Positions 1 through 64,000 of a stretch of DNA of 64,000 nucleotides are shown here, one piece after another (the stretch's first letter is position 1; the number at the start of each line of letters is the position of its first letter). A model generated the notes under the pieces. That model was not told where the DNA came from and searched no databases. It saw only the letters and a program-made list of their open reading frames with translations. The DNA lies in NCBI RefSeq assembly GCF_005435165.1, contig NZ_SGUC01000007.1, positions 1 to 64,000 on the forward strand, in the 5' to 3' direction. The position numbers were made by a program, and so were the translations under genes. The DNA comes from Halorubrum sp. GN11_10-6_MGM. Lineage in GTDB: Archaea; Halobacteriota; Halobacteria; Halobacteriales; Haloferacaceae.

Positions 1-126
1 GCCCCGCACAGCCCCGCACCTCACGCCTCCCCAGCCTCGTCGGTCGCCGTCGCTTCGCTCGGCGACCGACTCCCTCGCGCGTGCTCCTCGCGCCCGCTGG
101 GCGCTCGGAGGCACGCGCCACCGCAG
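1..126 (-). repeat. Structured dispersed repeat, copy A (cut by window edge)
   Basis: This is the 5' half of the window's four-copy repeat family, read on the minus strand and cut by the window start. An outer stem pairs 77-83 with 112-118 (GCGCGTG/CACGCGC), extended by CTCC/GGAG. Inside it is a hairpin GCGCCC/GGGCGC (90-95 with 99-104). A second hairpin pairs 39-49 with 60-70 over 11 perfect base pairs. The block around 11-36 (GGCTGGGGAGG and GTGAGGTGCGG on the minus strand) is shared with copies B and C. The copy begins 44 nt after the aminopeptidase stop and on the same strand. A TATA-like stretch, TTATAAATAAA on the minus strand, lies just upstream at about 129-139. Confidence 0.85.
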
Positions 127-169
127 TTTTATTTATAATCAAACGCTCCCGTATCCGCGTCGGTCGCAC

Positions 170-1120
170 CTACGCTCTCGGCAGGTCGATCTCGTCGCCG
201 TCGGCGTACACTGTGGGGTCTCGGATGATGCCGTCGAGGTGGAGCGGCGCGTCGGTCTCGCCGCCGATGCCAGCGTCGTCGCCGATCGCGATGTGGACCG
301 TGCCGCCCGCCTTCTCGTCTAAGAGGACCGAGCCGACCAGTTCCTCGACGCCGACGTTGGTCCCGATGCCGAGTTCGGCGAGGTTGTACGCGGCGTCGCC
401 GACCGCCTCGGCGGCCGCCTCGACGTCGGCGCGGATCGCCTCGTCGTCTATCTCGGTCACGAACCCGTCCTCGACCTCGAAGGCGAGCGTCTGTCCCTCG
501 TCGAGCAGGCCGTGGGGCATCATCGTCCCGTCGACGACGAAGGTCCCGGTCGCTGTCTCGGGCGCGACGAACACCTCGCCGGCGGGGAGGTTCGAGAAGT
601 CGCCGGGCTCGCGGACCATCCCGGTGTCGGCGAGCCACTCGCGCTTGCCGATCCCGAACGTGATGTCGGTGCCTGCCGGCGCGGTGACCCTGACCTCTTC
701 GGCGTCGGCCACCTGGTCGAGCACGTCGTCGCAGGCGGCGTCGATCGCGGCGTAGTCGGCGTCGAGGCCGGTCGTGAACACCTCCTCCGTGATCCCCGGG
801 AGGGTCGCGCCGCGCGCGCCGGCGTCGCAGGCCGCGCCCCGGGCGCGGGTGTGGCTCAGGCTCTTCGTCGTCGGCGCGAGGAAGGCGTCGGCCTCCCGCA
901 TCGCGGCCGCGACCGGCGCCGGCGGTTCCGTCCCGTGCTGGTCCGCGGGCGGGTATCGCAGTATCGTCGCGTCGTCGGTGACCGCGCTCGCGGCCGCGTA
1001 CAGCGCCTCGCCGACGGCAACGCGCTCGTCGTCGGTGACGACGACGACGGACTCGTCGGGGGCGACGTTCAGGCACTGTTCGACCGCGGTCGACGCGGCG
1101 TCGGAGAGGTCGGCGACCAT
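170..1120 (-). CDS. Aminopeptidase, M29-like (thermophilic aminopeptidase family)
   Basis: The 316-residue protein is predicted to be a cytosolic metallo-aminopeptidase releasing N-terminal residues from peptides. The C-terminal half resembles M29 peptidases. It has a conserved LGIGTN segment, then GGTVHIAIGD, and near the end an HLDG motif whose His and Asp would be metal ligands, followed by a DPTVYADG strand. It is shorter than the roughly 400-residue bacterial M29 enzymes, so a divergent subfamily or a different activity on the same fold (the 2,5-dihydroxypyridine dioxygenase fold group is related) is possible. I chose the ATG at 1120 rather than the in-frame ATG 39 nt upstream because GGAGAG lies just before it and conserved sequence starts there. 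The gene is divergent from the GAPDH gene. Confidence 0.6.
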   Translation of the reverse strand: MVADLSDAASTAVEQCLNVAPDESVVVVTDDERVAVGEALYAAASAVTDDATILRYPPADQHGTEPPAPVAAAMREADAFLAPTTKSLSHTRARGAACDAGARGATLPGITEEVFTTGLDADYAAIDAACDDVLDQVADAEEVRVTAPAGTDITFGIGKREWLADTGMVREPGDFSNLPAGEVFVAPETATGTFVVDGTMMPHGLLDEGQTLAFEVEDGFVTEIDDEAIRADVEAAAEAVGDAAYNLAELGIGTNVGVEELVGSVLLDEKAGGTVHIAIGDDAGIGGETDAPLHLDGIIRDPTVYADGDEIDLPRA

Positions 1121-1230
1121 GTGCGACTCTCCGCCCGGCCGGGCGTTAGGCCTTGCCATCGCTGTTTTAACCCTATTCCGTAATTGAATTATTTACGTCC
1201 GGTGTCGCTCGCCGTCGAATTAACGGATCG

Positions 1231-1282
1231 ATTACTCGTGGGGTAGTTAATTTCGTTTTGCGTTGCTCGAAAAGATTATACC
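1231..1282 (+). promoter_or_regulatory. Promoter of the GAPDH gene with possible TrmB-like half sites
   Basis: A TATA-like element AAAGATTATACC ends about 24 nt before the GAPDH ATG, the spacing expected for a nearly leaderless haloarchaeal transcript. Upstream, at 1231-1250, is the imperfect inverted repeat ATTACT-N8-AGTTAAT. Its left half TACT matches half of the published Halobacterium TrmB site (TACT-N7/8-GAGTA), but the right half does not. The TATA box is clear by position. TrmB control is speculation. Confidence 0.45.
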
Positions 1283-1304
1283 AGTCCCCGAGCGACAGGG
1301 ACGT

Positions 1305-2372
1305 ATGACACGCGTGGGCGTCAACGGCTACGGTACGATCGGCAAGCGGGTCGCGGACGCCGTCGCGGCCCAGCCCGACATGGAGCTCGTCGGCGTGACG
1401 AAGGCGTCGCCGGACTACGGCGTCGAGGCCGCGGCTCGCCGGGGCTACGACCTGTACGCGGCGGTCGAGGACCGCACCGACGAGTTCGCGGCCGCGGGGG
1501 TAGAGCTCGCGGGCGCCCTCGGCGACCTGCTCGACGCGGTCGACGTGATCGTCGACTGCGCCCCGTCCGGCGTCGGCGAGCGCAACGCACCGGTCTACGA
1601 GGCCCACGACACGCCGGCGATCTTTCAGGGCGGGGAGGACGCCGCCGTCGCCGATGCCTCGTTCAACGCGCGCGCCCGGTTCGAGGCGGCCCAGGGTGCC
1701 GACTCCGTCCGCGTCGTCTCGTGTAACACGACCGCACTCTCCCGGCTGCTCGCCCCCCTCGACGAGGCGTACGGCGTCGAGAAGGCGCGCGTCACGCTCG
1801 TGCGCCGCGGCGGCGACCCGAACGAGACCGACCGCGGCCCGATAAACGACATCGTCCCCGACCCGGCGACGGTCCCCTCCCACCACGGCCCGGACGTCAA
1901 CGAGATCCTCCCCGACATCACGGTCGACACCGCGGCGCTGAAGGCCCCCGTGACGGCGATGCACACACACAGCGTCAACGTCACCCTGGAGACCGAGCCG
2001 GACCCGGCGGCCGTCCGCGACCTGCTCGCCGACGAGAGCCGGATCTTCCTCGTCCCGGAAGCCGCCGGTATCGACGGTGCGGGCGCACTCAAGGAGTACG
2101 CGGCCGACGCGGGGCGCTCCCGCGGCGACCTCTGGGAGAACTGCGTCTGGGAGGAGTCGATAAGCGTCACGGGCCGAGACCTCTACCTCTTCCAGAACGT
2201 CCACCAAGAGGCGGACGTCGTCCCCGAGAACGTCGACGCGATCCGCGCGATGACGACCGACGCCGATCCGGCGGAGTCGATAGCGCGCACGAACGAGACG
2301 CTCGGCGTCGGCCTCGACAGCCGGCTCGCCGACGGCGACCTCACTCGCGCGGAACTGCCGGCAGACGACTGA
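1305..2372 (+). CDS. gapII: Type II glyceraldehyde-3-phosphate dehydrogenase (archaeal, phosphorylating)
   Basis: The 355-residue cytosolic enzyme interconverts glyceraldehyde 3-phosphate plus phosphate and 1,3-bisphosphoglycerate using NAD(P). The N-terminal Rossmann motif [17 protein letters not shown] is typical of the archaeal enzyme. The segment [12 protein letters not shown] (about residue 140) holds the catalytic Cys. The segment [10 protein letters not shown] lies in the catalytic domain. Length is close to the family norm of 335-350. In Haloferax the type II enzyme serves gluconeogenesis while a bacterial-type GapI serves glycolysis, so a gluconeogenic role is likely by analogy. I chose the ATG at 1305 because the TATA box sits about 24 nt before it and similarity starts there. 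An earlier in-frame ATG at 1263 lies upstream of the TATA box. Confidence 0.93.
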
Positions 2373-2424
2373 CGACCTCGCCGCCGCCGTCGTTCCGAAC
2401 CGTTCTACCGTCCGTCGACGGCGG

Positions 2425-2601
2425 TCACTCGCTCGGTCGCGTGACGAGGAACGTCCGTCCGCCCCGGCGTTCGAGGTGGACCTCGCTGCCGTCGACGCGG
2501 TTCGCCCGAATCCGGTCCGGGAGGCGCTCGGTTCGACAGTCGGTGACGTCCACGCGCGTCGGCGTCGCGTACCGCGGCCGGTCGACGGTGACTGCGCTCA
2601 T
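2425..2601 (-). CDS. Small haloarchaeal protein, 58 aa
   Basis: This is a 58-residue open frame from ATG at 2601 to TGA at 2425, starting MSAVTVDRPRYATPTRVDVT and ending LVTRPSE. A TATA-like CTTATAGG at about 2626-2633 lies about 26 nt before the start, as for a leaderless gene. Codon third positions are strongly G/C, as in neighbouring genes. The protein is mixed alpha/beta in character, with one Cys and no membrane segment. I do not recognise the family. The gene is convergent with the GAPDH gene. Confidence 0.65.
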   Translation of the reverse strand: MSAVTVDRPRYATPTRVDVTDCRTERLPDRIRANRVDGSEVHLERRGGRTFLVTRPSE

Positions 2602-2724
2602 ACACGGTTCTCCGGACGGAACGCCCCTATAAGCGAGCCATCCGCGGAGTGAAAGTGAAAGTAGACGGGTCCGAGTCGCTCTCGGCCGATTCGGGTCACC
2701 GCCGTCGTCGTCCGGGTCGCCGGG

Positions 2725-3024
2725 CTACCGCCGGAGGCCGGTCGCCTCGTCGTCCTCGACGAACCGCACGGTGAAGTAGTCGTAGCCGCCGTAGGCGGCG
2801 TCGAGCGCGCCCATCCACCAGTTCCACCGCTCGACCAGCGAGGAGTCGTCCGGGGCGTCCTCCAGGTGACCGATCACCCCCGTCACGGTCAGTCCGTGGC
2901 CGCGGTCCTCGGAGGGGCGGCCGGAGTCGACGAGGTCGCGGGCCGCCCGCGAGACCGCGCGCCGCTCGGCCTCGGTCCCGCCGAACTCGGCTTCGAGCGC
3001 GCGTTCGAGGCGCTGTCTGTCCAT
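2725..3024 (-). CDS. Haloarchaeal conserved hypothetical protein, 99 aa
   Basis: The 99-residue acidic soluble protein has an N-terminal helical part (RQRLERALEAEFGG) and a C-terminal part rich in aromatics (WNWWMGALDAAYGGYDYF). It has no membrane segment, signal peptide or metal motif. A TATA-like CTCATATACC lies about 24 nt upstream of the ATG, which supports this start. It is the third of a run of minus-strand genes downstream of the metal ATPase, but gaps of over 100 bp make one operon uncertain. I do not know a function. Confidence 0.7.
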   Translation of the reverse strand: MDRQRLERALEAEFGGTEAERRAVSRAARDLVDSGRPSEDRGHGLTVTGVIGHLEDAPDDSSLVERWNWWMGALDAAYGGYDYFTVRFVEDDEATGLRR

Positions 3025-3133
3025 GGACGTGCTAGGCGCCGCGGGTATATGAGTCGCGTGATAGGGGGTGTCACATCCGGTGTCGCCGACGCGGCCCGGG
3101 CGTTCTGTTCTCCCCGCCGGGCGCGCGACCGAC

Positions 3134-4120
3134 TCACAGCCGCGCGGCGAGCGCCAGAAAGAGGAACGAAAACGGCGCCGAGAGCAGCGCCAGCGCCAGT
3201 CCGCCCGCCCCCTCGCCGGCCGCGACGGCCATCAGCAGCCCGACGACAAGCGAGGACGACCCGAGCACGGCGAGGGTGAGCCGCTCCGGGACGCTCGCGC
3301 GGTCCGGCCCGTCGCTCTCGGCGAGCACCGCGTCGAGCGTCGATTCGACCTCGTCGGCGCGGTCGTTCGGGACGAACAGCCACGGCGTCGACCGGTACCA
3401 CGCGTTGCCGCGGTAGGCGAGCAGGAAGACGGTCGTCCACGGGAGGTCGATCCGCCGCGTCCGGACGACCGACCCGAGGTCGTCGCTGCGCGTCCGGTCG
3501 TAGAGCGGATACGTCCGCTCGACGGTCGCCGTCGCCGGATCGAGTCGAACGGTGCCGCCCTCGGACTGCGAGACCGCCGGAACGAACCAGACCAGCCAGA
3601 ACAGCGGCCACAGCGACGTGAGAAAGTCGGCGGGGACGACGAGGAAGGGCACGGCCGCGGCGACCGCACCCGCGACGGTCCAGCCCGGGCGCAGCGACGC
3701 CACCCCGTCGCGCAGTCGCTCGACCGACCAGCGTCCGGCCGTCGACTGGTGATACACCGCGTACAGCGTCGGCACGAGGGCCACGAGGACCGCGGCGAGG
3801 ACCACCACGCCGAGCGCGACCGTCCCGCCGTCCACGCTCGGGAGGGTACCGCTCCCGCGGACCGCGTCCGTCACCAACGCGACCCCCATGGCACCGAAGA
3901 CGACGGCGACGCCACCGAGGATCGTCACCGTCGCGCCCGTCCCGAGCGACCTGAGCCGGTCGTATCGCACCGGTCCCCATTCGACGGCGCGGCTCTCGTC
4001 GTCGCGGGCCGGCCCGTCGCTCTCGACGGTCGCATCATCGACGGTCGCATCATCGACGGTCGCGTCGTCGACGGTCGCGCCGTCAACGGCGTCGCCGGCG
4101 GTCCCGCTCTCGGAGGGCAT
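3134..4120 (-). CDS. Integral membrane protein with acidic repeat-containing N-terminus
   Basis: The 328-residue protein begins with about 45 residues of acidic low complexity built from the repeated pentapeptide VDDAT. Hydrophobic helices follow at about residues 59-80 (TVTILGGVAVVFGAMGVALV), 95-115, 140-185 and near the C-terminus. Between the last pairs lies a soluble section (TATVERTYPLYDRTRSDD) reminiscent of small PH-like or DUF domains in haloarchaeal membrane proteins. A TATA-like GTTTATGC lies about 26 nt before the ATG. There are no catalytic motifs and I cannot assign a function. Confidence 0.75.
   Translation of the reverse strand: MPSESGTAGDAVDGATVDDATVDDATVDDATVESDGPARDDESRAVEWGPVRYDRLRSLGTGATVTILGGVAVVFGAMGVALVTDAVRGSGTLPSVDGGTVALGVVVLAAVLVALVPTLYAVYHQSTAGRWSVERLRDGVASLRPGWTVAGAVAAAVPFLVVPADFLTSLWPLFWLVWFVPAVSQSEGGTVRLDPATATVERTYPLYDRTRSDDLGSVVRTRRIDLPWTTVFLLAYRGNAWYRSTPWLFVPNDRADEVESTLDAVLAESDGPDRASVPERLTLAVLGSSSLVVGLLMAVAAGEGAGGLALALLSAPFSFLFLALAARL
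4026..4085. repeat. Four 15-bp tandem repeats in a coding region
   Basis: The unit GACGGTCGCATCATC occurs twice exactly and twice with changes confined mainly to the last bases. It encodes the VDDAT pentapeptides at the N-terminus of the membrane protein, so the reading frame is preserved. The short period suggests replication slippage and possible length variation between strains. Confidence 0.85.
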
Positions 4121-4185
4121 ACCGGCCCGTTACCGTCGTTTCGGCATAAACGTGCGGGCGGGTCGCCGTCGCGGTGTCCGGGCCG

Positions 4186-6609
4186 CTACGCGCCCGACCC
4201 GTCGGCCTCCCTGTCCGCTTCGGGCGGCTCCGCGGGCTCGACGCTCCCGAGCCGGAGCGCGTTCCCGGTGACGCCGAGGCTCATCCCCATGTCGCCGACG
4301 ACGACGGCCATCGCGACGCTCACGTAGCCGAGCGGAGCGCCCGCGGCGAGCAGCGCCTTCACGGCGAGCGAGGCGCCGATGTTCGTCCGGATCGTCGAAC
4401 TCGCGCGCGAGGAGAGGTCCACGACGTAGGGGAGCCGCGTCAGGTCGTCGGCCATCAGCGCCACGTCCGCGGTCTCGATGGCGGTGTCGGCCCCGGCGGC
4501 GCCCATCGCGATCCCCACGTCCGCGGCCGCGAGCGCGGGGGCGTCGTTGATCCCGTCGCCGACCATCGCGACGCCGCCCTCCGTCTCGTCGCTCAGCTCG
4601 CGCACCGCGTCGACCTTCTCCTCCGGAAGCAGTTCCGCGCGCACCTCGTCGACGCCGACCGACTCGCCGATCGCCCGCGCGGTGCGCTCGTTGTCGCCCG
4701 TGAGCATCGCGACGCGGTCGATCCCGAGATCGTGGAGCCGGTCGACGACCCACGCGGCCTCCGGCCTGACCGTGTCCGCGACGGCGATGACGCCCTCCAG
4801 TTCCGTTTCGGTCCCGACGAGGACGACCGTCTTCCCCTCGCTCTGGAGCCGGGGGATCGTCTCGCTCGTCAGGTCGAGGTACTCGCCGTGGTCGCAGGAC
4901 TCGGGGTCGGCGACGGCAGTCGAACCGCCGGCGGTGCTCGCCCCGCGCACCGTCCCGCCGTCAGAGCGGACGTGGGCGTGGCTCAGGTCGAAGCCGAGCT
5001 CCTCGAACAGCGAGGGCTTGCCGGCGTAGTGGGTCTCGCCGTCGAGGTCCGCGCGGACGCCCTCGCCCGCGAGCGCCTCGAAGTCGGCGACGTCGACGCC
5101 GTCGGTCGCCCCTTCGGCGCCGTCTGGCCTCCCGGCGCCGGTCTCTTCGCCCCGCGCCACGATCGCCGCCGCGACCGGGTGTTCGCTCCGGCGTTCGAGG
5201 GCGGTCGCGCACGCGAGCACGTCGTCCGCGTCGCGGCCGCCGAGGGGGACCACGTCGGTCACCGACAGCTCGCCGCGCGTGAGCGTCCCCGTCTTGTCGA
5301 GCGCGACGGTGTCGACGTCGCCCGCCGCCTCTAGGTGTTCGCCGCCCTTGATCAGGACGCCGTTGCGGGCGGCCGCCGTCACCCCGGAGACGACGCTGAC
5401 GGGCGTCGAGATGACGAACGCGCACGGACACGCGACGACGAGCAGCGTGAGTCCGCGGACGAACCACGTCTCCGCGCCGCCGCCGACGAGGATCGGCCCG
5501 AGCGCCGCCGTGGCGACCGCGCCGACCACGACGATCGGGGTGTAGACGCTCGCGAAGCGGTCGACGAACCGCTCGGCGCGCGTCTCCTCGCCGTTCGCGG
5601 CCTCGACGAGCTCGACGACGCGCGCGATCGTCGACTCCTCGGCGGGGGCGGTCGCCTCGATCTCCAGATATCCCTCCTCGTTGATCGAGCCGGCGTACAC
5701 CTCGTCGCCGGGCGCCTTCTCGGCGGGGACGGACTCGCCGGTGATCGGGGACTCGTCGACCGCGCCGGAGCCCTCGCGGACGACGCCGTCGAGGGGGACG
5801 CGCTCGCCGGGGCGCACCGCCAGCCGCTCGCCGGCCGCGACCGCCTCGGCGGGGACCGTCTCCTCCGCGCCGTCGCGGATCACGACCGCCTCGTCGGGCG
5901 ACAGCTCCACCAGCTCGCGGAGGGACGTGCGCGCCCGGTCGATGGAGTAGCGTTCGAGCAGCTCGGCGACCGAGAACAGCACCGCGAGCGTCGCCGCCTC
6001 GAACGGGAGGTCGACGAGCAGCGCCGCGACGACGCCGACGCTCATCAGCAGGTCGATGTCGAGGCTCAGCCCGCGCAGCGAGTAGAAGCCGTTCCGGAGG
6101 ATCGGCGGCCCGGCGGCCGCGACCGCGAGCAGGTACGCGACGGACGCGCCGGTGACGGCCCACGGGCCGAGGAAGCCGACGCCCTCGACAGTTGCGAACG
6201 TCGGGTCGAGGCCGGGAAGCAGCCACTCTAGGACGAGCCCGACCGCGAGGAAGACGCCGCCGACCGCGGTCGCGATCGCTCGCGGGCTCGTGAACAGGTC
6301 GTCGGCGACGCCGTCGGACTCCGCGTCGGCGACCGCGTAGCCGGCGCCCTCGACCGCGGCCGTCAGCGCCTCGACGTCGGTCCGGTCCGGGTCGTACGTG
6401 ACGACGACGACGCCAGTTGTCGGTCGGGTGTCCACCGACAGGACGCCCTCGCGGTCGAGCGCGCCCTCGACCTTCCCGGCGCACGACGAGCAGTCCATCT
6501 CCGGCACCGCGAGCCGGAGCCGCGCGCCGTCGGCGTCCGCGCTCGGCCCGTCGCTAGGAGGGACAGTCGCCCCGCGGCCGGGGCCGTCCGATTCGTGTGA
6601 GTCGCTCAT
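4186..6609 (-). CDS. zntA: P1B-type heavy-metal-transporting ATPase (Zn/Cd/Pb type)
   Basis: The 807-residue membrane pump probably exports divalent soft metals (Zn, Cd, Pb) using ATP. The order of domains is a cytosolic HMA domain with DCSSC (Cys40, Cys43), membrane helices, the actuator domain with TGES, the membrane CPC motif (Cys394-Pro395-Cys396), the phosphorylation motif DKTGTLT (Asp438), the nucleotide-domain motif SEHPVA, the GDGINDAPAL hinge, and the last two helices. The last helices carry a Lys in SLAVKALL and VVGDMG (a DxG site). CPC plus the Lys and DxG mark subgroup P1B-2 rather than a copper pump, though HMA-containing haloarchaeal pumps are sometimes annotated as copper. An extra His/Cys-poor insert lies between the phosphorylation and hinge motifs. 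The ATG at 6609 has a TATA box about 24 nt upstream. Confidence 0.9.
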   Translation of the reverse strand: MSDSHESDGPGRGATVPPSDGPSADADGARLRLAVPEMDCSSCAGKVEGALDREGVLSVDTRPTTGVVVVTYDPDRTDVEALTAAVEGAGYAVADAESDGVADDLFTSPRAIATAVGGVFLAVGLVLEWLLPGLDPTFATVEGVGFLGPWAVTGASVAYLLAVAAAGPPILRNGFYSLRGLSLDIDLLMSVGVVAALLVDLPFEAATLAVLFSVAELLERYSIDRARTSLRELVELSPDEAVVIRDGAEETVPAEAVAAGERLAVRPGERVPLDGVVREGSGAVDESPITGESVPAEKAPGDEVYAGSINEEGYLEIEATAPAEESTIARVVELVEAANGEETRAERFVDRFASVYTPIVVVGAVATAALGPILVGGGAETWFVRGLTLLVVACPCAFVISTPVSVVSGVTAAARNGVLIKGGEHLEAAGDVDTVALDKTGTLTRGELSVTDVVPLGGRDADDVLACATALERRSEHPVAAAIVARGEETGAGRPDGAEGATDGVDVADFEALAGEGVRADLDGETHYAGKPSLFEELGFDLSHAHVRSDGGTVRGASTAGGSTAVADPESCDHGEYLDLTSETIPRLQSEGKTVVLVGTETELEGVIAVADTVRPEAAWVVDRLHDLGIDRVAMLTGDNERTARAIGESVGVDEVRAELLPEEKVDAVRELSDETEGGVAMVGDGINDAPALAAADVGIAMGAAGADTAIETADVALMADDLTRLPYVVDLSSRASSTIRTNIGASLAVKALLAAGAPLGYVSVAMAVVVGDMGMSLGVTGNALRLGSVEPAEPPEADREADGSGA

Positions 6610-6630
6610 TGGATGCCTCTATCCGCCACA

Positions 6631-6648
6631 CAGTTATTAATCCAACTG
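6631..6648 (-). promoter_or_regulatory. TATA box of the metal ATPase gene inside an inverted repeat
   Basis: The minus-strand TATA (GGATTAATAACTG) lies about 24 nt before the ATPase start. It sits between inverted arms CAGTT and AACTG (CAGTT-N8-AACTG). A repressor bound here would block TBP, which suits metal-responsive ArsR/SmtB or similar control. No regulator gene is adjacent, so the operator role is inferred from position alone. Confidence 0.5.
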
Positions 6649-6746
6649 CCATTCTCACGGCCCGATTTATAAGATATTATTAAAAATAAACTCTAGAATA
6701 CTAAAACACCCGCGAGTATTTACCCCTCGGTCGGCTACCCCGGCGC

Positions 6747-7109
6747 ATGACTGATTGGCGCGCGGTCGGCTACGGATTCGTCGTGATGCTGATCGCCGGG
6801 CTGTTGGCGACGTTCGTCCCGGTCGTCGGTCACGTCGGCGCCGGGCTCATCGGCGGGTTCGTCGCGGGCTACGTCGCCGGCGGCGGGCTCTTCTCCGGCT
6901 TCTGGCACGGCCTGCTGGCGGGGTCGGTGAGCGGCGTCGTCGTCACGCTGCTGCTCGCCGCGTTCGGCGGGCTCGTCGGCTTGGCCGGCGGCCCGCTCGG
7001 GAGCCTGCTCGGCGGCGCCGGAGTGCTGGTCGTCGGGCTGTTCCTGACGCTCCTGTTCGCGGTCGACTCGGCGCTCGCGGGCGCGGTCGGCGGCGTTCTG
7101 GGGGAGTAA
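6747..7109 (+). CDS. DUF5518-like small membrane protein
   Basis: The 120-residue protein is almost wholly hydrophobic with about four helices: residues 7-27, 30-50 (glycine-rich GAGLIGGFVAGYVAGGG), 56-78 and 85-115. The layout and Gly-rich second helix match haloarchaeal DUF5518 proteins, whose function is unknown. It is divergent from the metal ATPase across a 137-bp AT-rich intergenic region. A TATA-like GAGTATTTACC sits about 25 nt before the ATG. Co-regulation with the ATPase is possible but not shown. Confidence 0.75.
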   Translation: MTDWRAVGYGFVVMLIAGLLATFVPVVGHVGAGLIGGFVAGYVAGGGLFSGFWHGLLAGSVSGVVVTLLLAAFGGLVGLAGGPLGSLLGGAGVLVVGLFLTLLFAVDSALAGAVGGVLGE

Positions 7110-7164
7110 ACGCGTTTTTCTGGAATGTCGGCAGTGAGAGAGTCGAAAGCGGGAGCCTTGTCAC

Positions 7165-7412
7165 TGGCGCGCGCCTCCGAGTGGCCGCCGAAGGCGGCCG
7201 CGAGGAGCGCCGCGCGAGGGAGTCGCTCACTCGGAGCGAAGCGGAGAGTGAGCGACGAGGTTGGGGAGGTGTGAGGTGCGGTTGCTGTGCGGGGTGGGAC
7301 TCAAAGGGGCAGTCGGCTCCGGGAAGACGGCCGACGTAAGCACCGCAGCGAACGGAGTGAGCGAGGAGCGCAGCGAGGCCCTCGACCGGAGCCGACTGGG
7401 GCTTTGGAGGCG
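7165..7412 (+). repeat. Structured dispersed repeat, copy B (full length)
   Basis: This complete copy fills most of the 443-bp gap between two convergent genes. From 5' to 3': an outer GC-rich stem (CGCGC near 7169 with GCGCG near 7213), a hairpin GGCCGCC/GGCGGCC (7183-7189 with 7193-7199), an 11-bp perfect hairpin (7222-7232 with 7246-7256), and the conserved block GGTGTGAGGTGCGG. Then come a second conserved block GGGTGGGA-TCAAAGGGGC, a 12-bp perfect long-range stem AGTCGGCTCCGG/CCGGAGCCGACT (7311-7322 with 7386-7397), and the closing block CTGGGGCTTTGG. Stem sequences differ from copies A and C but remain self-complementary. The rest of the gap (7413-7552) holds TATA-like stretches but no gene I can support. 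Confidence 0.88.
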
Positions 7413-7552
7413 TTCACCGCTGATCCACCGGCAGCAGTTTATAACTGGCCGGGTGAGGGTTTTGAGAGATCCGTCACTACGGGGGCAGCAACGTTTTATA
7501 AAAGGATGACCGGAACGACACCGGAACTGCCAACTCCGCGAGCGGCTACTTT

Positions 7553-8026
7553 TTAAGCGCTCTCGACGGCGTCGAGGACCGCCTGGTAGTCCGGCTCGTT
7601 CGTCGGGTCGTCGGCGACCCAGTCGTAGACGATCTCGCCGTCGTCGTCGATCACGAACACCGCCCGGTTGGCGATGCCGTGGAGGCCGAGGTCGGCGATG
7701 TCCATCTCCAGCCCGTACGCGCGGATCGCGTCGCCGGCCATGTCGCTCACGAGGTCGAACTCGATCCCGTGCTCCTCGCGGAACGCGCCCTGCGAGAACG
7801 GCGAGTCGGCGCTGATCCCGAACAGCGTCGCGCCCGCGTCCTCGAACGCGTCGGCGCGCTCCTGAAACGCGATCATCTCGTTCGTACACGGCGGCGTGAA
7901 CGCGCCGGGGAAGAAGGCTAACACGACCGGCCCCTCGCCGAGCTGCTCGTCGAGGTCGAACGGCTCGTGGTCGCTCGTCCCGACCGTCGCGGTGAACGTG
8001 GGTGCGGCGTCGCCTGTGGATACCAT
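7553..8026 (-). CDS. Peroxiredoxin (AhpC/TSA, Bcp/AhpE-like)
   Basis: The 157-residue thioredoxin-fold protein is a predicted cytosolic thiol peroxidase reducing H2O2 and organic hydroperoxides. The peroxidatic Cys lies in FFPGAFTPPCTNEM (PxxxTxxC signature), with a conserved Arg near GIANRAVFVID. No clear resolving Cys is visible, suggesting a 1-Cys type relying on an external thiol. I place the start at the ATG at 8026 rather than 8050. A TATA-like AAGCCTTTTGG overlaps the upstream ATG and sits about 26 nt before 8026, and family similarity begins after it. Confidence 0.9.
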   Translation of the reverse strand: MVSTGDAAPTFTATVGTSDHEPFDLDEQLGEGPVVLAFFPGAFTPPCTNEMIAFQERADAFEDAGATLFGISADSPFSQGAFREEHGIEFDLVSDMAGDAIRAYGLEMDIADLGLHGIANRAVFVIDDDGEIVYDWVADDPTNEPDYQAVLDAVESA

Positions 8027-8132
8027 CGCAAATTGGTACGGCCGAATCATCCAAAAGGCTTGTCGCGACCCCGTTCGGTGCCGGTATCGATGCGGCGCGT
8101 CTCGGGCCGGGCGGCCCGAGAGCGGTCGGCGA

Positions 8133-8636
8133 TCACTCCCGGTCGAGGTACTCCTGCTGGATCGCGACGATCTCGGAGGAGTCCTCGCAGTCGGCGTACC
8201 GCCGGAGCGGCTCGTCGTTGAGTTCGAGGAACGTCTCGCCCCACGTGAACTTCGCCAAAATCCGCTCGGCGTGGTCGCGCTCGCCGAGAATGGCCAGCGC
8301 GGCCGCGAACGCCTCGACCGTCGTGAGCTTCATCGGGCGCCCGAAGTTCACCGGGTTCGCGGCGACGAGGTACGGCAGCGCTCGGTGTTCGCCGGGCAGC
8401 GAGAACATCTTCTCGCCGGCCGACTCCCACGAGCAATCGAGCGCGACCAGCGCGTTCTCGCGGGCGATGTCGGCGTCCGCGGGCGAGAGCGCCCGCTCCG
8501 CGTGGGGGTTGAGCACGACCCCGTACGGCGTCGCGCGGTCCGAGCGGTGAAGCTCGGCGAGGTCGAACCGCGCGAGCTTCCGGGCCGTACACTTGTCGGG
8601 GTCGTCGTCGCCCTCGTACCGGACGTGGAGGTCCAC
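8133..8636 (-). CDS. tsr3: Tsr3-like 18S/16S rRNA aminocarboxypropyltransferase (DUF367)
   Basis: The 167-residue SPOUT-like enzyme transfers the 3-amino-3-carboxypropyl group of S-adenosylmethionine to a hypermodified uridine in the small-subunit rRNA decoding region. Family hallmarks visible are [11 protein letters not shown] near the N-terminus, [22 protein letters not shown], and the motif [17 protein letters not shown] that lines the cofactor site, followed by [12 protein letters not shown]. Length fits archaeal members. It is divergent from no gene and follows a small protein gene on the same strand. Confidence 0.92.
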
Positions 8637-8684
8637 ACCCCGGGTTCGGCGGAGTCGCCTATAAGCCGTGCGGACGGGGGGAAC

Positions 8685-8717
8685 AAAAAAAATGGGCGGA
8701 ACCGCGGTCCGCCGCCC
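8685..8717 (-). terminator. Hairpin plus T8 terminator for the minus strand
   Basis: Read on the minus strand, a stem GGGCGG/CCGCCC (8712-8717 with 8694-8699) with a 12-nt loop is followed by a run of eight T (8685-8692). It lies directly after the stop of the 36-residue ORF. Archaeal termination mainly needs the T-tract, and the hairpin adds weight. Confidence 0.55.
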
Positions 8718-8718
8718 C

Positions 8719-8829
8719 TCACGGGGCGCGGGTCTGCGTCACGATCCGCTCGTCGTCGTCGCTGTCGGACGGAACGCGCGTCCGCGTTTCGATCGGGTCG
8801 GGGTCGATGTCCGTCAGTTGTTCACACAT
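8719..8829 (-). CDS. Very small haloarchaeal ORF, 36 aa
   Basis: ATG at 8829 to TGA at 8719 encodes an acidic 36-residue peptide, starting [19 protein letters not shown] and ending [10 protein letters not shown]. Three signs suggest it is real. A TATA-like GGTTTTGTG ends about 27 nt before the ATG. A hairpin-T8 terminator starts 1 nt past the stop. The Asp-rich composition is typical of the host. I know no function. The 241 bp between it and cofE hold no other gene I can support. Confidence 0.5.
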
Positions 8830-9070
8830 CGCAAGCTCCGGTCGCGTCTCGCCGCACAAAACCGTTCGGCTGAATGACTCGTTATCTCTGTTATCACCTA
8901 ATACGCGTCCGATAGTTCGAGCGTTACGTCCGACATCGGACGATCGAACTCGTCTCTCTCGGCCGATCGCGGGTAGCACTCGTCGAGCTCCGTCACACAC
9001 GTCTCCCCGGATACCGTCAAGCCGGCCCGGTACCGGCGGGGTTTTTCCTCGTCGCCGCGCAGGTCGGTGT

Positions 9071-9826
9071 ATGGAGCTGTTCGCGGTTCCGGACCTCCCG
9101 GAGATCCGGGAGGGAGACGATCTGGCGGCCATGATCGACGAGCGCGTCGACCTCCGGCCGGACGACGTGGTCGTCGTCGCCAGCACGGTCGTCTCGAAGG
9201 CGGAGGGACGCGTCTACGACCTCGACGACTTCCCGGCGAGCCCGCGTGCGAGGGAGGTCGCCGACCGGCTCGCCGAGATCGCGGGCGAAGAGAAGGACCC
9301 GCGGTTCGCGCAGGCCGTCATCGAGGAGTCCACCGAGCTGATCACCGAGGCGCCGTTCCTCCTCACCGCGACCCGCTTCGGCCACGTCGGCGTCAACGCC
9401 GGCATCGACCGCTCGAACGTCCCCGACGGCGACCTGCTGCTGCTCCCGGAGCGCCCCTCCGAGAGCGCGGCGCGCATCCGCGAGGGCGTCGCCGCCGACC
9501 GCGTCGTCGTCAGCGACACCTGCGGCCGCCCGTTCCGCCACGGCCAGCGCGGGGTCGCGATCGGATGGGCCGGGCTGCCGGCCAGCCGCGACTGGCGCGG
9601 CGAACGCGACCGCGACGGCCGCGAGATGGGCGTCACCGTCCAGAACGTGATCGACGAACTCGCGGCGGCGGCGAACCTCGTCGCGGGCGAGGGCGACGGC
9701 GGCACCCCGGTCGTCGTCGTCCGCGACTGGGCGTTCGGCGACCACGAGGGCTCGGAGAGCCACTTCCGCGAGGTCGAAGGCGACTTCGTCCGGCAGGCGC
9801 TGCGCGACTGGGAGTACCGGCCGTAA
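9071..9826 (+). CDS. cofE: Coenzyme F420:L-glutamate ligase
   Basis: The 251-residue GTP-dependent ligase adds L-glutamates to F420-0 to make the gamma-glutamyl tail of coenzyme F420. Family motifs include VVVASTVVSKAEGRV near the N-terminus, a central SDTCGRPFRHGQRGVAIGWAG with metal/GTP-site residues, and VIDELAAAANLV followed by a phosphate-binding stretch with PVVVVRDW. Length matches archaeal CofE (about 250). The start is the ATG at 9071, where similarity begins. An open frame continues about 260 nt upstream but looks non-coding. It is followed after 18 bp by mer, another F420-linked gene. Confidence 0.95.
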   Translation: MELFAVPDLPEIREGDDLAAMIDERVDLRPDDVVVVASTVVSKAEGRVYDLDDFPASPRAREVADRLAEIAGEEKDPRFAQAVIEESTELITEAPFLLTATRFGHVGVNAGIDRSNVPDGDLLLLPERPSESAARIREGVAADRVVVSDTCGRPFRHGQRGVAIGWAGLPASRDWRGERDRDGREMGVTVQNVIDELAAAANLVAGEGDGGTPVVVVRDWAFGDHEGSESHFREVEGDFVRQALRDWEYRP

Positions 9827-9844
9827 CCACGACTCACACCCACA

Positions 9845-10828
9845 ATGCTCGGCATCGAACTCACCCCCGAACACGAGCTGTCCCGCCTCGTCGACCTCGG
9901 CGTCCGCGCCGAGGAGGCCGGCTACGACGCCGTCTACTCGACGTGTCACTACAACAACCGCGACCCGTGGGCGTTCCTCGCCCGGCTCGCGGCCGCCACG
10001 GAGTCGGTCCGACTCGGTCCGGGCGTCGCGAACCCCTACGAGACCCACCCCGTGACCCTCGCCTCGAAGGTCGCCACCCTCGACGAGGCCTCCGGGGGCC
10101 GCGCCGTGTTCGGGCTCGGCCCCGGCGACCCCTCGACGCTGTCGAACCTCGGACTGGAAGACGAGCGCGGGCTCCGCCCCGTGCTGGAGGCGTTCAAGAC
10201 GGCCCAGAAGCTGTGGGCCGGCGAGCGCGTCGACCGCGAGGGGACCTTCGACGCCGCGGACGCCGGGCTCAACTACGAGCCGCCGCAGGGCGCGAACATC
10301 CCCGTTCACGTCGGCGGCGAGGGACCCCATATGTGCCGGATGGCCGCGAAGCACGCGGACGGACTGCTGTACAACGGCTCGCATCCCAAAGATCTCGCGT
10401 GGGCCCGCGAGCAGGTCGACGACGGTCTCGGGGACCGCCCCGACCATCGGGGCGAGTTCGACCTCATCGCCTACGCCGCCGTCTCCGTCGCCGAGGACGC
10501 GACCGCCGCCCGGGAGGCCGCCCGCCCGCCGGTCGCCTTTATCACTGCGGGCGCGGCCCCACCGGTCCTGAAGCGCCACGGGATCGACCGGGACGCGGCG
10601 ACGGAGATCGGCGAGCGCGTCTCCGCCGGCGAGTTCTCCGCCGCCTTCGAGCGCGTGACGCCGGCGATGATCGACGCGTTCTGTATGGCCGGGACCCCCG
10701 AGGCCGTCCGCGAGCGCGCTGCCGCCGTCGCCGAGCACGCCGACGGGCTCGTCGTCGGCTCGCCGCTCGGCCCGGAGTTGGAGAGCGCCGTCGACCTCGC
10801 GAGCGAGGCGGTCGACGGGCTGTTCTGA
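9845..10828 (+). CDS. mer: F420-dependent 5,10-methylene-tetrahydromethanopterin reductase-like
   Basis: The 327-residue luciferase-like (beta/alpha)8 flavin/F420 oxidoreductase resembles Mer, which in methanogens reduces methylene- to methyl-H4MPT with F420H2. Typical parts are GIELTPEHELSRLVDLGVRAEEAGYDAVY, TCHYNNRDPW, GPGVANPYETHP and the phosphate-binding VHVGGEGPHM. Haloarchaea lack methanogenesis and use folates, so it probably serves one-carbon metabolism as a methylenetetrahydrofolate reductase substitute. That role is proposed, not shown here. It is likely co-transcribed with cofE. Confidence 0.85.
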   Translation: MLGIELTPEHELSRLVDLGVRAEEAGYDAVYSTCHYNNRDPWAFLARLAAATESVRLGPGVANPYETHPVTLASKVATLDEASGGRAVFGLGPGDPSTLSNLGLEDERGLRPVLEAFKTAQKLWAGERVDREGTFDAADAGLNYEPPQGANIPVHVGGEGPHMCRMAAKHADGLLYNGSHPKDLAWAREQVDDGLGDRPDHRGEFDLIAYAAVSVAEDATAAREAARPPVAFITAGAAPPVLKRHGIDRDAATEIGERVSAGEFSAAFERVTPAMIDAFCMAGTPEAVRERAAAVAEHADGLVVGSPLGPELESAVDLASEAVDGLF

Positions 10829-10962
10829 GGCGTCTCGCCGCGAGACGCCCGAACCGATCGGCGTTCGCTCTCGGTCGGCGGATTCCCGCGCCGTGACAAT
10901 CGAGAATCGAGCGTGATAACGCGGGCGGGAGGTTCATAACCCGTTCTCGTCGAAGTCCGCAC

Positions 10963-12708
10963 ATGTCCACGACACGACAACGCCGCCCGGGGGGACGCGG
11001 GCGGTACGAGGCCCTCCTGTGGCGGACGATGGACGGGCTCGGCGTCTCGGAGTCGATAGAGCGCAAGGTCGTCACGGCGGTCGGCATCCAGTTCCTCGTC
11101 ACCGTCGGCATCTTCCTCACGCAGTTCCTCGTCTCGGGCACCGTCGCGTACGTCGTCTCCGGCGCCCTGTTCCTCGGCGCCATCGTCGCCATCTACAACA
11201 CGCTGCTCATCGTCCGGCGCGACTTCGTCGCCCCGATACGGGCGCTGGAGCGCGAGGCGGAGGCGATCGCCGCCGGTGAGATAGACGGGGTGAACGGCGT
11301 CGACGCGGCCGACCGGTCGGAGCAGGAGGCCCCGGACGCCCTCGATCCGACCCAGCCGGACGAGGTCGGGAGTCTCGTCGGCGCGTTCGGCGAGGTCCAC
11401 GGCTACCTCACCACCGTCTCCGCGCAGGCGGAGGCGCTCGCGGCGCAGGAGTTCGACGACCCGGCGCTCGACGAGGAGGTCCCCGGCTCCTTCGGCGAGT
11501 CGCTCGACGAGATGGCCGAGAACCTCGCCGCCTACACGGCCGAGCTGGAGGCGCTCGTCGACGCCTTCGGCGACGCCGCGGCGCGCGCGCAGGACGGCGA
11601 CCTCACGGCGACCATCGACGCGGACGCGCTGGCGACTGACGAGGACCGGTACGCCGAGCTCGTCGACAACTACAACCGGCTCGTGGCGACGCTCGGCGAG
11701 ACGCTCGCGGACGTCGGCGCGTTCACCGCAGACGTGGCCGGCACCGCGGACGACGTGCGCGCGAGCATGGACGAGGTCGACGACGCGAGCGGCGAGGTCG
11801 CCGGCTCGGTCCAAGAGATCTCCGACGGCGCGGCCGCGCAGACCGACGAGCTGGAGGCGATCGCCGGCGAGATGAACACGCTGTCGGCGACCGTCGAGGA
11901 GATCGCGGCGAGCGCGGACGACGCGGCCGAGACCGCCCGCGACGCGGCCGAGCGCGGCCGGTCCGGTCGCGAGGAGGCCGCCGAGGCGATCGCGGAGCTA
12001 GAGGCGCTGGAGACGAGAATCGGCGAGACGGCGGCCGCGGTCACCGACCTCGCGGAGCGGGTCGGCGAGATCGACGAGATCGCGGCCGTGATCGACGAGA
12101 TCGCGGAGGAGACGAACCTGCTCGCGCTGAACGCCTCCATCGAGGCCGCTCGCGCCGACGGCTCGGGTGACGGGTTCGCGGTCGTCGCCGACGAGGTGAA
12201 GTCGCTCGCGGAGGAGACCCGCGAGTCGGCGGCGGAGATCTCGGGGCGCATCGAGGCGGTCCAAGAGGCCTCGGCGGAGACCGCCGCCGACGCCGAGGCG
12301 ATGGAGACACAGGTCGCCGAGGGCGTCGAGACGATCGAGTCGACGCTGCGGGAGTTCGAGGGGGTCGTCGAGGACGTGACGACGGTCGACGAGACCGTCC
12401 AGGAGATCAGCGACGCGACCGACGACCAGGCGCGCACGACGCAGGAGGTCGTCGACATGGTCGACGGAGTCGCGTCCGTGAGCGGACAGACGGCGACCGA
12501 GGCCGAGACCGTCGCGGCCGCGGCCGAGGAACAGACCGCGACCGTCTCCGAGGTGACGAGACAGGTTCACACCCTCTCGGACCAGTCCGACGAGCTGCTC
12601 GCGCGGCTGAACGAGTTCGAGGTGCCGGACGGGGCGGACGACGCCGCGAGTACCCCCCGCGGTCCGGGGAACGGCCCGGAGCAGCGGTCGGTGGCCGACG
12701 ACGACTGA
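10963..12708 (+). CDS. Methyl-accepting chemotaxis transducer without an extracellular sensor
   Basis: The 581-residue Htr-type transducer feeds the CheA/CheW flagellar (archaellar) switch. Two adjacent membrane helices at about residues 38-58 and 61-82 are joined by only a few residues, so there is no extracellular ligand domain. Then come a HAMP linker ([19 protein letters not shown]), long heptad-repeat coiled coil and the signalling hairpin tip [17 protein letters not shown] at about residues 383-399. Acidic coiled coil follows, with Glu pairs able to act as methylation sites. It may sense through its membrane segment, the cytoplasm or a partner protein. A TATA-like TTCATAACC lies about 23 nt before the ATG. 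Confidence 0.92.
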
Positions 12709-12738
12709 AAATCCGGGCCGTCGACCCCCCTCTCCGCG

Positions 12739-12978
12739 TTACTCCGACCGACCGCGACCGCCGAGCGACGGGAGCGTCACGCCGATCTCGCCGAGCAGCG
12801 CGCCGACCGCGCCGTACCCCAGCACGGCGACGGCGCTGATGAGTAGCACCTGTCCGACGACGACGAGCAGCGCGGACAGCGGATCGCCCGCGCCGAGGAT
12901 CAGGTCGTTCAGGAAGATATCGACGAATCGGCCGACGTCGCCGACCAGTCGGGAGACGAAGTCGATGAGCGCGATCAT
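12739..12978 (-). CDS. Small membrane protein, 79 aa
   Basis: The 79-residue protein has an amphipathic N-terminal segment (MIALIDFVSRLVGDVGRFVD) and a strong hydrophobic helix at about residues 35-65, ending in a basic tail. I do not recognise a family. It is convergent with the chemotaxis transducer and followed by DoxX-like on the other side. Confidence 0.65.
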   Translation of the reverse strand: MIALIDFVSRLVGDVGRFVDIFLNDLILGAGDPLSALLVVVGQVLLISAVAVLGYGAVGALLGEIGVTLPSLGGRGRSE

Positions 12979-13044
12979 GGACGGCGTTTGGACCGGGGGG
13001 TACTTGGGTGTTGAGTTCGCGGCGGGACCTCGACGGTCGCGCGA

Positions 13045-13548
13045 CTACGCGTCCGAACCCGACGTCGTCGGCTCCGCCCCCGCCGCCGTCGACTCCGCCT
13101 CGTCGGCGCGCGCGTACCGGAGCGCCCAGCCGATCAGGACGCCCTGAAACGGCAGTCGGATCAACGCCGCGAGCCGCGCCGGCCCGACGAGTCGGTCGGG
13201 GACGAGGTCGTTCAGCGTGTCGCTCCGGGCGAGGTGGACGTTCGCCGGGAACACCGCGACGAGGAGCGCGACGATCCCCCACGCCGAGGCGCGTCGCGTC
13301 CGCGGGATCGCGACGCCGATCCCGAGGACGATTTCGGCGATTCCGGAGAGGTAGACGAGGCCGACAGGGTTGGGAAACGCGGGCGGGATCGCCTCGGCGA
13401 AGCGCTTCGGGATCAGGAAGTGCGCGATCCCGGCGACGACGTACGTCGCGCCCATCAGCGGCGCGAGCGATCGGCCGGTCCCCGTTCGGTCGGTCTCCGC
13501 TCGGTCGATCCCCGTTCGATCGGGCTCCGATCGGTCACTCTCCGTCAT
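13045..13548 (-). CDS. DoxX-family membrane protein
   Basis: The 167-residue protein has about four helices after a 27-residue hydrophilic N-terminus of repeated Arg-Thr/Ser-Asp motifs (RSEPDRTGIDRAETDRTGTGR with small variations). Helices run at about 30-50 (MGATYVVAGIAHFLIP), 65-82, 90-105 and 128-150. The layout and the AGIAHFLIPKRFAEAIPP motif fit DoxX/DoxD-like proteins, a family linked to quinone redox or membrane integrity in some bacteria. The role here is unknown. The N-terminal repeats derive from near-repetitive DNA at about 13468-13545. Confidence 0.8.
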   Translation of the reverse strand: MTESDRSEPDRTGIDRAETDRTGTGRSLAPLMGATYVVAGIAHFLIPKRFAEAIPPAFPNPVGLVYLSGIAEIVLGIGVAIPRTRRASAWGIVALLVAVFPANVHLARSDTLNDLVPDRLVGPARLAALIRLPFQGVLIGWALRYARADEAESTAAGAEPTTSGSDA

Positions 13549-13651
13549 ATCCAGTCACACGGACGGGAGGGGTATCAGTCCTCGGCGCGGCGCTCGGCCC
13601 GGGTTCCGGGAACCGAACGCCTTAGGGACGACCGAACCCAACCAAGGCGTA

Positions 13652-15553
13652 ATGAACACGTTGTTCTGGGTGCTGACGGGGGTCCTCGCCTACTCCGCGG
13701 TCGCGATGTGGCTGCGGAACGAGGGGATCCTCCCGGACGCGTTCAGGGTCTCCGGGCCTGTGTTGACCCTCCGGACGCTCCGCGGGCGCGCCTTCCTCGG
13801 CCGACTCGCGGCGCCGAAGCGGTTCTGGCGCGCGGTCGCCAACCTCGGGCTCGGCGGGGCGTTGGTGGCGATGGTGGCGTCGTTCGCGCTCATCCTCTCG
13901 TCGGCGATGTCGGCGTTCACGAACGCGCAGCCCTCCGCGATCCAGCAGCCGCAGAACTTCCTCATCATCCCGGGTGTCAACGACTTCCTCCCGCTGTCGG
14001 TCGCCCCCGAGATCGTCGCCGGGCTCGCGGTGGCGATGGTGGTCCACGAGGGCGCGCACGGCCTCCTCTGCCGGGTCGAGGACATCGACATCGAGTCGAT
14101 GGGGCTCGTCTTCTTCGCGCTGCTCCCGGTCGGCGCGTTCGTCGAGCCGGACGAGGAGGCGACCCAAGCGGCCTCCCGCGGCGCCCGCGCCCGGATGTTC
14201 GCGGCCGGCGTCACGGCGAACACGGTGCTGACGATCGTCGTCTTCGCGCTCCTCTTCGGCCCCGTCGTCGGCGCCATCTCGCCCGCCGCGGGCTACGCGG
14301 TCGGCGAGGTGAACCCCGGCTCCCCGGCGGCCGCGGCCGACATCTCGCAGGGCGACCGGATCGTGGAGGTGGCCGGGACGCCGATCGAGACCGCCGGCGA
14401 GTTCGAGTCGGCGATCGCCGACGCCGGGGGCTCGGTCGCGCTCACCGTCGACGACGGCGACGCGCGGGAGACGATGACGGTCGACCGCGAGCTACAGGTG
14501 ATCGGCTCCGCCGGCGGCAACCCCCTCGGGGTGACGATCGGGGAGCGGCCGGTGACGGTCGCCGCCGTGAACGGCGAGCCCGTCGCGACCGAGTCAGACT
14601 TCTTCGACGCGGTCGGCGGCGACGAGCGCGCGACGCTGACGGTGACGGGCAACGCGAGCGTCATCGACCAGGTCCGCGACGCACCAGGCGCCGAGAACGC
14701 CTCGGGCGTCGAGACGGCGGACGGCGAAGTGGCGGTCACCGTCCCCGACGTGCCGGTCGGTGCGTACGTCGTCGGCGTTCAGGAAGACGGCCCGATACAC
14801 GCCGAGGGCGCCGCCCTCGGCGAGCCGCTGACGATCGTCTCGGTCGACGGCGAGCGCGTCGTCGACAACGGGGCGCTCTCGGCGGTCCTCGGCGATCGCG
14901 ACCCGGGCGAGACCGTCCCCGTCACCGTCTACGACGCGGACGGCGAGCGCACCACCTACGACGTGGAGCTCGACCCCCACCCGAACCGCGACGGCGGGTT
15001 CATCGGCGTCAGCGTCTTCCCCGGGACGAGCGGGCTCGCGCTCGACGACGTCGGTATCACCGAGTACCCCGCGGGCGCGTACCTCGAACTCCTCGGCGGC
15101 GACGGCGGCGAGGCGACGGGCGACGGGACCCCGTTCGGCGGCGTCACCGAGTCGCCGCTCGGGCTCGTCTTCGTCGCGCTCATCCTCCCGCTCGGCAGCC
15201 TGTTCGGGCTCCCGTTCAACTTCGCGGGGTTCACCGGCGGCCTGACCAACTTCTTCGTCGTCGAGGGGCCGCTGGCGGCGCTCGGCGGCGGCGTCTTCCT
15301 GCTGGCGAACCTCCTCTTCTGGTCGGGGTGGATCAACATCCAGCTGGCGCTTTTCAACTGCCTCCCGGCGTTCCCGCTCGACGGCGGCCGCATCCTCCGG
15401 ATGGTCGCCGAGGCGGTCATCAGCCGGGTCCCGATCAGCGACAGACACGCCGCGGTGCGGACGATCACGGTGTCGTCCGGGCTGGTGATGCTGGCCGGCC
15501 TGATCGCGATGATCTTCGGCAACCAGATCCTCACCGCGCTCGGGCTGATCTGA
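13652..15553 (+). CDS. Site-2 protease family (M50) membrane metalloprotease with PDZ domains
   Basis: The 633-residue intramembrane protease probably cleaves membrane-anchored regulators. An N-terminal helix and two more precede the zinc motif HEGAH (HExxH, His132, Glu133, His136). A large extracellular region holds at least two PDZ-like domains (AVGEVNPGSPAAAADISQGD and GPIHAEGAALGEPLTIVSVD). The C-terminal core helix carries NCLPAFPLDGG, whose LDGG Asp577 is the third zinc ligand. All catalytic residues are present. I chose the ATG at 13652, because the upstream open frame lacks hydrophobic character. It is divergent from DoxX. Confidence 0.92.
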   Translation: MNTLFWVLTGVLAYSAVAMWLRNEGILPDAFRVSGPVLTLRTLRGRAFLGRLAAPKRFWRAVANLGLGGALVAMVASFALILSSAMSAFTNAQPSAIQQPQNFLIIPGVNDFLPLSVAPEIVAGLAVAMVVHEGAHGLLCRVEDIDIESMGLVFFALLPVGAFVEPDEEATQAASRGARARMFAAGVTANTVLTIVVFALLFGPVVGAISPAAGYAVGEVNPGSPAAAADISQGDRIVEVAGTPIETAGEFESAIADAGGSVALTVDDGDARETMTVDRELQVIGSAGGNPLGVTIGERPVTVAAVNGEPVATESDFFDAVGGDERATLTVTGNASVIDQVRDAPGAENASGVETADGEVAVTVPDVPVGAYVVGVQEDGPIHAEGAALGEPLTIVSVDGERVVDNGALSAVLGDRDPGETVPVTVYDADGERTTYDVELDPHPNRDGGFIGVSVFPGTSGLALDDVGITEYPAGAYLELLGGDGGEATGDGTPFGGVTESPLGLVFVALILPLGSLFGLPFNFAGFTGGLTNFFVVEGPLAALGGGVFLLANLLFWSGWINIQLALFNCLPAFPLDGGRILRMVAEAVISRVPISDRHAAVRTITVSSGLVMLAGLIAMIFGNQILTALGLI

Positions 15554-15590
15554 GGGAAACGCGTTTCCCCGGCGGACGCGACGGCTCCGT

Positions 15591-16839
15591 ATGACGCACT
15601 CGCGGACGGTCGAGCTGGAGGGCCACATCATCGACAGCGGCACGATGCAGCGCTGCTTCGGCGCGGTGATGGATCTTGGAGGTTCGTTCGACGTCGAGCG
15701 GTTCGACGTCGGGAAACACGAGACCGAGGAGTCGTACTGCCGGCTGACCGTCACCGCCGACGACCCCGAGACGCTCCGGGCGATCCTCCACGAGCTCCAC
15801 CAGAACGGCGCGGTGTTGGAGAGCCCGTCAGAAGTGGAACTCGTCGCGGCGCCCGCGGACAGGGTGGTGCCGCCGAACTTCTACTCGACGACGAACCATC
15901 CGACCGAGGTGTTGTACGACGGCGAGTGGATCGACGTCGAGCGGATCGAGATGGACTGCGCGCTGGTGGTGGAGCCCGACGGCGGCGAGGGCGACGACGG
16001 GCCCCGCGCCTACACCAAGACCCTCAACGCCGTCGAGGAGGGCGACCTGATCGCCACCGATCAGTCCGGTATTCGGGTGAACCCGCCCGAGCGCCCGCGG
16101 AGCGGCGGCGGCGCGTTCGGGTTCATGCAGGGCGGCGTCTCCGCCGAGCGCCCCTCCGAGTCGACGATCCGCGAGGTCGCCGACGAGCTGCGCGCGGTGA
16201 AGGCGGACGGCGGCGACGTGATGGTCGTCGCCGGGCCGGCCGTGATCCACTCGGGCGCCGGCGACGCGCTCGCCGAGCTGGTCGCCGCGGGCTACGTCGA
16301 CGCGCTCTCGGCGGGCAACGGGTTCGCCACGCACGACCTGGAGCGCTCCATCTACGGCACGTCGCTCGGGATGAACGTGGAGACGCTCGAACACCCGCGG
16401 AAGGGGCACAAACACCACATCTGGACGATCTCGGAGATCATCCGCGCGGGCGGGATCGAGGCCGCTGTCGAGGAGGGGGACCGTCACGGAGGGAGTGATG
16501 TACGAGTGCGTCGAAAACGACGTGAACACCGTCCTCGCGGGGTCGATCCGCGACGACGGCCCGCTCCCGGACACGATCACCGACGCGGTGGAAGCGCAGG
16601 ACGCGATCCGCGAGCAGGCCCACGACGCGGACATCGTCCTCATGCTCGCCACGCTGCTCCACTCGGTCGCCGTCGGGAACTGCCTCCCCTCGACGACGAA
16701 GACGGTCTGCGTCGACATCAACCCCGCAACCGTCACGCAGCTGCTCGACCGCGGCTCGGCGCAGGCGGTCGGGATGGTCACCGACATCGGAACCTTCGTG
16801 CCGACGCTCGCGGAGTTCGTGGTAGAGGACGATTCATGA
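15591..16839 (+). pseudogene. TIGR00300 (LOR/SDH domain) family, ornithine cyclodeaminase-like, frameshifted
   Basis: Restored, this would be a protein of about 415 residues of the TIGR00300 family, whose domain occurs in ornithine cyclodeaminases and in AgrE/ArgZ. The first frame (15591 to about 16479) matches an N-terminal regulatory domain and the start of the catalytic domain ([29 protein letters not shown]). At the five-G run 16475-16479 the frame changes. Removing one G gives [16 protein letters not shown], continuing in the frame that ends at 16839 ([17 protein letters not shown]). So one extra G disrupts the gene, by real mutation or base-call error. In the present frame translation runs without a stop into the next gene. 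The stop overlaps the next ATG (ATGA). Confidence 0.85.
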
Positions 16840-17354
16840 CAGTCGACATCCGACCATACGACCGCGAGCGCGACGCGGACGGCCTGTACGACCTGAAGCT
16901 CGCCTTCGAGCGCGGCCTCGGCGAGAACACCGGGGGCGACGGGAAGGCGGCGACCTACGAGGGGAAACTCACCGACGCGTACCGAGAGCGCTGGCTCGAC
17001 TGGGTGGACCGGTGCGTCGCCGACGATCCGCGGTGCGTGACCGTCGCGGTCGGGGAGACCGAAGGCTCCGAGAGCGAGGTTGTCGGCTACGTCTTCGTCC
17101 TCCCCGAGCGCACCGCGATGATCTGGGACGCGGCGGTGCTGAACGAACTGTACGTCGCGCCCAAGCATCGGGGGACCGGCGTCGCCGACGACCTGATGGA
17201 CGCGGCGCTCTCGCTCGCGGCCGACCAGGACCTCCCGATCGACCGACTGGTGTTGGACGTCGACGCCGAGAACGAGCGCGCGAGGGCGTTCTACGATCGC
17301 CACGGCTTCGCGCCGTGGGGCGAGATGGTGGCGCGGACGCTGGACGACGCCTGA
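16836..17354 (+). CDS. GNAT-family N-acetyltransferase
   Basis: The 172-residue acetyl-CoA-dependent acyltransferase has the GNAT fold. Motif A is visible as [24 protein letters not shown] (about residues 104-127, R/QxxGxG type loop). The C-terminal motif is [19 protein letters not shown]. The substrate is unknown. It overlaps the TIGR00300 gene by 4 bp (ATGA), which implies translational coupling. Because of the upstream frameshift it is also in frame with the first part of that gene. Confidence 0.88.
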
Positions 17355-17484
17355 ACCGGCTGTCGCCCGCGAACCGGTCCGACGAGCCGGCCCCAGGAAG
17401 CCGTCCCGCGAACCGGTCCGACGAACCGCCCCCAACAGGCCCGACTCCCGAAGCTACAAGCCCGTTCGACCGCTCTCGACGGCC

Positions 17485-18474
17485 GTGATACAGATCGGGA
17501 TCGTCGGCTGCGGCGTCATCGGGAACCGACTCGCGGCCGCGATAGACGACCACGAGCGGTACGAGCTGGCGGCCGCCTGCGACCTCGACGCGGACCGCGC
17601 CGCCTCGCTCGCGGCCGACCACGGCACCGAGCGCACCGCGACGACGACGGACCACACGGACCTCGTCGAGACCGACGGCCTCGACGCCGTCTACGTCGGC
17701 GTGCCCCCGCTCGCGCACCGCGAGGTGGTCGCCGACGCGCTCGCCGCCGACAAGCACGTGATCTGCGAGAAGCCCATCGCGGCGGACGCGGCCACCGGAC
17801 GCGAGCTCGTCGCGCTCGCCGAGGGGACGGACCGCGTCACCGCGGTGAACCTCCCGTTCCGCTACACGCCCGGGTTCGTCCGGCTGCGGGAGGCGGTCGC
17901 CGCGGGCGAGATCGGCGAGCCGCGCCGGGTCGAGCTCCAGTTCCGGTTCCCGCAGTGGCCCCGCGAGTGGCAGGACGTAGCGTGGCTGGAGTCGCGCGAG
18001 CAGGGCGGCCCGCTCCGCGAGGTCGGGACCCACTTCCTGTTCGGGGTTCAGGAGCTGTTCGGCCCGGTCGAGGCCGTCTCGGCCGACGTCGGGTACTCCG
18101 GACCCGAGACCTACGAGGACGACGTCGTCGGCAGCTTCCGGGCCGACGGCGTCCGCGGCACGGTCGACCTGCTCTGCGACCACGAGGGCGAGGAGGAGAA
18201 CAGCATCACCGTCGTCGGCGACGAGGCGTCGCTGTCGCTGACCCACTGGTACCGGCTCGTTCGGAACCGCGGTCGCGAGGACGCGGAGACCCTCGTCGAC
18301 GAGCGCGGCGACACCGTGCGCGCGCTCCTGACCGAGTTCGCGGACGCGGTCGAGGGAGACGACGGCGACCTCGTCTCGTTCGCGGAAGCCGCGCGAGTCC
18401 AAGAAATCCTCGACGCGATCCACGCGTCCGACGGCGACCGCGTCCGGCCCGGAAGCGACGCCGACTGGGAGTGA
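17485..18474 (+). CDS. Gfo/Idh/MocA-family oxidoreductase
   Basis: The 329-residue NAD(P)-dependent dehydrogenase probably acts on a sugar or polyol. The Rossmann motif GIVGCGVIGNRLAAAI is at the N-terminus. The family motif CEKPIAAD is at about residue 93, with the catalytic-type Lys. The C-terminal domain has PLREVGTHFLFGVQELFGPV, whose Asp/His pair is partly replaced compared with sugar dehydrogenases. The start is a GTG at 17485. An 18-bp direct repeat (CGCGAACCGGTCCGACGA) occurs twice in the 130-bp leader. Confidence 0.88.
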   Translation: MIQIGIVGCGVIGNRLAAAIDDHERYELAAACDLDADRAASLAADHGTERTATTTDHTDLVETDGLDAVYVGVPPLAHREVVADALAADKHVICEKPIAADAATGRELVALAEGTDRVTAVNLPFRYTPGFVRLREAVAAGEIGEPRRVELQFRFPQWPREWQDVAWLESREQGGPLREVGTHFLFGVQELFGPVEAVSADVGYSGPETYEDDVVGSFRADGVRGTVDLLCDHEGEEENSITVVGDEASLSLTHWYRLVRNRGREDAETLVDERGDTVRALLTEFADAVEGDDGDLVSFAEAARVQEILDAIHASDGDRVRPGSDADWE

Positions 18475-18543
18475 CCCGCTCGCGGAGTCGCGATCCGGGA
18501 ACCGCCGACAGGAATTATGTGTCTCTCCCGGCTACCTCCGCGT

Positions 18544-18966
18544 ATGAGCTACCTCGTTGCGACCGACGGCTCGACGGAGGGGGACGAGGCGGTCCGGTAC
18601 GCGGCGCAGCAGGCGGTCGCGTTCTACGAGACGCTGGAGATCGCCCATGTGCTGACGCCGGACTCGGAACTCGTCGACGGGACGATCATCCTCCCGGGCG
18701 AGGAGGCCGCCGTGGAGGCCGGACAGGGCGTCCTAGACAGCGCCCGACAAATCGCCGAGGAGACGGTCGACGAGCCGATCACCGTCGAGACGCAGCTTCT
18801 CACTGGCCGGCCGGCCGACGCCATCACCGAGTACGCTGCCGAGGCGTCGGTCGACGCGATCTACGTCGGCCACCGCGGGCTCTCCGAGGAGCGCGAGCAG
18901 GTCGTCGGCAGCGTCGCGAAGAGCGTCGTCGACAAGGCGAACGTGCCCGTGACGGTGATTCGGTAG
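18544..18966 (+). CDS. Universal stress protein, UspA family
   Basis: The 140-residue alpha/beta protein starts MSYLVATDGSTEGDEAV. It ends with the ATP-site pattern GHRGLSEEREQVVGSVAKSV (Gx2Gx9G-S/T type) and VPVTVIR. It is likely an ATP-binding stress protein. The ATG at 18544 is supported by the strand MSYLVATDGS and by a TATA-like GAATTATGTG about 25 nt upstream. This is one of four Usp genes in the window. Confidence 0.92.
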   Translation: MSYLVATDGSTEGDEAVRYAAQQAVAFYETLEIAHVLTPDSELVDGTIILPGEEAAVEAGQGVLDSARQIAEETVDEPITVETQLLTGRPADAITEYAAEASVDAIYVGHRGLSEEREQVVGSVAKSVVDKANVPVTVIR

Positions 18967-19105
18967 GTGTCAGACAGAGAAAACGACAAAACGACCTCAA
19001 CGCGGCCGTTTTCTACGATTTCCCCCGGCGATCCGGCTGTCACAGGCGCCGGAAAGAACCGCCATTATCGGGCGTTCAAAGCGTCGTTGGGACGTACCGC
19101 GGGTG

Positions 19106-19978
19106 ATGTCCGAAGACGTACTCGTCACCGCCGACTGGGTGGAATCGAACCTCGACGCGTTCCAGGACGACGACTCGGACCTCCGGCTCGTCGAGATCAA
19201 CAACCCGACCGTCACCGACGAGTCGGAGTACACGCCGTACGAAGAGGGGCACATCCCCGGCGCCCTGAACTTCGAGTGGGACGAGGTCTTCACCGACGAG
19301 ACGGAGCGCGACATCGTCTCGAAGGTGGACTTCGCGGCCCGAAACGGCGAGGGCGGTATCGACGCCGACACGACCGTCGTCGTGTACGGCGGCGGCCGCG
19401 TCCCGAACTGGTTCGCGCTGTTCGGCTACTGGATCTACAAGTACTACGGTCACGACGACGTCCGCGTGATCGACGGCGGGAAGGGGTACTGGGTCGAAAA
19501 CGACTACCCGCTCTCGACCGAGGAGCCAGACTTCACGCCCCGCGAGTACGAGGCCCGCGGCCCCTTCGAGAGCGTCCGCGCCTACAAGGACGACATCGAC
19601 AAGGCGATCGAGGAGGGGATCCCGATGGTCGACGTTCGCTCCCCCGAGGAGTTCTCCGGCGAGGTCATCGCCCCCGAGGGACTCAACGAGACGGCCCAGC
19701 GCGGCGGCCACATCCCCGGCGCGAGCAACGTCCCGATCGGCACCACGCTGAACGACGACGGCACGTTCAAGAGCGCCGACGAGCTCCGCGAACTGTACAG
19801 CGACGCCGGCGTCGACGGCGACGAGTCGACGATCACCTACTGCCGCGTCGGCGAGCGCTCGTCGATCGAGTGGTTCCTCCTGCACGAGCTGCTCGGCTAC
19901 GACGACGTCCGGAACTACGACGGCTCGTGGACCGAGTGGGGGAACCTCGTCGGCGCGCCGATCGAGACGGGCGAGTAA
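19106..19978 (+). CDS. Sulfurtransferase with two rhodanese domains
   Basis: The 290-residue protein transfers sulfane sulfur, probably thiosulfate or 3-mercaptopyruvate to cyanide or a thiol acceptor. The N-terminal rhodanese domain is inactive-looking (GHIPGALNFEWDE, VVVYGGG without Cys). The C-terminal domain has GHIPGASNVP and the active-site loop TYCRVGERSS, with the catalytic Cys in CRVGERS. I start at the ATG at 19106, since a GTG lies one codon before. It follows a Usp gene on the same strand. Confidence 0.92.
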   Translation: MSEDVLVTADWVESNLDAFQDDDSDLRLVEINNPTVTDESEYTPYEEGHIPGALNFEWDEVFTDETERDIVSKVDFAARNGEGGIDADTTVVVYGGGRVPNWFALFGYWIYKYYGHDDVRVIDGGKGYWVENDYPLSTEEPDFTPREYEARGPFESVRAYKDDIDKAIEEGIPMVDVRSPEEFSGEVIAPEGLNETAQRGGHIPGASNVPIGTTLNDDGTFKSADELRELYSDAGVDGDESTITYCRVGERSSIEWFLLHELLGYDDVRNYDGSWTEWGNLVGAPIETGE

Positions 19979-19980
19979 GG

Positions 19981-20015
19981 GCGGTTCGAGGCCGCTGAGC
20001 GCAGCAGCGTTTTTT
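19981..20015 (+). terminator. Possible T-tract terminator after the sulfurtransferase gene
   Basis: A short stem GCGG/CCGC near 19981-19995 is followed by six T at 20010-20015, just after the sulfurtransferase stop and before the broken gene on the other strand. T-tracts end transcription in archaea. The hairpin is weak. Confidence 0.4.
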
Positions 20016-20047
20016 GACACGCGACTCGTTTGGGCGCCGTCTACCGA

Positions 20048-20471
20048 CTACCGTCGCTCCCACAGCGTCTCGATACGGTCCTCCACGCGGTCGAACGCGA
20101 GGCGGACCACGTCTCAGTGGTCCGACGGCCGCTCGGCGTCCTCCGCGTCGGAGCGGTCGGCTGCCGGCGGCGGGTGGAAGTGTTCCCGCGAGTTGTGCGC
20201 GGTCGGGTGCCGATCCCGTCGACACTTCCACGCGGTATCACCGTGGTCCTCTTGGTAGCGAACGGCGAATCGTCGTTGCGGTACCAGCGAATCTCGAAGC
20301 GAGCGGCCACGGGTAGTACTCCCGAGACAACTCGACGCGCAGGTGTGCGTTCCCCGATTCGACCACCTCCGCCGACTCGACGGTGCGACTCCCGGAGCAT
20401 CGAGCCCCTATCCGCCCCAACACTGACCGGTCTGTGGGTGCCGGACTCGCGCCGTCGTCTCTCGGCGCCAT
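20048..20471 (-). pseudogene. Broken haloarchaeal gene with an HFHPPP motif (TumE-like?)
   Basis: The minus strand holds one coherent protein spread over three frames. Frame 1 starts at the ATG at 20471 and gives ESGNAHLRVELSREYY. A shift near 20300-20312 leads to RFEIRWYRNDDSPFA. A second shift near 20249-20256 leads to EDHGDTAWKCRRDRHPTAHN and then REHFHPPP. An in-frame TGA at 20114-20116 interrupts this last frame, which continues DVVRLAFDRVEDRIETLWER to a TAG at 20048. The His-rich HNSREHFHPPP core and the ending are reminiscent of small haloarchaeal proteins annotated as toxin-like (TumE type). That family link is uncertain. Three lesions make this a true pseudogene rather than an error. 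Confidence 0.75.
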
Positions 20472-20573
20472 CGTCAGCCGTGTGACGACGCCGCGGAGCC
20501 GGCGGCCTTTCTCCGAGCGCGCTCGTGAAGGAGATCGAATACGTTACGCCGTTGTGTCGCGAGACGAGCTACC

Positions 20574-21686
20574 ATGTCGCTCGCCCTCCAGTTCGGAACC
20601 GCACTCGGACTTCTCGTCGCGGCGCTGCCGACATACTGGGTCGCCGCCCGGCTCGCCCTCCGTACTTCAGCGCCGACCGTCTGGCTCCGCCGCCTGCTCG
20701 TCTCCCTCCTCCCCGTCGCCGGGGTCGCGTACCTCCTGTTCGGACTCGCCGGCGTCGGTTCGACCGCGCGACGGGCCCTCGCGGCGCCGCTCCTCGGCTC
20801 GTCGCCGCCGGCGGTGACGTCGGTCGCGGGCGACCTCGCGGCGCAGTTCGCGCTGTTCCTCTCGGCGGGGTGCGTGACGCTCGCCGCCTACGCGGTCACG
20901 GTCCCCGCGATCCGCGAGGCGCGGGACGTCGAGCTGTCGACGGCGACCGCCGTTCGCAGAGTCGCCCGGTTCGCGCTCGTCCTCGCGGTCATGCTGACGG
21001 CCGTGTTCGTCCCGTTCGAGCGGCTCGTACGAGGCGAGGACCTCGCGGCGGCGCCGGTGGCCGTCGTCCTGCTCGTGGCCGTCTTCTCGGTCGCGACGCC
21101 GGTCCTCATCCGCGTCGCCCGGTCGCATCGCGCACCCACCGCGGCGGAACGCGAGCGCCTCGAATCCCTCGGTGAACGCGTCGGTCTCGCCGCGGCCGAC
21201 GTTCGCGTGCTGACCGACGCCGACGAGACCATCGAGATCCGGCTGCGCGGACTCCCGATGCGGCGGACCCTCTACGTCTCGACGTTCGCGCTCCGGCGGC
21301 TCGACGACGACGCGCTGGGCGCGCTCCTGGCCGTCAACGTCGGTATCGTCGCTCACCACTACCGGGCGGTCAAGCGCGGTCCGCTCTTCGGACTCGTCGT
21401 CCTCGGTACCGCGGCGCTCGCGTCGGATTCGACACTCGCGATCGGCGCGGTGCTCGCCCTCGCGCTGGCGGGTTGGCTGCCGACACTCTGGCTCGCGCGT
21501 CGGGCGATCCGGCGCGCGGACGACCACGCCGCCGAGCGGCTCGGCCCGGGTGCCGTCGCGGACGCGCTCGAACGCGTCGCGGCCGAGCAGAACCTCGACG
21601 TCCCGACCGGTGGACCCGGAACGGTCCTCAAGAGTCGGCCGCCGCTCGGGGAGAGAATCGACCGGTTGCGGGACCGCTCCGACTGA
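20574..21686 (+). CDS. M48 (HtpX/Ste24)-like membrane protein lacking the zinc motif
   Basis: The 370-residue protein has several helices (about 1-25, 40-65, 82-110, 128-150, 160-182) and then a soluble section laid out as in M48 peptidases: LTDADETIEIRLRGLPMRRT, LYVSTFALRRLDDDALGALL. Where HExxH is expected (about residues 250-262) it reads VNVGIVAHHYR, so the catalytic Glu and first His are missing. The pair of helices that follows is typical. It is probably not an active protease. It could be a regulatory pseudoenzyme. It lies 102 bp downstream of the pseudogene start, on the other strand. Confidence 0.65.
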   Translation: MSLALQFGTALGLLVAALPTYWVAARLALRTSAPTVWLRRLLVSLLPVAGVAYLLFGLAGVGSTARRALAAPLLGSSPPAVTSVAGDLAAQFALFLSAGCVTLAAYAVTVPAIREARDVELSTATAVRRVARFALVLAVMLTAVFVPFERLVRGEDLAAAPVAVVLLVAVFSVATPVLIRVARSHRAPTAAERERLESLGERVGLAAADVRVLTDADETIEIRLRGLPMRRTLYVSTFALRRLDDDALGALLAVNVGIVAHHYRAVKRGPLFGLVVLGTAALASDSTLAIGAVLALALAGWLPTLWLARRAIRRADDHAAERLGPGAVADALERVAAEQNLDVPTGGPGTVLKSRPPLGERIDRLRDRSD

Positions 21687-21779
21687 TCGCCCGAATGGCC
21701 CCCGGGACCGTCCCCGGCTCGGCCGCCGAGTTCGGTGGCCGACAGAGCCTTGCCGCGACGCGCCGAACGGGAAACTGAG

Positions 21780-23477
21780 ATGGCGTCGGCCGACCCGGAC
21801 GCGCTCTCGACCGCGCCGAGCGCCGAGGCGGTCCGCGGGCTGGACGACGGGAGCCGACCGACGGGAACCGTCGTCTGGCACCGCGCCGACCTGCGGATCG
21901 CGGACAACCCCGCGGTCGCGGCGGCCGCGAGCGAGGCCGACCGGATCCTCCCGATTTTCGTCTTCGACCCGGGCTTCTACGGCGAGCGCGGCGCGGCCTG
22001 CGACGCGCGGATCGAATTCCTCCACGACTGCCTGCGCGACCTCGACCGCCAGTACCGCGACGTCGGCGGCGCGGGGCTGACGTTCGCCCACGGCGACCCC
22101 ATCGACGTGCTGGAGCGGTTCGTCGACGCCGGCTGGGACGTCGTCGCGAGCGCGACGGCGACCGGTCGGTACGGGCGCCGTCGGGACGAGCGCGCCCGCG
22201 AGCGGTTGGGCGTCGAATTCGTCGCGGGCGACGGCCTCGTCCGCGACGCCGACCGCCCGCGCGAGGACTGGAGCGACCGCGTCGAGTCGTGGCTCGCCGC
22301 CGACCCGTTCGACTGGGACCCGCGGTCGGTCGCGGTCGAGCGCGTCGAGACCGGGGTCACGCCCGAGGGGATCGCCGACGCGTACGACGTTGAGCCGACG
22401 AAGACCCGCGTCCCGACCGGGGGACGCGAGGCGGCCCGCGAACGGCTCCGAGCGTTCACCGAGCGTATCGCCGACTACCCCGGCTCCATCTCCTCGCCGG
22501 TCGACGCCCGTGACGGGACGAGCGGGCTCTCGCCGTACCTGCGGTTCGGCTGCCTCTCGGTGCGCGAGGTCCACCGGCAGGTCGACGAGCGCGCCCCGGC
22601 CGGCCGCGGGAAGTCGATGTTCGTCTCGCGGCTGTTCTGGAACCGCCACTACGCGCAGAAGCTGCTCGACTGGCCGGGGTGGCTCGACCGGGCGGTGAAC
22701 CCCGTCTACGAGGGGTTCAACCGCGACCGTCACGACCCCGATCTCGTCGCGGCGTGGAAGGACGGCGAGACCGGCTTCCCGATGGTCGACGCGAGCATGC
22801 GCTGCCTCCGCGAGACGGGGTGGCTCAACTTCCGGATGCGGGCGCTCTGCGCGAGTTTCTTCTTCCACGTCCTCCAGCAGCCGTGGCGGATCGGCGCCGA
22901 TCACTTCTACGAACACCTGATCGACGGCGACCCCGCGATCAACTACACGCAGTGGCAGTCGCAGTGCGGGCTGGTCGGCCGCCCCGGACTGCGATTGTAC
23001 AATCCCCGCAAGCAGGTCAGGGATCAGGACCCGGACGGGGAGTTCGTCACGCGGTGGGTGCCGGAGCTCGACCCGATCCCCGCCGCGCACCTCGACGCGC
23101 CCGAGAAGGCGCCGCTCGCGGTCCAACGCGAGGTCGGCGTCCGGATCGGCGAGGAGTACCCGTATCCGGTCGTCGACTACGAGGCGGCCCGCAGCGAGTT
23201 CCGGGAGCGGTACGGCGCGGTCCACGGCGCGGCCGCGGCTCGTCTCGGCGACGAGGCGATCGCGCGCCGGGCGTCGCTGTCCGGCGGTGTCGGCAGCGCA
23301 CGGTCGATCGCCGCCGACCACGGCGACTCCGAAGCGGCGCGCGGGACGGCGACGGCGGGTCCCCGCAGACCGACCTCGACGAGTTCGGGTGACTCGGCGG
23401 CCCGGGTCGCCCCGCCTCGGGCCGTCGCCGCCGCGTGGAAAGCTTCATACGTTAGTGTGCCGTATTGTGAATTATGA
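21780..23477 (+). CDS. phr: Deoxyribodipyrimidine photolyase / cryptochrome family
   Basis: The 565-residue flavoprotein repairs UV-induced pyrimidine dimers with blue light. The N-terminal alpha/beta domain (VVWHRADLRIADNPAV) binds the antenna cofactor. The C-terminal helical FAD domain has LSPYLRFGCLSVREV, SRLFWNRHYAQKLLDWPGW, GFPMVDASMRCLRETGWLNF, NYTQWQSQCG and LYNPRKQVRDQDPDG. These are all classic FAD- and substrate-binding blocks. A low-complexity tail of about 60 residues extends past the fold. I start at the ATG at 21780 (MASADPD). Its stop overlaps the next gene by 4 bp. Confidence 0.93.
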   Translation: MASADPDALSTAPSAEAVRGLDDGSRPTGTVVWHRADLRIADNPAVAAAASEADRILPIFVFDPGFYGERGAACDARIEFLHDCLRDLDRQYRDVGGAGLTFAHGDPIDVLERFVDAGWDVVASATATGRYGRRRDERARERLGVEFVAGDGLVRDADRPREDWSDRVESWLAADPFDWDPRSVAVERVETGVTPEGIADAYDVEPTKTRVPTGGREAARERLRAFTERIADYPGSISSPVDARDGTSGLSPYLRFGCLSVREVHRQVDERAPAGRGKSMFVSRLFWNRHYAQKLLDWPGWLDRAVNPVYEGFNRDRHDPDLVAAWKDGETGFPMVDASMRCLRETGWLNFRMRALCASFFFHVLQQPWRIGADHFYEHLIDGDPAINYTQWQSQCGLVGRPGLRLYNPRKQVRDQDPDGEFVTRWVPELDPIPAAHLDAPEKAPLAVQREVGVRIGEEYPYPVVDYEAARSEFRERYGAVHGAAAARLGDEAIARRASLSGGVGSARSIAADHGDSEAARGTATAGPRRPTSTSSGDSAARVAPPRAVAAAWKASYVSVPYCEL

Positions 23478-23707
23478 ACCAGAACATCGGTGCGACGGAC
23501 AAGCGCGTCAGGACGGTCGTCGGCGCGGTCGCCGGCCTCGCGTCGATAGCGACGCTCGCGGGCGCAGTTCCGCTTCCGGTCCTCGCGGCGCCGGTGCTGG
23601 GCGTCGTCGCGCTCGCGATGCTCGCGACCGCCGCGACCGGCACCTGCGGCCTGTACAGCCTGCTCGGCGTCGACACCTGTCCCGCCGACGCCGGCGGGTC
23701 GCGGTGA
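23474..23707 (+). CDS. DUF2892 (YgaP-like) membrane protein
   Basis: The 77-residue protein begins MNQNIGATDKRVRTVVG, the DUF2892 signature, followed by two hydrophobic helices (about 14-32 and 36-56) and the motif GTCGLYSLLGVDTC. DUF2892 domains often accompany rhodaneses or form small membrane proteins. It starts within the photolyase stop (ATGA), so translation is probably coupled. Confidence 0.88.
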   Translation: MNQNIGATDKRVRTVVGAVAGLASIATLAGAVPLPVLAAPVLGVVALAMLATAATGTCGLYSLLGVDTCPADAGGSR

Positions 23708-23903
23708 GCGATCGACTGTAATCCGAATTCTAGTCCCAGAGAACTTCTGAACGTGTTTTACGCCCGAACGGACGGCAGCCTCAAGTGTCCGGAATGCCTA
23801 CCGTTCACATGCTCGACAGCGACCCGAGACGACGGCATCTCGCGGTGAACTCTCGCTCGGATCGGCGGGGCTCCCGCTCGGGTTGGACAGAGGTGATCGC
23901 GGC

Positions 23904-25124
23904 GTGAACGAGGACCCGACCGTCCTCGTTATCGGCGGCGGCGCGACGGGGACGGGTATCGCTCGCGACCTCGTCGCCCGCGGCGTCGACGCGACGCTCG
24001 TCGACCGCGGCGGCCTCGGGAGCGGCACGTCTGGACGCTCGCACGGCCTCCTCCACAGCGGCGCCCGGTACGCAGAGGCCGACGCAGAAGGGGCGCGCGA
24101 GTGTATCGAGGAGAACCGGACGCTCCGGGAGATCGCCGGGGGCTGTATCCGTGAGACCGACGGGCTGTTCGTCCGACTCGCGGGCGACGACCCCGACTAT
24201 TTCGAAGAGAAGATCGCGGCCTCCGAGGCCGTCGGGATTCCGACCGACCGACTCGAAAGCGACGAGGTCCGTGAGGCGGTTCCGGGGCTCGCGACCGGAG
24301 TCGAGGAGGCGTTTCGGGTTCCCGACGGCGTCGTCTACCCCTCGCGGCTGGTCGCCGCGAACGCCGCCGACGCCGAGCGGCGCGGAGCGAGCGTCTATCC
24401 TCACGCGCCTGTCGAGGACGTGACGGTCCGCGGCGGCGCGGTCGACTCGGTTCGAGTCGGCGGCGACGTGAACGCGACGCTCTCGCCCGAAGTCGTCGTC
24501 AACGCGACCGGCGCGTGGGCCGACCGGATCGCCGGGATGGCGGGCGTCGAGGTCGGGATGGCGCCGAGCCGCGGCGTCATGGTCTCCGTGGAATACGAGG
24601 GGCTCGGTCCGGCGCTGAACCGGTGCCGAGACCCCGACGACGGCGACATCGTCGTGCCCCACGACGGCGAGGTGGTGCTGGGAACCACGAGCGTTCCCGT
24701 CTCCGACCCCGACGACTACGAGACGGCCGACTGGGAGGTCGAGCGCTCGGTCGAGGAGTGCGCCGCGATGCTGCCCGCCGTCGCCGACGCGCCGACCGTA
24801 CGGACGTGGTGGGGCGTTCGCCCCCTCTACGCCCCCGATGAGGACGGGCAGGACCGCCGGGGGATCTCGCGCGGCTTCACGCTGCTCGATCACGAGCGCG
24901 ACGGCGTCGAGGGGTTCTACAGCGTCGTCGGCGGGAAGCTGACGACCTACCGGCGGATGGCGGAGGTGACGGCCGACCGGGTCTGCGACCGGCTCGGGGT
25001 AGACGCGCCCTGCGTAACCGCGACGGAGCCGCTCGCGCACGCCGACGACCCGGAGCGGCTGGACGAGTTGGTCGCCGAGTACGGCGGCGCGAACCCGACC
25101 GACGCCGACGTGGTCGGTACGTGA
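23904..25124 (+). CDS. GlpA-like FAD-dependent glycerol-3-phosphate dehydrogenase, short form
   Basis: The 406-residue flavoprotein has the N-terminal FAD motif VLVIGGGATGTGIARDL and family blocks GTSGRSHGLLHSGARYA, EVVVNATGAWADRIA and VVGGKLTTYRRMAE. It probably oxidises glycerol 3-phosphate or a similar hydroxy acid and passes electrons to a quinone. It ends right after the catalytic domain, lacking the C-terminal [2Fe-2S]/BFD-like part of GlpA (542 residues in E. coli). No glpB, glpC or glpK is adjacent. The start is a GTG at 23904. The strong Shine-Dalgarno sequence GAGGTGATC lies 5 nt before it. Confidence 0.75.
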   Translation: MNEDPTVLVIGGGATGTGIARDLVARGVDATLVDRGGLGSGTSGRSHGLLHSGARYAEADAEGARECIEENRTLREIAGGCIRETDGLFVRLAGDDPDYFEEKIAASEAVGIPTDRLESDEVREAVPGLATGVEEAFRVPDGVVYPSRLVAANAADAERRGASVYPHAPVEDVTVRGGAVDSVRVGGDVNATLSPEVVVNATGAWADRIAGMAGVEVGMAPSRGVMVSVEYEGLGPALNRCRDPDDGDIVVPHDGEVVLGTTSVPVSDPDDYETADWEVERSVEECAAMLPAVADAPTVRTWWGVRPLYAPDEDGQDRRGISRGFTLLDHERDGVEGFYSVVGGKLTTYRRMAEVTADRVCDRLGVDAPCVTATEPLAHADDPERLDELVAEYGGANPTDADVVGT

Positions 25125-25200
25125 ACCGCTTCTGAGCGCTCGATCCCCGACGCGGCGTCTCCGCACCCACACTCAAGTCGACTTGGAGAGAAAGGGGCGT

Positions 25201-26523
25201 ATGGACGCCGCCAACTTTCTCTTCGTCTCCGCCGACGCCGCGCTGATCACCGATCTGGCGTGGCAGGTCGGGCGCGAGGGCCACGACGTGAGGTACTACA
25301 TCGAGGCCGAAAGCGACCGAGAGATCGGCGACGGGTTCGTTCCCAAGACCGACGACTGGCGCGGCGAGGTCGACTGGGCCGACGTCATCATTTTCGACGA
25401 CATCTGGGTCGGGTCGGACGTGGGAACCGGCGAACTCGCACAGCAGCTCCGCGAAGAAGGCAAGGCGGTCATCGGCGGGACGCCGAACACCGACCGCCTC
25501 GAAGAGGATCGGGCGTACGCGATGGAGATCCTCGAAGACCACGGCGTCAACACCGTAGAACACCACGTCTTCGATAGTTTCGACGCGGGGATACAGCACG
25601 TCCAAGAGAACCCTGCTCCGTACGTGATCAAACCACTCGGCGAAGTCCAGAACGTCAAGCGCTTACTGTACGTCGGCAACGAGGACGACGGGAGCGACGT
25701 CGTAGACGTGTTGAAGGCGTACAAGAAGGCGTGGGGGCACCGGATGAAGGGGTTCCAGCTCCAGCGGAAGGTCGACGGCGTCGAGGTCGCTGTCTGCGGG
25801 TTCTTCAACGGAAGCGAGTTCATCGACCAAGTCAATTTCAATTTTGAGCACAAGAAACTGTTCCCGGGGAACATCGGTCCATCGACCGGCGAGATGGGGA
25901 CTTCGATGTTCTGGGCGGGCCAGAACAAACTCTTCGAAGAAACCTTCGGGAAAATCGAAGGCTGGCTCGCCGACGAGGGGTACGTCGGGAGTATCGATAT
26001 CAACTGTATCGTCAACGAGAACGGGATCTACCCGCTGGAGTTCACGCCACGTTTCGGCTACCCGACCATTGCGCTTCAAGAAGAATCGATCGAGTCGTCC
26101 ACCGGGGAATTCTTCTACGACCTCGCGCACGGCAACGAGCCAGCGGTAGACGTTCACAACGGGTACCAAATCGCCGTCAGAGTCGTCCTCCCGCCGTTCC
26201 CGTTCGACGACGAGAAGACGTACGACGAGAACTCGCGGAACGCGGCCGTGGTGTTTGAAACGGAGAGCCGCGAAGGCATTCATCTCGAAGACGCGAAAAA
26301 GGTTGAGGGGCAGTGGCGCGTCGCCGGCGAGAGCGGGATGCCCATCGTCGTGACCGGAAAAGGGGAGACGATGGGGGCAGCACGAGAGCAAGCCTACGAC
26401 CGGATCGACGACATCGTCATGCCGAACATGTACTACCGCGACGACATCGGCGAGCGCTGGATCGACGGCGACGGCGACCGGCTTCAGGCGTGGGGCTACC
26501 TCGGGCCGTACGCCGGACCCTGA
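25201..26523 (+). CDS. PurD-like ATP-grasp ligase
   Basis: The 440-residue protein resembles phosphoribosylamine-glycine ligase in its ATP-grasp region: GEVQNVKRLLYVG, a large central beta-rich section, DINCIVNENGIYPLEFTPRFGYP (metal/ATP carboxylates) and a C-terminal domain with RDDIGERWIDGDG. The N-terminal motif of canonical PurD (GGREHA) is absent, replaced by FLFVSADAALITDLAWQVG. It is probably a paralogue making an amide or peptide bond on another substrate. Codons and base composition look less GC-rich than those of neighbours. A main purD is expected elsewhere in the genome. Confidence 0.75.
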   Translation: MDAANFLFVSADAALITDLAWQVGREGHDVRYYIEAESDREIGDGFVPKTDDWRGEVDWADVIIFDDIWVGSDVGTGELAQQLREEGKAVIGGTPNTDRLEEDRAYAMEILEDHGVNTVEHHVFDSFDAGIQHVQENPAPYVIKPLGEVQNVKRLLYVGNEDDGSDVVDVLKAYKKAWGHRMKGFQLQRKVDGVEVAVCGFFNGSEFIDQVNFNFEHKKLFPGNIGPSTGEMGTSMFWAGQNKLFEETFGKIEGWLADEGYVGSIDINCIVNENGIYPLEFTPRFGYPTIALQEESIESSTGEFFYDLAHGNEPAVDVHNGYQIAVRVVLPPFPFDDEKTYDENSRNAAVVFETESREGIHLEDAKKVEGQWRVAGESGMPIVVTGKGETMGAAREQAYDRIDDIVMPNMYYRDDIGERWIDGDGDRLQAWGYLGPYAGP

Positions 26524-26622
26524 GCGCCGGTCCGGAAACCGGCCCCCGGCTCGGGTTCGACCCGGGCGGCGCCGAGCGGCCGCCTCCACGACTTTTTAAC
26601 GGTCCGGCCCACTACTCGGGGT

Positions 26623-27183
26623 ATGCCGAAGTATTCGACCGGCGGCGGCGGCGGCGGCGACGACGGCGACGCGTGCGAGCTCTGTGGCCGCGAGACCACG
26701 GACCTCCGGAAGGCGACGGTCGCCGGCGCGAAGCTGCTCGTGTGTTCGAACTGCCGCCCCCACGACGACGCCGGCAACGCCCCGAGCGATCGGGGCGGCC
26801 CGAGCGGGCGCGGCGGGAGCTCCGGCGGCAGTTCGAGCGGCGCCGGCGCCAACTCGGGGGCGACCGAGAGCCGGAAGAAGGAGCTCGCCCGGAAGCAGGC
26901 GAAGATGTACGACTCCGCGACCGGCGACTCGAAGCGGTGGGAGGAGGAGGGGACGAGCTACGAGTCCGACCGGCTCCCGTACCTCGTCTCCGGCTACGGT
27001 GACGTCGTCACCGAGGCGCGGCAGGACGCCGGGCTGACGGTCGAGGAGGTCGCGGCCGAACTGGAACTCGACGAGGACGACCTCCTCGCCGTCGAGGACG
27101 GGCGGGCGGCGACTGCGAACGTCGGCGGATCGGTCGTGCGCGCGCTCGAAGAGCGGTTCGGGATCGACGTCGTCGACGAGTGA
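26623..27183 (+). CDS. MBF1-type HTH protein with N-terminal zinc ribbon
   Basis: The 186-residue protein resembles archaeal multiprotein bridging factor 1. An N-terminal zinc ribbon uses CELC (about residues 18-21) and CSNC (about 43-46). A Gly/Ser-rich linker follows, then a conserved basic region ESRKKELARKQAKMYDS. A Cro/CI-type helix-turn-helix comes last (ARQDAGLTVEEVAAELELDEDDLLAVEDGR, read in two parts). It probably acts with the basal transcription or translation machinery. It is followed 9 bp later by the halocyanin gene. Confidence 0.82.
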   Translation: MPKYSTGGGGGGDDGDACELCGRETTDLRKATVAGAKLLVCSNCRPHDDAGNAPSDRGGPSGRGGSSGGSSSGAGANSGATESRKKELARKQAKMYDSATGDSKRWEEEGTSYESDRLPYLVSGYGDVVTEARQDAGLTVEEVAAELELDEDDLLAVEDGRAATANVGGSVVRALEERFGIDVVDE

Positions 27184-27192
27184 CCACGGCCG

Positions 27193-28152
27193 ATGTCACG
27201 AACGCCCTCCACCTCCCGTCGCCGCGCCCTGGCGCTGGCGGCGGGCGGAACGCTCGGGACGCTCGCCGGCTGTCTCGGTACCCTCGACCGGATCGGTGAC
27301 GGCGGGAGCGACGGCTCCGGCGACGGGTTCACCGACACGACCGACTTGCCCGAGCCGGAGTACGGCCACTGGTTCGACGGCGGGACAGATTACGCCGGGA
27401 CGGTCGACCGGCGGGGCGAGGACGAGGTCGCGATCGCGGTCGGCGACGGCGACGGATTTCGATTCGACCCCGCGGCGGTGTGGGTCGACTACGACACGAC
27501 GGTCCGCTGGGAGTGGACCGGTGAGAGTGGCGTCCACGACGTAGTGACGTACGACGGTCCTGCGGCGATCAGATCGGAACTCACCGACGAGGCCGGTCAC
27601 GAGTACGCTGTCACTCTCACCGAGGCCCACGAGGGGATCACCCGGTACTCCTGTCGCCCCCACCAGAGCATCGGCGAGCACGGGGCGCTCGTCGTCGGCC
27701 CGGAGATCGAGTCGTACGTCACGGAGTACGACACGACGCCCGTCGATTACGGCGACTGGTTCGCGGAGACGCCGAACGTTTCCGGGACCGAGAATCCGCT
27801 CCGACGAGACTCGGTCACCGTCCGCGTCGGCGGCCCCGGTGGATACGACCCGGAGGCCGAGGAGTGGGACACCGGTCTCGTCTACGGCACGCCCGCGCTC
27901 CGCGTGACTCCCGGAACGACCGTCAGGTGGCGCTGGATACCCGGCGCGGGCGAACACAGCGTCGTCGCCGAAGACGGGCCCTTCGAGAGCGACCTCGTCG
28001 CCGTCGAGGCCGCCGACACCCCTGAAGATCAGGAGGCGGAACACGTGTTCGAGCACACCTTCGAGGAGGCGGGAATCCACGAGTACGCCTGCGAGCGCCA
28101 CCGGAACGGCGGGATGCGCGGCGCGGTAGTCGTCTCGCCGTCTCGGTACTGA
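27193..28152 (+). CDS. Secreted lipoprotein with two halocyanin-type copper domains
   Basis: The 319-residue protein begins with a twin-arginine signal (TSRRRALALAAGG) and a lipobox ending LAGC, so it is probably exported by Tat and lipid-anchored. Two plastocyanin-like domains follow. The second is complete for type 1 copper: His in GEHSVV, and Cys, His and Met in ACERHRNGGMRGAVVV. The first has His in GVHDVV and YSCRPHQSIGEHGALVVG, where Glu-His replaces the axial Met. It probably carries electrons outside the membrane. Confidence 0.87.
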   Translation: MSRTPSTSRRRALALAAGGTLGTLAGCLGTLDRIGDGGSDGSGDGFTDTTDLPEPEYGHWFDGGTDYAGTVDRRGEDEVAIAVGDGDGFRFDPAAVWVDYDTTVRWEWTGESGVHDVVTYDGPAAIRSELTDEAGHEYAVTLTEAHEGITRYSCRPHQSIGEHGALVVGPEIESYVTEYDTTPVDYGDWFAETPNVSGTENPLRRDSVTVRVGGPGGYDPEAEEWDTGLVYGTPALRVTPGTTVRWRWIPGAGEHSVVAEDGPFESDLVAVEAADTPEDQEAEHVFEHTFEEAGIHEYACERHRNGGMRGAVVVSPSRY

Positions 28153-28224
28153 GCGCGTCGGTGGGACCGAGCGCTCGGGCGCCGAGGCGAAACGTCCAAT
28201 TCCCCGGCGGGCGATCGGACGACA

Positions 28225-29427
28225 ATGAAGGCGATCAAGGACAGCGTCCACGGACACGTCCGGCTCGGCGACCTCGCGACCGAGCTTGTCGACACGCCGG
28301 CGTTCCAGCGGCTGCGACACATCAAACAGCTGTCCACCGTCCGGCTCGTCTACCCCTCCGCGAACCACACCCGGTTCGAGCACAGCCTCGGCGTCTACCA
28401 CTTGGCCGGTCGCGCGGTCGAGGGCCTCGGGGTCGACGACGACACCGCGGCGCACGTCCGGGCGGCGGCGATGCTCCACGACGTCGGCCACGGCCCGTAC
28501 GGCCACCAGACCGAGGGGATCATCCGCCGCGCGACCGGCCGGGACCACGACGACGTGCGGTGGCTTCTCACGGACGCCGACCGCGAGGTCTGCCAGATCC
28601 TCGAACGCAACGGCCTCGACCCGGAGCGCGTCGCCGCCCTGATCGACGGCGAGGGGGCCTTGGGCCCGCTCGTCTCGGGCGAGCTCGACGTCGACCGCAT
28701 GGATTACCTCGTGCGCGACGCCCACCACACCGGCGTCCCGTACGGCACCGTCGACACCGGGCGGCTCGTCACGGAACTCCGACTGATCGGCGGCGACGGG
28801 GAGAGAGCCTCGGCGGATCTCGTCTTAGACGAGGGGAACGTCGCCACCGCCGAGAGCCTGCTCGTCGCGCGGTCGCTGATGAACGCCGTCGTCTACCGCC
28901 ACCACGTCTCCCGAGTCGCGGGCGCGATGCTGGAGCGGGCCTGCGAGCGCTACCTCGACCGCACGGAGACCGACGTGGAGGCGTTCCGTCGGATGGCGGA
29001 CCACGACCTCCTCGTCGAGCTCCGTCACCGGGTCCCGGCGCTCGGCGAGCGCATCGAGCGGCGCGACCTCTACAAGCGCGCCGTCTGGGCCGAGCTCGAC
29101 GAGGTTCCGGCGGGGACCGTCGACGCGGGGCGCGCGGAGGAGCGGGCCGCCGAACGCGAGATCGCGGACGCCGTGGGCGTCGACCGCGACGCGGTCCTCG
29201 TGGACATCCCCTCCCGCCCGGCGCTCAAGGAGTCCGGTTCCGCCGTCGTCGTCGACGGCGTCCCGCAGCGGTTAGAGGACGCCTCGGAGCTCGTCACCGG
29301 GCTCCGGGCCGCCGAGCGCCGCCGCTGGCGGCTCGGGGTCTACTGTCCGGCCGAACACGTCGGCGCGGTCGCGAGCGCGGCGCGGGACGTGCTGGGGCTG
29401 CGGGCGGCGAGTCGACCCTCCGCCTGA
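28225..29427 (+). CDS. HD-domain phosphohydrolase, paralogue 1
   Basis: The 400-residue protein has the metal-dependent HD fold. Visible motifs are RFEHSLGVYHLA, MLHDVGHGPYGHQ (HD pair) and VSGELDVDRMDYLVRDAHHT (second metal-site Asp). The family includes dNTP triphosphohydrolases and other phosphohydrolases; the true substrate is unknown. It is closely related to the HD gene at 30171, with a UspA gene of opposite strand between the two. Confidence 0.88.
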   Translation: MKAIKDSVHGHVRLGDLATELVDTPAFQRLRHIKQLSTVRLVYPSANHTRFEHSLGVYHLAGRAVEGLGVDDDTAAHVRAAAMLHDVGHGPYGHQTEGIIRRATGRDHDDVRWLLTDADREVCQILERNGLDPERVAALIDGEGALGPLVSGELDVDRMDYLVRDAHHTGVPYGTVDTGRLVTELRLIGGDGERASADLVLDEGNVATAESLLVARSLMNAVVYRHHVSRVAGAMLERACERYLDRTETDVEAFRRMADHDLLVELRHRVPALGERIERRDLYKRAVWAELDEVPAGTVDAGRAEERAAEREIADAVGVDRDAVLVDIPSRPALKESGSAVVVDGVPQRLEDASELVTGLRAAERRRWRLGVYCPAEHVGAVASAARDVLGLRAASRPSA

Positions 29428-29504
29428 GCGGCGCAGCCGAACGAGTCCCCGCCGCCCGCACGGCGCGGTCCGCGGGCCGAGCGACCCGCCGCCTCGCGCT
29501 CTCC

Positions 29505-29909
29505 TCAGACTCCGTCGGGGCCCGGAACCGCCAGCACGGGGCGGTCCGCGTTCAACACGAGCTCCTGCGTCGTGCTGCCGAACACGGCCTTGCCGGCCGG
29601 ACTCCGCTTGCGGCCCGACACGCAGATGACGTCGGCGTCGACGTCGTCCGCCGCCGCGATGAGCTCGTCGCCGGGGTCGCCGCTGGCCTCGTGGTGGACG
29701 CAGTCGACGCCGGCGTCTTCGAGGGCCTCGCGGGCGCGCCGCACGGTCCCGAGCTGGTGGACCGACGCGCCCTCCGGGTTGTCCTGAAAGACGTGACAGA
29801 GGTGCGCGGTCACCTCGTCGGGAGCACCGGGCAGATCGATGACCGCCTCCGCCTGTGTGATCGCCCGCTGTTCGTCGTCGAGTCCGATGGCGAGCAACAC
29901 GTCGTACAT
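29505..29909 (-). CDS. Universal stress protein, UspA family
   Basis: The 134-residue protein starts MYDVLLAIGLDDEQRAITQA. The C-terminal nucleotide-site pattern is SGRKRSPAGKAVFGSTTQEL then PVLAVPG. Start at the ATG at 29909 gives the usual first strand; an open frame runs upstream through repeat DNA but is not conserved-looking. The gene is embedded between the two HD-domain paralogues. Confidence 0.92.
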   Translation of the reverse strand: MYDVLLAIGLDDEQRAITQAEAVIDLPGAPDEVTAHLCHVFQDNPEGASVHQLGTVRRAREALEDAGVDCVHHEASGDPGDELIAAADDVDADVICVSGRKRSPAGKAVFGSTTQELVLNADRPVLAVPGPDGV

Positions 29910-29974
29910 ACGCGACGCTTCGCAGGGTCGGCGTATAAATCGTGCCGGGGATTCGCGGGGAACGGAATCGGATC

Positions 29975-30102
29975 GCGACGGAACCGGCTCGCAACGAACT
30001 CGCGTCGCGACGGAACCGGCTCGCAACGAACTCGCGTCGGGACGAAATCAGGTCACAGCGAACTCGCATCGGGACGCAACCGCCTCGCAGCGAACTCGCC
30101 TC
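29975..30102. repeat. Four 32-bp tandem repeats upstream of the second HD gene
   Basis: Four units of exactly 32 bp occupy 29975-30006, 30007-30038, 30039-30070 and 30071-30102. The first two are identical. The last two share GGGACG, the CGAACTCGC core and the overall spacing. A partial fifth unit precedes them. The array lies between the Usp gene and the TATA-like CTTTTATCC (about 30140) of HD paralogue 2. The spacing is close to three helical turns. Confidence 0.85.
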
Positions 30103-30170
30103 ACGGCGAGACGGGCGCCGTTCCGGTCGACACTCACAGCCTTTTATCCGTTGCCGCCGAAGGCGGACGC

Positions 30171-31433
30171 ATGATCACGGTCAAAGACACCGTCCACGAC
30201 CACATCGAGATCGACGGTGTCGCCGCGGCGCTCGTCGACACCCCCGCCGTCCAGCGCCTCCGACACGTCAAACAGCTCGGGACGGTCCAGCTCGTCTACC
30301 CCTCGGCGAACCACACGCGGTTCGAGCACAGCCTCGGCGTCTACCACCTCGCGAGCCGCGCGCTCGACCACCTCGGGATCGAGGGGAAACGCGCAGACCG
30401 CATCGAGGCCGCGGCGATGCTCCACGACGTCGGCCACGGCCCGTTCAGCCACAACCTCGAATCGCTCACCCACCGCCGGACCGGGAAGTACCACGACGAC
30501 GTCGACGGGCTGCTCGCGACCGGCGCGGTCGGTGAGGTGCTGCGCGACCACGACCTCGACCCGGACCGGATCGCCGGGATCGTCGCCGGCGAGGGGCCGT
30601 ACGCCGGGCTCGTCTCGGGCGAGCTCGACGTCGACCGCATGGATTACCTCGTGCGCGACGCCTACCACACGGGGGTCCCGTACGGCACCATCGACACCGA
30701 GCGGTTCGTCCGCGAACTGACGTTCGTCGAGCGCGGTGACGGCGCGAGCGCCGACGGATCGAGTCGTGACGGTCCCGAACTGGTCTTGGACGAGGGGAAC
30801 GTCCAGACCGCGGAGAGCCTGCTCCTCGCCCGGGCGCTGATGAATCCGGTCGTCTACACCCACCACGTCGCGCGCATCTCGAAGGCGATGCTGCGCCGGG
30901 CGGCGACCGAGCTCCTCGACGCGACCGCGACGACGGCGCCCGAGCTCCGGCGGATGGACGACCACGACTTCCTCGCCGCGATCCGCGACTGCCGCGAGAC
31001 GGCGGAGCTCTCCCGCCGCTACGACGAGCGCGACCTCTACAAGCTGGCGGTGTGGGCCGAGTACGACGACGTTCCCGAGCGCGTCCACGACGCGGACCAC
31101 GCGGCCGAGGCCGCCCTCGAACGCGAGATCGCCGCGGAGGCCGGCGTCGCCCGCGACCACGTGATCTTAGACGTCCCGCCCGAGCCGACGATGCGGGAGT
31201 CGACGGCGCGTGTGACCGTCAACGGGGAGATCCGACGCCTCGAACGCCAGTCGCCGCTCGTCTCCGCGCTCCGGACCGCCCAGCGCAACCAGTGGCGGCT
31301 CGGCGTGTACGCGCCCGAGCCGGCGACCGACCGCGTCGGCCGCGCGGCCGCGGACGTGCTCGGCCTCGACCCCGACGGGCTCGTGACCGAGGTCCGGAAC
31401 GCGATGCCGACGACGCTCGACGAGTTCGAGTAG
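30171..31433 (+). CDS. HD-domain phosphohydrolase, paralogue 2
   Basis: The 420-residue HD-fold protein carries VKDTVHDHIEIDG, RFEHSLGVYHLA, MLHDVGHGPFSHN and SGELDVDRMDYLVRDAYHT. It is a close paralogue of the gene at 28225, and one stretch of about 55 bp is identical between them. It probably hydrolyses a nucleotide or phosphoester; the substrate is unknown. Start at the ATG at 30171 is supported by the TATA-like element about 25 nt upstream. An open frame runs through from the first HD gene in another frame, but it is not a fusion. Confidence 0.88.
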   Translation: MITVKDTVHDHIEIDGVAAALVDTPAVQRLRHVKQLGTVQLVYPSANHTRFEHSLGVYHLASRALDHLGIEGKRADRIEAAAMLHDVGHGPFSHNLESLTHRRTGKYHDDVDGLLATGAVGEVLRDHDLDPDRIAGIVAGEGPYAGLVSGELDVDRMDYLVRDAYHTGVPYGTIDTERFVRELTFVERGDGASADGSSRDGPELVLDEGNVQTAESLLLARALMNPVVYTHHVARISKAMLRRAATELLDATATTAPELRRMDDHDFLAAIRDCRETAELSRRYDERDLYKLAVWAEYDDVPERVHDADHAAEAALEREIAAEAGVARDHVILDVPPEPTMRESTARVTVNGEIRRLERQSPLVSALRTAQRNQWRLGVYAPEPATDRVGRAAADVLGLDPDGLVTEVRNAMPTTLDEFE

Positions 31434-31489
31434 CCGGCCCCGCCGTCCCGGTCCCGTGACGTTTTAACCCCGGCTGGCGATCCTCCGGT

Positions 31490-32554
31490 ATGCATCTGGA
31501 GGGGACGATTCTGGTCGGTCCCGACTTCGAGCCGGTCGAGGGCCGGGTCGTCGTCGCGGACGGCGAGATCGTCCGGATCGAGGAGGAGTCGGTCGAGAGC
31601 GACGACGTACTCCTCCCGGCGTTCGTCAACGCCCACACCCACATCGGCGATTCGATCGCCAAGGAGGCCGGCGAGGGGCTCTCGCTCGACGACCTCGTCG
31701 CCCCGCCGGACGGCCTGAAACACCGGCTCCTCCGGGCGACCGACCGCGAGGAGAAGGTGGCCGCGATGGCGCGCACCCTGCGGTACATGGAGTCGACGGG
31801 CACGGGCACGTTCCTGGAGTTCCGCGAGGGCGGCGTCGACGGCGTGCGCACGCTCCGCGACGCGCTCGCGGGCGAGGGGGTCGCGTTCGGCGAGCGCGCG
31901 ATCGAGCCGGTCGTCTTCGGCCGCGACGACCCCGACGTGCTCTCGGTCGCCGACGGGTACGGGGCCTCGGGCGCCCGCGACGCCGACTTCGACGCGGTCC
32001 GCTCGGCGGCCCGCGACGCCGGCAAACCCTTCGGGATCCACGCCGGCGAGCGCGACGCGGACGACGTCAACGCCGCGATGGACCTCGACCCCGACTTCCT
32101 CGTCCACATGGTCCACGCCGAACCGATCCACCTCGAACGGCTCGCCGACCGGGAGACGCCCGTCGTCGTCTGCCCGCGCTCGAACCTCGTGACGAACGTC
32201 GGCGTGCCGCCGATCCGCGAACTGGCGGCGCGCACTACCGTCGCGCTCGGCACGGACAACGTGATGACCGACTCGCCGTCGATGTTCCGCGAGATGGAGT
32301 TCGCGGCGAAGCTCTCGGATCTCCCCGCCCGGGAGATCCTCCGGATGGCGACGGCCAACGGCGCCCATATCGCCGGGCTGAACCGCGGCGTGATCGAGTC
32401 AGGCGCGGACGCGGACCTGCTCGTCCTCGACGGCGACTCCGACAACCTCGCTGGCGCCCGCGACCTTGTCCGGGCGGTCGTCAGGCGCGCCGGACAGGCC
32501 GACGTCTCGCGGGTCGTGATCGGCGGCGAGTCGGTCGTCCCGCGCGCCGACTGA
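31490..32554 (+). CDS. Amidohydrolase-family protein (metal-dependent, deaminase-like)
   Basis: The 354-residue protein has the amidohydrolase TIM-barrel motifs. These are the metal pair in FVNAHTHIGDS, GIHAGERDAD, MVHAEPIHLE and the catalytic Asp in ALGTDNVMTDSP. C-terminal VIESGADADLLVLDGDS is the usual closing of the small beta domain. It probably deaminates a nitrogen heterocycle or hydrolyses a cyclic amide (chlorohydrolase/cytosine deaminase-like group). The exact substrate is unknown. Confidence 0.85.
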   Translation: MHLEGTILVGPDFEPVEGRVVVADGEIVRIEEESVESDDVLLPAFVNAHTHIGDSIAKEAGEGLSLDDLVAPPDGLKHRLLRATDREEKVAAMARTLRYMESTGTGTFLEFREGGVDGVRTLRDALAGEGVAFGERAIEPVVFGRDDPDVLSVADGYGASGARDADFDAVRSAARDAGKPFGIHAGERDADDVNAAMDLDPDFLVHMVHAEPIHLERLADRETPVVVCPRSNLVTNVGVPPIRELAARTTVALGTDNVMTDSPSMFREMEFAAKLSDLPAREILRMATANGAHIAGLNRGVIESGADADLLVLDGDSDNLAGARDLVRAVVRRAGQADVSRVVIGGESVVPRAD

Positions 32555-32633
32555 CCCGCCGCGAGTTCGGCGGCCGTCCGACCGAAGGTCCCCGTCGACG
32601 GAGTGAAACCCCTCGCGGCCGTGTGATACCGTG

Positions 32634-33089
32634 ATGACGACGCTCTCGCTGCTCGCCGGACTCGCCCTCGGACCGGTCGTCGGACTCCTCGCGACGCTCG
32701 CGATGGACCCGGTGATGGCGCGGCGCCCGGAGGGGGAGACGGCGCCGAAGGTCGCTGCGAGCGTGCTCACGGACACGCCCGTCGACGACGCGCCGGAGCG
32801 GCTGGCGACGTGGGTCCACTACGTCGCCGGCGCCGGCTCCGGGCTGCTGTTCGTCGGCCTCGTCTCGGCGGTTCAGGCGGCGCTCGGCGCGGGAACCGCC
32901 GTCGCGCTGGCGGTCGCGGGCGTCGCGCAGTTCGCGCTGATGGTCGGCTTCTTCGCGCTCGTCCCGCTGCCGCGCGCGTCCGGACTCCCGCGCCAGCGGC
33001 TCGGGCCGATCCGGCGCGACTGGGCGGTCTCGGCCGCGGCGTACGTCCTCGTCGCCGCCCTGATCGTCGCGGTCGCGACCGGGGTCTGA
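32634..33089 (+). CDS. Integral membrane protein, 151 aa
   Basis: The 151-residue protein has about four helices: residues 4-24, 62-82, 88-110 and 128-150. The first loop carries ARRPEGETAPKVAASVLTDT. I do not recognise a family. The start is the ATG at 32634 (a GTG lies one codon earlier). It lies between the amidohydrolase and thymidine kinase genes on the same strand. Confidence 0.7.
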   Translation: MTTLSLLAGLALGPVVGLLATLAMDPVMARRPEGETAPKVAASVLTDTPVDDAPERLATWVHYVAGAGSGLLFVGLVSAVQAALGAGTAVALAVAGVAQFALMVGFFALVPLPRASGLPRQRLGPIRRDWAVSAAAYVLVAALIVAVATGV

Positions 33090-33181
33090 TCCCCGGCTGA
33101 CGGCGGTGTTCGACGGTCGCGAAACGGACGCGACGCGGCGGGAGAGTAATGGTTTAGTCGCTGGCACCGGCCCGATAGGGT

Positions 33182-33823
33182 ATGCACGCCATCACTCGAT
33201 CCGGCTGGATCGAGGTCATCTCCGGGTCGATGTTCTCGGGCAAGACGGAGGAGCTGCTCCGCCGGCTCCGGCGGTCCGAGATCGCCGGCCAGTCGGTCGC
33301 CGTCTACACGCCCGCGGTCGACGACCGCTACGGCGAGACGACGATCGGGAGCCACACGGGCCGCCAGTGGGAGGCGACCGTCGTCAACAACGAGGGCGAC
33401 GGCCCGCTCGACGTCCTCGACGACGACCCGGCCGAGGTCGTCGCGATCGACGAGGCGAACTTCTTCTCGAACGCCCTCATCGAGGTCTGTAACACCCTCG
33501 CGGACCGCGGCAGCCGCGTGATCGTCTCGGGCACCGACCAGACGTTCCGCGGCGAGCCGTTCGAGCCGCTGCCGCAGCTCATGGCGACCGCCGAGTACGT
33601 CGACAAGCTACAGGCCATCTGCTCGGTCTGCGGCGAGCCCGCCTCCCGGAACCAGCGGCTCATCGAGGGCGAGCCCGCCCACGTCGACGACCCGACGATC
33701 CTCGTCGGCGCCGAGGAGTCCTACGAGGCCCGGTGCCGCGACTGCCACGTCCTCTTGACCGGGGACCGGCCCGACGAACAGCGCCCGTTCGAGAGCGCCG
33801 AGGCGGACTCCGCGAACGACTGA
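33182..33823 (+). CDS. tdk: Thymidine kinase (TK1 type)
   Basis: The 213-residue enzyme phosphorylates thymidine with ATP in the salvage pathway. Walker A is GSMFSGKTEELLRRL near the N-terminus. The DEANFF segment gives the Walker B-like Asp. The lasso and zinc site use CSVCG and CRDCH. Length and motif order match archaeal TK1-type enzymes. A TATA-like ATGGTTTAG lies about 26 nt before the ATG. Confidence 0.95.
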   Translation: MHAITRSGWIEVISGSMFSGKTEELLRRLRRSEIAGQSVAVYTPAVDDRYGETTIGSHTGRQWEATVVNNEGDGPLDVLDDDPAEVVAIDEANFFSNALIEVCNTLADRGSRVIVSGTDQTFRGEPFEPLPQLMATAEYVDKLQAICSVCGEPASRNQRLIEGEPAHVDDPTILVGAEESYEARCRDCHVLLTGDRPDEQRPFESAEADSAND

Positions 33824-33887
33824 GCCGGTTCCCCGGCCGGTCGTCCGTCGGCGTGGGGTCGGTCGTCCGTCAACACGAGACCGACGC

Positions 33888-35069
33888 TCAGTCGGATCGG
33901 CGCGCCCGTCGGTAGGCCCACAGGTGTCCGTCGCCGCCCGGGAGGTCGATCGATCTGTACGTGCGGACCAGCGTTCCTCCGTTCGCGAGCGCGAGCCGCT
34001 CGTCGTCGACCGGGCGCCGAGCCTCGACGATCCGCTCGATCCGGTCGACGAACTCCTCCGGCTCCGCGAACTCCGCGCTCAGCTCCTCGGCGAGCGCCTC
34101 GCAGTCGACGCCGGTCGCGGTCTCCGGGTCCCCGTCCACGTCGAGCAGGTCGTACAGCCGCTCGTTCACCCGTATCACCCGCCTGTCGGCGTCTTCGACG
34201 AGCATCCCCACGGGAAGCGCGTCGAGCGCGGTCGACAACACGGCGTTCGTCCGCTCGATCTCGCGTTTCCGCGCCTCCTCTTCGGTGACGTCCTCGAACT
34301 GCGAGAAGACGCCGATCACCGCGTCCTCGTCGTCGGTCACCACTTGGTTGTGCCACGCGCAGCGGATCCGCTCGCCGTCGCTGCGGACGTTCTCGTTGAC
34401 GCTCTGGTACCCGCCCTTATCCGAGAGCAGGTCCCGTTCGAGCGCGGCCACGTGCCGGTACTCCGGCTCGGGAACGAACGGGAGCCACGTTCCGCCGAGC
34501 AGGTCCGACTCGTCGTAGCCGAGGATCTCCTCCGCGGCGGGGTTCACCCGAACGATCCGGAAGGCCTCGTCGTACTCGATCGTTCCGAGCGGCGACTGCT
34601 CGATGAACCGCGAGAGCCGCTCCTGGCTCGCGGCGAGCGCGGCCCGCGATCGGTGTTGGTCGACCGCGTTCCGCACTCGGTTGGCCAGCACCTCGTACTG
34701 ATCGTTGCCGCCGCGCTTCTGGATGTAGTCGGTCGCGCCCGCGGCGATGGCCTCGCTCGCTATCTCCTCGCTGCCCTTGCCGGTGAACAGCACGAAGGGG
34801 ACCTCGACGCCGCGGTCGCGGACCCACTGGAGGAGCGTCAGCCCGTCCGTCCCGGGCATGTCGTAGTCGGAGACGACGCAGTCGATCGGCGCCGAATCAA
34901 GCGTTTCGAGGGCGTCGTCGACGTCGGCCGCGGACGTCACCGCGAACGCCTCGTCGATCCGCTCGAGGAAGGTCGCGGTCAGATCGAGGAAGGCCTGATC
35001 GTCGTCGACGTGGAGGACGCGAACCGCCGACGCGTCCTCCGACTGGGGGTCCGCGTGAGTCCCCGTCAT
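33888..35069 (-). CDS. Response regulator receiver with two PAS domains
   Basis: The 393-residue protein has a receiver domain at about residues 17-130, with DDD near the N-terminus, the phosphoacceptor Asp in VVSDYDMPGTDG and the conserved Lys in YIQKRGG. PAS domains follow at about 150-270 (RFIEQSPLGTIEYDEAFRI) and 280-385 (ALPVGMLVEDADRRVIRVNE). There is no histidine kinase, HTH or GGDEF domain, so output must go through a partner. Two-part receiver-PAS proteins are common in haloarchaeal signalling. No kinase gene is adjacent. Confidence 0.88.
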   Translation of the reverse strand: MTGTHADPQSEDASAVRVLHVDDDQAFLDLTATFLERIDEAFAVTSAADVDDALETLDSAPIDCVVSDYDMPGTDGLTLLQWVRDRGVEVPFVLFTGKGSEEIASEAIAAGATDYIQKRGGNDQYEVLANRVRNAVDQHRSRAALAASQERLSRFIEQSPLGTIEYDEAFRIVRVNPAAEEILGYDESDLLGGTWLPFVPEPEYRHVAALERDLLSDKGGYQSVNENVRSDGERIRCAWHNQVVTDDEDAVIGVFSQFEDVTEEEARKREIERTNAVLSTALDALPVGMLVEDADRRVIRVNERLYDLLDVDGDPETATGVDCEALAEELSAEFAEPEEFVDRIERIVEARRPVDDERLALANGGTLVRTYRSIDLPGGDGHLWAYRRARRSD

Positions 35070-35137
35070 GTAATGCCATACCGGGACCTACCGGATATAC
35101 GTTCGGGTCGCGCCGCCGCCGCCGGCCGGCGCTCGGC

Positions 35138-35413
35138 TCACGCTCCGTCGGCGTCGCCGTCGCGCTCGTTCGCGAGCGTCCCCTCGGCGGTCGCGGTCCC
35201 GTCGGGGGCGGTCGCGAGCCGGAACAGCCCCACGAGCGCGCCCGCCGCCACCAGCGTCCCCTCGATTTTCGCGGCCGCGTACACCCACTCGCGCGGCTCG
35301 GCCTCGCCGGCGTTCCGGTAGAGCGCGCGCGTCCAGAGCGCGACGGCGCGCCGCGGCGCGACGGCTTCCAGCAGTCCGCCGATCCCGGCCACTAACAGCA
35401 GTAACGCTTTCAT
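35138..35413 (-). CDS. Small membrane protein, 91 aa
   Basis: The 91-residue protein starts MKALLLLVAGIGGLLEAV, with hydrophobic helices at about 1-18 and 50-68 and an acidic tail. I do not recognise a family. Start at the ATG at 35413 gives the N-terminal helix directly, while a longer open frame upstream is Arg-rich and not credible. Confidence 0.7.
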   Translation of the reverse strand: MKALLLLVAGIGGLLEAVAPRRAVALWTRALYRNAGEAEPREWVYAAAKIEGTLVAAGALVGLFRLATAPDGTATAEGTLANERDGDADGA

Positions 35414-35481
35414 ACGCGTCCTTCGACGCCGACCCTCAAAAGCGGACCGGGGAGCGCCCCGTCGGTCGAGGGTCGCTCCGG

Positions 35482-36087
35482 TCAGTCCGCGCTCACCGGC
35501 TCCGCGCCGTCGAGGTAGCGCCGACAGGTCGCGGCCGCCCACTCGCGGACGGCCGGGTCCCCCGTCCACAGCAGCGCGGCGATCCCGGCGTCGTCGACCA
35601 GTCCGACGAGGGCGCGCTCGTCGGCGAGGGCCACGGCCACCGGCGACTCGCCGGCGTGGCGGTACGCGTCGACGCCGCGGTCGGCGAGCGCCCGCCGGAC
35701 GATCGGTCCGGTCGCGCCGGAGAGGCGGTCGCTCGCGGCGTCGGTGAACACGACGCGAACCGTTCGCGGGGGGTTCGTATCGGGGTCGGCGTCGCTCCCC
35801 TCGTCTGACCCGGGGTCGTCCGCCGACAGCGAGGCGTTCAGTCGCCGCGCGAGGTCGGCGTCGAACCGCGGGACGACGGCGACGACGCTGTCCGCCTCGC
35901 CGACGAGTTCGGCGAGCCGCCCGGCGGGGATTCGGGAATCGCCCTCGCCCGCGTCGTCGCCGTCCGGCCCCCTCCCGCGCTCGACGACTTCGATTCGCTC
36001 GTCGAGGCTCGCGGGATCGGCCTCGACGGCGCGCGCCACGAGCGAGCGGAGGACCGCCGCGGGCGACGCGGAGCCGTCGTCGGTCAC
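35482..36087 (-). CDS. Uncharacterised haloarchaeal protein, possible regulator effector domain
   Basis: The 201-residue protein starts at a GTG at 36087 that overlaps the methyltransferase stop (GTGA), so coupling is likely. The C-terminal half (VVFTDAASDRLSGATGPIVR, LALADERALVGLVDDAGIAA, then LLWTGDPAVREWAAATCRRY) looks like the ligand or effector part of haloarchaeal transcription regulators. No HTH is visible in the N-terminal half. The function is unknown. Confidence 0.6.
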   Translation of the reverse strand: MTDDGSASPAAVLRSLVARAVEADPASLDERIEVVERGRGPDGDDAGEGDSRIPAGRLAELVGEADSVVAVVPRFDADLARRLNASLSADDPGSDEGSDADPDTNPPRTVRVVFTDAASDRLSGATGPIVRRALADRGVDAYRHAGESPVAVALADERALVGLVDDAGIAALLWTGDPAVREWAAATCRRYLDGAEPVSAD

Positions 36088-36770
36088 GCGTCTCGCTCGT
36101 CCGCGGGAGGCTCGGTTTCGCCGGTCGGATCGCCCTCGGCTCCCGGCCATCGATCCGGCGCCGCCGGACGGGGCGGGTACGACTGGCGTCCGCCGGTCGA
36201 CTTCTGCGCGAGCAGCCGCGCGGTGGCGCGCCGGCGGTCTCCCGGGCGCTCCGCCGTCGTCTCGTCGTAGTAGCGCACGCTCAGTCCGAGCCCGGCCCGG
36301 AGCAGTTCGTTCGCCGCGAAGCGGTAGCGGTCGTCGCTGGGCCCCGACGGCGACGGCTCCGCCGACCGGAGGTGCCCCTCGACGAAGAGGTAGCCGCCCG
36401 GCGCGAGCGACTCGACGAGGTCCGCGAACCGGTCGAGCGTGTGGAAGTAGCTCATCGTCACGAGGTCGTACGTCTCCGTCGGGAAGCCGTACGTCGAGAC
36501 GTCGCCCCGAACCGTCTCGATCCGGTCGCCGACGCCCCGTTCAGCGGCGCGCTCGCGGACGATGCGGAGTCCCTCCCGCGAGGCGTCGAGCGCGTCGACG
36601 TCGTAGCCGCGGTCCGCGAGGAACACCGCGTTGCGGCCGGTCCCGGCAGCGACGTCGAGCGCGCGGCCCTCCGGCAGCGACGGCTCGTATGCGCGGAGTA
36701 CGGGGGACGGCTCCGGCGCGCGCGGGTACTCGCCCGCCGCGAAGCGCTCGTCCCAGTCGGAGTCGGTCAC
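36084..36770 (-). CDS. SAM-dependent methyltransferase (class I)
   Basis: The 228-residue protein has the class I methyltransferase core: motif I ALDVAAGTGRNAVFLA, an acidic loop DALDASREGLRI, VRGDVSTYGFP and the post-motif YDLVTMSYFHTLDRF. It resembles the TehB/UbiE-like group. The substrate is unknown. Start is a GTG at 36770 (VTDSDWDERF); a longer frame upstream is Arg-rich. The stop overlaps the next minus-strand gene by 4 bp. Confidence 0.87.
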   Translation of the reverse strand: MTDSDWDERFAAGEYPRAPEPSPVLRAYEPSLPEGRALDVAAGTGRNAVFLADRGYDVDALDASREGLRIVRERAAERGVGDRIETVRGDVSTYGFPTETYDLVTMSYFHTLDRFADLVESLAPGGYLFVEGHLRSAEPSPSGPSDDRYRFAANELLRAGLGLSVRYYDETTAERPGDRRRATARLLAQKSTGGRQSYPPRPAAPDRWPGAEGDPTGETEPPADERDA

Positions 36771-36829
36771 GGTCGTTCTTCGCGGGGGGCGGGCGTAAAC
36801 CTCAGGGGCGCCTCGCACGGAGTGGGGGC

Positions 36830-37342
36830 ATGGCAGACGCGACGGACCTCGCGGAGCGACTGAACGCGCTGCTCGGCGACGGCGACGAGACGCTCGCGAC
36901 CGCGGAGTCGCTCACGGGCGGACTGGTCGGGTCCCGGGTGACGGACGTGCCGGGCGCGAGCGCCTACTTCGACCGCGGCTTCGTGACGTACACGTACGGC
37001 GCCAAACGCGAACTGCTCGGCGTCTCCCGCGAGTCGCTCGACGCCCACGGCGCCGTCAGCGATCCGGTGGTCCGCGAGATGGCGGCGGGCGCGCGCGACA
37101 GGGCCGACACCGACTGGGCGGTCGCGACGACGGGGATCGCGGGGCCGACCGGCGGGACCGACGAGAAACCGGTGGGGCTCGTCTACGTCGGCGTCGCGCA
37201 CGCCGCGCCGTGGGGGACCGAGGAGTCGTTCGTCCGCAGCGAGCGGGCCGTCCTCGACGGGGATCGCGACGCGGTGAAGCGCGGCGCGGCGGAGCGCGCG
37301 CTCGGCGTGCTCGTCCGTACCATCGAGGACGTCGAGGGCTGA
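36830..37342 (+). CDS. CinA C-terminal domain protein (nicotinamide-nucleotide amidase, PncC-like)
   Basis: The 170-residue protein is the stand-alone CinA C-terminal domain, which deamidates nicotinamide mononucleotide in the NAD salvage cycle of bacteria. Family blocks are ATAESLTGGLVGSRVTDVPG, FDRGFVTYTYGAKRELLGV and the GTGG-type stretch ATTGIAGPTGGTDEKPVG. Start at the ATG at 36830 gives a full domain. It is followed by a Usp gene. Confidence 0.92.
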   Translation: MADATDLAERLNALLGDGDETLATAESLTGGLVGSRVTDVPGASAYFDRGFVTYTYGAKRELLGVSRESLDAHGAVSDPVVREMAAGARDRADTDWAVATTGIAGPTGGTDEKPVGLVYVGVAHAAPWGTEESFVRSERAVLDGDRDAVKRGAAERALGVLVRTIEDVEG

Positions 37343-37402
37343 CGGCCGGATCGGTCCGTCCCCGCCACACGAGTTTATCAGCTTCCGGTCCGTATTGCCG
37401 GT

Positions 37403-37825
37403 ATGATAGAGCGCGTGCTGGTGGCGATGGACGGCTCCGACCTCTCAGAGCGCGCGCTGCGGTACGCGCTCGACGGTCATCCGGACGCAGAGATCACGGT
37501 CCTGAACGTCGTCGGCGCGGCGTCGCCGATGATGGGACAGGCGGCGGGGATCGCCCTGTCGGACGACGGCGGGGAAGAGGGGATCCGTGAGGCCGCCGAA
37601 CCCGTCTTCGAGCGGGCCCGCGAGATAGCCGCCGAGTACGACGCGACGGTCGAGACGGTCGTGGAGGCGGGTCGGCCCGCGCGCCAGATCATCGACCACG
37701 CCGAGGCGTTCGACGTCGTCGTGTTGGGAACCCACAGCGGGTCGCTCGCGGACCGCCTGTTCGTCGGGAACGTGGCCAAGACGGTGTTCCAGCGGTCGCC
37801 GGTCCCGGTGACGGTCGTACGATGA
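37403..37825 (+). CDS. Universal stress protein, UspA family
   Basis: The 140-residue protein starts MIERVLVAMDGSDLSERALR. The C-terminal ATP-site pattern is GTHSGSLADRLFVGNVAKTV, followed by SPVPVTVVR. A TATA-like GTTTATCAG sits about 25 nt before the ATG. It is convergent with the 69-residue membrane protein, with 6 bp between their stops. Confidence 0.93.
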   Translation: MIERVLVAMDGSDLSERALRYALDGHPDAEITVLNVVGAASPMMGQAAGIALSDDGGEEGIREAAEPVFERAREIAAEYDATVETVVEAGRPARQIIDHAEAFDVVVLGTHSGSLADRLFVGNVAKTVFQRSPVPVTVVR

Positions 37826-37831
37826 GCCGCC

Positions 37832-38041
37832 TCACTCCGAGCCGATGTAGGCGTTCCCGACGACCGCGACGACGAGCGCGGCGATCACGATCCACGTGAG
37901 CGGTTCGACCGCGAGGAGCCGGATCGGACGGGCCGCCGACCCGTCGAAGCCGAAGAGGTAGCCGCCGGCGAACGCGACCGCGAGCACGAGCGCGCCGACG
38001 ATTCCGGCCACGCCGAGCAGCGCGCGGTCCGACGAGTCCAT
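37832..38041 (-). CDS. Small two-helix membrane protein, 69 aa
   Basis: The 69-residue protein has hydrophobic helices at about residues 8-30 (GVAGIVGALVLAVAFAGGYL) and 44-65 (VEPLTWIVIAALVVAVVG). No family recognised. A TATA-like CTTAAGTATC lies about 25 nt before the ATG, which supports it being expressed. Confidence 0.72.
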   Translation of the reverse strand: MDSSDRALLGVAGIVGALVLAVAFAGGYLFGFDGSAARPIRLLAVEPLTWIVIAALVVAVVGNAYIGSE

Positions 38042-38105
38042 ACCGCACGTGGGTCTCGGGGATACTTAAGAAGTGCCCGCGGGCGCGTCGGCGGAACCGC
38101 GCGAA

Positions 38106-38178
38106 GCCAGGGCAGGGATTTGAACCCCGGAAGTCTCGATTACAAGTCGAGTGCATGAACCACCCATGCTCCCCTGGC
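38106..38178 (-). tRNA. tRNA-Thr (anticodon TGT)
   Basis: On the minus strand 73 nt fold into a cloverleaf: acceptor GCCAGGG/CCCTGGC, D-stem GCAT/ATGC, anticodon stem CTCGA/TCGAG with loop CTTGTAA (anticodon TGT), T-stem CGGGG/CCCTG with loop TTCAAAT. There is no intron and no encoded CCA in this span. Position 8 is G instead of the usual U, which is unusual. It lies between a small membrane protein and a GNAT gene. Confidence 0.93.
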
Positions 38179-38239
38179 GCGTGCGGCCGTACTCGGTCCT
38201 CCTATGAGTGCGTGTCGCTTTCCGCGAACCCGGCCGAGG

Positions 38240-38833
38240 TCACTCGCTTTCGTCCGCGGATTCGGCCGTCTCGCCGACGCTGTCCGCGGCTCCCTCCTCA
38301 CCTAAAGGCTTCATCAGTTCGACGCGGTGGGGACCGTAGCCGCGGTCCGCGTAGAACGCCCGAGCCCGGTCGTTGTCGGCGAGGGCCTCCAGCGCGACGC
38401 GGTCGGCGCCCGCCTCGGCGAGCGCGCGCTCCGCCGCGTCGAGCAGCGCCGCGCCGATCCCCTCCCCGCGACGCTCGGGCACCACGTAGAGGTTACTGAC
38501 GGTTCCGCGGACGGCGTCGCGCTCGTAGTCGCCGCGTTCGAGCGAGAAGCCGACGAAGCCGACGGGACCGGAGCCGTCGCCGGCCGACGTCGAGTCGCCG
38601 TCCGACCTCGAGTCACCGTCCGATCCCGACGCGGTGTCCGACCCGCGAGCGACGAGCAGTTCTCCCGTGACGACCGACTGCCTGACCCACTCGCGGACCG
38701 TCGCGCGGTTCGCCTCGGCGCGGAGGGTGGCGCCGTGCTCGCGCTGATCGGCCGCGAGCGCCACCCACATGTCGGTGACCGCGTCGACGTCGTCGGCGGT
38801 CGCCGGTTCGATCCCCGCGTCCGTCTCGCCCAT
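38240..38833 (-). CDS. GNAT-family N-acetyltransferase
   Basis: The 197-residue acyltransferase has motif A in VSNLYVVPERRGEGIGAALLD (read in part; RxxGxG loop) and the C-terminal motif ALADNDRARAFYADRGYG. A Ser/Asp-rich insertion (SDGDSRSDGDSTSAGDGSG) sits in a loop before the core. The tail is acidic. The substrate is unknown. Confidence 0.88.
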   Translation of the reverse strand: MGETDAGIEPATADDVDAVTDMWVALAADQREHGATLRAEANRATVREWVRQSVVTGELLVARGSDTASGSDGDSRSDGDSTSAGDGSGPVGFVGFSLERGDYERDAVRGTVSNLYVVPERRGEGIGAALLDAAERALAEAGADRVALEALADNDRARAFYADRGYGPHRVELMKPLGEEGAADSVGETAESADESE

Positions 38834-38916
38834 GCCCCCGGCTTCGGTTCGCGGCGTGTTGAGACTGCCGGCCGGCGAATCGGCCGTTCCGAAGCGACTC
38901 GGATCTCGCTGTCGAT

Positions 38917-39660
38917 TCAGATCTCGCGGCAGTTCGGGCAGACGGCCTGCCCGTTCGCGGTGACGAGGTCGGGCACCAGCGCGCCGCAGTTCTCGCAGAC
39001 GCCCTGCGTCGAGCCCCCGCCCTGCGCCTCCGCGATCGGGTCGGCGCCGCCGTCGGTCCCGGAGGACTCGTCCCGCGACGCGGTCGCGGTGCGTTCTCGG
39101 GTCGCCTCCGGGTCCATCGTCGCCGCGGCGCTCCGCTCCGCGTCGGAATCCGTCGCGGCCGCCGTCGACAGCACCGTCTCCTCCGGCCGCGGGTCACCGG
39201 TCGCGGTCTCGTCGCCGAAGCCGTCGGCGCCGGCCCCCGTGCGGGGTGCGCCCGCGGCGAGCGCGTCGCCGTCGGTGACGACGCCGACGGCCTCCCCGTC
39301 GTCGACGGCGACCACTCGGTCGGTCCCCTCCGAGACGAGCCGCTCTTCGAGCGTCGCGAGCGAGTCGTCCGGCGAGACCGTCGGCAGCGGCGGCCCCATC
39401 GCCTCGCCGACGGTGACGGGCGTCTCCTCTGACGTCCCGTCTCCGTCCGTCGCCGTCGCATCGTCGTCGGTCGTCTCCAGCAGCGCGTCGAGCGCGTCGT
39501 GAGCCGCTAACCGTCCGACCGGCTCGCCGCCGCGCACGACGACGAGGCAGTTCGTTCCCTCTTCGACCATGAGCGCGGCCGCCTCAGACAGCGCGTCCGA
39601 CTCGCTGACGCCGAGGAACTCGCGATGCATCACGTCGCGAACCGTGGTGTCTGTTCGCAT
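38917..39660 (-). CDS. CBS-domain pair with C-terminal zinc ribbon
   Basis: The 247-residue protein has two CBS motifs (TVRDVMHREFLGVSESDAL and VGEAMGPPLPTVSPDDSL) that typically bind adenosyl ligands. A long acidic Thr/Ser/Glu linker follows. The C-terminal zinc ribbon is CENCGALVP and CPNC. Such proteins are common in haloarchaea and act as ligand-sensing modules for an unknown partner. It is divergent from the 11-bp repeat array and the uridine kinase gene. Confidence 0.85.
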   Translation of the reverse strand: MRTDTTVRDVMHREFLGVSESDALSEAAALMVEEGTNCLVVVRGGEPVGRLAAHDALDALLETTDDDATATDGDGTSEETPVTVGEAMGPPLPTVSPDDSLATLEERLVSEGTDRVVAVDDGEAVGVVTDGDALAAGAPRTGAGADGFGDETATGDPRPEETVLSTAAATDSDAERSAAATMDPEATRERTATASRDESSGTDGGADPIAEAQGGGSTQGVCENCGALVPDLVTANGQAVCPNCREI

Positions 39661-39760
39661 ACGACTCGGATCCGCTCCGACCGGCTAAAAGGTGCCCCCG
39701 GTAGCGTTTTATCCGCGGCGAGCGTAGCTGTGCGATCGGTTGCCACACGACTTGGCGCGC

Positions 39761-39890
39761 GGATTTGTCGCGGGTTCGTCGCGGGTTCGTCGCGGGTTCG
39801 TCGCGGATTCGTCGCGGGTTCGTCGCGGGTTCGTCGCGGGTTCGTCGCGGACTCGTCGCGGATTCGTCGCGGATTCGCCACGGATTCGCG
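39761..39890. repeat. Eleven-fold 11-bp tandem repeat upstream of the uridine kinase gene
   Basis: Eleven full units and a partial twelfth run head to tail. The commonest unit is GGGTTCGTCGC; variants are GGATTCGTCGC, GGATTTGTCGC and GGACTCGTCGC. The 11-bp period is about one turn of DNA. It lies in the 311-bp gap between the CBS and uridine kinase genes. A shadow frame can be read through it, but the periodic variation at non-coding-like positions does not suggest a protein. The remainder of the gap holds the uridine kinase promoter region, with no further gene. Confidence 0.92.
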
Positions 39891-39971
39891 CGTCTTCGAA
39901 GGGGCGCGTCGGCTCTCCCTCGCGCGCCGACGAAAGGGAGCGTTCAAGCCCGCGGCCGTTCGAACGCCGGT

Positions 39972-40670
39972 ATGACCATTCCCTCGTTCGTGATCGGGAT
40001 CGCGGGGGGGACGGGCGCCGGGAAGACGACCGTCTCCCGGCTCGTCACCCGCGACCTCGGCGACAGCGTCACCCGGATCCCCCTGGACAACTACTACGAG
40101 GACCTCTCGCACCTCGAGTTCGAGGAGCGACAGGACGTCAACTACGACCACCCCTCCGCGTTCGAGTGGGAGCTGCTCCGCGAGCACTTGGAGGCGCTGC
40201 TGGAGGGGCAGTCCGTCGAGATGCCACAGTACGACTTCGAGATCCACAACCGGAAAGACGAGCGCGTCACCGTCGAGCCGACCGACGTCATCGTGTTGGA
40301 GGGAATCCTGGCGCTGTACGACGAGGAGATAAACGGCATGATGGACCTCCGGCTGTTCGTCGAGACCGACGCCGACGTGCGGATTCTTCGGCGGATCCGT
40401 CGGGACGTGATCGAGCGCGGGCGCGACCTAGAGGGCGTCATCGACCAGTACCTCTCGACGGTGAAGCCGATGCACGAGCAGTTCATCGAGCCCTCGAAGA
40501 AACACGCCGACGTGATCATCCCGGAGGGCGCCAACAGCGTCGCGGTGAACCTCTTGGAGGAGAAGCTCCGCGCCGAGGTCGAGGGCGACGCCGTGCGGAG
40601 TTGGGAGCGCGGGAGCCTCGAACAGGAGCTCGGCGAGAAGCGCTCGCTCGACGTCGATGGCGACGATTAA
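39972..40670 (+). CDS. udk: Uridine kinase
   Basis: The 232-residue P-loop kinase phosphorylates uridine and cytidine in pyrimidine salvage. Walker A is GIAGGTGAGKTTVSR. DNYYEDL gives the substrate-binding Asp, YDHPSAFEWELL and YDFEIHNRKDE are family blocks, and VIVLEGILAL is the Walker B-like strand. Start is the ATG at 39972. It is convergent with repeat copy C and the helicase gene. The other salvage kinase, tdk, lies about 6 kb upstream. Confidence 0.93.
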   Translation: MTIPSFVIGIAGGTGAGKTTVSRLVTRDLGDSVTRIPLDNYYEDLSHLEFEERQDVNYDHPSAFEWELLREHLEALLEGQSVEMPQYDFEIHNRKDERVTVEPTDVIVLEGILALYDEEINGMMDLRLFVETDADVRILRRIRRDVIERGRDLEGVIDQYLSTVKPMHEQFIEPSKKHADVIIPEGANSVAVNLLEEKLRAEVEGDAVRSWERGSLEQELGEKRSLDVDGDD

Positions 40671-40722
40671 TCGGGTAGATACGTCGAATTTCTGCGGACG
40701 GATACCGGAAGGGCAGACACCG

Positions 40723-40970
40723 CCAAAGCCCCAGGCGCGCTCGACTCCCACGGCTCGCTGCGGTCCTCGGTCGCTCCGCTCCCTGCGGTCCTTGCGTCGC
40801 CGGGGTTCGTCGAGCGCGCCTGCCCCTTTGAATCCCACCCGGCACAGCACAGCCCCGCACCTCACGCCTCCCCAGCCTCGCGGTTCGCGCTCTCCGAGCG
40901 CTCACCGCGTCCCTCGCGCGTGCTCCTCGCGGCCGCCGAGGGCGGCCGCTCGCAGGCACGCGCCACCGCA
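40723..40970 (-). repeat. Structured dispersed repeat, copy C (full length)
   Basis: On the minus strand this copy fills most of the 368-bp gap between the convergent udk and helicase genes. An outer stem GCGCGTG/CACGCGC (40957-40963 with 40916-40922 on the plus strand) holds a 9-bp hairpin GCGGCCGCC/GGCGGCCGC. A second hairpin has two short stems (CGCGGT/ACCGCG and GCGCTC/GAGCGC). A long-range 13-bp stem AGGCGCGCTCGAC/GTCGAGCGCGCCT joins 40733-40745 and 40809-40821. The conserved blocks GGCTGGGGAGGCGTGAGG, TTCAAAGGGGC and CTGGGGCTTTGG match copy B. A TATA-like GGTAATAAATGG lies just upstream, at about 40974-40985. Confidence 0.88.
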
Positions 40971-41038
40971 CCGCCATTTATTACCAATCGTCGCAGCCGC
41001 TCACAGCCATTTAAATCTCGTATCTCGACCGTTCCGGC

Positions 41039-42421
41039 TTATCGACGCCGGCTCGCCACCCGTTCCTCGGCAGTCTCGGTGCTAACGAGCTCGTAGAGAG
41101 TTGCGCGGCCGCCGTCGTCTTTCGGTCGGAGCACGCGACCGAGCCGCTGCGTGAATTCGCGCTCGCTGCCGGAGCCGGAGAGCACGACCGCGACGTTGGC
41201 GTCGGGCACGTCGACCCCCTCGTCTAAGACGTTGGCAGCGACCACGCGGCCGTACGTGCCGTCCCGGAATCGTTCGAGGATCTCGCGGCGCTCTTTCGCA
41301 CCCGTCTCGGCGGTGATCGCGGGGATGAGGAAACGCTCGGAGAGGCGGTAGACGAGGTCGGTGTGCGCCGTGAACACGATCACGCGGTCGTCGCGGTGGC
41401 GGTCTAAGATCTCGGCGAGCCGCTCGATTTTCCGGTCGGCGTTCATCATGATCTCGCGGGCGTCCTGCTTCGCGAGGAGCGCCTCCCGGGCGGCCGGATC
41501 GTTGCCGGAGCGCTTGACGAGCTCCTGGTAGTCGCTGCCGCTCGAAAACGTGATGCCCGCGTCGCGGACGTACTCGACGAACGTCCCCTGCGTCTCCTCG
41601 TAGCGCTCGCGCTCCGCGTCCGTCAGCTCCACCTCGATCCGCCGGATGTCGTACGGCGCGAGGTGGTCGCCCGCGAGGTCGTCGACGTCGAGCGCGTAGA
41701 CGCGCTCGCCCACCAGCTCCGCGACGACCTCGTGGGCGCCGTCCGGGCGCTCGAAGGTGGCGGTGAGTCCGAGTCGCGCGGGCGCCGCGAGGAGGCGCGC
41801 GGCGTCGCGGTACCCCTCGCCGCCGAGGTGGTGGACCTCGTCGAAGACGGCGAACTCGAAGGCGTCGCCGACGCCGTCCGCCTTGAGGTACGCCGAGTCG
41901 TACGTCGACACCGTAATCGCCTCGCGTCGCTGCTCGCCGCCGCCGAACCGCCCGATCGGCGCGTCGAACTCGCGTTCCAGCTCGCGCTGCCACTGGTCGA
42001 GGAGGTCGACGGTCGGGACGACGACGAGCGTCGGCACGCCCAGATCCACTATCGCCCGGATCGCGATCACGGTCTTGCCCGCGCCGGTCGGGAGTTCGAG
42101 GACGCCGCGGTCCCCGGCCTCGTGCCACGCGTCGAGCGCCTCGCGCTGGTACTCCCGGAGGTCGTAGTCGGTGGCGAGCGCGTCCGGCAGCCCGGCTTCC
42201 TCGGCAGCCCGGTCGCTCGCGTCGAGGACGCGGTCGTCGACCGAGACGCCGGCCACCCGGAGCGCCCGCCGGAGCTCGGCGTAGCGGTGCGCCGGCGCGC
42301 GACCGGTCCCCGTCCGGGGGTCGGTCTCGACGCCCGGGAGCGGCGGCAGCGCGTCGGCCGCGAGGTCGGCGTCCGCGTCGACCCGGATCGTGCCGTCCTC
42401 GTAGGTCAACCGGACGTCCAT
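41039..42421 (-). CDS. XPB/Rad25-like DNA helicase (superfamily 2)
   Basis: The 460-residue helicase has a short N-terminal damage-recognition-like domain, Walker A (LELPTGAGKTVIAIR, about residue 112), motif Ia PTVDLLDQWQ, DEVHH box, LTATFERPDG, a thumb insertion, motif V and motif VI (FTQRLGRVLRPK). In archaea this family works with Bax1 in nucleotide excision repair or acts on transcription. The Walker B box has Val at the position where the other XPB-like protein in this window (56643) has the intein-adjacent Cys. Confidence 0.88.
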   Translation of the reverse strand: MDVRLTYEDGTIRVDADADLAADALPPLPGVETDPRTGTGRAPAHRYAELRRALRVAGVSVDDRVLDASDRAAEEAGLPDALATDYDLREYQREALDAWHEAGDRGVLELPTGAGKTVIAIRAIVDLGVPTLVVVPTVDLLDQWQRELEREFDAPIGRFGGGEQRREAITVSTYDSAYLKADGVGDAFEFAVFDEVHHLGGEGYRDAARLLAAPARLGLTATFERPDGAHEVVAELVGERVYALDVDDLAGDHLAPYDIRRIEVELTDAERERYEETQGTFVEYVRDAGITFSSGSDYQELVKRSGNDPAAREALLAKQDAREIMMNADRKIERLAEILDRHRDDRVIVFTAHTDLVYRLSERFLIPAITAETGAKERREILERFRDGTYGRVVAANVLDEGVDVPDANVAVVLSGSGSEREFTQRLGRVLRPKDDGGRATLYELVSTETAEERVASRRR

Positions 42422-42470
42422 CGCCCGGAGTTGCCGACCGACTTACAAAGTCCCACCGCCTCGCCCCGGT

Positions 42471-43448
<978 letters not shown>

Positions 43449-43461
43449 GCTGGCCCGCAGA

Positions 43462-43911
43462 TCAGGCGTCGACGGTCGTCTTCACGATGCTCACGGGCGC
43501 GCTCGACTGTCGGGAGACGCGCTCGGTGACGGAGCCGAGCATCCGGCGGTAACTCCCGGAGCGCGTCTTCGACCCCATCACCGTGAGGTCGACGTCCGCC
43601 TCGTCGACGTACCGGAGGATCTCCTCGTGGGGGACGCCGTACCGCAGCGCGGTGACGGTCTCCACGTCGGCGTCGCGAGCGCGCGCCGCCACGGCGTCGA
43701 GCGCCTCCCGGCCGGCCTCTTCGAGCGTCTCCTCGGCGCCCTCGGCGCCGTCGACGAACTCGTCGCCCGAGTAGGCGTTCACCACGTCGCTGTCGACGAC
43801 GTAGAGGACGTGGAGGGTCGCGTCGTAGCGGTCGGCGGCGTCGATCGCGTGGTCGATCGCGCGGTCGACGCCGACGCTGCCGTCGGTCGGGAGGAGGACG
43901 TGGTCGTACAT
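43462..43911 (-). CDS. Universal stress protein, UspA family
   Basis: The 149-residue protein starts MYDHVLLPTDGSVGVDRAID. The C-terminal ATP-site pattern is GSKTRSGSYRRMLGSVTERV, followed by APVSIVKT. The TATA-like CGATTTATTCG lies about 22 nt before the ATG at 43911. It is divergent from the YtcJ-like gene, and the two share an 81-bp promoter region. Confidence 0.93.
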   Translation of the reverse strand: MYDHVLLPTDGSVGVDRAIDHAIDAADRYDATLHVLYVVDSDVVNAYSGDEFVDGAEGAEETLEEAGREALDAVAARARDADVETVTALRYGVPHEEILRYVDEADVDLTVMGSKTRSGSYRRMLGSVTERVSRQSSAPVSIVKTTVDA

Positions 43912-43992
43912 ACGCGGCGGTTCGTCGCGGGAGCGAATAAATCGGTCGCCGTTTCCCGAACGGTTAACACGCTGTGTGCCCCCGGAATTCCC

Positions 43993-45594
43993 ATGACAGA
44001 GGCCGCGGACCGGATCTTCGTGAACGGGGAGGTACACACGCTCGCTGACCCGGACGCCGGCGGCGACGCGGTCCGCGAGGCGGTCGCCGTGCGCGACGGG
44101 AAAATCGTCCGGACCGGGCGGAGCCACGACGTGCGGCTGCTCGCGGGCGTCGAAACGGAGGTCGTGGACCTCGACGGGCGCGTCCTGCTCCCGGGGTTCG
44201 TCGACGCGCACACGCACCTGACCACCGTCGGCCGCTACCTCGTCCACGCCGACCTCTCCGCGGCGGACTCTCCGGACGCGGCCGTCGACCTGCTCGCCCA
44301 GCGCGCGGCGGAAGTGGAACCGGAGGGAAGCGGCGTCGAGGGCGACGACGACGCGACCGACTGGGTGCTCGGGTACGGCTACGACGAGTCGACGTGGGAC
44401 GAGTCGCGCTACCTCACCCGCGAAGACCTCGACCGCGTCTCGACCGAGCGCCCGGTGGCGGCGTTCCGCGAGGACATGCACGTCGCGGCGGTCAACGGCG
44501 TCGCGCTCGACCGGTTCGCCGACGAGTTGGCGGCCGCCCCGGACGGGACGGTGCCGACCGACGGCGACGGCGAGCCGACGGGGGTCCTGCTCGAAGCCGC
44601 GATCGATCCGATCTACCGCGCGGTCGAGCCGGACCGCGAGGAGACGCGCGCCGTCGTCGAGGCCGCGCTCGACGCCTGCGCCGAACGGGGGGTCACCGGC
44701 TTCCACGACATGGTCCGGAACTCGCACGCGCCGCGCGTCTACCGCGACCTCGACGCGGCCGGCGAGCTCACCGCCCGCGTCCGGATCAACTACTGGAGCG
44801 ACCACCTCGACGCGGTCCGCGAGGCCGGACTCGCGACGAACGCCGGGAGCGACTTCGTCGAGACCGGCGCGATCAAGTCGTACACCGACGGGAGCCTCGG
44901 CGGCCGGACGGCCCGGCTCTCGGAACCGTACGCGGACGCCCCTGACGAGACCGGCCAGTGGGTCGTCGACCCCGAGGAACTGCGCGAAGCCGTGACGGAC
45001 GCGACCGAGGCGGGCTTCCAGTTCACCGCGCACGCCATCGGCGACGAGGCGGTCGACGCCGTCCTCGACGCCTACGAGGAGGCCTCGGAGACCAACCCGG
45101 CCGAGGCCCGCCACCGCGTCGAACACGTCGAAATGGCGGACGACGACGCGATCGAGCGGCTCGCGGAGACGGGCGTCGTCGCCAGCGTCCAGCCGAACTT
45201 CCTGAAGTGGGCGGACGAGGGCGGCCTGTACGAGGAACGGCTGGGGAAAGAGCGGACGGCCCGAACGAACCGCTACCGCGACATGCTCGACGCGGGAGTC
45301 GAGCTCGCGTTCGGCTCCGACGGGATGCCGATGGACCCGCTCGTCGGCGTCCACCACGCGGTCAACGCCCCCGCGGAGGCGCAGCGGCTGACCGTCACCG
45401 AGGCGCTGCGCGCGTACACGAGCGGCGCCGCCTACGCCGGCTTCGACGAGGACCGGTTCGGCACGATCGAGCCGGGCAAGCGCGCGGACCTCGTCGCGCT
45501 CGACGCGTCCCCGTGGGAGCACGCCGACGCGATCGACGAGGTAGACGTCGCGCTGACGGTCGTCGACGGCGAGGTCGTGTTCGACGGGCGGTAG
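43993..45594 (+). CDS. YtcJ-like amidohydrolase
   Basis: The 533-residue protein has the large-amidohydrolase layout. An N-terminal beta domain (NGEVHTLADPD, GRVLLPGFVDAHTHL) is followed by a TIM barrel with metal His in VDAHTH, the catalytic Lys region GAIKSYTDGSLGGRTA, FTAHAIGDEA, HRVEHVEMA and AFGSDGMPMD. The C-terminal strand is TIEPGKRADLVALDASP. This family hydrolyses amide or ester bonds; the substrate is unknown. Start at the ATG at 43993 is supported by a TATA-like GGTTAACAC about 22 nt upstream. Confidence 0.88.
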   Translation: MTEAADRIFVNGEVHTLADPDAGGDAVREAVAVRDGKIVRTGRSHDVRLLAGVETEVVDLDGRVLLPGFVDAHTHLTTVGRYLVHADLSAADSPDAAVDLLAQRAAEVEPEGSGVEGDDDATDWVLGYGYDESTWDESRYLTREDLDRVSTERPVAAFREDMHVAAVNGVALDRFADELAAAPDGTVPTDGDGEPTGVLLEAAIDPIYRAVEPDREETRAVVEAALDACAERGVTGFHDMVRNSHAPRVYRDLDAAGELTARVRINYWSDHLDAVREAGLATNAGSDFVETGAIKSYTDGSLGGRTARLSEPYADAPDETGQWVVDPEELREAVTDATEAGFQFTAHAIGDEAVDAVLDAYEEASETNPAEARHRVEHVEMADDDAIERLAETGVVASVQPNFLKWADEGGLYEERLGKERTARTNRYRDMLDAGVELAFGSDGMPMDPLVGVHHAVNAPAEAQRLTVTEALRAYTSGAAYAGFDEDRFGTIEPGKRADLVALDASPWEHADAIDEVDVALTVVDGEVVFDGR

Positions 45595-45689
45595 TCGGCG
45601 GCCGAGAACCCCCCGGTCGGCGACCCGTGAAACCCGCAATCGCTGCCAAGAAACAGCAATTATTAATCGTGTAGTTCGAAGGCGAAGGC

Positions 45690-45941
45690 ATGGCAGAGAT
45701 AGCTATCGAGTACGCCGCGGGGAACCGCCTCCGCTCGGAGGCGGAGACCGCCAGACGGCTCATCAACGCGTACCTCGGTGACCGTCCCGACGTCGACGCC
45801 GTCACCCTGTCGCCCTCCGCGGACTCGGTCTTCTGCGTCAGCGTCGAAGGCGACCGCATCTGGTGTACCGACCCGCGCGAGTGGATCGACGCGATGGAGG
45901 CGGTGACCGCCGCGCGACGGCGGCTCTCTGAGGTCTCGTAA
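45690..45941 (+). CDS. Small conserved haloarchaeal protein, 83 aa
   Basis: The 83-residue protein starts MAEIAIEYAAGNRLRSEAET and carries ADSVFCVSVEGDRIWCTDPR, with two Cys. There is no membrane segment. A TATA-like AATTATTAATCG lies about 27 nt before the ATG, a good leaderless promoter. It is convergent with the agmatinase gene. I do not know a function. Confidence 0.72.
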   Translation: MAEIAIEYAAGNRLRSEAETARRLINAYLGDRPDVDAVTLSPSADSVFCVSVEGDRIWCTDPREWIDAMEAVTAARRRLSEVS

Positions 45942-45951
45942 ACGGTCGCCG

Positions 45952-46827
45952 TCAGTCGGCCGACTCGGCGGCGGCCGCCGCGTGTGAGTGCGCGAACTCC
46001 CGCAGCAGCTTGCCCGCGAGCGCCGCCGCCTGCCCGTCGTCGCGGTCGTTCACCTCGACGACGTCGAACCCCTCGGTGTGCGGGGCGACCGCCCGGACGA
46101 GGTCGCGCACCTCCCGCGGTTCGAGCCCGAACGGTTCCATCGTTCCCGTCCCCGGAGCGTAGCCGGGGTCGAGGCCGTCGATATCGATCGAACAGTACAC
46201 CGACTCGCCGGCGAACCGCTCCGCGGACGGGGATGACGCGTCCCCGCCCCCCGCGTCGCCGCCGAGCGCGTCGATCCACTCCCGGGCGTCCTCGGGCGCG
46301 ACGACCTCCACGTCGGCGTCCGCGGCGCGGTCCCACTCCGCCTCGGAGCCGGTGCGGGCGCCGACGATCACCGCGCGGTCGACGCCGAGGTCGTCGAGGC
46401 ACCGCCGGGTGACGCAGGCGTGGTTCCACGGGTTCCCGTCGTACGCCTCGCGGAGGTCGAGGTGGGCGTCGCAGACGACGAGGACGTCGGGGTCGACGGC
46501 CTCGACGCCCGCGTAGGTGACGGTGTGTTCGCCGCCGACGAGCAGCGGCGTCGCGTCGTCGTAGGCGACGCTCCGAAGCTCCGCGGCGAGGTGATCGAGG
46601 TACGCCTCGACGTCGTCCCACGGGCGCACGTCGCCCGCATCGCCGACGCCGAGCGCGGAGAAGCGGCTGTCGGTGCGGCGGTCGTAGTCGTCGTAGCTCT
46701 CGGCGAATCGCCGGACCCGGTCCGGTCCGAACCGGGCGCCCGGCTGAAAGGTGGTCGTGGCGTCGAGCGGAGCGCCGACGACCACGTAGGAAGCAGTTTC
46801 GCGGTCCGTCGTCGCTCCGGGGAACAT
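45952..46827 (-). CDS. speB: Agmatinase-like ureohydrolase (arginase family)
   Basis: The 291-residue manganese enzyme has the family metal motifs GGEH, DAHLDLREAY and SIDIDGLDPGYAPGTG. It hydrolyses agmatine or an agmatinylated substrate to release urea. It follows the eIF5A gene after only 6 bp on the same strand. In Haloferax volcanii, published work shows that hypusine on eIF5A is made from agmatine and that an agmatinase-like protein encoded next to eIF5A is needed. This gene is the likely counterpart, so its true substrate may be agmatinylated eIF5A rather than free agmatine. Confidence 0.9.
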   Translation of the reverse strand: MFPGATTDRETASYVVVGAPLDATTTFQPGARFGPDRVRRFAESYDDYDRRTDSRFSALGVGDAGDVRPWDDVEAYLDHLAAELRSVAYDDATPLLVGGEHTVTYAGVEAVDPDVLVVCDAHLDLREAYDGNPWNHACVTRRCLDDLGVDRAVIVGARTGSEAEWDRAADADVEVVAPEDAREWIDALGGDAGGGDASSPSAERFAGESVYCSIDIDGLDPGYAPGTGTMEPFGLEPREVRDLVRAVAPHTEGFDVVEVNDRDDGQAAALAGKLLREFAHSHAAAAAESAD

Positions 46828-46833
46828 ACCCGA

Positions 46834-47211
46834 TTACCCGAGGATCTTCCGTTGGCCCTCGTAGTCGAGGTACTCGATGTTGTCGTCGGACTCGAAGTCC
46901 TCGCCCTCGGGGATGCGCATCGTGAACGTGTCGTAGGTGTCCAGGTCCATCACCTGGACCTCGTCGCCGCTGACGTTGACGACCTGGCCCTGCTTGCGCT
47001 CGATGATCGGGACCCACACCTTCGCGTCGACCGGCTGCGAGAGCGAGCGCTTCTTGTCGTCGAAGACGCCCTTGCCCTCGACGCGGGCCTTGGCGCTGCC
47101 GTGTTTCCCGGGTTTGGCGGTGCTGTAATGATTGATCTTACAGGGCGCGTCGTCCATCATCACGTAGCTGCCCTCCTGGAGTTCGCGAACCTGCTTCTGC
47201 TCTCGCGGCAT
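46834..47211 (-). CDS. eif5A: Translation initiation factor 5A (eIF5A)
   Basis: The 125-residue factor helps ribosomes through difficult peptide bonds. The hypusine Lys is Lys36 in [11 protein letters not shown], in the loop of the N-terminal SH3-like domain. The C-terminal OB-fold starts near [15 protein letters not shown]. Start at the ATG at 47211 ([11 protein letters not shown]) is supported by a TATA-like GTTTATACC about 22-25 nt upstream. A longer open frame upstream crosses this promoter. The next gene is the agmatinase homologue. Confidence 0.96.
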
Positions 47212-47360
47212 GAACGACTTTTCCCGCGGGGCGGGTATAAACGGTTTGGAACGGCGGCGCTCGCGAAATCCGGAGCGTCCGTACCCGACGCCCGACTCGG
47301 GAACTCCGCCGGCCGGCCCCGAGGAAAACACTCAACAGGCCCCGCATTGGATCGCCGGGC

Positions 47361-48233
47361 GTGTCCCCGACCGGCCCCCTCTCTCCGGACGCACCGCTCT
47401 CGACCGTCGCCGACCTCGTCGCGACCGGCGCCGCCGCCACCGTCGACCCGGCCGCGGTCCCCCTGAACGGCGACGGGCTCGTGGTCGCCGGAGCGGTGAT
47501 GGCCGGCGGCTTCGCGCTGATCGCCGGTATCGCGGTGTACGCGCTCCGCTCCAGTGACGAGCGGGTTGACCGCGTCGCCGACGCGCTCGCTGACGACCAC
47601 CCCTCACCGACCGACGCCCCGCTTCGCGAGGGAGCGGACGTCCCCGCCGACGCCTCGCTCCACGAGGTCGCCGAACACGACGACGGCGACCCGGTGTACG
47701 TCCCGGTCGTGCGCCTCCCGTTGGCGACGAGCGACCCCGGACGGGACGGCGTCTACCGCCACGCCGCCCGCGCGGCCGCGGCGCTCCACGACGAGTTCGA
47801 CCGCGCGCACGTCCGCGGGTACGACGTCGAGTTCGGTCTCGACGACGGGTCGCTAGGCGGCGTGGGACGAACGGTGAAACGGGTCGCGGTCACGCCGGAG
47901 CTCGCCGAGCGCCTCCGCGACCCGGACTACGACCACCGCGACCTCCGGAGTGACGTGGAGGACGGAGACAACGGCGACCCCGGCGTTCCTCCCGTCGACT
48001 GGGGCGACGCGGTGAACTACGCGAACGGCGGCGGATCGGCCGCGGCGAGCGGCGCCGACCGCTGCGACGTAGCGACGAGCGGCGCGGCGAACGCGACGAC
48101 GTCGCGGCAGCCGGGCGTGTTCGGAAAAGCTGACGCGGCTACGGATCGAGCTCGTCGACGTACTCTTCCGGCTCCTCGTCGTCGCCGACGTTCCCGTCCG
48201 GCGGGACGAGCTGCCCCGTGTACAGGTAGCTGA
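47361..48233 (+). CDS. Haloarchaeal membrane-anchored protein with an unusual overlapping C-terminus
   Basis: The open frame of 290 residues starts at a GTG at 47361. A hydrophobic helix at about residues 42-62 (VVAGAVMAGGFALIAGIAVY) is followed by an acidic soluble part (VYVPVVRLPLATSDPGRDG, AHVRGYDVEFGLDDGSLGG). The last about 32 residues are Arg/Pro-rich and lie on the antisense strand of the 94-residue membrane protein gene, with 95 bp of overlap. That tail looks non-coding. Either the frame has lost its original stop or a frameshift lies upstream. No family recognised. Confidence 0.6.
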   Translation: MSPTGPLSPDAPLSTVADLVATGAAATVDPAAVPLNGDGLVVAGAVMAGGFALIAGIAVYALRSSDERVDRVADALADDHPSPTDAPLREGADVPADASLHEVAEHDDGDPVYVPVVRLPLATSDPGRDGVYRHAARAAAALHDEFDRAHVRGYDVEFGLDDGSLGGVGRTVKRVAVTPELAERLRDPDYDHRDLRSDVEDGDNGDPGVPPVDWGDAVNYANGGGSAAASGADRCDVATSGAANATTSRQPGVFGKADAATDRARRRTLPAPRRRRRSRPAGRAAPCTGS

Positions 48234-48423
48234 CGACGAACATGACGATGAAGCCCACGCCGACCGCGGCGGTCGTCCGCACCACGAACGGGAAGTCGAC
48301 GAAGTAGAGCGCGCGGTCCGCGATCGCGATGGCGACCGCCGCGGTCACCAGTATCTTCTGCTCGTCGGTGGGGTCGCGGACGAACTCGACCACGTCTTCC
48401 TTGAGGTCGCCGAAGAAGCCCAT
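48139..48423 (-). CDS. Small two-helix membrane protein, 94 aa
   Basis: The 94-residue protein starts MGFFGDLKEDVVEFVRDPTD. Two hydrophobic helices at about 24-40 and 46-68 are followed by an acidic tail (DDEEPEEYVDELDP). The ATG shares its A with the TGA of the aminotransferase, so they are probably co-translated. The family is known to me only as haloarchaeal hypothetical. Confidence 0.75.
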   Translation of the reverse strand: MGFFGDLKEDVVEFVRDPTDEQKILVTAAVAIAIADRALYFVDFPFVVRTTAAVGVGFIVMFVVSYLYTGQLVPPDGNVGDDEEPEEYVDELDP

Positions 48424-49598
48424 CAGGCGTCACCTCCGGTCGCCGCGGCCGAGTCGGACGCCGTCGCGTGGTCTTCGATCACGCGGGTCACGCGGTCGAG
48501 GCCGTCTTCCAGCTCCTCGGTCGGAAGCCCGAACCCGATCCGGAAGCGCTCCGGGAAGCCGAACAGGTGTCCGGGCGCGAGGACGACGCTCGCTTCCTCG
48601 ACGACGGTCCGGCAGAACGCCTCCGCGTCGTCGAACCCGTCGGGGACCGTCACGAACGCGTTGACGCCGACCGGGTCGTACCAGTCGAGGCCGTGGCGGT
48701 CGACCCACTCCGCGACGCGGTCGCGGTGGTCGGCCGCCAGCTCGCGGTTCTCCGTGAGGATGTGGTCCTCGCGCCGCCCGAGCGCCTGCTTCGCGACGTG
48801 TTGGCCGAACAGGCTCGGCGAGATGGTGGTGTAGTCCTTCCAGCGCCACGCGCGCTCGACGACCGGCTCCGGGCCGGCGATCCAGCCGAATCGGAGGCCG
48901 GCGAGCCCGTACGCCTTCGTGAGGCTGGTCGTCGAGATCCCGTGCGCGCCGTAGCTCGCGACCGGCGGCTGCGGCTCCTCGGCGAGCAGGCGGTACACCT
49001 CGTCGCACAGCAGGTAGGCGTCGCGCTCGACCGCCACGTCGTACACCGCCCGCATCGCGGCCTCGTCGTGGTGCCGCCCGGTCGGGTTGTTCGGGTTGTT
49101 GACGACGATCACGGCGGTGTCGTCGCGCGCGGCCTCGGCGACCGCGTCGGGATCGAGCTCCCACTCCGGCGGCTCCAGTTCGACGCGGGTCACGTCGCCG
49201 AACGCGTCGGGCACGGCGTGGAGCGCCTGATAGGTCGGGGTGACGACGACGGCGTGGGTGCCGGAGCCGATTCCGGACTCGCCGCTCGCTCCCTCGGCGT
49301 CGCCCTCGCTGCCGTCGACCGGCCCCTCGTCGCCGAGCAGCGAGAGGAACGTCAGGAAGTTCGCCTCCTGTGTGCCGCAGGTGAAGAGGACTTCGTCGGC
49401 GGCCCGGTCGTAGCGGTCGCCGACGGCCGCCCGGAACTCGGGATCGCCGTTCGTCGGGATGACGTAGTCGAGCTTCCCCGGGTCGAGGTCGAACCGACTC
49501 GCGTCGAGCGAGCGGATGCCGCTCTCGGCCAGCATGATGTCGGCCTCGTGTTCGTACTCCGCGAACCAGCGTTCGAGGCCGAACGGGTCGATGCGCAT
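48423..49598 (-). CDS. Class I/II aminotransferase (PLP dependent)
   Basis: The 391-residue enzyme has the fold type I aminotransferase blocks: YVIPTNGDPEFRAAVGDRY, NNPNNPTGRH with the PLP-ring Asn, LLCDEVYRLL with the pyridine-N Asp, and the PLP Lys228 in STTSLTKAYGLAGLRFGW (read in part). C-terminal RIGFGLP holds the carboxylate-binding Arg. The amino acid substrate is unknown; a Gly/Ser-rich loop (DGSEGDAEGASGESGIGSG) is inserted before the first PLP-domain strand. It precedes the small membrane protein. Confidence 0.9.
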   Translation of the reverse strand: MRIDPFGLERWFAEYEHEADIMLAESGIRSLDASRFDLDPGKLDYVIPTNGDPEFRAAVGDRYDRAADEVLFTCGTQEANFLTFLSLLGDEGPVDGSEGDAEGASGESGIGSGTHAVVVTPTYQALHAVPDAFGDVTRVELEPPEWELDPDAVAEAARDDTAVIVVNNPNNPTGRHHDEAAMRAVYDVAVERDAYLLCDEVYRLLAEEPQPPVASYGAHGISTTSLTKAYGLAGLRFGWIAGPEPVVERAWRWKDYTTISPSLFGQHVAKQALGRREDHILTENRELAADHRDRVAEWVDRHGLDWYDPVGVNAFVTVPDGFDDAEAFCRTVVEEASVVLAPGHLFGFPERFRIGFGLPTEELEDGLDRVTRVIEDHATASDSAAATGGDA

Positions 49599-49775
49599 AC
49601 CCGTTATCGGGCGGGCGCGAGGTTAGGTGCTGTGGTATCGGGTGCCCGGCGCCGCGAGCGGTCGGGTCCCCCCCCCGCGCCGCCGCGACCCTCGGAGCCC
49701 GTCCGCGGGGATCTCCGAGCCCGTCCGCGGGGACCCCACCGCAACGACTTTCCTCGCCGATCGCGACAGGGCGAC

Positions 49776-50810
49776 ATGGTTCTCAACCGGCAGCGGCTGT
49801 TGGGCGTGCTGCTCGTCGCACTCGCGACGCTCGCGGCGGCCGTGCTGGCGGAGGTGCTGCGGACGGTCGTGTTCGCGGTCACCGTCGCGTACGTCCTGTA
49901 CCCCCTCCGGCAGCGGCTCGTCGGTCGCGGGCTCTCGCGCCGGATCGCGTGCGCCGCCGCCACCGCCGTCGCCTTCGCCGGCGCCACGCTCCTCGTGGCG
50001 CCACTCCTGTACGCCCTCTACCGGCGGCGGTCGGAGCTGATCGCCATCCTCGAAGGGATTCCCGACTTCGTGCCGATCAGCGTCGGCGGGTTCGAGACGG
50101 TCGTCGAGATCGCGCCCTTCGCCGCGGCGGCCGAGGCGTTCGTCCGGGACGTCGCGCTCGCGCTCGCGGGCGCGGCGCCCGTGCTCGTCTTGGAACTCGT
50201 CGTGTTCACCTTCCTCGTGTACGGTATCCTCTACCGGCCGGGAGCGGTCGGAACGGCCGTCCTCGGCGTCCTGCCGGCCGAATACCACGACATTCCGACC
50301 CGGCTCCACGAGCGGACGCGCGAGACGTTGTACTCGATCTACGTGCTCCAGGCCGCGACCGCGGCCGGGACCTTCGTCCTCGCGCTCGCGGTGTTCCGGC
50401 TCCTCGGCTACGGCTCGCCGGTCCTGCTGGCCGTCGTCGCGGGGATCCTCCAGTTCATCCCCGTCGTCGGGCCGAGCGTGCTGATCGTCGCGCTCGGGGC
50501 CGGCGACTTCCTCGTCGGCGAGACCGCCCGGGCGATCGCCGTACTCGTGATCGGACTCGTCGTCGTCGCCTTCGTCCCGGACGCGGTGATCCGGACGCAA
50601 CTCGCCGACTGGACCGGCCGGATCTCGCCGGGGCTGTACTTCGTCGGGTTCGTCGGCGGTATCCTCACGCTCGGCGCGATCGGCGTCATCGTCGGTCCCC
50701 TCGTCGTGTCGCTGCTGCTCGAAGTGATCGACATGCTCTCCGAGGAGGGCGCGGCGGCAGACGCGAGAGAGGAGGGCGCGACGGTGACAAGCGCGGATGC
50801 CGACCGGTGA
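49776..50810 (+). CDS. AI-2E-family transporter
   Basis: The 344-residue protein has about eight helices and the family signature near the C-terminus (GAGILQFIPVVGPSVLIV; LLAVVAGILQFIPVVGP). The family includes TqsA and Na+/H+ antiporter-like exporters in halophiles; the substrate here is unknown. Start at the ATG at 49776 begins the first helix, MVLNRQRLLGVLLVALATLA. A 16-19-bp direct repeat (CGAGCCCGTCCGCGGGGA) occurs twice about 40-80 bp upstream. Confidence 0.87.
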   Translation: MVLNRQRLLGVLLVALATLAAAVLAEVLRTVVFAVTVAYVLYPLRQRLVGRGLSRRIACAAATAVAFAGATLLVAPLLYALYRRRSELIAILEGIPDFVPISVGGFETVVEIAPFAAAAEAFVRDVALALAGAAPVLVLELVVFTFLVYGILYRPGAVGTAVLGVLPAEYHDIPTRLHERTRETLYSIYVLQAATAAGTFVLALAVFRLLGYGSPVLLAVVAGILQFIPVVGPSVLIVALGAGDFLVGETARAIAVLVIGLVVVAFVPDAVIRTQLADWTGRISPGLYFVGFVGGILTLGAIGVIVGPLVVSLLLEVIDMLSEEGAAADAREEGATVTSADADR

Positions 50811-50870
50811 CTTCCCGCGCCGTGACCACCGGCACGGCTTTCCCTCGCCCGCTCGTCCGTTCGGTATCTG

Positions 50871-52529
50871 ATGCCCCCGACGGATGCTCCCGATGCGGTC
50901 GCAGACGCTCCGAGCCTCGCGGCGCGACGAGTCGACGGTCTCGCGGACCGCGTCGCGCGCTCGGCGTCCCCCACACTCGGCTCCGAGACCGGCGCCGACG
51001 GTGCCGATTCCCCCGGCGCTATCGACGTCTTCGCCCCGGCGACCGACGAGCGGATCGGGAGTGTCCCGGCCTGTGACGCCGACGACGTCGAGGTCGCGGT
51101 CGAGCACTCTCGGGACGCGCAGGAAGCGTGGGCCGAGACTCCGCCCGCCGAGCGCGCCCGGATCGTCGAGCGATTCGGCGACCTCGTCGCGGACCGCCGC
51201 GAGGAGCTGCTCGACCTCCTCCAGCTGGAGACCGGAAAGTCACGGCGCACCGCGGTCGAGGAGCTGTTCGACGTGCCGACCGGCTGTTCGTACGTCGCGA
51301 GCGAGGCCCCGGGCGCGCTCGCCGAGGAACGGCGGCGGGGGGTCGCGCCCGGGATCGCGACCGCGACGGTCACCCGCGAGCCGGTCGGCGTCGTCGGGGT
51401 CATCTCGCCGTGGAACTACCCGCTGACGCTGTCGATGGCCGACGCGATCCCCGCGCTGGCCGCGGGCAACGCGGTCGTTCTCAAACCCGACGAGAAGACG
51501 CCGTACGGCGCGCTGCTGCTCGCCGAGCTGCTGGAGGTCGCCGGGCTCCCCGACGGGCTCTTTCAGGTCGTCACGGGGGAGGGGCCGACCGTCGGGCCGC
51601 CGCTTATCGACGCGGTCGACTACGTCGCCTTCACCGGCAGCACGGCGACGGGACGGACGATCGCGGAGCGCGCAGGGCAGAACCTGATCGGCTGTTCGCT
51701 GGAGCTGGGCGGCAACAACCCGCTCGTCGTGCTCGGCGACGCCGACGTCGACGAGGCCGCCCGGGGCGCGGTCCAGGCCTGCTTCTCCAACGCGGGCCAG
51801 CTCTGTCTCTCCGCCGAGCGGATCTACGTCGTCGAGTCCGCGTTCGACGCGTTCCTCGACGCGTTCGTCCGCGAGACCGAGGCGGTGACGCTCGGGACCG
51901 GCTACGACTACGACGCCGACCTCGGCTCGCTCGTCGACGCCGACCAGCTGGCGCGCGTCGAGTCGCACGTCGAAGACGCCCGCGAGCGCGGCGCGACGGT
52001 CGAGACCGGCGGCCGCGCGCGTCCGGAGGTCGGCCCGTACTGCTACGAGCCGACGGTCCTGACGGGCGTCGACCCGGACGCCTCGGTCGCCTGCGAGGAG
52101 ACGTTCGGCCCCGTCGTCGCGGTGACGCCGGTCCCGGACGCCGACGCGGCGGTCGCCGCCGCCAACGACTCGCCGTACGGACTCAACGCGAGCGTCTGGA
52201 CCGCGAACCGCGAGCGCGGCGCGGCGCTCGCCCGCGATATCGACTGCGGGACGGTGAACGTCAACGACGCCTTCCTCGCGACGTGGGGCGCCGTCGACGC
52301 GCCGATGGGCGGGTTCGGCGACTCCGGGCTCGGACGCCGGCACGGACGGGAGGGGATTCAGCGGTACACCGAGACGCGGACGGTGGGCGTCTCGCGGGTC
52401 GGCCCGCTGACGTTCCCGGAACGGCTCCCGACCGACTGGTTCGTGCGCGGCGCGTTCGCGGCGACGCGGATCGGGCGACGCATCAGGCGCGGCATCGACG
52501 CGGCCCGGCGGCGGCTCTCGCGGCGCTGA
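50871..52529 (+). CDS. NAD(P)-dependent aldehyde dehydrogenase
   Basis: The 552-residue enzyme oxidises an aldehyde to an acid. Family motifs are SPWNYPLTLSMADAIPALAA, the NAD-fold GSTATGR, ELGGNNP with the general-base Glu (about residue 279) and NAGQLCLSAER with the nucleophile Cys (about 312). The C-terminal MGGFGDSGLGRRHG closes the active site. The N-terminus has an acidic extension of about 50 residues. It resembles succinate-semialdehyde-type dehydrogenases, but the substrate is not certain. Confidence 0.92.
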   Translation: MPPTDAPDAVADAPSLAARRVDGLADRVARSASPTLGSETGADGADSPGAIDVFAPATDERIGSVPACDADDVEVAVEHSRDAQEAWAETPPAERARIVERFGDLVADRREELLDLLQLETGKSRRTAVEELFDVPTGCSYVASEAPGALAEERRRGVAPGIATATVTREPVGVVGVISPWNYPLTLSMADAIPALAAGNAVVLKPDEKTPYGALLLAELLEVAGLPDGLFQVVTGEGPTVGPPLIDAVDYVAFTGSTATGRTIAERAGQNLIGCSLELGGNNPLVVLGDADVDEAARGAVQACFSNAGQLCLSAERIYVVESAFDAFLDAFVRETEAVTLGTGYDYDADLGSLVDADQLARVESHVEDARERGATVETGGRARPEVGPYCYEPTVLTGVDPDASVACEETFGPVVAVTPVPDADAAVAAANDSPYGLNASVWTANRERGAALARDIDCGTVNVNDAFLATWGAVDAPMGGFGDSGLGRRHGREGIQRYTETRTVGVSRVGPLTFPERLPTDWFVRGAFAATRIGRRIRRGIDAARRRLSRR

Positions 52530-52624
52530 CGGGAACGGTAGTCCGGATCACGCTCCCGATCCGCACGGCTCGCGGCGGCAACGGATCAGAAAAATCGGCG
52601 TTCGTTCGACCGCGCGCGACCGGA

Positions 52625-53215
52625 TTACTCCGCGTCGTCGATCAGGTCGCCGAACACCGACGCCGCGGTGTCGGGCACGTCGAAGTCGTGGTAGTGCTCG
52701 CCCTTCTCGTTCGAGAGGATGTCGAGCGCGGCCGCGGCGCCGTCGCCGGCGGAGATGACCGCCTGCCACTCCTCGGCGCGGGCCATCGCGCCGGTCGCGT
52801 AGGCGCCCTCGACGCTGGTCTCCGTCGAGAGGTCGACGCTGACGGTGTCGTCGTCGTCGAACTCACAGCCGAGCGACTCCGCGAGGTCCCGCTTCGCGCC
52901 CGTCGCGAGGACGACGTAGTCGGCGTCGTACTCGTCTTCCTCGGTCGTCACGGTGAAGCCGTCGTCGGTCGACTCGACGCCGGTGACCTCCTCCCCCTGG
53001 TGGCGGTCAACGCCGAAGTCGTCGACCTGCTGGCGCGCGGTCGCCAGGAACTCGCTGCCGCCGACGGAGCCTACGCCGAGGTAGTTGAACAGGTGCGCCT
53101 TGTGCATCCACGTGTCGTTCGTGTCGAAGAGGACGGTGTCGAGGCCGTTCTTGCTCGCGAACAGTCCAGCGCTCAGTCCGGCCGGTCCACCGCCGACGAT
53201 TGCGACGTCTGTCAT
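52625..53215 (-). CDS. Short FAD/NAD(P)-binding oxidoreductase, thioredoxin-reductase-like
   Basis: The 196-residue protein has the FAD motif VAIVGGGPAGLSAGLFA and the ATG-type motif VVLATGAKRDLAE, plus YATGAMARAEEWQAVISAGDG at the C-terminal FAD-binding site. It lacks the CxxC redox pair and the separate NADPH domain of thioredoxin reductase, so it is a minimal flavoprotein. It is a frequent haloarchaeal protein of unknown role. A TATA-like CTTATGCC lies about 25 nt before the ATG. Confidence 0.85.
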   Translation of the reverse strand: MTDVAIVGGGPAGLSAGLFASKNGLDTVLFDTNDTWMHKAHLFNYLGVGSVGGSEFLATARQQVDDFGVDRHQGEEVTGVESTDDGFTVTTEEDEYDADYVVLATGAKRDLAESLGCEFDDDDTVSVDLSTETSVEGAYATGAMARAEEWQAVISAGDGAAAALDILSNEKGEHYHDFDVPDTAASVFGDLIDDAE

Positions 53216-53306
53216 ACCGCCATATCACGTCGCCCGGGCATAAGGGTTGACGGAAGCGGGGATCGACGGGGGCGGCGCGCCCGACGCCGGCCGTGATCCG
53301 ACGCCG

Positions 53307-54194
53307 CTAGCCGCCGAAGTCGGCGAGCGATCCGGCGTCGTCGCCCCCGGAATCGTCCGATTCGGAGGGGTCGTCCGCGGAGTCGTCGCCCCCCGAGCCG
53401 TCTCCCCCGTCGCCGCTCGGCTCGTTGGGGTCGGACTCACCCCACGGATCGTCGGGGTCGACCGGGTCGACGGCGCGGTCGAGCTCGTCGGCGTCGTACT
53501 CGACGTCCTCGTCGAGCAGCATCGCGAGCCGCTGCCAGCGGGCGCTCTGCTCGTCTTCGCCCTCGGGGCCGACGCGCGCGCCGTGGGTCTTGAAGAATCG
53601 GGTGCCGCGCCCGCGTTTGGACCCCTCGCCGGTGTGGCCGTCGAAGACGGCGTCGAACGTCCCCTCCGGTTCGAGGTCCCCGACGGGGAAGTCGTGGGCG
53701 GGCTCCTCGCCGCGTTCGCGGGCTTCGGCCCGCAGGTCGGCCACCGCGGAGAAGTAGGCGTCCGCGTTCGACGCCTCGCGGGTCGAGCGAGCGCGGGCGG
53801 CCGCGAGCGCGGCGTGGACCGCACAGAGGCGCCCCTTCCACGCGTCCGGCTCCCAGCGTTCGGTTGCCAGTTCCTCGTAGCGCTCGATGAGGAGCGCGAC
53901 CTCGTCGCCCGCGCGGAGGTCCTCGACGACGTAGAGGTTCAGGCGGTCCCAGAGGTTCCACGCGTACCCGGAGCGGGCCAGCTCCCACGCCGCCCACGCC
54001 GCGATCTCCTCGTCGGAGCGCCGGACCGCCTTCTGGAGGAGGCTGGAGACGACGTACCGGCTGTAGCCGCCGTCGGTCTCGTTCGCCTCCTTCTCCTCGC
54101 CGAAGTCGTTCTCGCCCGTCGCGTCCGGCGTCCGATCGGTTTCGAGGCTCCCGTCCGTCCCGAACGTCGCCTGTCTGTCGTCGCCGTCGGCCAT
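53307..54194 (-). CDS. Haloarchaeal protein with an MgsA/RarA C-terminal-like helical domain
   Basis: The 295-residue protein has an acidic N-terminus, then a helical part (SSLLQKAVRRSDEEIAAWAA, LARSGYAWNLWDRLNLYVVE) resembling the clamp-loader-like helical domain at the C-terminus of RarA/MgsA ATPases. It has no AAA+ ATPase domain. A long acidic tail (DGGDGSGGDDSADDPSESDD) is typical of haloarchaea. It might work on replication or repair DNA by analogy, but that is an inference from fold resemblance only. Confidence 0.6.
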   Translation of the reverse strand: MADGDDRQATFGTDGSLETDRTPDATGENDFGEEKEANETDGGYSRYVVSSLLQKAVRRSDEEIAAWAAWELARSGYAWNLWDRLNLYVVEDLRAGDEVALLIERYEELATERWEPDAWKGRLCAVHAALAAARARSTREASNADAYFSAVADLRAEARERGEEPAHDFPVGDLEPEGTFDAVFDGHTGEGSKRGRGTRFFKTHGARVGPEGEDEQSARWQRLAMLLDEDVEYDADELDRAVDPVDPDDPWGESDPNEPSGDGGDGSGGDDSADDPSESDDSGGDDAGSLADFGG

Positions 54195-54359
54195 GTCCCC
54201 GCTCCCGCCGCGAGCGACTTAACAGCCCCGCGGCGAGGGCGCTCGGTGCGCGGCGCGAGCGGGAGGCTTCGAGTCGGTCGATCCGCGGCGCGGTACGGCG
54301 GATCACACCTGCTCTGAAAGGGAACCCTTAAGTCGAATCCGGCGGCTATGTTTCGGTAA

Positions 54360-54433
54360 CCGCCCTTAGCTCAGCCTGGTAGAGCAGTCGACTGTAGATC
54401 GACTTGTCCCCCGTTCAATTCGGGGAGGGCGGA
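54360..54433 (+). tRNA. tRNA-Tyr (anticodon GTA)
   Basis: A perfect 74-nt cloverleaf: acceptor CCGCCCT/AGGGCGG plus discriminator A, TA at 8-9, D-stem GCTC/GAGC, anticodon stem GTCGA/TCGAC with loop CTGTAGA (anticodon GTA), T-stem CCCCG/CGGGG with loop TTCAATT. No intron. CCA is not encoded. A TATA-like CCCTTAAGTCG lies about 25-30 nt upstream. The 3' 21 nt are part of a duplicated 23-bp sequence. Confidence 0.96.
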
Positions 54434-54582
54434 CTAAACCTCAACACTCGCGAGCGACAGCGAGCGAGTGTTGACCGTGCGGGACGACCGACCCGAATTG
54501 GGCAGACGAGTCGCAGCCCGCGCAGTGAGCGAAGCGAACGAGCAGGACCGTCTCGGCGAGTTCAATTCGGGGAGGGCGGACT
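54413..54582. repeat. Duplicated 3' end of tRNA-Tyr (attachment-site-like)
   Basis: The 23 bp at 54413-54435 (last 21 nt of tRNA-Tyr plus two) recur exactly at 54560-54582. The 124 bp between them hold no gene. They start with a 10-bp inverted repeat CAACACTCGC/GCGAGTGTTG (54442-54451 with 54464-54473). Such a partial tRNA copy is the mark left by a site-specific integrase, which rebuilds the tRNA at one end and leaves the old 3' end at the other. The element itself is now gone. The remaining 54583-54683 hold only a short promoter region for the nuclease gene. Confidence 0.75.
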
Positions 54583-54683
54583 CCTTGTCGGTCGGTTCGT
54601 AACGGACGCAGAGCCGAACGCTCGGCAGCGGGACCCTCGTTCGACACCCTCAACTTTTCACAGCTTCCGGCGACACGACGAGT

Positions 54684-55394
54684 ATGTGTGTTCGCCGGGC
54701 GGTCGTCGCGGTCGTTCTCGTCGCGCTAGCGGGCTGTGCCGGCGCCCCTACCGCCGACCTCGGCTCTCCCCCGTCCGACCCCGACGGCGTCGATCCGAAC
54801 GACCCGGGCGACACGGCGTGGACCGGCACGGTCGTCAGGGTCGTCGACGGCGACACGATGGAGGTGGAGTTCCCGAACGGGGAGGTCGACACCGTCAGGC
54901 TCCTCGGCGTCGACACGCCCGAGACGAGCGCCGAGTCGACGAGCCCCGACGAGTTCGAGGGGGTCCCGAACACCGACGCCGGCCGGGCGCACCTCCGGGC
55001 GTGGGGCGCCGAGGCCTCGGCGTTCGCGGAGTCGGAGCTCGCCGGCGAGGAGGTGACGGTCGTGACCGGCGGCGACCGCCGAGGGGGGTACGGCCGCCTG
55101 CTCGCGGTGCTGTACGTCGACGGCGAGGAGTTCAACGAGCGGCTGCTGACGGAGGGGTACGCCCGCCTGTACGACACCGAGTTCGCCCTGCGCGACGCGT
55201 ACGCGGCGGCCGAGTCCGAGGCGCGCGCGGGCGAGGTCGGGCTCTGGGCGTTCGATGAGTCGGACTCCTCGACCGAGGCGAGCGAGGTCGACGACGCCGA
55301 CCTCCCGCCGCTCCCTGACGACGGCGACGGCGAGGCCCGCGAGTCGGTCCCCGCATTCGGGATCGGAGCGGCCGCGATCCCTGTGTCGGCGTAA
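54684..55394 (+). CDS. Secreted nuclease lipoprotein (staphylococcal nuclease fold)
   Basis: The 236-residue protein begins with a short signal peptide and lipobox LAGC, so it is probably anchored outside the cell. The SNase domain spans about residues 45-180. It has VVDGDTMEVEF with a calcium Asp, VRLLGVDTPET with the first catalytic Arg, YGRLLAVLYVDG with the second Arg, and NERLLTEGYARLY. It would cut extracellular DNA or RNA, for defence, nutrition or biofilm turnover. The tail is acidic with hydrophobic end. Confidence 0.9.
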   Translation: MCVRRAVVAVVLVALAGCAGAPTADLGSPPSDPDGVDPNDPGDTAWTGTVVRVVDGDTMEVEFPNGEVDTVRLLGVDTPETSAESTSPDEFEGVPNTDAGRAHLRAWGAEASAFAESELAGEEVTVVTGGDRRGGYGRLLAVLYVDGEEFNERLLTEGYARLYDTEFALRDAYAAAESEARAGEVGLWAFDESDSSTEASEVDDADLPPLPDDGDGEARESVPAFGIGAAAIPVSA

Positions 55395-55427
55395 CACACT
55401 TAAGAGCGCGCTCGGTACGGGTACCCA

Positions 55428-56186
55428 GTGGCATCCCGACAGGGCGGGTCGGGGGACGCGGAGCCCCTCGGACCCGGATCGACGGAGCGTCGGACCGCTT
55501 CCACGACCGCCGCCGCGAGCGGGACGGCAGACGCGCGGCCCCGGTCCCCGCCGGAGTCGCCGGCGCGCCGCCGCGCTCGGGCCGGGCGACCCGAGCAGAC
55601 CGACCGAAACGGCGAGTATCGGTCGGTCGACCCGACACACGGCGGGGAGACCGCCGCCCGATCGCCGGAGGACCCGCCGGTTCGCGACCCCTCCCGCTAC
55701 GCGCTCACCGACCACTTCCGCGAGCGGCTCGAACAGCCGGGTCGGTACGTCTCGACGCGGACCGTGAGCGACGCGATCCGGGAGGGACAGCTCCGGTGGA
55801 ACCGAACCGACGGCTGGCGGTTCGCCCTCGTCGAGGGCGGCGTCCGCTTCGTCGTGGTCGTGAGCGACACGGAGACCAACTCCCCCGTGGTCGTCACGGG
55901 CTGGACCGAAGTCGCGGACCGCGAGGCGGCGCTCGCGGCCGCGCGCTGGGACGGCGTCGACGTCGACACCATCGCGGTGCGGGCCGCGCTGAGCGAGTCC
56001 GCAGAGACGCCGATTCCGGACCGGATCCGGCCGCGGACCGTCACCCGGCCGTTCGAGGTGGGCGAGCACCGCCTCGAAACCGAACCGGGCGAGCCGTTCG
56101 TGCGCTGTACCGAGTGCGGCTGTCGGTTCCGCTCGAAGGAGGCGATCACCTCGCGGCGGTGCCGAAAACGGTCGCCGGGTCGATAG
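55428..56186 (+). CDS. Haloarchaeal protein of unknown function with Cys-rich end
   Basis: The 252-residue open frame starts at a GTG at 55428. The first about 90 residues are Arg/Ser/Pro-rich low complexity, so a later start is possible. The core (about 95-190) has RYALTDHFRERLEQPGRYVS, TVSDAIREGQLRWNRTDGWR and FVVVVSDTETNSPVVVTGWT, a compact alpha/beta domain. The C-terminus has CTECGCRFRSKEAITSRRCR, a probable partial zinc-binding end. I do not recognise the family with certainty; the core is reminiscent of small RelE-like folds. Confidence 0.6.
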   Translation: MASRQGGSGDAEPLGPGSTERRTASTTAAASGTADARPRSPPESPARRRARAGRPEQTDRNGEYRSVDPTHGGETAARSPEDPPVRDPSRYALTDHFRERLEQPGRYVSTRTVSDAIREGQLRWNRTDGWRFALVEGGVRFVVVVSDTETNSPVVVTGWTEVADREAALAAARWDGVDVDTIAVRAALSESAETPIPDRIRPRTVTRPFEVGEHRLETEPGEPFVRCTECGCRFRSKEAITSRRCRKRSPGR

Positions 56187-56248
56187 CTCGCAACTCCGTT
56201 TATACGCGATAGCCGAGCGGCGGCGTTGATAGTCCGTAGCCACGGCAT

Positions 56249-56330
56249 GCGGTGGCGCGTGCCTGCGAGCGGTCGCCACCGGCGGCCGCGAGTCATCACG
56301 CGCGAGGGAGTTGCGGTCGCCGGAGCAACG
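56249..56330 (+). repeat. Structured dispersed repeat, copy D (5' half only)
   Basis: Only the 5' half of the repeat is present. It begins GCGGTGGCGCGTGCC. The outer stem GCGCGTG/CACGCGC pairs 56255-56261 with 56297-56303. The inner hairpin GCGGTCGCC/GGCGGCCGC (56269-56277 with 56281-56289) keeps nine pairs, including one G-T wobble. A reduced second hairpin GTTGC/GCAAC follows (56310-56314 with 56324-56328). The conserved GGCTGGGGAGG block and 3' half are missing. It lies between convergent genes, 63 bp after the upstream stop. Confidence 0.75.
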
Positions 56331-56368
56331 CGGACGCGACGTCGACTCCGCTGACCTCCCGACGAGCG

Positions 56369-56512
56369 TTATAATCCGATGAAGTCGTCGAGTTCGACGT
56401 CGGTAACGCGGCCGCCGCAGGCCGCGCACTCTTCCACGCGCTCCGGGGCTGCCCCGCCTTCCATGTGGAGGTTACCGCACTCGGTACACACCTCGAATTC
56501 AGCGTCGAGCAT
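56369..56512 (-). CDS. Small zinc-ribbon protein, 47 aa
   Basis: The 47-residue protein has two CxxC pairs, CTECG and CAACG, 20 residues apart, forming a probable zinc ribbon, and ends VELDDFIGL. It is a common haloarchaeal mini-protein type. Start at the ATG at 56512 is supported by a TATA-like GGCACAAAACATATACGGCGG stretch (ATATAC about 25 nt upstream). It is divergent from the helicase gene across 130 bp. Confidence 0.85.
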   Translation of the reverse strand: MLDAEFEVCTECGNLHMEGGAAPERVEECAACGGRVTDVELDDFIGL

Positions 56513-56642
56513 GGGGACGGACGTTTTCCGGATCCGCCGTATATGTTTTGTGCCGGCGACGGACGACTCCGGGCGAGACCGACCGTGGAGCCGGTCGCCC
56601 GATGACGCTATCCATTTCCGCGTCGCGGCCGAAGCGACGGTG

Positions 56643-59600
56643 ATGACCGAGGACACCGGCGACGACGCCGCCGGAACCGATCACGACGACGGTCTCTCTC
56701 TGGACCGCTTCCACGAGGCGCTCGAAGCCGAGGAGCGGCCGGTCGCGACCGCGAGCGAGGTCGCCCGCCGACTCGGGACCACGCAGGCCGCGGCCCGCGA
56801 CGCGCTCGCCGCGCTCGTCGACCGCGGCGACGTGGACCGGCTCGACGTCGAGGCCGACCCCGTCGTCTTCTATCCGCGCGACTGGGGCGCGTTGGCGAGC
56901 CGCGAGCGAGTCGTCGTGTTCCCGGAGCGCCGCGAGATCGTCGTCGACCGCCCGACCCAGTACACGCGGGCGCGGCTCTCGCAGCTCGCGCACCTCGTCG
57001 ACACTACCGGCACCGAACCCGGCACGCGCGGCTATCTCTATCGCGTCAGACAGGAGGACGTGTGGGCCGCGCCGTTCGACGACGCCGACGCGCTCGTCGA
57101 CGCGCTGCGCTCCGTCCTCCCGCGCCGGTTCGAACACCTCGAGGACTGGGTCCGCGACCAGTGGCGTCGCGCGCACCGCTTCCGACTGTACACCCACGAC
57201 GACGACTACGTCGTCCTCGAAGCCGCCTCGGAGAGCCTGATGGGTAACGTCGCCGACCAGCACCTCGACGACGACCACCTCCGCGCGCCGATCTCCGACA
57301 CCGAGGCGTGGGTGAACGAGGGCGCCGTCGCCGAGATCAAGCGCGCGCTCTACGACGCCGGCTACCCGGTCGAGGACGAACGCGACCTCGAAACCGGCGA
57401 GCCCGTCGACGTCGAGCTCACGACCGACCTCCGCGACTACCAGGAGACGTGGGTCGATGAGTTCCTCGACCGCAAGGCGGGGGTGTACGTCGGGCCGCCC
57501 GGCTCCGGGAAGACCGTCGCCGCGATCGCGACGATCGCCGCCGTGGGCGGCGAGACGCTGATCTTGGTCCCCTCCCGCGAGCTGGCCGACCAGTGGCGCG
57601 AGGAGCTGCTCGACCACTCCACGGTCGACCCCGCGGACGTCGGGCTCTACCACGGCGGCACGAAGGAGATCCGTCCGGTGACGATCGCCACCTACCAGAT
57701 CGCGGGGATGGATCGCCACCGGAGTCTCTTCGACTCCCGGAAGTGGGGGCTGATCTGCTTCGACGAGTGTCTGACAGGCAACACTATTGTCGAAACACCC
57801 TCTGGACGAACGACGTTCGATGAGATTGATACAGAATATGAGTTAGAGGAGGGGTGGACGACAGATGTCGATCTCTCCGTCCGCACCTTCGATCGAGAGC
57901 GGGGCGTATACCGATTCACTCCGGTCACGGGAATTTATAAGTCGACGGCACCGGTCGAACAGATCGAAACACGTCAAGGATATCCGATAACGGCGACCGA
58001 GGGACACACTCACTTCGTTTTTGATCCCGATACGGGGCGTATTTCGGAACAAAAAGGTGTCTCGGAGGGTGAATTCGTCGTTAGACCGCAAACGGAGTCG
58101 GGAGGTTATACCGATACGGACGCGTCCAACACCGCATCTGCTGAACTGCTCGGCTGGTTCCTCGGAGACGGGCACCGAGATCGCCACGGCCACGTGAAGT
58201 TCTCGTTCGCACGGAACAAACGGGAGCAGATAGATATTCTTGAAAACCTGTGTAACCGGACCGAGATCGACTACACGGTCTTTGAGAACAGCAGGGGCGA
58301 TCTCACGTTATGGTCGAAACGCTTTGCGGACCGACTCCCCTGGGATCTCCTGTCCGGGAGTAAGGCACGGAGAGTGACTGTCCCTCCAGCAGCATACGGA
58401 TGGCATCCGAATCGAACCGGTGCGTTGTTGAGGGGGTTGTTTGACGCCGAGGGATCCGTTGATGAGAAAGGACGGATACAGTTTAACACAGTCTCAGAGC
58501 GCCTCGCAAAAGACGTCATCCTGCTTCTACAGCATCTCGGCATTCCGTCAAGTCATCTTCAGATAGACAGAGAGGACTCCCACAGCGATCAGCACCGCGT
58601 ACTGGTGGCATCCCGATACGGTGTGTTGTTCGCTGAGAAAGTCGGATTCAGGCTACAACACAAATCGGAGCGAATCTCTCTCGGCGAGACTCCTACGACG
58701 GGAGTTCCTGTTGGAACATACCTAGAACAAATCAAAGACGACGTGGAACTCTCGAACGAACAGATCGCGGACATGATCGGTGTCGCTCGACAGACGATCG
58801 GAGATGTCATTCGTGGAGACAACCGTCTGGGCCAACGACACCTGAGTTCTCTCGCCCAGGGGCTTCGAAGGTACGCACAGACGGATCCGATCTCAGTTGA
58901 TGCGATGCGAGAGGATAATGGAGTCACGTACGCAGAGATCGGCGACGAACTAAATGTCTCGACCAGTCATGCGTATACCTTGGTCTCCCGAGCGGATGAA
59001 AGAACGGAGAAAGTGATCGACGAACGCGAACAACGCTGTCGTATGAAGGCAGCACAGCACGCAGATCGGTTAGCGAGGCTCGAAGATTTACAGATTGCCG
59101 AGGTCACCTCGATTACTCAAAAAGGTGTTGAGACGGTTTATGACTTCGAGACGCGAGATCATACGTTCGTTGCGGATGGTTATCTAACGCATAACTGTCA
59201 TCACATCACCGCCCCCGTCTTTTCCCGGACGGCCGAGCTCCAGAGCAAACACCGCCTCGGCCTCTCGGCGACGCCGGTCAGCGAGACCGGCAGCGAGGAG
59301 GAGATCTACACCCTCATCGGCCAACCCATCGGCGCCGACTGGGACGCGCTCTTCGAGGCCGGCTTCGTCCAAGAGCCCGAGGTCGAGATCCGGTACGTCC
59401 CGTGGCGCGACGAGCTGGCGCAAAGCGAGTACGCCGCCGCGGACGGTCGGGAGCGTCGGCGCGCCGCGGCCGAGAACCCGGCGAAGGTCGAGGAGATACG
59501 CTATCTGCTCGCGGCCCATCGCGACAAGAAGGCGCTCGTCTTCGTCGAGTACCTCGACCACGGGCGAGCGATCGCCGACGCGCTCGACGCCCCGTTCATC

Positions 59601-59960
59601 AGCGGCGAGACGCCGCACCGCGAGCGCGCCGAACTGTTCCGTCGGTTCCGTGCTGACGACGACGACGCCGAGGACGCCGACCGGGCCCGCGACGACGCCC
59701 TCGACGTCCTCGTCGTCTCGCGGGTCGGCGACGAGGGGATCGACCTCCCGAACGCCGAGCTCGCGGTCGTCGCGAGCGGCCTCGGCGGGTCCCGCCGGCA
59801 GGGCTCCCAGCGCGCGGGGCGGACGATGCGCCCCTCCGGCTCCGCGCTCGTCTACGTCCTCGCGACCCGCGGGTCGAGCGAGGAGGAGTTCGCGCAGCGA
59901 CAGATGCGTCACCTCGGTCGGAAGGGCGTCCGCGTCCGGGAGACGAACGTCGCGGAGTGA
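56643..59960 (+). CDS. XPB-like superfamily 2 helicase interrupted by an intein
   Basis: The 1105-residue precursor yields a helicase of about 629 residues after splicing. The N-terminal part has a winged-helix segment (TASEVARRLGTTQAAARDAL) and a domain rich in Asp/Arg. The helicase core has Walker A VGPPGSGKTVAAIA, LILVPSRELADQWREELL and a DECHH box. The intein interrupts between the Glu and Cys of DECHH. Motifs IV-VI follow (LIFVEYLDHGRAIADALD, VVSRVGDEGIDLPNAELAVV, GSQRAGRTMRPSG). It is the second XPB-like protein of the window. Start is the ATG at 56643. Confidence 0.9.
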   Translation: MTEDTGDDAAGTDHDDGLSLDRFHEALEAEERPVATASEVARRLGTTQAAARDALAALVDRGDVDRLDVEADPVVFYPRDWGALASRERVVVFPERREIVVDRPTQYTRARLSQLAHLVDTTGTEPGTRGYLYRVRQEDVWAAPFDDADALVDALRSVLPRRFEHLEDWVRDQWRRAHRFRLYTHDDDYVVLEAASESLMGNVADQHLDDDHLRAPISDTEAWVNEGAVAEIKRALYDAGYPVEDERDLETGEPVDVELTTDLRDYQETWVDEFLDRKAGVYVGPPGSGKTVAAIATIAAVGGETLILVPSRELADQWREELLDHSTVDPADVGLYHGGTKEIRPVTIATYQIAGMDRHRSLFDSRKWGLICFDECLTGNTIVETPSGRTTFDEIDTEYELEEGWTTDVDLSVRTFDRERGVYRFTPVTGIYKSTAPVEQIETRQGYPITATEGHTHFVFDPDTGRISEQKGVSEGEFVVRPQTESGGYTDTDASNTASAELLGWFLGDGHRDRHGHVKFSFARNKREQIDILENLCNRTEIDYTVFENSRGDLTLWSKRFADRLPWDLLSGSKARRVTVPPAAYGWHPNRTGALLRGLFDAEGSVDEKGRIQFNTVSERLAKDVILLLQHLGIPSSHLQIDREDSHSDQHRVLVASRYGVLFAEKVGFRLQHKSERISLGETPTTGVPVGTYLEQIKDDVELSNEQIADMIGVARQTIGDVIRGDNRLGQRHLSSLAQGLRRYAQTDPISVDAMREDNGVTYAEIGDELNVSTSHAYTLVSRADERTEKVIDEREQRCRMKAAQHADRLARLEDLQIAEVTSITQKGVETVYDFETRDHTFVADGYLTHNCHHITAPVFSRTAELQSKHRLGLSATPVSETGSEEEIYTLIGQPIGADWDALFEAGFVQEPEVEIRYVPWRDELAQSEYAAADGRERRRAAAENPAKVEEIRYLLAAHRDKKALVFVEYLDHGRAIADALDAPFISGETPHRERAELFRRFRADDDDAEDADRARDDALDVLVVSRVGDEGIDLPNAELAVVASGLGGSRRQGSQRAGRTMRPSGSALVYVLATRGSSEEEFAQRQMRHLGRKGVRVRETNVAE
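57768..59195 (+). mobile_element. Intein with LAGLIDADG endonuclease and HTH-like inserts
   Basis: A 476-residue intein starts at Cys (CLTGNTIVETPSG) and ends YLTHN, followed by Cys+1 of the extein; block B is GHTHFVFD. The homing endonuclease has two LAGLIDADG-like motifs, LLGWFLGDG (about residue 127) and LLRGLFDAEG (about 220). Two further segments look like helix-turn-helix motifs: NEQIADMIGVARQTIGDVI (about 331) and VTYAEIGDELNVSTSHAYTL (about 385). The element is clearly less GC-rich than its host gene, as expected for horizontal spread. Confidence 0.95.
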
Positions 59961-60059
59961 CCGACCGAGGCGGGATCCGACCGCGGGACTGCGCGGGTTC
60001 ACTCCGGGATCGTTCGGTCGCGTCGAAGCCTTCAACACCCGCCTCGACGACGTCGCGGT

Positions 60060-61838
60060 ATGGACGCGGACGACTCCGCCGGTGACGACGCCCCGTCCGG
60101 ACCGCCGGACGCCGAGCCCCCGACCGTCGCCGAGGCGGTCGTCGACGCCATGCTCGACCGCGGCGTCGACACCGTCTTCGGCATCCCCGGGAAGCAGACC
60201 CTCCCGCTGAACCGCGCGCTCGCCGACCGCGACGCCCGGTTCGTGGTCGCCCGCCACGAGACGGCCGTCCCCCACCAGGCGTGGGGCTACGCCGAGACGA
60301 GCGAGCCGGGCGCGATGGCCGCCACCTGCGTCGTCCCGGGGCCGGGCGACACGAACGCGATGAACGGGCTGAAGAACGCCCTGAACGACTGCGTCCCGCT
60401 GCTCCACCTCGCCGTCGAGACCGAGCGGTCGGTCCGGGGCGGCGACGGCATCCACGAGACGCCGCCCGAGACGTACGACACCGTCGTCAAGGAGAACGTC
60501 CTCGTCGACTCGCCCGCGGGCGCGGTCCCGGCCGTCGTCGAGGCGATCCGGACCGCCCGCGAACACCCGCAAGGGCCGGTCCGCGTCGGGATCCCGAAGG
60601 ACGTCCTCGCGGGCCGGACCCCGCAGCCGGCGGTGGGCGACCGAGCGCCCTCGCCGCCCTCGGGGCCGCCCGCCGAGGCGGTCGAGGAGGCCGCCTCCCT
60701 GCTCGGCGACGCGACCGCGCCCGTCGTCCTCGCCGGCGGCGGGGTGCGGCGCTCGGGCGCGACCGACGCGCTCCGGTCGGTCGCGGAGGAGTTGGACGCG
60801 CCCGTCGCGACGACGTACAAGGGGAAGGGGACGCTGCCCGAAACGCACCCGCTGTCGGCCGGGGTCCTCTGTGGCGGTGCGAGCGCCGACCTCCGCGATC
60901 TCCTCGCGGGCGCGGACGTCGGACTCGTCGTCGGCTCCGACCTCGACGCGGTCGCGACCGCCTCGTGGTCCGTCTCGATGCCGGAGACGCTGATCCACGT
61001 CACGCTGGACGGCGACGACGTCGGGTTCGGCTACGAGACCGACCTCGGCGTCGTCGCCGACGCCGACCGCTTCCTGCGCGCGCTCGACGACCGACTCGAC
61101 CGAGGCGCCGCCGTCGACGGCGCGGGCGACGACTCCCGCGCTCGCTCGGGCGCCGAGCGCGCCGGGGCGGTTCGGACCGCCGACCGCGAGCGGTTCGCGG
61201 CGCTGGCGGGGGCGGCCGACGTCGACGACGACCGCGACCACCGCCCGCTCCGCTCCGTCGAGGTCCTCTCGGCGGTGCGCGACGCGGTCCCCGAGGAGGC
61301 GGTGGTGACCGCGGACGCCGGCGGGTTCCGCCTGTGGACGCTTGTCTCGTTCCCCGCCTCCGGGCCGCGCTCCTACGTCAACCCCGGCTCGTGGGCGACG
61401 ATGGGGACCGGCCTCCCGTCCGCGATCGGCGCCAAGCTGGCGAACCCCGACCGCGACGTCGTCGCGCTCACCGGCGACGGCGGGCTCATGATGTGCGTTC
61501 ACGAGCTCCACACCCTCGCGGCGGAGGGGATCGACGTGACGGTCGTCGCGCTCAACAACGACGACTACGCGATCATCAGCGAGGAGGCGTCGCGCTCGTA
61601 CGAGTTCCCCGAGGGCGCCTACGGCTGGGCAGACGCCGGGCTCGACCTCGTCGCGGTCGCATCGGGGATGGGCCTGCCGGCGGAGCGGGTCCGCGACCGC
61701 GACGCCGTCGGCGACGCCGTCGAACGCGCACGCGACCGCGACGGGCCGGCGCTCGTCGAGGTCGTCACCGACCCGGCCGAACCGCAGGCGAGCGAGTGGA
61801 TGACGGGGGGGCGGCCCGGCGAGCGCCCCGACGAGTGA
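60060..61838 (+). CDS. Thiamine-diphosphate-dependent enzyme, acetolactate-synthase-like
   Basis: The 592-residue enzyme has the three-domain ThDP fold: N-terminal pyrimidine-binding domain with the activating Glu in VVARHETAVPHQAWGYAE, a central domain (PVVLAGGGVRRSGATDALRS) and the C-terminal PP domain with the metal/ThDP motif GDGGLMMCVHELHTLAAE and NNDDYAII. It is closest to the acetolactate synthase/benzoylformate decarboxylase group. The specific 2-oxo acid substrate is unknown. No acetolactate small subunit is adjacent, so ilvB function is not assumed. Confidence 0.85.
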   Translation: MDADDSAGDDAPSGPPDAEPPTVAEAVVDAMLDRGVDTVFGIPGKQTLPLNRALADRDARFVVARHETAVPHQAWGYAETSEPGAMAATCVVPGPGDTNAMNGLKNALNDCVPLLHLAVETERSVRGGDGIHETPPETYDTVVKENVLVDSPAGAVPAVVEAIRTAREHPQGPVRVGIPKDVLAGRTPQPAVGDRAPSPPSGPPAEAVEEAASLLGDATAPVVLAGGGVRRSGATDALRSVAEELDAPVATTYKGKGTLPETHPLSAGVLCGGASADLRDLLAGADVGLVVGSDLDAVATASWSVSMPETLIHVTLDGDDVGFGYETDLGVVADADRFLRALDDRLDRGAAVDGAGDDSRARSGAERAGAVRTADRERFAALAGAADVDDDRDHRPLRSVEVLSAVRDAVPEEAVVTADAGGFRLWTLVSFPASGPRSYVNPGSWATMGTGLPSAIGAKLANPDRDVVALTGDGGLMMCVHELHTLAAEGIDVTVVALNNDDYAIISEEASRSYEFPEGAYGWADAGLDLVAVASGMGLPAERVRDRDAVGDAVERARDRDGPALVEVVTDPAEPQASEWMTGGRPGERPDE

Positions 61839-61960
61839 CGGCGCGTCGCGCGTGAGCGGGTCCGGGGAACCTCACCGGCTCCGACGGCGTGTCCCTTTCA
61901 CGCCGAGCGTTTCCGAGATTTGAAGCGATCTATATCAGCGTCGCTTTCCGAGGTTCTCGC

Positions 61961-62452
61961 ATGCGAAATCCGTGGGTCCACGACGACGTGCCGGACGGCG
62001 CCGGGAGCGGGTACGACGGCCCCGTCCGCCTGCTGGCGGCGTTCATGTGGGGGACGCTGGCCCTCGGCGTCGGCGGGTTCGTCCTGCTCTCCGGCGCCGG
62101 CGTCGTCGATCTGGCCGACGGCGGCTCGCTCGGCGCGGTCGTCACCGGGGTCGTCGCCGCGCTGGCGCTGGCGCTGGTGCTTCCGATCCTGTTGAAACTC
62201 CTCGCAATCTCGCGAGCGCTCGCCCTCCTCGCGTTCCTCGGGACCGGCGCCGCAGTCGGTCGGTTCGTGATCGCTCGCGAACCGGAGCGGTTCCGGGCGC
62301 TCCTCGACGCGCGCGACGCGCTCACCGAGAACGCGGGCGCGCTCGGCGACCTCTTCGAGACCGTCGACGCGGTGTCGCCCACGGCGGTCGGCGCCGCGAC
62401 GGCGGCGGTCGACGGCGCGCTCGCCGCGGTCCTCGCGCTCCCGGCCGCGTGA
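61961..62452 (+). CDS. Integral membrane protein, 163 aa
   Basis: The 163-residue protein starts MRNPWVHDDVPDGAGSGYDG, followed by three to four hydrophobic helices (about 24-45, 55-80, 82-103 and the end). I do not recognise the family. A TATA-like GATCTATATCAG lies about 27 nt before the ATG at 61961, a good leaderless promoter. Confidence 0.72.
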   Translation: MRNPWVHDDVPDGAGSGYDGPVRLLAAFMWGTLALGVGGFVLLSGAGVVDLADGGSLGAVVTGVVAALALALVLPILLKLLAISRALALLAFLGTGAAVGRFVIAREPERFRALLDARDALTENAGALGDLFETVDAVSPTAVGAATAAVDGALAAVLALPAA

Positions 62453-62513
62453 GATCTTCTCGCCCCGTCTCTGGGCGTCGCGTCCGCTCGCGCTCCCCGG
62501 GACGTGAGTCTTA

Positions 62514-62527
62514 ACAACACTCGTTGT
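62514..62527 (+). promoter_or_regulatory. Inverted repeat over the promoter of the last oxidoreductase gene
   Basis: ACAAC-ACTC-GTTGT is a perfect 5-bp inverted repeat, 11 nt upstream of the ATG of the Gfo/Idh/MocA gene. It overlaps the AT-rich TCTTAACAA stretch that fits a TATA box about 22-30 nt before the start. It could be an operator for a repressor. No regulator gene is next to it. Confidence 0.4.
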
Positions 62528-62538
62528 GAATCTCACCC

Positions 62539-63603
62539 ATGACGCATCCGAACGACGTCGCCGTTGGAATCGTCGGCCTCGGCGGCATCGGCGCCCACCA
62601 CGCGACGAAGCTGACCGAGCGCGGCGCGAACCTCGTCGGCGGGATGGACATCGACGCGGACGCCCGCGCGCGGTTCCACGAGGAGTTCGACGTGCCAGCC
62701 TACGAGGACGAGACGGACCTCTACGACGCCTGCGACGCCGTGTTCGTCACCACGCCGAACCGCTTCCACGAGGAGTACGCGACCTCGGCGCTGTCGGCCG
62801 GCCTCGACGTCCTCTTGGAGAAGCCGCTCGCGCACACGCTCGACAGCGCCGAGCGCATCGCCGACGCCGCCCGCGACGCCGAGGGGTTCTGTACCGTCGG
62901 GTTCAACAACCGGTTCGCGGAGCCGGTTCAGGTTATCAAACACTACCAAGACGAGGGGCGGTTCGGCGAGACCAGCCACGTCGAGGCGAACTACGTCCGG
63001 CGACGCGGCGTCCCCGGCCGCGGATCGTGGTTCACGTCCGGCGAGGTCGCCGGCGGCGGCGCGCTCATCGACATCGGCGTCCACGCGATCGACCTCGCGC
63101 TCCACTTCCTCGATCACCCCGAGGTCGTCGAGGTCTCCGGGGAGACGCGCTCTGAGTTCGGCGGCCGCGACGACTACGCGTACATCCACATGTGGGGCGA
63201 GGACGCCGGGCCGGAGGGGTTCGACGTCGACGACTCCGCCTCCGCGTTCATCCGCGCCGAAGACGGCTCGACGGTCTCGCTTGAGGTCGCGTGGGCGACG
63301 AACCGCCCGTCGAACGAGGAGTTCGTCGTTCGCGGCACGGAAGCGGGGGCGACGTTCGACCGCGGCAGCGACGACCTCGCGATCCACGAGGCGGGCGTCG
63401 GCGGGAGCCACCACCTCGCAGACACCGAGGTCGAGACCCGCGAGGAGGACGGCCACGCCGCCGAGCAGGCGGCGTTCCTCGACGCGGTCGCCGCGGGCGA
63501 GGCGCCCGCGATCAACACCGTCGAGGAGGGGCTCCGCGTCCAGCGCGTCATCGACGCGATCTACCGGTCCTCGGAGACCGGCGCGGCGGTGCGACTCGAC
63601 TGA
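62539..63603 (+). CDS. Gfo/Idh/MocA-family oxidoreductase
   Basis: The 354-residue NAD(P)-dependent enzyme has the Rossmann motif VGIVGLGGIGAHHATKL, the EKPLAHTLDSAERI motif with the conserved Lys-Pro, and VAGGGALIDIGVHAIDLALH with the catalytic Asp/His pair. It belongs to the sugar/inositol dehydrogenase group; the full catalytic set suggests a sugar or polyol substrate. It is more complete than the homologue at 17485. Confidence 0.9.
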   Translation: MTHPNDVAVGIVGLGGIGAHHATKLTERGANLVGGMDIDADARARFHEEFDVPAYEDETDLYDACDAVFVTTPNRFHEEYATSALSAGLDVLLEKPLAHTLDSAERIADAARDAEGFCTVGFNNRFAEPVQVIKHYQDEGRFGETSHVEANYVRRRGVPGRGSWFTSGEVAGGGALIDIGVHAIDLALHFLDHPEVVEVSGETRSEFGGRDDYAYIHMWGEDAGPEGFDVDDSASAFIRAEDGSTVSLEVAWATNRPSNEEFVVRGTEAGATFDRGSDDLAIHEAGVGGSHHLADTEVETREEDGHAAEQAAFLDAVAAGEAPAINTVEEGLRVQRVIDAIYRSSETGAAVRLD

Positions 63604-63794
63604 GGCGAAGCAATCATTCGGAGGCGGCGACGACGATTTATAAACCGACCCGGTGCCCTCGCGGGCAGCGGGCGGGACTCGAAGCGCAGGGGATTCGACG
63701 GTCTCGGTCACCGAATCGCGCCCGGCGAAAACGCTCATCTATCGTCCGCAATGGGAACCTATTCGGTGTTGGGGGCCGTCCTCGCGCACAACTC

Positions 63795-64000
63795 GTGACC
63801 AGCGATCCCGGCCCGACGCCGCCCTCCGAACGCATCACCAGCCTCGACGCGCTCCGGGGGTTCGCGCTGCTCGGCATCCTCGTCATCAACATTCGCGTCT
63901 TCTCGATGCCGGAACAGACCCTCCTCAACCCCAACGTGTACGGCGATTTCGCCGGCGTGAACTACTGGACGTGGTTCGTCGGTCACGTGTTCGCGCAGTC
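63795..64000 (+). CDS. DUF418-family membrane protein, 5' end only
   Basis: The open frame from a GTG at 63795 runs to the window edge (68 codons). It carries the DUF418/YeiB signature SLDALRGFALLGILVINIRV followed by FSMPEQTLLNPN and NYWTWFVGHVFAQ. These are membrane proteins of unknown function with acyltransferase-3-like features. Start is a GTG near the RITSLDALRG motif; the preceding 190 bp hold no other gene I can support. Confidence 0.82.
   Translation, partial: MTSDPGPTPPSERITSLDALRGFALLGILVINIRVFSMPEQTLLNPNVYGDFAGVNYWTWFVGHVFAQ

Follow-up and report, generated by a model that had tools for sequence, protein, structure and literature searches.

A tRNA gene whose 3′ end stands a second time a short distance downstream raises the question of how the second copy came to be there. 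Such a case is found in the window analysed here, that is, the whole stretch of 64,000 nucleotides (positions 1 to 64,000 of contig NZ_SGUC01000007.1 of Halorubrum sp. GN11_10-6_MGM). The first-pass annotation had described an exact 23-bp duplication of the tRNA-Tyr 3′ end, and had explained it either as an attL/attR pair left after the loss of an integrated element or as a very small non-autonomous element using a host integrase.

The duplicated tRNA-Tyr end and its spacer

The tRNA-Tyr (GTA) gene is located at 54360–54434 on the + strand (ARAGORN; Rfam RF00005, 60.3 bits). A repeat search placed the 23-mer GTTCAATTCGGGGAGGGCGGACT at 54413–54435 and 54560–54582, on the + strand in both cases and 100% identical; the two copies are 147 bp apart from start to start, with a 124-bp spacer between them, and the 23-mer occurs exactly twice in the window when both strands are counted. 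Because ARAGORN puts the tRNA gene at the above position, the duplicated block corresponds to the T-loop, the 3′ strand of the T-stem, the 3′ strand of the acceptor stem, and one additional base. A chance repeat is ruled out, since the expectation for a 23-mer repeat within 200 bp is 3e-12 for the given base composition, and the duplication thus proved to be real far beyond chance. The gene at 54360–54434 is probably both a functional tRNA gene and the anchor of an array, its T-loop/3′ end being a putative attachment core (copy 1). The second copy (54560–54582), whose counterparts accompany the tRNA in relatives, may be the start of a new attachment core.

The spacer was found to carry no credible gene, as had been claimed: the open reading frames overlapping it are antisense readings of the tRNA, and antisense coding was rejected on the ground that the indels among the relatives are not multiples of three. 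Two inverted repeats exist there. One is the 10-bp repeat noticed at the outset (CAACACTCGC/GCGAGTGTTG), which is present as an 11-bp stem (TCAACACTCGC/GCGAGTGTTGA) of a 5′ hairpin module at 54441–54474 (+ strand); this module appears in both the RNA and DNA folds, and its stem is kept in the relatives while the sequence is changed. Another, which had been missed, is formed by 54492–54503 (CCCGAATTGGGC, + strand) and 54560–54571, namely the start of copy 2. This left arm is the inverse complement of the T-loop and the T-stem 3′ strand of the adjacent tRNA, as seen from the inverted repeat, the fold, and a tRNA-specific complementarity throughout the family described below; of the two structural features, it is the more telling, and the 10-bp repeat is the lesser. 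Between the left arm and copy 2 lies a conserved interior hairpin (54504–54559, + strand), which has the form AGTCRC ... YGTCT with tandem GA and a GNA-type apical hairpin, and which is supported by a covariance model (R1) and covariation. Compared with 200 dinucleotide shuffles, the 148-nt unit gave a better fold than 199 of them, whether it was folded as RNA (z = −3.4) or as a DNA single strand (z = −2.7).

An Rfam scan of 54200–54700 at E ≤ 1 returned the tRNA and a sub-threshold Y RNA-like match, and nothing else; RtT was not among the matches. Apart from the tRNA, no known RNA family in Rfam accounts for the locus at this threshold, and six related loci gave tRNAs and one unrelated sot0042 match. 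Two other features were seen further downstream in the window. An intergenic palindromic stretch (GGTGGCGCGTGCCTGCGAGCGG ... CACGCGCGAGGGA) at 56220–56350 is like parts, in relatives, of the dispersed repeats described below, and a DEAD/DEAH-type helicase reading frame at 56379–59960 apparently contains an intein (CLTGNTIVETPSG ... FVADGYLTHNC), as read from the translation only.

A family of hairpin units behind haloarchaeal tRNA genes

As judged from the sequences, the 23-bp duplication represents a single member of a family of 90–160 bp hairpin units located directly behind many haloarchaeal tRNA genes. Two types were found. The type A units begin with a 5′ hairpin module, which is followed in order by an arm that is complementary to the T-loop/T-stem of their own tRNA, the AGTCRC-hairpin-YGTCT interior, and a copy of their own tRNA 3′ end. 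This architecture is common to the spacers behind tRNA-Phe, Arg, Ser, and Gly, and both arms change with the tRNA; in families in which the tRNA reads GTTCAAATC, the copy also reads GTTCAAATC. The type B units have no inverted arm, and carry instead a degenerate tRNA portion (anticodon arm, variable loop, and 5′ T-stem) and two hairpins. The spacing of the units has a median of 118 bp (5–95%, 89–164).

The R1 model was built from 21 type A units. It matches 54489–54581 with 107.8 bits and an E-value of 3e-21, the unit itself being among the 21 training sequences. The covariation score of the R1 arms was 0.328 as compared with 0.110 after shuffling (0 of 500 shuffles reached it), and slid controls gave at most 0.079. 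In a wider set of 86 units, the complementarity of the left arm to its own T-stem was 0.64, as compared with 0.34 ± 0.025 after the copies were swapped. The R1 E-values are rough, and the set of matches is shaped in part by a model that these very units served to build, so that a sample collected by a pattern search for the repeat alone (36 loci, 41 spacers) was used as an independent check. There, the left arm was found in 23 of the 41 spacers (14 of 820 when shuffled) and the core motif in 36 of the 41, and tRNA-Tyr preceded all 36 arrays. Among the remaining 18 spacers, 12 were type B by a loose pattern, and one (L269) was apparently misscored, as judged by eye.

At E ≤ 0.001, R1 matches were found in 139 of the 145 Halobacteria genomes sampled, and the remainder of the phylum, covered by about 163 genomes, yielded none; in a 197-genome sample of the phylum, all 32 positive genomes belong to the order of the window. 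Two genomes (G128 and G087) carry 27 and 33 matches, respectively, behind some twenty isotypes. A tRNA 3′ end on the same strand stands within 700 nt upstream of all 27 matches in the former and of 27 of the 30 examined in the latter (54 of 57). When all the fetched loci are considered, a sample biased to matches, the chain from tRNA to unit was seen behind 82 of 110 tRNAs, covering about 30 isotypes. A search of 59 related genomes showed that, in many Halorubrum species and in other families, between one and four copies of the tRNA-Tyr 3′ end stand behind this tRNA; the 36 repeat-only loci span Halorubrum, Halobacterium, Haloarcula, Natronococcus, Halorhabdus, Natronomonas, and other genera. 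In the genome of the window itself, copies with at most 4 mismatches within 200 nt are found behind Tyr, Lys-TTT, Gly-GCC, Pro-TGG, Met, Ser-TGA, His, Arg-CCT, and Thr-CGT tRNAs, and tRNA-Phe has a copy at 7.2 kb. About ten unusual tRNA genes, several of them low-scoring, stand together on one contig (L229, G000:C49:34154–36532), recalling a provirus-borne tRNA array.

These distributions bear directly on the first of the two explanations offered earlier. A strain-specific scar is rejected, because the relatives share the same architecture, and a single attL/attR pair left by one element lost here does not agree with the fact that dozens of species and genera show this architecture behind tRNA-Tyr and that it is found behind about 30 isotypes. 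Likewise, a random local deletion is not expected to leave an interior that is conserved and an inverted arm that matches the tRNA.

Another possibility is that the unit is a structured trailer RNA, which would be transcribed downstream of the tRNA and set free as a small RNA that serves in regulation or processing, and in which the left arm would sequester the T-loop copy; it would then be the haloarchaeal counterpart of RtT. Compensatory changes in the units, the RNA fold (z = −3.4), and the T-rich sequence behind many copies are in keeping with it, and it is a serious rival because of the parallel with the RtT copies of E. coli tyrTV, which share the layout of a tRNA-end copy with an upstream complement. 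On the tRNA-sense strand, G·T also outnumbered A·C, by 34:14 in the alignment fitted to the model and by 25:15, which is not significant, in an independent count; taken as a decisive test between RNA and DNA, this ratio is suggestive only. Against the trailer RNA stand three facts: in several congeners the orthologous tRNA-Tyr has no unit behind it, or one that is truncated or decayed, with just the 5′ module or a broken copy retained in some; the arrays decay away from the tRNA; and about a quarter or fewer of the tRNAs of the window's own genome have a copy. We regard an RNA function as rather unlikely, and it and mobility are not mutually exclusive.

Two-hairpin interiors (HP1 + GGAAGTCGC..GACCGTCTTCC) were also observed away from tRNA copies, at three loci of the window's own genome (L061, L062, L063) and at four others (L039, L040, L041, L046), where they sit inside larger dispersed repeats (...GTGGGACTCGAAGGGGCAGCC...).

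Array polarity and integrase-bearing elements at the same sites

The arrays contain up to five units. Among the 28 arrays with two or more copies, divergence is greater in the last copy than in the first in 14, smaller in none, and equal in 14 (P = 1e-4); six of the 14 polar arrays rest on distal copies with 5–6 mismatches, which are possibly due to chance, and the ratio becomes 8:0 when such copies are removed. Gene conversion, in which the tRNA corrects the copy closest to it, could also produce this polarity. In Halorubrum xinjiangense (L017), an extra type B unit lies between tRNA-Tyr and the type A unit, while the type A unit stands alone at the corresponding loci of two other genomes (L004 and L005). 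This is a precise difference of one unit. Because the genomes were sampled one per species, insertions are seen between species only.

Similarity across tRNAs was also evident. In one genome, the interiors behind Lys-TTT and Arg-CCG are 92% identical, and the same applies in another genome to the interiors behind Asp and Arg-TCT; in each case the arms match the respective tRNA. Near-identical copies at non-homologous loci, together with the occupied and less-occupied pair provided by L017 and L004/L005, are features of non-autonomous elements. At tRNA-Asp of five congeneric genomes of another genus, the 5′ modules are joined to interiors in at least six different ways, as read by eye.

Slippage and gene conversion alone, without any dedicated mobility, might be proposed as the source of these arrays: tandem duplications of the tRNA 3′ flank would be kept by homologous recombination and by template-switch correction of the quasi-palindrome. 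Template switching would indeed hold both arms to a match with the tRNA, and identical adjacent units do exist (L020 and L021). Nevertheless, this proposal accounts neither for the interiors common to unrelated tRNAs, nor for the module shuffling at tRNA-Asp, nor for the class-wide conservation of AGTCRC/YGTCT, and we consider it highly doubtful.

Two observations concern the sequences beyond the arrays. In L017, positions 1268–1455, directly beyond the tRNA-Tyr array, match Rfam sot0042 (an IS1341-type tnpB-associated RNA) with 116.5 bits; this match is separate from the units, and a TnpB omega-RNA was rejected as their identity. In Halorubrum tebenquichense (G020; L002, positions 1–1500), the similarity to the window stops at the second copy, beyond which an HNH-type reading frame and that of a small membrane protein are found; it is possible that an attachment site was provided by the second copy in this relative.

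Elements carrying integrase genes were found at these same sites. One is present in the window's own genome, where tRNA-Phe is separated from its three copies by 7.2 kb that include a tyrosine integrase gene (PF00589). The comparison of relatives for insertions between the copies, proposed in the first-pass annotation, was fruitful: in two genomes (G005 and G002), about 20 kb separate tRNA-Tyr from the array, with a tyrosine-integrase gene at the array end. The G005 integrase shares 45% identity with the enzyme of the tRNA-Phe element; its N-terminal SAM-like domain passes the Pfam threshold, and its catalytic domain scores 24.5 bits, just under the curated cutoff of 27.1. In a third genome (G183), an integrase gene adjoins the T-arm/3′ end of tRNA-Tyr. 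Because of these insertions and the G183 integrase, it can be said that the spacer is not the same everywhere and that elements with the core do exist. Members of the integrase family occur in 101 of the 119 genomes of the window's family, and adjoin the T-arm cores of Phe, Tyr, Pro, Ile, and Arg tRNAs.

Thus, one part of the attL/attR explanation holds, namely that the repeat is a tRNA attachment-site core of the kind used by tyrosine integrases and carried by integrated elements. One might then regard each unit as a relic attR, the remainder of an integrative element after loss of its interior, and the copies as tombstones of large elements, given that large integrase-bearing elements integrate at exactly these T-loop/3′-end cores. 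The length distribution given above is narrow, unlike that of random deletions, and the interiors are conserved across tRNAs and genera. Moreover, at loci that have both an element and hairpin units, most of the latter are located past the attR of the element (L153, L165, L167, L168, and L178), so they are residents of the site. The relic is therefore an improbable source of the units.

Most of the integrative elements examined have their own attachment site with a normal 5′ T-stem, not an inverted arm. The exceptions are L152 and L155, in which a two-hairpin segment interrupts the T-arm of the element. The element in L153 has an uninterrupted T-arm, and its integrase is 87% identical to that of L152. 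When L152 (about 1390–1490) is compared with L153 (about 2570–2620), 60–70 nt forming two hairpins are seen between the 5′ T-stem and the T-loop of the attachment site in L152 only, as if the hairpin pair itself could insert there.

The first-pass annotation had also suggested looking for the core in haloviruses or plasmids, and a viral or plasmid source was rejected. The 21-mer core and the unit-specific junction pattern had no match in the viral contigs, and no phage match was found. An interior 17-mer matched five viral contigs, which were judged by eye to be unrelated coding DNA, and the only plasmid match covered no more than 31 bases of the tRNA end.

A mini-element reading and its known counterparts

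The second of the earlier explanations, a very small non-autonomous element using an integrase, comes close to the reading that is best supported. We propose, with our judgement evenly poised, that the unit is a haloarchaeal tRNA-linked mini-element added at the T-loop by integrase-type recombination. It would be about 150 bp long, gene-free, and essentially a bare attachment site. New units would enter at the T-loop/3′ end of the tRNA through site-specific recombination of the tyrosine-integrase kind, and the enzyme, which we infer to act in trans, would be either an integrase encoded by integrative elements resident in the genome or a recombinase of the host. With each addition, the working tRNA would receive its 3′ end from the incoming unit, and the end thus displaced would become the next copy, so that the arrays would grow outward from the tRNA while the old copies decay. 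The T-loop copies, which are in opposite orientation about 55–65 nt apart, may pair in the tRNA-sense single strand and thereby rebuild a duplex T-loop core. Because the paired copies resemble the folded attP of CTXphi, the substrate may presumably be a folded single strand; two opposed core sites able to pair in one strand are indeed present, and they fit such a substrate, as does the G·T excess (34:14 in the model-fitted alignment; 25:15, not significant, in the independent count).

Several features count against the mini-element. Movement to a new isotype needs both arms rewritten, a step that lies beyond plain integrase recombination; gene conversion and template switching would have to be added, and this addition is a guess. 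The type B units without an inverted arm, and the normal 5′ T-stem of most integrative elements, also speak against it. A more far-reaching proposal is that gene-free mini-elements of class-wide distribution use many tRNA T-loops via a folded single-stranded site, their arms being rewritten for each host tRNA and their modules exchanged at alternately oriented T-loop sites, and that the E. coli RtT is a bacterial relic of a like element. This is possible, and we hold it tentatively.

The haloarchaeal units are without description in the literature searched, the coverage of which excluded the early E. coli tyrT work and most subscription papers, and Rfam 15 has no family for the unit sequences scanned; within these bounds, the family is previously uncatalogued. 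Up to 33 units per genome stand at the most-used integration sites of archaeal chromosomes. If mobile, they would be among the smallest integrative elements known, and would account for the repeated duplication of tRNA 3′ ends in haloarchaea. If they act as RNA, they would represent a class of RNA, abundant and so far unstudied, that is linked to the transcription of tRNAs.

Four known systems invite comparison. In CTXphi, two opposed dif-like sites about 90 bp apart give a forked hairpin that is recombined with dif by XerC, and the integration regenerates one functional site, so that arrays can form (PMC3089051). Its attP(+) is similar to the present unit in having opposed core sites tens of nucleotides apart that pair in single-stranded DNA (PMC3089051). 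However, CTXphi is a phage that uses XerCD at dif, whereas the haloarchaeal unit is gene-free, its sites are tRNA T-loops, and its recombinase is one that we infer. The dif (pdif) modules of Acinetobacter plasmids are likewise short modules between opposed recombination sites, shuffled between replicons (PMC6449649, PMC13141974). Those modules are plasmid-borne, carry genes, and are bounded by Xer sites, whereas the haloarchaeal units are chromosomal, gene-free, and located at tRNAs, and the sites flanking them are tRNA T-loop sequences, not Xer sites.

The attL/attR pairs of tRNA-integrated elements, which are served by archaeal tyrosine integrases (PMC8371274), share with the units the tRNA 3′-end repeat and the sites, since the same sites are used by integrases in the relatives; partial tRNA repeats have been described in Haloquadratum (PMC3119063). 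The direct repeat of the tRNA 3′ end starts at the presumed crossover region, as in such pairs. In contrast to their element-sized insert, what is found between the repeats is a conserved hairpin unit of 90–160 bp, mostly with an inverted T-loop arm; in the window, the 124-bp spacer is such a conserved family unit and holds no element or remnants of one.

Lastly, RtT (the rttR/tyrT 178-bp repeat, RF00391) is like the haloarchaeal unit in being tandem behind tRNA-Tyr and in having a tRNA 3′-end copy, an upstream complement, and hairpins between them. The same Rfam scan found four RtT copies at E. coli tyrTV, and the last part of each is a 19-nt copy of the 3′ end of tRNA-Tyr. An 8–10 nt complement of the start of this copy lies about 90 nt upstream, and for three of the four units it was never matched in 300 shuffles of the spacer. 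The differences are that the haloarchaeal copy begins at the start of the T-loop and the RtT copy at its end, that the interior motif differs, and that the haloarchaeal units cover about 30 isotypes and the whole archaeal class, whereas RtT occurs at E. coli tRNA-Tyr. Because the RtT model does not match it, the haloarchaeal unit is considered RtT-like in layout and not a member of that family. Under either the mobility or the RNA reading, the parallel with RtT makes an old puzzle, the tRNA-end repeats at tyrT, testable in genetically tractable haloarchaea.
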